Below are positions 1 through 10,106 of a stretch of 10,106 nucleotides of DNA, one piece after another (within the stretch, counting starts at the first letter, position 1; every line of letters starts with the position of its first letter). Location: the NCBI GenBank assembly GCA_947177605.1, contig CAMWUX010000025.1, positions 1 through 10,106 on the forward strand, written 5' to 3'. The notes beneath the pieces are model-generated. The model saw only the letters and a list, made by a program, of their open reading frames with translations, was not told where the DNA came from and searched no databases. Both the position numbers and the translations under genes were made by a program. This DNA comes from an uncultured Porphyromonadaceae bacterium (lineage in GTDB: Bacteria; Bacteroidota; Bacteroidia; Bacteroidales; Muribaculaceae).

Positions 1-1814
1 GCGCGGGTGATGAGCTGGTCGTCGTGGTAGCCTCGCTTTGCGGCGTAGCTGCCGGTGTTGTCGACTTCGTAGACGAGCATTTCGTTGAGGGCGTCGGAGG
101 AGTTTTCTTCATATAGCCCGTCGCGCACTACGCGTATGAGATTGGCTATGATGGCGGCTTTGGTGGCGCGGTTTGTGTGGAATCCGGCGCGGGTGTCGAA
201 TGTGGCGTCGCGCGCACGGTCGCGGCTCCGGCGGACGTAGAGGTTGTGGTAGCGTTCGTTGAGCTGCTCAAGGAGGTATTGCGATGACTCGGTCTGGACG
301 GATTCGAGTGTGTTGCTCTCGATGATGAGGAGTGCATCGCCGTAGGCACGGGCTATCTGCTCGGCATACCGGGCCATGAGGTCGTGGTCGGCGTGGCCAC
401 GCCACTGTGCTACTACGCGTGCGATGCGTCCGGCGCCGCATCCGAGGCGATCCATGACGGTGATTACGGAGTAGTCGCTCGATGCGGCACGGCCTCCGAC
501 ATCGACGGCCACGACATAGCGGTCGGGTGGTGTGAGGCTGCGGCGGCCGGGCTGTGGCGGCAGGCTCCAGAGGCTTAGATGAGAGTCGCGGCCGGGTGGC
601 GAGAGCATCCAGCGAAGGTCGGGACGTTCGGCCACTATTTCGGTGAGCCGGCGCTCGGGGTGGCATCCGCGACGGAGGCGCTCTACGGCTTCGGAGTCGA
701 ATACGGAGCGGTCGGTGGCGGCGAAGGCTTCCTCGGCTGTGGTGGGGAATTCGGAGCAGAGTGCGAGATGCGAGCTGACTTCGCGGGCTTTCTGCCTGTA
801 CCAATAGATCTGATCGAGTGTAAGGCCGATACCCCACAGGCGGCGCTCGAGGCCGGTCCAGTCGGCGACAAATGCTTCGGGGTCGGGCGGCTCGATGCGG
901 TTCAACTCGATCTCGTACCAGGGGATGAATACGGGCACGAAGGAGGAGCGGCCGCTTACGGCTGCGGTCCACTGGCTGTGGAAGAAGTTGCCGGTGCCGT
1001 TGGCGGTCGACTCCATGACGATGAGCGAATCGGCTACCATGGCTATGCCGCCGGTGATGGAGCGGATAAATTCTTCGGGCGAAAGCACGTCGCCGCTCTT
1101 CCAGAATGCTACTTCGGAGAGGTGGGCCATGGAGAAGGGCAGACCGCGCACGGCGTCGGGGGAGAATGTGGATGTGATGGTGACGGTGGAGTCAGTGCCG
1201 GTGATGACGCGTGTGCTATCGGATGATTCCCAGGGCTTCATGGCGGGCTTGCAATCGTAGGGCCAGAGTTCTTCGGGATAGGCGGTGAGGATGTTGCGGA
1301 TGTTGGAGCGGATCTGTCCGGAGGTGTTGCGCGTCTGGGAGCAGATGATTGAATTCCAGTGGGTGTGGTGGAGGAGCTGAATCCAGGTCATGTACACTTG
1401 CACGAGTGTGGATCCGCCCCACTGGCGCGCCTTGAGTAGGATCACGCGTATGGGCATACCGATGCGGCGCTGACGCTCAAATTCGTCGAGCAGGATACGC
1501 TGGGCGGAGTTGAGCACGAACGGTACTTGGCGGCAGGTGATCTTATGGTAGATCTTCACGCAGTTGGCGGCCCAGTACTCGAAATCGTAGCGGCATCGGA
1601 GCGCTTTGTATTCGAGCTTGCCGGCGAGTGATGCGAACGCGGGATCATCGACCATGGCCTGCGGGAGGTAGACTTCGCCTATCTCCCAGGGTACGCGGCG
1701 GGGCACGCGCCAAGAGTGGTCGGCACAGCCGGTGATGGGGTCGTAGCTACGGGGGCGGAGGCTCCGGCGCTCGGCGTCGAGCCTCAGTATTTCGGTTATC
1801 TCAGTGGCAGTCAT
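1..1814 (-). CDS. terL: Phage terminase large subunit (TerL), C-terminus cut by left window edge
   Basis: This is the packaging motor and nuclease that cuts concatemeric phage DNA and pumps it into the procapsid. I translated the minus strand by hand from the ATG at 1814-1812; 604 codons stay open to the left edge, so the gene is incomplete but not frameshifted. The ATPase half has a Walker A-like KARQWGGST (residues 128-136), a Walker B-like HLSEVAFW (231-238, E234) and a coupling-type IVMESTANG (265-273). The nuclease half has the expected acidic triad: D438 in VVAVDVGG, E499 in LLIIESN and D598/D599 in YHDDQLI. The order and spacing match full-length TerL proteins of roughly 550-650 residues, so only a short tail should be missing. 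The start overlaps the stop of the upstream gene as ATGA, which implies translational coupling. All key residues are present, so the enzyme looks functional. Base composition is like the host's. Confidence 0.93.
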   Translation of the reverse strand, partial: MTATEITEILRLDAERRSLRPRSYDPITGCADHSWRVPRRVPWEIGEVYLPQAMVDDPAFASLAGKLEYKALRCRYDFEYWAANCVKIYHKITCRQVPFVLNSAQRILLDEFERQRRIGMPIRVILLKARQWGGSTLVQVYMTWIQLLHHTHWNSIICSQTRNTSGQIRSNIRNILTAYPEELWPYDCKPAMKPWESSDSTRVITGTDSTVTITSTFSPDAVRGLPFSMAHLSEVAFWKSGDVLSPEEFIRSITGGIAMVADSLIVMESTANGTGNFFHSQWTAAVSGRSSFVPVFIPWYEIELNRIEPPDPEAFVADWTGLERRLWGIGLTLDQIYWYRQKAREVSSHLALCSEFPTTAEEAFAATDRSVFDSEAVERLRRGCHPERRLTEIVAERPDLRWMLSPPGRDSHLSLWSLPPQPGRRSLTPPDRYVVAVDVGGRAASSDYSVITVMDRLGCGAGRIARVVAQWRGHADHDLMARYAEQIARAYGDALLIIESNTLESVQTESSQYLLEQLNERYHNLYVRRSRDRARDATFDTRAGFHTNRATKAAIIANLIRVVRDGLYEENSSDALNEMLVYEVDNTGSYAAKRGYHDDQLITR

Positions 1815-4306
1815 AGCGAAGCAAGGTGAAGGGTGATACCATAAAGGGCAAAATCGGCTGAAACTTCGGCCGCGATCTCCACTACCGCCACGGGGCGCAC
1901 GGGCATATCGATACGCGCCACGACGGGGCTACACAGGGGACCGCTGACGGTGAGGGCGGTGGTGATATCATCGTCGGCAGGGGCAGCACTATGGCAGGCG
2001 CGGAGAGTGACGGTGCCTTCGAAGGCGGATGCTGATGCGTGGATGCAAACCGACCGGATGCGTCGGCCGCACGGCACATCGACAATGCGCCGCCACGCCA
2101 CCGGCCTTGCATCAGGGGAGGAGTCCGGGAGCCACACCCCTTCGGCGGAGGTGACGAGGAGCTCGGTGGCTATGTTGGTCAGTGATATGGGAGCGATGGG
2201 GAAGGACAGTGCCGCCAAGGTATCCTGCACGGGGTCGTAGAGCGCGATATTGCCGCGCGGATCGAGGAGCCACGCCACAGAGCCGGGGTAGCTCCACGCC
2301 ACTGCGCGTATCGGGAAACCGATCTGCCGGCCGCGCACCGTGGTGCCGCTCAGGCGCAGCAGTTGGGATCCGCTTGCCGCCATCACTCCGACAGGCGTGA
2401 CGGCCACGGAGGCACCCTCGGTCACAGGCCGACCGTCGACGAGTGCCGAACTCAGAGCGGTGGTGTCGGCGCGTCCGGTATTTATGGCAAAGATACCTGC
2501 CGAGCTGAATGCGTAGGCCCGTGCCGAGGCCGAATCCCATGCCGAAAGAGTGCGCCGGGCGGGGGTCAGGGCCACGATCGGAGCGGGACAGCAGAGACCG
2601 GCCTTAACAGGAAGGGATGGAGCCGACAGGGGTGCTACGGCCACGGCACCGGTGTGGACGCTGCCGGTGATGCGTGGCTGCGGAGCGGGGATGGGACCGG
2701 TGAATGCGGTCCAGGGCTGTGACTGAAAGCCGGGGTCGAGGTGGAGCGCCGACGCACCGTCGGCAGCCGGCTCAAGGTCGACGTGGCCGTGGAGCAGGGA
2801 GGTGCCCCGCCTGATATACACATCGAGCGAGAGGGCATCGGCCAAAGGCCACGCTACGAGGGGCGCCCACCCTACCGGGGCGCTCCCGGAGCCGGTGATG
2901 GTGTAGGCGAGTTGGTCACCGTCGCGCAGGGCGACGCGCACCTCGGCGGTCCACTCACCGGTGAGCGACGAATCGAAGGTGCAGATATTGGTAAGATCTA
3001 CCGTGGCGGGGGGCAGCGGGGTGAGATTGCCCCACATCACGCGGTCGCCGCACACGCATCCGCAGCGGGCGATGAAGGTCGATGGTGCCTGCAGGCTCCG
3101 CAGCAGAGAGTCGGCTTCGGTAGTCACCCCGGATCGGGCTGCGAGCGACCCGGCCTTAGCGGCGGCGCGATTGTCGGCCTCGACACCCTCGAAGGGTGGC
3201 GCATCGACAGTATAGTCGCCCTCGGCAAAGGGAGCGGTGAGCCGCAGGCGACGTGAGAGCACAGCCGACGGATTGGAGAGGATAGCCTCCAGTCTGCGGG
3301 CGTAAGCGCCCTGATTGGAGGCGAAGCGGGATGTGGCGCCCGGTATGGCCACGGTGAGCGCGGGCTGCTGGGTGGTCACCGCCGTCCATCTCACCGGCAT
3401 CTCGGCGGAAGGGTCGACTGGGTGGCACTGCGGGCCTGTCCATACCTCCACGTAGCGCACACCGGCGGCATTGAGCCCGGAGGCACAGGAGAGCGACAGA
3501 TGCAGCTTGAGCCGGTAGGCGTCGGCTGTGACAGTCATCGCCCCGACTTCCACCGAGTCGGCCGAGGGCTTGGAGCAGAGAGCGGTGAGCAATGCGGTGG
3601 CCTGCACCGTGGAGCGCGACATCATGGGGGCTGATTCGATCAGCGCGTTGCCGTCGGCATCGCGCAGCACGATCCGCGCGGCGACGGGCTGCAGCCAGAG
3701 GGCGCCGTTGGCCGCTGCCGCCGCCATCTCCTCATACGCGCTACAGAGGTCGGAGGCAAGGGTGCGCATCTGCCCTTCGGGTACTTCTATACCGGTGCGA
3801 GTGGCTGTCACTTTGGTGAATGTGCGCTCTGCCACGCGCGAGGTAAGGCGTCCGGCGGTGGCTGTGAGGAGCTGTGGAATCATCAGCCCGGGCGTCCCAG
3901 CCTGAGGGCATATCCACTCGCCGTCGACAAAACGCAGCGTGAGCGGCCCGGCGGAGGTCATCACCGTGAAGCCTCCGGCTGTGGCTACGGCGCAGTATAT
4001 CTCCTTGACGGAAGGGTGCTCCGGCTCATACGGATCGTCGGTATCCACGGCCACCCAGAGCGACATATCGGAGGGGGTATGGGAGCAGTAGAGGGTGGTC
4101 GACAGCCCGGAGTCGTCGGGATGATGCCAGGTGGCGAGCGGCGTCAGGCCGGGCATGGCTATATGCCGCAGAGCCGGCGCGGTAAGGAGCGCGCGGCGGC
4201 CGCCGTCGGTGGTAGAAACGAGATTGGCGCAGCGGTCAACGGCGCCGTCGGCACCCATCGCATCGGGCGCCAGATCGATACTAAGATCGGCAGTGTGTGT
4301 CTTCAT
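1811..4306 (-). CDS. Large beta-rich phage-type structural protein, function unknown, 831 aa
   Basis: I do not recognise a named family. The start is placed at the ATG 4306-4304 (MKTHTADLSIDL); an in-frame TTG at 4357 would add 17 residues but lies inside the candidate -7 box. The protein has no signal peptide or membrane segment. It is rich in Ala, Ser, Thr and Val with alternating beta-strand patterns. Residues about 600-730 show repeated blade-like stretches: GIFAINT, VGVMAASGSQLLRL, VAWLLDPRGNIALYDP and ELLVTSAEGVWLP. These suggest a beta-propeller, followed by a terminal beta-sandwich-like region. The N-terminal RCANLVSTTDGG loosely recalls the start of P22 gp10-like tail or stabilisation proteins, but that is only a resemblance. 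It sits first in the operon and overlaps terL by ATGA, so a virion or head-completion role is the best inference. An adhesin-like protein carried by a domesticated phage module is an alternative. Confidence 0.72.
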   Translation of the reverse strand: MKTHTADLSIDLAPDAMGADGAVDRCANLVSTTDGGRRALLTAPALRHIAMPGLTPLATWHHPDDSGLSTTLYCSHTPSDMSLWVAVDTDDPYEPEHPSVKEIYCAVATAGGFTVMTSAGPLTLRFVDGEWICPQAGTPGLMIPQLLTATAGRLTSRVAERTFTKVTATRTGIEVPEGQMRTLASDLCSAYEEMAAAAANGALWLQPVAARIVLRDADGNALIESAPMMSRSTVQATALLTALCSKPSADSVEVGAMTVTADAYRLKLHLSLSCASGLNAAGVRYVEVWTGPQCHPVDPSAEMPVRWTAVTTQQPALTVAIPGATSRFASNQGAYARRLEAILSNPSAVLSRRLRLTAPFAEGDYTVDAPPFEGVEADNRAAAKAGSLAARSGVTTEADSLLRSLQAPSTFIARCGCVCGDRVMWGNLTPLPPATVDLTNICTFDSSLTGEWTAEVRVALRDGDQLAYTITGSGSAPVGWAPLVAWPLADALSLDVYIRRGTSLLHGHVDLEPAADGASALHLDPGFQSQPWTAFTGPIPAPQPRITGSVHTGAVAVAPLSAPSLPVKAGLCCPAPIVALTPARRTLSAWDSASARAYAFSSAGIFAINTGRADTTALSSALVDGRPVTEGASVAVTPVGVMAASGSQLLRLSGTTVRGRQIGFPIRAVAWSYPGSVAWLLDPRGNIALYDPVQDTLAALSFPIAPISLTNIATELLVTSAEGVWLPDSSPDARPVAWRRIVDVPCGRRIRSVCIHASASAFEGTVTLRACHSAAPADDDITTALTVSGPLCSPVVARIDMPVRPVAVVEIAAEVSADFALYGITLHLASL

Positions 4307-4354
4307 AATAGTGATAAATGTGTGAATAATCTGTTCGACAAAGGAATTACGGTG

Positions 4355-4362
4355 CAAAATTA
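4355..4362 (-). promoter_or_regulatory. Candidate -7 box for the phage-type operon (TAATTTTG)
   Basis: Read on the minus strand this is TAATTTTG, a full match to the Bacteroidetes TAnnTTTG -7 element. It is 48 bases upstream of the ATG at 4306 and would give a leader of roughly 45 nt. No good TTTG -33 element is seen 19-21 bases further upstream, where the sequence instead holds a GC-rich inverted repeat. The box covers the TTG that could otherwise be read as an upstream start, which argues against that start. Confidence 0.5.
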
Positions 4363-4365
4363 CTA

Positions 4366-4379
4366 CCCGCCGGAGCGGG
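4366..4379. other. GC-rich inverted repeat in the divergent control region
   Basis: CCCGC-CGGA-GCGGG is a 5-bp perfect inverted repeat with a 4-base loop. It lies in the spacer just upstream of the minus-strand -7 box and about 30 bases from the lptE -7 box. No gene reads into it from either side, so a terminator makes no sense here. An operator, or a scar at a module edge, is more plausible. The stem is short and could be chance in GC-rich DNA. Confidence 0.3.
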
Positions 4380-4389
4380 CCGACACATA

Positions 4390-4406
4390 TTTTTAAAAAA
4401 AATTTT
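4390..4406. promoter_or_regulatory. A/T tract between divergent promoters
   Basis: Five T, eight A and four T follow one another without interruption between the two divergent -7 boxes, within an otherwise GC-rich surrounding. Such tracts are intrinsically bent and often act as UP elements or ease promoter melting. Here the tract ends three bases before the lptE -7 box, where it could stand in for a missing -33 TTTG. The regulatory role is inferred. Confidence 0.4.
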
Positions 4407-4409
4407 GCG

Positions 4410-4417
4410 TACCTTTG
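4410..4417 (+). promoter_or_regulatory. -7 box of the lptE operon (TACCTTTG), very close to the start codon
   Basis: TACCTTTG matches the Bacteroidetes -7 consensus TAnnTTTG exactly. Only six bases separate it from the lptE ATG at 4424. Transcription normally begins a few bases downstream of this box, so the mRNA would be leaderless or nearly so. No TTTG is found at the usual -33 distance; an A/T tract occupies the region instead. Confidence 0.6.
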
Positions 4418-4423
4418 TGACCT

Positions 4424-4942
4424 ATGAAATCCGTCCGCTACATACTACTCACCCTCACCACCGCCATAATGCTCTCGCTGGGGGGCTGCATACCATCGTT
4501 TACGCTCAACGGCGCTCCGATCGACTACAATGTGTACAAGACTATCCACGTGTCGAACTTTCCCATCCGCGCCGCGCTCGTATATCCTCCGCTGCAGCAG
4601 ACTTTCGAGAACGAACTCCTCAACTATATCACGCGCAACACGCGCCTGCAGACGACCGACGGCCCCTCCGACCTGTCGCTCGAAGGCGAGATCACCCAAT
4701 ACTATCTCACGCCGCAGGCTGTGACGGAGGATGCATACGCCTCGCGCACGCGCCTTACTATAGGTGTGCGCGTGAAGTATTCCGACAATAAGAACGAGGG
4801 TAAGGATGTGGATCAGACCTTCTCGGCCTACCGCGACTTCGACAGCTCGCAGATGCTCAACGATGTGCAGGATCAGCTCTGTCAGGAGATATCGGAAGAG
4901 CTGGTGCAACTGATCTACAATTCCACTCTCGGCAACTGGTAA
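4424..4942 (+). CDS. lptE: LptE-family LPS-assembly lipoprotein
   Basis: LptE is the outer-membrane lipoprotein that plugs the LptD barrel and helps deliver lipopolysaccharide to the cell surface. The 172-residue product starts with MKSVRYILLT and a hydrophobic stretch ending in the lipobox LGGC (residues 19-22), so the mature protein begins at lipidated Cys22. After it come the Bacteroidetes-type LptE features: GAPIDYNVYKTIHVSNFP (30-47), then LQQTFENELLNYI (57-69), then strand-rich DLSLEGEITQYYLTP (83-97). A C-terminal helix covers about 144-166. The length is normal for the family. The gene is first in an operon with a TPR-like gene seven bases downstream and secG. Assignment rests on the lipobox, these sequence features and gene order. 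LptD itself is not in the window. Confidence 0.87.
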   Translation: MKSVRYILLTLTTAIMLSLGGCIPSFTLNGAPIDYNVYKTIHVSNFPIRAALVYPPLQQTFENELLNYITRNTRLQTTDGPSDLSLEGEITQYYLTPQAVTEDAYASRTRLTIGVRVKYSDNKNEGKDVDQTFSAYRDFDSSQMLNDVQDQLCQEISEELVQLIYNSTLGNW

Positions 4943-4949
4943 TCTCAGC

Positions 4950-5699
4950 ATGGAAAACGTCAACGACCCTACATATACCCTCGCCGACCTCTGCCGCGAC
5001 GCAGCCGATCGGTCACTCGACCCCACTCCGGAGCAGATGGAAAATTGGCGCGCCATCGCCGCCCGCTATCCCTACCTCACCCTGCCGGCTATGATGGAGC
5101 TGAGCCACACGCCTGCCGACTCGCCAGAGCGGAGCAAGATCACGGCCCGGGTGGCTCTGTCGGCGCCCGATATCGACTCGCTGCTGCGCCTCATCGATCC
5201 TGACGCGCACTCTCTCAGCGGGTTCTACCCCGCGGAGGAGGAACCGGACACACCTACCACCTCTCAGGCTCTCGACACCTTCCTCGCTACCTACGCCCAC
5301 GCCGACGATCTGCCCGACGAGACGCGTCTGCTCGAAAAAATCATCTTCAACCCGGTGCCGGCCGATTATGCGCTGACTCTCACTGATGATGATCCACTCC
5401 CCCAACCGGCCGACGAGCAGGACTCGCTCCTCGATGCATTTCTGGCCAGTCAGGGGGTAGGTACAGCTCTCCCCGCAGCGGAGCCGGAACGGCCTGCGGC
5501 CACTTCCATACCCGCCGCCCGGGCTGACGATCCGCTAAGCGAATCACTCGCTATGATTTACATCCGTCAGGGACGATATGAGAAGGCTTACGAAATAATC
5601 CGGCAATTAAGTTTGAATTTTCCAAAAAAAAGTATTTACTTTGCAGACCAATTGCGCTTCCTTCGGAAGCTTATGCTTAACGCGGGCAGTGCGAAATAG
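4950..5699 (+). CDS. TPR-like protein between lptE and secG, function unknown, 249 aa
   Basis: This soluble protein has no signal peptide or membrane segment. An N-terminal helical part (about 8-135, including PEQMENWRAIAARYPYLTLP) is followed by an acidic, Pro/Ala-rich linker (about 145-192). A single TPR-like helical hairpin closes the protein (about 195-240: SESLAMIYIRQGRYEKAYEI followed by the FPKKSIYFADQLRF region). Bacteroidales genomes commonly carry a protein with this tail at this position; its role is not established as far as I know. The ATG at 4950 comes seven bases after the lptE stop with no Shine-Dalgarno. A run of eight A at 5624-5631 (FPKKS codons) and a local drop in GC mark the last 120 bases, where a secG promoter may sit. 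Confidence 0.85.
   Translation: MENVNDPTYTLADLCRDAADRSLDPTPEQMENWRAIAARYPYLTLPAMMELSHTPADSPERSKITARVALSAPDIDSLLRLIDPDAHSLSGFYPAEEEPDTPTTSQALDTFLATYAHADDLPDETRLLEKIIFNPVPADYALTLTDDDPLPQPADEQDSLLDAFLASQGVGTALPAAEPERPAATSIPAARADDPLSESLAMIYIRQGRYEKAYEIIRQLSLNFPKKSIYFADQLRFLRKLMLNAGSAK
5612..5643 (+). promoter_or_regulatory. Candidate internal promoter for secG
   Basis: TTTG at 5612-5615 is followed after 20 bases by TTACTTTG at 5636-5643, one mismatch from TAnnTTTG with the standard Bacteroidetes spacing. It lies within the 3' end of the TPR-like gene, in an AT-rich patch, and would give secG a leader of about 80 nt. This would let secG be expressed apart from lptE. The mismatch falls on the conserved A, which lowers confidence. 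Confidence 0.35.
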
Positions 5700-5729
5700 A
5701 TCGAATCACATACGTAAAATACTACAATT

Positions 5730-6110
5730 ATGATATTTACCATTATTCTTATCCTCGTGATACTGGCAGCAGTGCTGCTTATCGGCGTTATTCTCATTCA
5801 GAAATCCAAGGGCGGCGGATTGTCGTCGTCGTTTGCAGGCGCCAATCAGATCGTAGGCGTACGCCGCACCAACAACTTCATCGAAAAAGTGACCTGGGGT
5901 CTTGCTATCGCCATCGCAGTGCTCGCCATCCTCTCCACCTACACCATGCCCGGTGATGCGATCACCACCAAGTCGCGTGTGCAGAGCTCCAACACCGAAG
6001 CTGCCGCAGCTACTTTCGACGGCAACGCCGAGACTACCCCCGAAGCTGCTCCCGCAGAAGTTCCCGCTGCCACTCCCGAACTTCCCGCAGAAGCTCCCGT
6101 AGCCGAATAA
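5730..6110 (+). CDS. secG: Preprotein translocase subunit SecG
   Basis: SecG is the small membrane subunit of SecYEG that helps proteins cross the inner membrane. The 126-residue product has two transmembrane helices (about 2-23 and 53-70). The cytoplasmic loop between them holds the family signature LIQKSKGGGLSSSFAG (22-37) and a conserved basic stretch (GVRRTNNFIEKVTW). Residues about 85-126 form an Ala/Pro/Glu-rich tail, as is usual in Bacteroidetes SecG. At DNA level the decamer CCCGCAGAAG occurs in it twice (6051-6060, 6084-6093), so the tail length may vary between strains. The gene starts 30 bases after the TPR-like gene without a Shine-Dalgarno and ends the operon, with a hairpin downstream. 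Confidence 0.93.
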   Translation: MIFTIILILVILAAVLLIGVILIQKSKGGGLSSSFAGANQIVGVRRTNNFIEKVTWGLAIAIAVLAILSTYTMPGDAITTKSRVQSSNTEAAAATFDGNAETTPEAAPAEVPAATPELPAEAPVAE

Positions 6111-6133
6111 TCTCAACTCTATCATATATGCAA

Positions 6134-6163
6134 GCAGAGGCGCACCGGTCGGTGCGCCTCTGT
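6134..6163. terminator. Strong hairpin terminator between convergent genes
   Basis: CAGAGGCGCACC (6135-6146) pairs perfectly with GGTGCGCCTCTG (6151-6162) around a four-base loop GGTC, and a G-U pair can extend it. It lies 24 bases past the secG stop and about 85 bases past the first KilA-N gene's stop on the other strand. There is no U tract on either side, so it is not a textbook Rho-independent terminator. Position and strength still support a bidirectional stop or 3'-end stabiliser. Confidence 0.68.
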
Positions 6164-6181
6164 CGGTTAGTGGCCTACATT

Positions 6182-6681
6182 GCCATGTGGAATATGCGGA
6201 GGCTGACGCAATGGTATCGCGTGGGGAGACTATTTATGCGCAATACTTATTATTTCAATAGCTTTCTATCGTCATCACTACTCTCCAATACCCCCATCTG
6301 ATGAATGGCTATATGATTAAGTTTCATCAATCGTTCGCTCTGTGGCATACCTTGCTCTATAAACACGGCATTGAGATTTTCCATATTTGAAAGGCATATA
6401 AGTTCGTTGATTGAAGCGTAATCACGTATATTGCCTTTCAAATCGGGATTTTCCTCGCGCCACTGGCGAGCCGTAGTACCGAACATTGCAACATTCAGCA
6501 CATCGGCTTCGTCGGCATAAACAAAAGATGCTTGCTCTCGAGTGATTTCTGCCGGGAGTAAATGGGTCTTGATGGCATCAGTATGTATGCGATAATTGAT
6601 TTTCGACAACTCGCGCTTTGCCGACCACCCAAGCAACCTTTGCTCTTCAGTTTTAAGCCGCTGGAATTCCTTAACGATATA
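6182..6681 (-). repeat. Direct repeat copy 1: 3' half of KilA-N gene plus 3' flank
   Basis: This segment aligns with 7351-7849 with one single-base indel. It has three zones. The flank 6182-6249 is about 83 percent identical by hand count. The tract 6250-6633 differs at five of 384 positions. The stretch 6634-6681 differs at eight of 48 positions, all silent. Beyond about 6682 the copies diverge strongly. Confidence 0.9.
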
Positions 6682-7059
6682 CAACTCAAACTCTACTGAA
6701 ATCCAGCTTGCAAACTTCAATGCAATATCTTTATGAGCGTAAGTTCCGCCATAACGGCCGGATTTAGCAATTATGCCTACGGCATTAGTCGTTTCAATCC
6801 ATTTCTTGGGAGAGAGGGTAAAGGCATTCAATCCTGCTTGCATTCTAAACCCCTCGAATTCGGTGGGTTTAAAATTGGGATTATACAATTGTTCCCATAT
6901 TCCGAGATACTCAATAGTGTTGCGGTTGCGCATCCAGTTTGCAATCACCGCATTAGGCTCATCGCTCTTGTGCCGCGCCAAATCCGTCAAAGAGATATAA
7001 TCATCTCCATTGACTGAGATTATTGTTATATTCGTATTTTTAACAATGATTTTAGCCAT
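6250..7059 (-). CDS. KilA-N domain protein, copy 1 (269 aa)
   Basis: KilA-N is a small DNA-binding fold found in phage and large DNA virus proteins and in many Bacteroidetes genomes; the role here is unknown. The start is the ATG at 7059-7057 (MAKIIVKN), matching copy 2 and lying 29 bases after a TACCTTTG box; in-frame codons up to 7188 are rejected. The KilA-N part covers residues about 1-125: VNGDDYISLTDLA (16-28), RNRNTIEYLGIWE (44-56) and the hallmark GRYGGTYAHKDIALKFASWI (101-120). A likely helical linker (128-141) leads to a C-terminal module (about 142-269), including FGTTARQWREENPDLKGNIR (193-212). From residue 127 on, the protein matches copy 2 with a single D-to-G difference near the end. 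The gene is clearly AT-richer than its neighbours, suggesting acquisition. An antirepressor-like or regulatory role is an inference. Confidence 0.88.
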   Translation of the reverse strand: MAKIIVKNTNITIISVNGDDYISLTDLARHKSDEPNAVIANWMRNRNTIEYLGIWEQLYNPNFKPTEFEGFRMQAGLNAFTLSPKKWIETTNAVGIIAKSGRYGGTYAHKDIALKFASWISVEFELYIVKEFQRLKTEEQRLLGWSAKRELSKINYRIHTDAIKTHLLPAEITREQASFVYADEADVLNVAMFGTTARQWREENPDLKGNIRDYASINELICLSNMENLNAVFIEQGMPQSERLMKLNHIAIHQMGVLESSDDDRKLLK

Positions 7060-7088
7060 GAAATTTTGAAGTGTCTGGAAGCTAATCA

Positions 7089-7096
7089 CAAAGGTA
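7089..7096 (-). promoter_or_regulatory. -7 box of KilA-N copy 1 (TACCTTTG)
   Basis: On the minus strand this reads TACCTTTG, a perfect TAnnTTTG. It ends 29 bases before the ATG at 7059, giving a leader of about 25 nt. A weak -33 candidate (TTTA) lies 18 bases upstream. The copy 2 promoter has the same octamer at almost the same distance, so the two genes are probably expressed in parallel. Confidence 0.6.
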
Positions 7097-7350
7097 CATC
7101 GAATTATTGGAATGTAAATCACCTTGCCGTATATTTTCGTGCCATTTAATCTATCATCTATGGCACTCTTCGCTTTAGCACGCTTCATAAACGTGACCGT
7201 AAAGAAGCCTCGGGGGGTCGGGAATTACGCGAGGATTGCAATAGCCTATACCATTCCTACTAAAAAGAATCGATCTGAATCTTATTTTGTAAGGTTTATT
7301 CTTTAAATTTTCAAATCTTCCGATTTATTATCAAGGCATTAAGCATAGGA
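7097..7350. other. AT-rich spacer between the two KilA-N genes, no supported gene
   Basis: This 254-base stretch lies between the copy 1 promoter and the repeated 3' flank of copy 2. It is mostly AT-rich with a short G-run at 7211-7216. A 60-codon plus-strand frame (7124-7306) has no promoter box, no recognisable domain and no partner elsewhere in the window, so I do not call it. No tRNA or clear hairpin is seen. Confidence 0.5.
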
Positions 7351-7849
7351 GCCACGTGGAGTATGCGGAGACTGACGCAATGAATCTGCGTAGGAGACGA
7401 TTTATGCGAAATACATATTATTTCAATAGCTTTCTATCGTCACCGCTACTCTCCAATACCCCCATCTGATGAATGGCTATATGATTAAGTTTCATCAACC
7501 GTTCGCTCTGTGGCATACCTTGCTCTATAAACACGGCATTGAGGTTTTCCATATTTGAAAGGCATATAAGTTCGTTGATTGAAGCGTAATCACGTATATT
7601 GCCTTTCAAATCGGGATTTTCCTCGCGCCACTGGCGAGCCGTAGTACCGAACATTGCAACATTCAGCACATCGGCTTCGTCGGCATAAACAAAAGATGCT
7701 TGCTCTCGAGTGATTTCTGCCGGGAGTAAATGGGTCTTGATGGCATCAGTATGTATGCGATAATTGATTTTCGACAACTCACGCTTTGCCGACCACCCAA
7801 GTAGTCTTTGCTCCTCTGTTTTAAGTCGCTGGAATTCCTTTACTATATA
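7351..7849 (-). repeat. Direct repeat copy 2: 3' half of KilA-N gene plus 3' flank
   Basis: This is the partner of 6182-6681, offset by 1168-1169 bases. The flank 7351-7417 opens with the palindrome CCACGTGG at 7352-7359, which is CCATGTGG in copy 1. On the KilA-N sense strand it can form a short ACGCA/TGCGT stem. The flank is related to copy 1 outside the coding region, which shows that the duplicated unit reached beyond the stop codon. Confidence 0.9.
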
Positions 7850-8221
7850 GATCTTGAACTCCGGACTAATCCACATCGCGAATTCAAAAGCAATATCTTT
7901 GTGAGCATAAGTGCCTCCATACCTACCGGCTTTAGCCTGAACACTTATAGCATTAGTGCGGGCTACAAATTCTTTAACGCTGATTTTAAAACTATTTAAA
8001 CCCGACTGATTTTTAATTATGGCGAATTCGCCATAATTAAAATTAGGATTATACACTTTTTCCCAAATTCCGATAAATTCAAGTGTGTTTCGATTACGCA
8101 ACCAGTCTGTGATAAAGAAATCTCCATCTTTTGCGCGCAACATATCGGTAAGACAAATGTAGTCTTCCCCATTTACATTGAGCACCGTTACTTCTGTATT
8201 TTGTACGGATATTTTAGCCAT
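7418..8221 (-). CDS. KilA-N domain protein, copy 2 (267 aa)
   Basis: This tandem paralogue of the 6250-7059 gene starts at the ATG 8221-8219 (MAKISVQN). Its KilA-N part (about 1-123) keeps the frame of the fold: VNGEDYICLTDML, RNRNTLEFIGIWE and GRYGGTYAHKDIAFEFAMWI (99-118). It shares only about half its residues with copy 1 and is two residues shorter. Differences cluster at residues 29-38, 62-75 and 80-98, where a different DNA site could be read. From YIVKEFQRLK onward the two proteins are the same except for one G in place of D near the end. Its own -7 box lies upstream, and the ABC permease stop is 72 bases away, so read-through from the exporter operon is possible. AT-rich composition matches copy 1. 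The function is unknown. Confidence 0.88.
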   Translation of the reverse strand: MAKISVQNTEVTVLNVNGEDYICLTDMLRAKDGDFFITDWLRNRNTLEFIGIWEKVYNPNFNYGEFAIIKNQSGLNSFKISVKEFVARTNAISVQAKAGRYGGTYAHKDIAFEFAMWISPEFKIYIVKEFQRLKTEEQRLLGWSAKRELSKINYRIHTDAIKTHLLPAEITREQASFVYADEADVLNVAMFGTTARQWREENPDLKGNIRDYASINELICLSNMENLNAVFIEQGMPQSERLMKLNHIAIHQMGVLESSGDDRKLLK

Positions 8222-8249
8222 AAAATTTGAAGCCGTTAGTATTCAGACG

Positions 8250-8257
8250 CAAAGGTA
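8250..8257 (-). promoter_or_regulatory. -7 box of KilA-N copy 2 (TACCTTTG)
   Basis: TACCTTTG on the minus strand ends 28 bases before the ATG at 8221. Leader sequences of the two KilA-N genes are alike (TACCTTTG, then CTTCAAA close to the start). No TTTG -33 element stands out. The box lies in the 72-base gap after the permease stop, which shows no clear terminator for the exporter operon. Confidence 0.58.
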
Positions 8258-8293
8258 AAGAAATTAACGGATATGGTTGCGAGGATGTCGTGC

Positions 8294-9460
8294 TTATTTC
8301 TTGCGGGTGGGGTAGAGGTAGCGGGTGGTGAGGACGGCGGTGAGCATGTAGATGCCGGCGAGTATCCAGAGCATGATGTAGGGCTGGGAGTTGGCCGAAA
8401 GGAGTGCGCCGTTGGAGTTGAGGCGGATGAAGCCTTCGACGCCCCATGTGGCGGGGATGGCGTCGCCGACGAGCTGCCAGAAGCCGTTCATGGCGTAGCG
8501 CGGCCATGTGAGACCGGAGAGGAAGAGGAATACGACGGAGGTGAACACGAGCACGAGCATCGAGCTCTCACGCTCTTTGACAAATACGCTCAGGGTGATG
8601 CCCAGACAGCCGGAGGCTATGAGCAGGGGCAGGATGAAGAGCATATAGTCGGTGAGCTCGCCGATGTGGGGCAATGAGAAGATGCGCGGCACGATGAAGA
8701 GTACGAACACACATACGGGTAGGTAGAGGGTGACGTAGCAGAGTACTTTGCCTACGACGGTGGTGAAGCTTCCGGCGGGTACGGCGAGGGGGTCGACACC
8801 GCCGTTGCGCCGGCGTCGCTCGGATCCGCCTGCGGCAAGCATGGTGGTGCCCAAAAGCATACTCTGCTGAAGGATGAGGACGAGTATGCCGGGGATGATG
8901 AAGGATGCGAAGCCTTGCGTGGGGTCGCCGAGCCAATATGCTTCGGAGCCGGTGGGTGCGCCGCTGATGCTCTGTCCTATGAGGCCGAGATCGTCGAGTG
9001 TCTGCTGCTGTATCTGCGCTCCGGCGGCGAGCTGCACGTCGGTAAGGCAGGAGAGGAAGGTGCGGTAGCGCAGGAGGAGCGACATATCGCTGTAGAAGGT
9101 GGCCACGCCCTGCTCTCCGCGACCGAGGCGGTTGCCATAGTCGGAGGGTATCTCAAGTACGGCAAAGGCGTCGTGGGAGTTGAGGATGTCGCGCGCGGCG
9201 GGGAGGTCGGGGGCGTAGTCGTAGACCTTCATGCCCTGGGTGGCATCGAGCATCCTCACCAGATTGCGCGACTGCTCGGAGCGGTCGTGATCCACGACGA
9301 CGAAGGGGAGGTCGGTGAGTGTCTCAGGATTGTAGATTATCGTATAGACCAGCGGATAGGCGATGGTGAGGAAGAAGAAAAACAGCATGACGCCCACGTC
9401 GGAGAATACCAGACGGAATTCCCGGCGATATACTCGAAGTAATGTTGCAAGCCAGTTCAT
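8294..9460 (-). CDS. ABC-2 type exporter permease (388 aa)
   Basis: This is an inner-membrane permease of an ABC exporter, resembling the YbhR/YhhJ drug-efflux type. Its predicted helices are at about 22-42, 183-207, 233-258, 271-293, 299-317 and 361-378. A large periplasmic domain (44-182, with PFVVVDHDRSEQSRNLVRML) lies between helices 1 and 2, which is the ABC2_membrane_3 layout. The motif FLSGLTWP (313-320) and the following amphipathic part (WQLVGDAIPATWGVEGFIRL) are typical of the family. The ATG overlaps the upstream permease stop as ATGA, so the two are coupled and probably pair in the membrane. ATPase and membrane-fusion genes are not in the window and should lie beyond the right edge. 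The substrate cannot be told. Length is normal and the frame is intact. Confidence 0.88.
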   Translation of the reverse strand: MNWLATLLRVYRREFRLVFSDVGVMLFFFFLTIAYPLVYTIIYNPETLTDLPFVVVDHDRSEQSRNLVRMLDATQGMKVYDYAPDLPAARDILNSHDAFAVLEIPSDYGNRLGRGEQGVATFYSDMSLLLRYRTFLSCLTDVQLAAGAQIQQQTLDDLGLIGQSISGAPTGSEAYWLGDPTQGFASFIIPGILVLILQQSMLLGTTMLAAGGSERRRRNGGVDPLAVPAGSFTTVVGKVLCYVTLYLPVCVFVLFIVPRIFSLPHIGELTDYMLFILPLLIASGCLGITLSVFVKERESSMLVLVFTSVVFLFLSGLTWPRYAMNGFWQLVGDAIPATWGVEGFIRLNSNGALLSANSQPYIMLWILAGIYMLTAVLTTRYLYPTRKK

Positions 9461-10106
9461 GGTACGTACACCGGATTTTTACAATGCTTCTTCAATCGGG
9501 GCAGACCGATGAGGCCTACGAGCGGGAATATGAGCAGGGCTACGTAGAAGAAGCGTGAATAATATAGATCGATGCCATTGAGCGCCTGATCCACATATAT
9601 GAGGAAGTAGTAGCGCACGGGCAGTATGTAGCTGAAGATACCGACGGCTCCATACATCTGCTGCACGGGGAATGAGAAGGCTGCGATGGAGAAGGCCAGG
9701 ATGCTCACGAGCGAACAGATGCTTACGGCCAGACGGAGGTTGGGCACGGCGCAGCACACCGTAAGTGCGAAGCCCTGGCAGGCGAATACCATGAGCACCA
9801 TGGCGAGTATCATGTGCCATGCGGGGCAGTTCATGGGGAAGTGGAAGAAGCCGTACATGATGGCCTGACAGCCTACGCCTACTATAATCTCGATGACGGC
9901 CTGCGGCAGGAGTTTGCCCACTACGGCAACGAGCATGGAATTGCCTGACCGGCGGAGCCACTCGGGTGAGGTGCCGCGCTTCATCTCCTCGCAGATGCTG
10001 TAGGCTGTGACGAGGCAGACCATAAGGGCTATCACGCCGGGCACGAAGGAGTTGGTGAGATAATAGTTGTAGTTGGTCCAGGGATTGCCGATCTGCTGCT
10101 GCACGA
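9457..10106 (-). CDS. ABC-2 type exporter permease, N-terminus cut by right window edge
   Basis: Only the C-terminal 216 or so residues are visible; the frame is open to the right edge, and the GTG at 10104 is an internal codon, not the start. The visible part begins at the end of the periplasmic domain (IGNPWTNYNYYLTNSFVPGV). It then shows five or so membrane helices and the family stretch EEMKRGTSPEWLRRS, followed by GKLLP at the cytoplasmic turn after the second helix. It ends in VPVYVP-like sequence (NPVYVP). The stop overlaps the start of the next permease. A pair of homologous permeases in tandem is usual for HlyD-linked ABC exporters in Bacteroidales. The charged tail (RLKKHCKN) should face the cytoplasm. 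Confidence 0.85.
   Translation of the reverse strand, partial: VQQQIGNPWTNYNYYLTNSFVPGVIALMVCLVTAYSICEEMKRGTSPEWLRRSGNSMLVAVVGKLLPQAVIEIIVGVGCQAIMYGFFHFPMNCPAWHMILAMVLMVFACQGFALTVCCAVPNLRLAVSICSLVSILAFSIAAFSFPVQQMYGAVGIFSYILPVRYYFLIYVDQALNGIDLYYSRFFYVALLIFPLVGLIGLPRLKKHCKNPVYVP

Follow-up and report, generated by a model that had tools for sequence, protein, structure and literature searches.

A tandem pair of KilA-N genes with a common C-terminal module, and the palindromes within their reader domains

Two KilA-N genes stand in tandem in the window (the whole stretch of 10,106 nucleotides that was analysed), and the locus raises the question of why one C-terminal module should be joined to two divergent readers, and what DNA those readers might recognize.

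The gene pair and its modules

The features of the locus are as follows.

6250..7059, minus strand: copy 1 KilA-N protein, 269 aa, reader type 0, ATG at 7059 (PADLOC PDC-S22, E 6e-136)
6676..7059, minus strand: copy 1 reader module (KilA-N, about residues 1-128), from identity and changepoint comparison
6250..6675, minus strand: copy 1 C-terminal module, common to both copies, from identity and changepoint comparison
6843..6874: imperfect palindrome, TTTTAAACCCACCGAATTCGAGGGGTTTAGAA on the minus strand, in the copy 1 codons that match the copy 2 site
7139..7214, minus strand: 76-bp relic of an AlbA_2/HATPase_c_4 gene between the copies, from DNA comparison
7418..8221, minus strand: copy 2 KilA-N protein, 267 aa, reader type 1 (PADLOC PDC-S22, E 6.2e-130)
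7844..8221, minus strand: copy 2 reader module (KilA-N, about residues 1-126), from identity and changepoint comparison and a structure model
7418..7843, minus strand: copy 2 C-terminal module, common to both copies, from identity and changepoint comparison and a structure model
8011..8042: perfect 32-bp palindrome, TTTTAATTATGGCGAATTCGCCATAATTAAAA, in the copy 2 reader codons (residues 60-71)

The tandem arrangement, with a common C-terminal module and two divergent readers, was confirmed. As originally predicted, the proteins are the same from about residue 127 to the C-terminus apart from one D/G change, and the further claim that their N-terminal KilA-N domains are about half alike is borne out by an identity of 56% over the first ~126 residues. 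At the DNA level, the best single changepoint falls at copy 2 residue 141, with 64% identity before and 98.7% after it (log-likelihood gain 94); the ~70 bases 3' of both stop codons are similar too, albeit less so than the C modules.

Both proteins contain the KilA-N domain PF04383 (Pfam E 1.6e-24 and 4.3e-26), scoring 86.2 and 91.3 bits against a gathering cut-off of 23.8, which places them in that family; both also match the PHROG 2657 profile (E 2.2e-59 and 2.5e-62) and, over their whole length, the PADLOC model PDLC04962 for PDC-S22 (E values as listed above). In the predicted structure of copy 2, the reader module has an Mbp1-like fold, with pLDDT >90 for most residues, and the C module starts within a long helix spanning residues 120-157.

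The segment between the copies, 7139-7214, matches part of an AlbA_2-type gene of another genome (G019) at 100% identity. Since the alternative start codon of a longer copy 1 reading frame (ATG at 7188) lies inside this relic, we consider it spurious. The relic shows that genes turn over at the site.

Exchange of readers and of the palindrome within them

Among 147 distinct intact relatives, the readers form discrete types, which the C module does not follow. Within the close set, made up of the 112 nearest, pairs of different type have a mean identity of 53% in the N-terminal part versus 80% in the C-terminal part, and 47 of the 74 pairs whose C modules are at least 94% identical have readers of different types. 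The changepoint lies between residues 120 and 149 in 203/239 pairs. Both counts uphold the idea that this C module has been joined recurrently to differing KilA-N readers. For 65 members of the close set, reader type is shared with the nearest relative by C module (24.5 expected from shuffling), so that swaps leave ancestry partly visible.

The proposal that tandem pairing serves to mix specificities stood only in part. A second array exists (G068), with three copies and three differing palindromes, one copy being broken; its two intact copies have different reader types, and their DNA is 97.3% identical past the changepoint. However, among the matches listed, two copies within ~2 kb occur only in the window, in G068 and in G026 (a fragment plus a gene), so the tandem state is close to a one-off and it is the modular swap that is general. 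We therefore keep the tandem pair as one part of the story and reject it as the whole. In multi-copy genomes with two intact typed copies, the same type never occurred twice (0/13, expected 2.81, P 0.044), a weak result, with genome labels entered and one identical gene added by hand. One genome (G408), with two sites of the same type, is a counter-example; two same-type sites in G402 were taken for one gene split across two contig ends.

The palindromes at 6843-6874 and 8011-8042 were absent from the original prediction and turned out to be the weightier feature. That they differ between the two copies suggests that the two readers may bind different DNA. A palindrome of the form TTTTAA-n6-CGAATTCG-n6'-TTAAAA lies within the reader codons in 143/147 intact genes; in the other four, it stands 29-37 bp upstream of the start codon, a position that also fits an ordinary operator. 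In the window's own genome (63.8% complete), the pattern was found nowhere beyond the two genes, and a control pattern gave 0 matches.

The inner bases of the palindrome are symmetric to a degree that exceeds expectation: over 76 distinct 32-mers, the inner dyad averages 5.30/6, against 2.36 (largest of 2000, 3.00) when right halves were shuffled among genes. Codon homogeneity is strongly raised at residues 60-71 only, giving a peak of synonymous constraint there. These data bear on the idea that a phage-type regulator was simply duplicated in tandem and underwent gene conversion in its 3' half, and that the palindrome is a by-product of the conserved protein motif encoded by its codons, F-[NK]-x-x-E-F-x-x-[IF]-[KR]. 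The near identity of the C halves of the pair in DNA and the conservation of several residues of the motif would fit. Nevertheless, we consider this explanation quite improbable: the inner bases vary in step on the two sides of the palindrome, the strong synonymous constraint is confined to the palindrome codons, and four genes hold the palindrome outside codons.

The inner six bases correlate with the reader (r 0.71) and not with the C module (r 0.02). When palindrome residues were masked and near-duplicates excluded, the half-site agreed with that of the nearest neighbour by reader in 133/147 cases, and by C module in 21/147 (shuffled mean 24, maximum 39). The 143 genes use 37 half-sites (0.9% of 6-mers), or 45 with the addition of 23 viral genes. 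These comparisons show the reader and the palindrome changing together upon a common C module; every intact gene examined has its palindrome in cis, with six inner bases that match the reader type.

An intragenic operator might account for much of this. The protein would repress its own transcription through a palindrome ~200 bp inside the gene, with no token role, and reader and operator would change together because autoregulation requires them to match. The presence of the palindrome in cis in 147/147 genes (with the four upstream copies being operator-like), the tracking of reader type by the half-site and the annotation of PHROG 2657 as a transcriptional regulator all speak for it. We rate it as unlikely, while giving it a real chance, on account of palindromes that lie outside intact genes.

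Palindromes in relics and free in other DNA

The palindrome persists in decayed copies of the gene. It is intact in 19/21 relic loci, and the other two are truncated by contig ends. These 21 include G033 (frameshifted, nearly a whole gene) and G019 (found via DNA comparison and not by protein search); rows dropped from the relic count are G044:C23 (weak, distant), G086:C260 and G114:C54 (contig edges) and the broken third copy of G068, which itself retains the palindrome. Leaving out G033 and the two contig-cut relics, residues 58-71 were retained in 18/18, against 8.1 (maximum 15) under circular shifts. The relics also retain ~20 residues past the palindrome, so another feature there may be the one that is kept. 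A core-versus-flank comparison of the relics is biased, its sites having been picked by the pattern itself, and it placed the G019 site off centre; we rely instead on the count of loci.

Copies of the palindrome also stand free in viral and bacterial DNA, those in viral contigs often with unlike halves. At least 120 stretches of viral contigs contain the motif, whereas a reversed control pattern gave 1. The DNA pattern found many more viral sites than a protein-word scan of the viral contigs with copy 2 as the query, which gave two short matches only; in INPHARED, a relative was present in 22 records, 11 of them covering at least 80% of the query. At least one half is identical to one of the 37 in-gene half-sites of the 143 genes in 44/64 distinct free sites. 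The symmetry of free viral sites is weaker than that of sites within genes (inner dyad 3.86/6 vs 5.35/6), and therefore some may not serve the same proteins; the viral stretches fetched were partial, so that a family gene may sit elsewhere on the contig. Retention in the relics, and free sites in viral stretches that hold no family member, are left unexplained by the operator.

Could the palindrome instead be a recombination or attachment site, i.e., the crossover or insertion point of a recombinase or integrase, at which mobile DNA would join? Eight of the 64 distinct free sites (four different sequences) are hybrids that join two gene-known but unlike half-sites, and these might be recombinant junctions. 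Moreover, one site in phage LR1 lies between genes annotated as integrase and recombinase, and a direct reading of the letters suggests that the L320 and L278 sites stand beside a tRNA-like and a tmRNA-like stretch, respectively. However, other sites are not near integrases or tRNA-like stretches, the site in Javan527 is in the capsid gene region, away from the ends, the changepoints at residues 120-149 fall away from the palindrome, and half-sites track the reader domain. We regard such a role as improbable.

A further alternative is that the dyad is kept as an mRNA stem-loop. By direct reading, the perfect palindrome could form a 14-bp stem with a 4-base loop, and over 16 pairs the commonest mismatch is coding-strand T.G (47), mostly at the end of AGA/AAA codons. 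Yet breaks in the inner dyad (A.C 22, G.T 5, other 26, over 76 distinct sites) are unlike the preference of an RNA stem, and 41/64 free viral sites fall in no reading frame of at least 80 codons; an RNA hairpin seems to us barely credible.

A possible self token and its known counterparts

Our preferred reading, to which we give about even credence, is that reader and DNA address are exchanged as a unit and that the palindrome is a cis self or immunity token in an action against mobile DNA. The N-terminal KilA-N domain, carried on the common helical C-terminal module, would be the palindrome reader; the protein would bind its own palindrome, presumably as a dimer, and would act against invading or competing mobile DNA. 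DNA bearing the cognate palindrome would be spared, or else the protein would be titrated, following the logic of the aba element discussed below. Because the token lies within the reader codons, a swap of specificity would bring the token along. What suggests an action against mobile DNA is that the family is the PADLOC defence candidate PDC-S22 and is found on plasmids as well as in phages, satellite phages included. This reading also takes in gene conversion of the C module itself. Jointly with it, and with the same balanced confidence, we propose that the window locus holds two specificities and a homogenised C module, at a site that gains and loses genes of this kind. What a chromosomal gene would gain from a self token is harder to see than what a prophage would gain.

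More tentatively, at somewhat less than even credence, mobile DNA may have a widespread system for telling self from non-self, with palindromes as its signs. Each KilA-N protein would act on DNA that lacks its 32-bp address, would have that address within its own reader codons, and would trade the two as a single cassette fitted to a shared effector. Phages, satellites and chromosomes alike would gather addresses, free or hybrid, as tokens of immunity, and a chromosome would retain its token after loss of the gene. Pairs like that in the window would hold two addresses, and their identical C modules might allow heterodimers reading hybrid addresses.

We know of no described DNA-binding family that has its own likely site as a conserved palindrome in the codons of its reading domain, a placement by which a domain swap would also be a site swap. 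Nor, to our knowledge, has any in-gene cognate site been found for KilA-N/APSES domains (Mbp1, PCG2). In type I restriction, exchange of target-recognition domains on the conserved frame of HsdS alters specificity, and the likeness lies in this exchange of DNA-reading domains; we know of no HsdS gene whose exchanged domain includes the recognition site in the form of a conserved palindrome. A literature search on KilA-N and palindromes, whose range left out most subscription papers and all of bioRxiv, listed no title on an in-gene palindrome among its matches.

If the binding is real, the genes state their own specificities, and the 45 in-gene half-sites, which pair readers with predicted addresses, could at once serve to test a recognition code between protein and DNA. 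Should the token model be right, self-immunity of the BstA/aba kind, so far that of a single prophage family, would extend to a large family spread over phages, satellites, plasmids and bacteria, and PDC-S22 would gain a testable mechanism. PDC systems are grouped as unvalidated or of unknown mechanism, PDC-S22 being named among them, in the accessible part of PMC12813430; PDC-S22 is a single-gene defence candidate, and that part of the text says nothing on a palindrome. The satellite-phage homologue in Javan588 matches the PDC-S22 model too.

BstA is a prophage abortive infection protein with a self-immunity element, aba (PMC8585504, available portion). The likeness is in the logic of a cis DNA element, which here would be the palindrome matched to reader type. 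In contrast, aba overlaps the start of the bstA gene, whereas the palindrome sits in reader codons, and the reader swapping on one C module seen here is undescribed for BstA in the portion available. Membership of the BstA family was rejected on sequence, given an hhalign probability of 0.1 for a profile of 47 against the single BTP1 BstA sequence. The PADLOC BstA model matches BTP1 BstA, yet gave no match to the window proteins up to E 0.1, and no palindrome of comparable kind was found in or just before bstA. A remote relation of the KilA-N domains may exist.

Two other leads were set aside. IbfA, judging from the accessible part of PMC12111858, is an unrelated ATPase/TOPRIM protein; a study of viral mRNA structure that names KilA-N (PMC6563262) has, in its available text, one viral orthologous group as an example and nothing on the palindrome described here.

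In the Bro network, as far as its description was available, KilA-N is one of ten Pfam domains and the domains swapped are of different kinds, whereas here it is variants of the single KilA-N domain that replace one another on one C module, and a DNA site moves with them. The Bro-like trait of DNA-interacting domains exchanged between otherwise conserved proteins is found here as well.

Unlike readers on a common C-terminal module

The two tandem KilA-N genes of the window, copy 1 and copy 2, are flanked by secG on one side and by two ABC-2 permease genes on the other. Each bears a palindrome:

6250-7059, minus strand: copy 1, KilA-N gene
6843-6874: imperfect related palindrome, in the same codons of copy 1
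7418-8221, minus strand: copy 2, KilA-N gene
8011-8042: perfect 32-bp palindrome TTTTAATTATGGCGAATTCGCCATAATTAAAA, inside the reader codons of copy 2

As originally noticed, the pair sets unlike readers (N-terminal KilA-N domains, N) on a near-identical C-terminal part (the C module). This two-part pattern was confirmed by protein identities of 79% overall and 56% over the first ~126 residues, after which only a single D/G difference remains, and by a DNA changepoint at copy 2 residue 141 (identity 64% before, 98.7% after).

Similarity to the two window proteins yielded 176 genes, 147 of them distinct and intact; many of the close relatives in public genomes are labelled Muribaculaceae or other Bacteroidales. 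Single linkage of the N domains at 72% identity gave reader types of 36, 34, 29, 17, 10, 7, 4 and 2 members plus 8 singletons. Within the 112 genes nearest copy 2 by C module (the close set), different-type pairs (n = 4859) averaged 53.0% identity in N and 79.7% in C, and same-type pairs (n = 1357) 83.0% and 80.7%; at C identities of at least 94%, 47 of 74 close-set pairs were of unlike reader type. Different-type pairs at least 90% identical in C numbered 239; their DNA changepoint lay within residues 120-149 for 203 pairs and within 85-109 for 36. The sharpest, between L045 of genome G147 and L017 of genome G035, passes from 58% to 99.5% DNA identity. In a structural model, the changepoint region coincides with a predicted long helix (120-157) joining the reader to the C domain. 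These comparisons indicate that different readers are exchanged on a single C module; for KilA-N and Bro-type proteins, domain swapping is already known, according to passages of an earlier study (PMC10111431). The nearest C-module neighbour was of the same reader type for 65 of the 112 genes (24.5 after shuffling), so the C module does keep some trace of ancestry. A protein-database search with the module (residues 128-267) gave at least 8000 hits, of which the 120 best all carry KilA-N too.

It had also been asked originally whether the module recurs on different KilA-N readers in tandem; the recurrence was found (the 47 of 74 pairs), and tandem arrays are rare among the matches listed. Of 397 genomes of the bacterial family, 127 contain a match to the protein family (E <= 1e-10). 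Among the matches listed, copies lie within about 2 kb of each other in the window, in G068 and in G026. G068 has three, of which one is broken and the two intact ones are 53% identical in DNA before the changepoint and 97.3% after; in G026 a fragment stands beside a gene. The same holds for locus L128, from outside the bacterial family. Genome G398 has two reader relics (decayed gene remnants) of unlike type 224 bp apart. Thirteen genomes hold two intact copies of assigned type, and in none of them does a type occur twice (2.81 expected, P 0.044).

A palindrome in the reader codons

When at most 2 mismatches were allowed, the loose palindrome pattern gave 4 strand matches in the window (two sites), against 0.01 expected from shuffles; over the entire assembly (1.40 Mb, 63.8% complete), in which the window is contig C25, the exact pattern found these two sites only, and the reversed control none. 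Taking as criterion a best dyad centred at nucleotides 100-260 with at least 11 of 16 pairs, we found one in 143 of the 147 genes (core CGAATTCG in 112, CGAATTTG in 27, others in 4), at the same codons in all listed genes where the position was given. The other four (L117, L122, L123, L125), all of copy 2 type and from three assemblies labelled Lachnospiraceae or Clostridia, have the TTATGG palindrome 29-37 bp upstream of the start codon. The palindrome is thus in cis in 147 of 147 genes.

Across the 76 distinct sites within genes, the two sides of the palindrome agree at 5.30 of their 6 inner bases; exchanging right halves at random between genes lowered the agreement to 2.36 (maximum 3.00 in 2000 trials). 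The excess of codon homogeneity over expectation was 0.38-0.39 in the two bins that cover residues 61-72, and no other bin exceeded 0.15. On this sequence evidence, the palindrome is selected as DNA. Its being kept as an RNA stem is not favoured, since the inner mismatches were A.C in 22 cases, G.T in 5 and other in 26; over all 16 pairs, T.G was the most frequent mismatch, chiefly at the end of AGA/AAA codons.

With palindrome residues masked, similarity of the half-sites (the inner six bases on one side) correlated at 0.71 with N identity and at 0.02 with C identity. With neighbours more than 90% identical in N set aside, the nearest neighbour had the same half-site in 133 of 147 genes when chosen by N and in 21 of 147 when chosen by C; shuffling gave a mean of 24 and a maximum of 39. 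This tie between half-site and reader leads us to infer that the palindrome is the reader's target, each KilA-N protein probably binding its own as a dimer.

Palindromes apart from intact genes

Twenty gene fragments from protein searches, plus a relic in genome G019, made up the relic set. Palindrome codons were kept in 19 of the 21, each with 12-16 of 16 dyad positions (one of them, in G033, is an almost complete gene with a frameshift); in the other two (G036, G050), the contig end cuts the palindrome side. All 18 usable relics retain residues 61-90, about 4-6 retain 121-220 and 8 the last residues. Residues 58-71 were fully retained in 18 of 18 (circular shifts 8.1, maximum 15), and the palindrome, judged from such remnants, outlives the gene. 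The stretches kept extend about 20 residues beyond the palindrome, and this additional piece may itself have a function for which it is retained. In 9 of 16 relics, a count omitting two aligned end to end, the palindrome-bearing stretch stops between residues 90 and 100, some 60-90 bp past the palindrome.

The pattern occurred in 105 of the 397 family genomes, with reversed controls of 0 in every row. From these matches we chose 21 candidate free sites in 20 host stretches; five lie outside any reader match (L397, L402, L403, L404 and L411, of which the L411 site is 90 bp beyond a 54% relative), and the L410 site, also without a reader match, was interpreted as reader DNA. The free palindromes with TTCCCC halves in four host genomes (L402, L403, L404 and L411) have no flanking reader sequence in common.

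TTTYAAn6CGAATTYGn6TTARAA was found in at least 120 viral-contig stretches, against 1 for the reversed pattern. The 120 stretches contain 121 sites. Full family genes account for 45 of these and fragments for 4; another 3 share their stretch with a family gene located elsewhere on it, and 69 (64 once duplicates were removed) are in stretches without one. The inner dyad of these 64 averages 3.86 of 6 (shuffled 2.29, maximum 2.80). At least one half is identical to one of the 37 half-sites of the 143 genes in 44 of 64, and both halves in 16; eight, comprising four different sequences, join two known but unlike halves. A stop-to-stop frame of at least 80 codons surrounds 23 of the 64, versus 33 of 34 distinct in-gene sites. 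In Streptococcus phage Javan527, a site lies just 3' of a stop codon, ahead of scaffold and capsid genes; S. suis satellite phages, Javan588 for one, have a 93.8% identical site within their family gene. Javan527 does not figure in the set of 22 phage records that contain a relative.

Sites resembling the query palindrome underlie a gene annotated as dUTPase in Staphylococcus phage SP197 (90.6%) and one annotated as putative SaPIbov1 derepressor in Staphylococcus phage DW2 (86.2%). Some viral stretches (L304, L320, L266) have further palindromes of related composition nearby, for example with core GGAATTCC in L320, and the motif family is therefore wider than the pattern used.

We propose that the palindrome would act as a token, a self or immunity address that spares the DNA carrying it or titrates the protein, and that DNA would gain from carrying it; we see about an even chance of this. 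That it is an intragenic operator we consider unlikely: palindromes that survive without genes and occur in phages suit a token better than an operator or target, because a 32-bp site that did harm would be expected to disappear from DNA outside genes. A recombination site is more improbable still. The token logic has a precedent in BstA, a KilA-N-like abortive-infection protein suppressed, in a variant-specific manner, by a short element of DNA within the same locus, as passages of PMC8585504 describe; by sequence, the window's family is not BstA. PADLOC places this family as defence candidate PDC-S22, and such PDC candidates are classed, in parts of PMC12813430, as unvalidated or of unknown mechanism. 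Titles and abstract openings among the literature matches listed mentioned no own-site palindrome in reader codons that co-changes with the reader and survives the gene.

Turnover and surroundings of the site

Genome G019, of the same genus as the window genome (permease 99% identical), has the window's flanks (1-6174 and 8303-10106) and gave no KilA-N match in the protein searches. Between the flanks it has an XRE-type gene, an AlbA_2/HATPase_c_4 gene and, in opposite orientation, a short copy 1-type reader relic that retains the copy 1 palindrome. A 76-bp piece of its AlbA_2 gene persists in the window between copy 1 and copy 2. Comparison of the two sequences indicates that the site of the pair turns over; the location is a variable site with several defence-like genes. 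The XRE-type gene of G019 (L239 9702-11516, with the AlbA_2/HATPase_c_4 gene) resembles PADLOC PDC-M64C.

A short repeat ending ctgacgcaat(t)g lies 3' of each KilA-N gene (6182-6213 and 7351-7382, 91% alike) and resembles repeats next to other genes at the equivalent G019 site (L239, about 10060 and 11770); it is possibly a dispersed intergenic repeat. Elsewhere in the window, a terminase-large-subunit-like gene (3-1814, minus strand; PHROG matches) and an 830-codon gene without Pfam or PHROG match (1811-4303, minus strand) adjoin lptE, a TPR gene and secG. These two genes make up a phage-like fragment beside housekeeping genes. On a different, 3473-bp contig, protein P0002 combines the reader of copy 2 (99%) with the C-terminal allele of copy 1 (100%).
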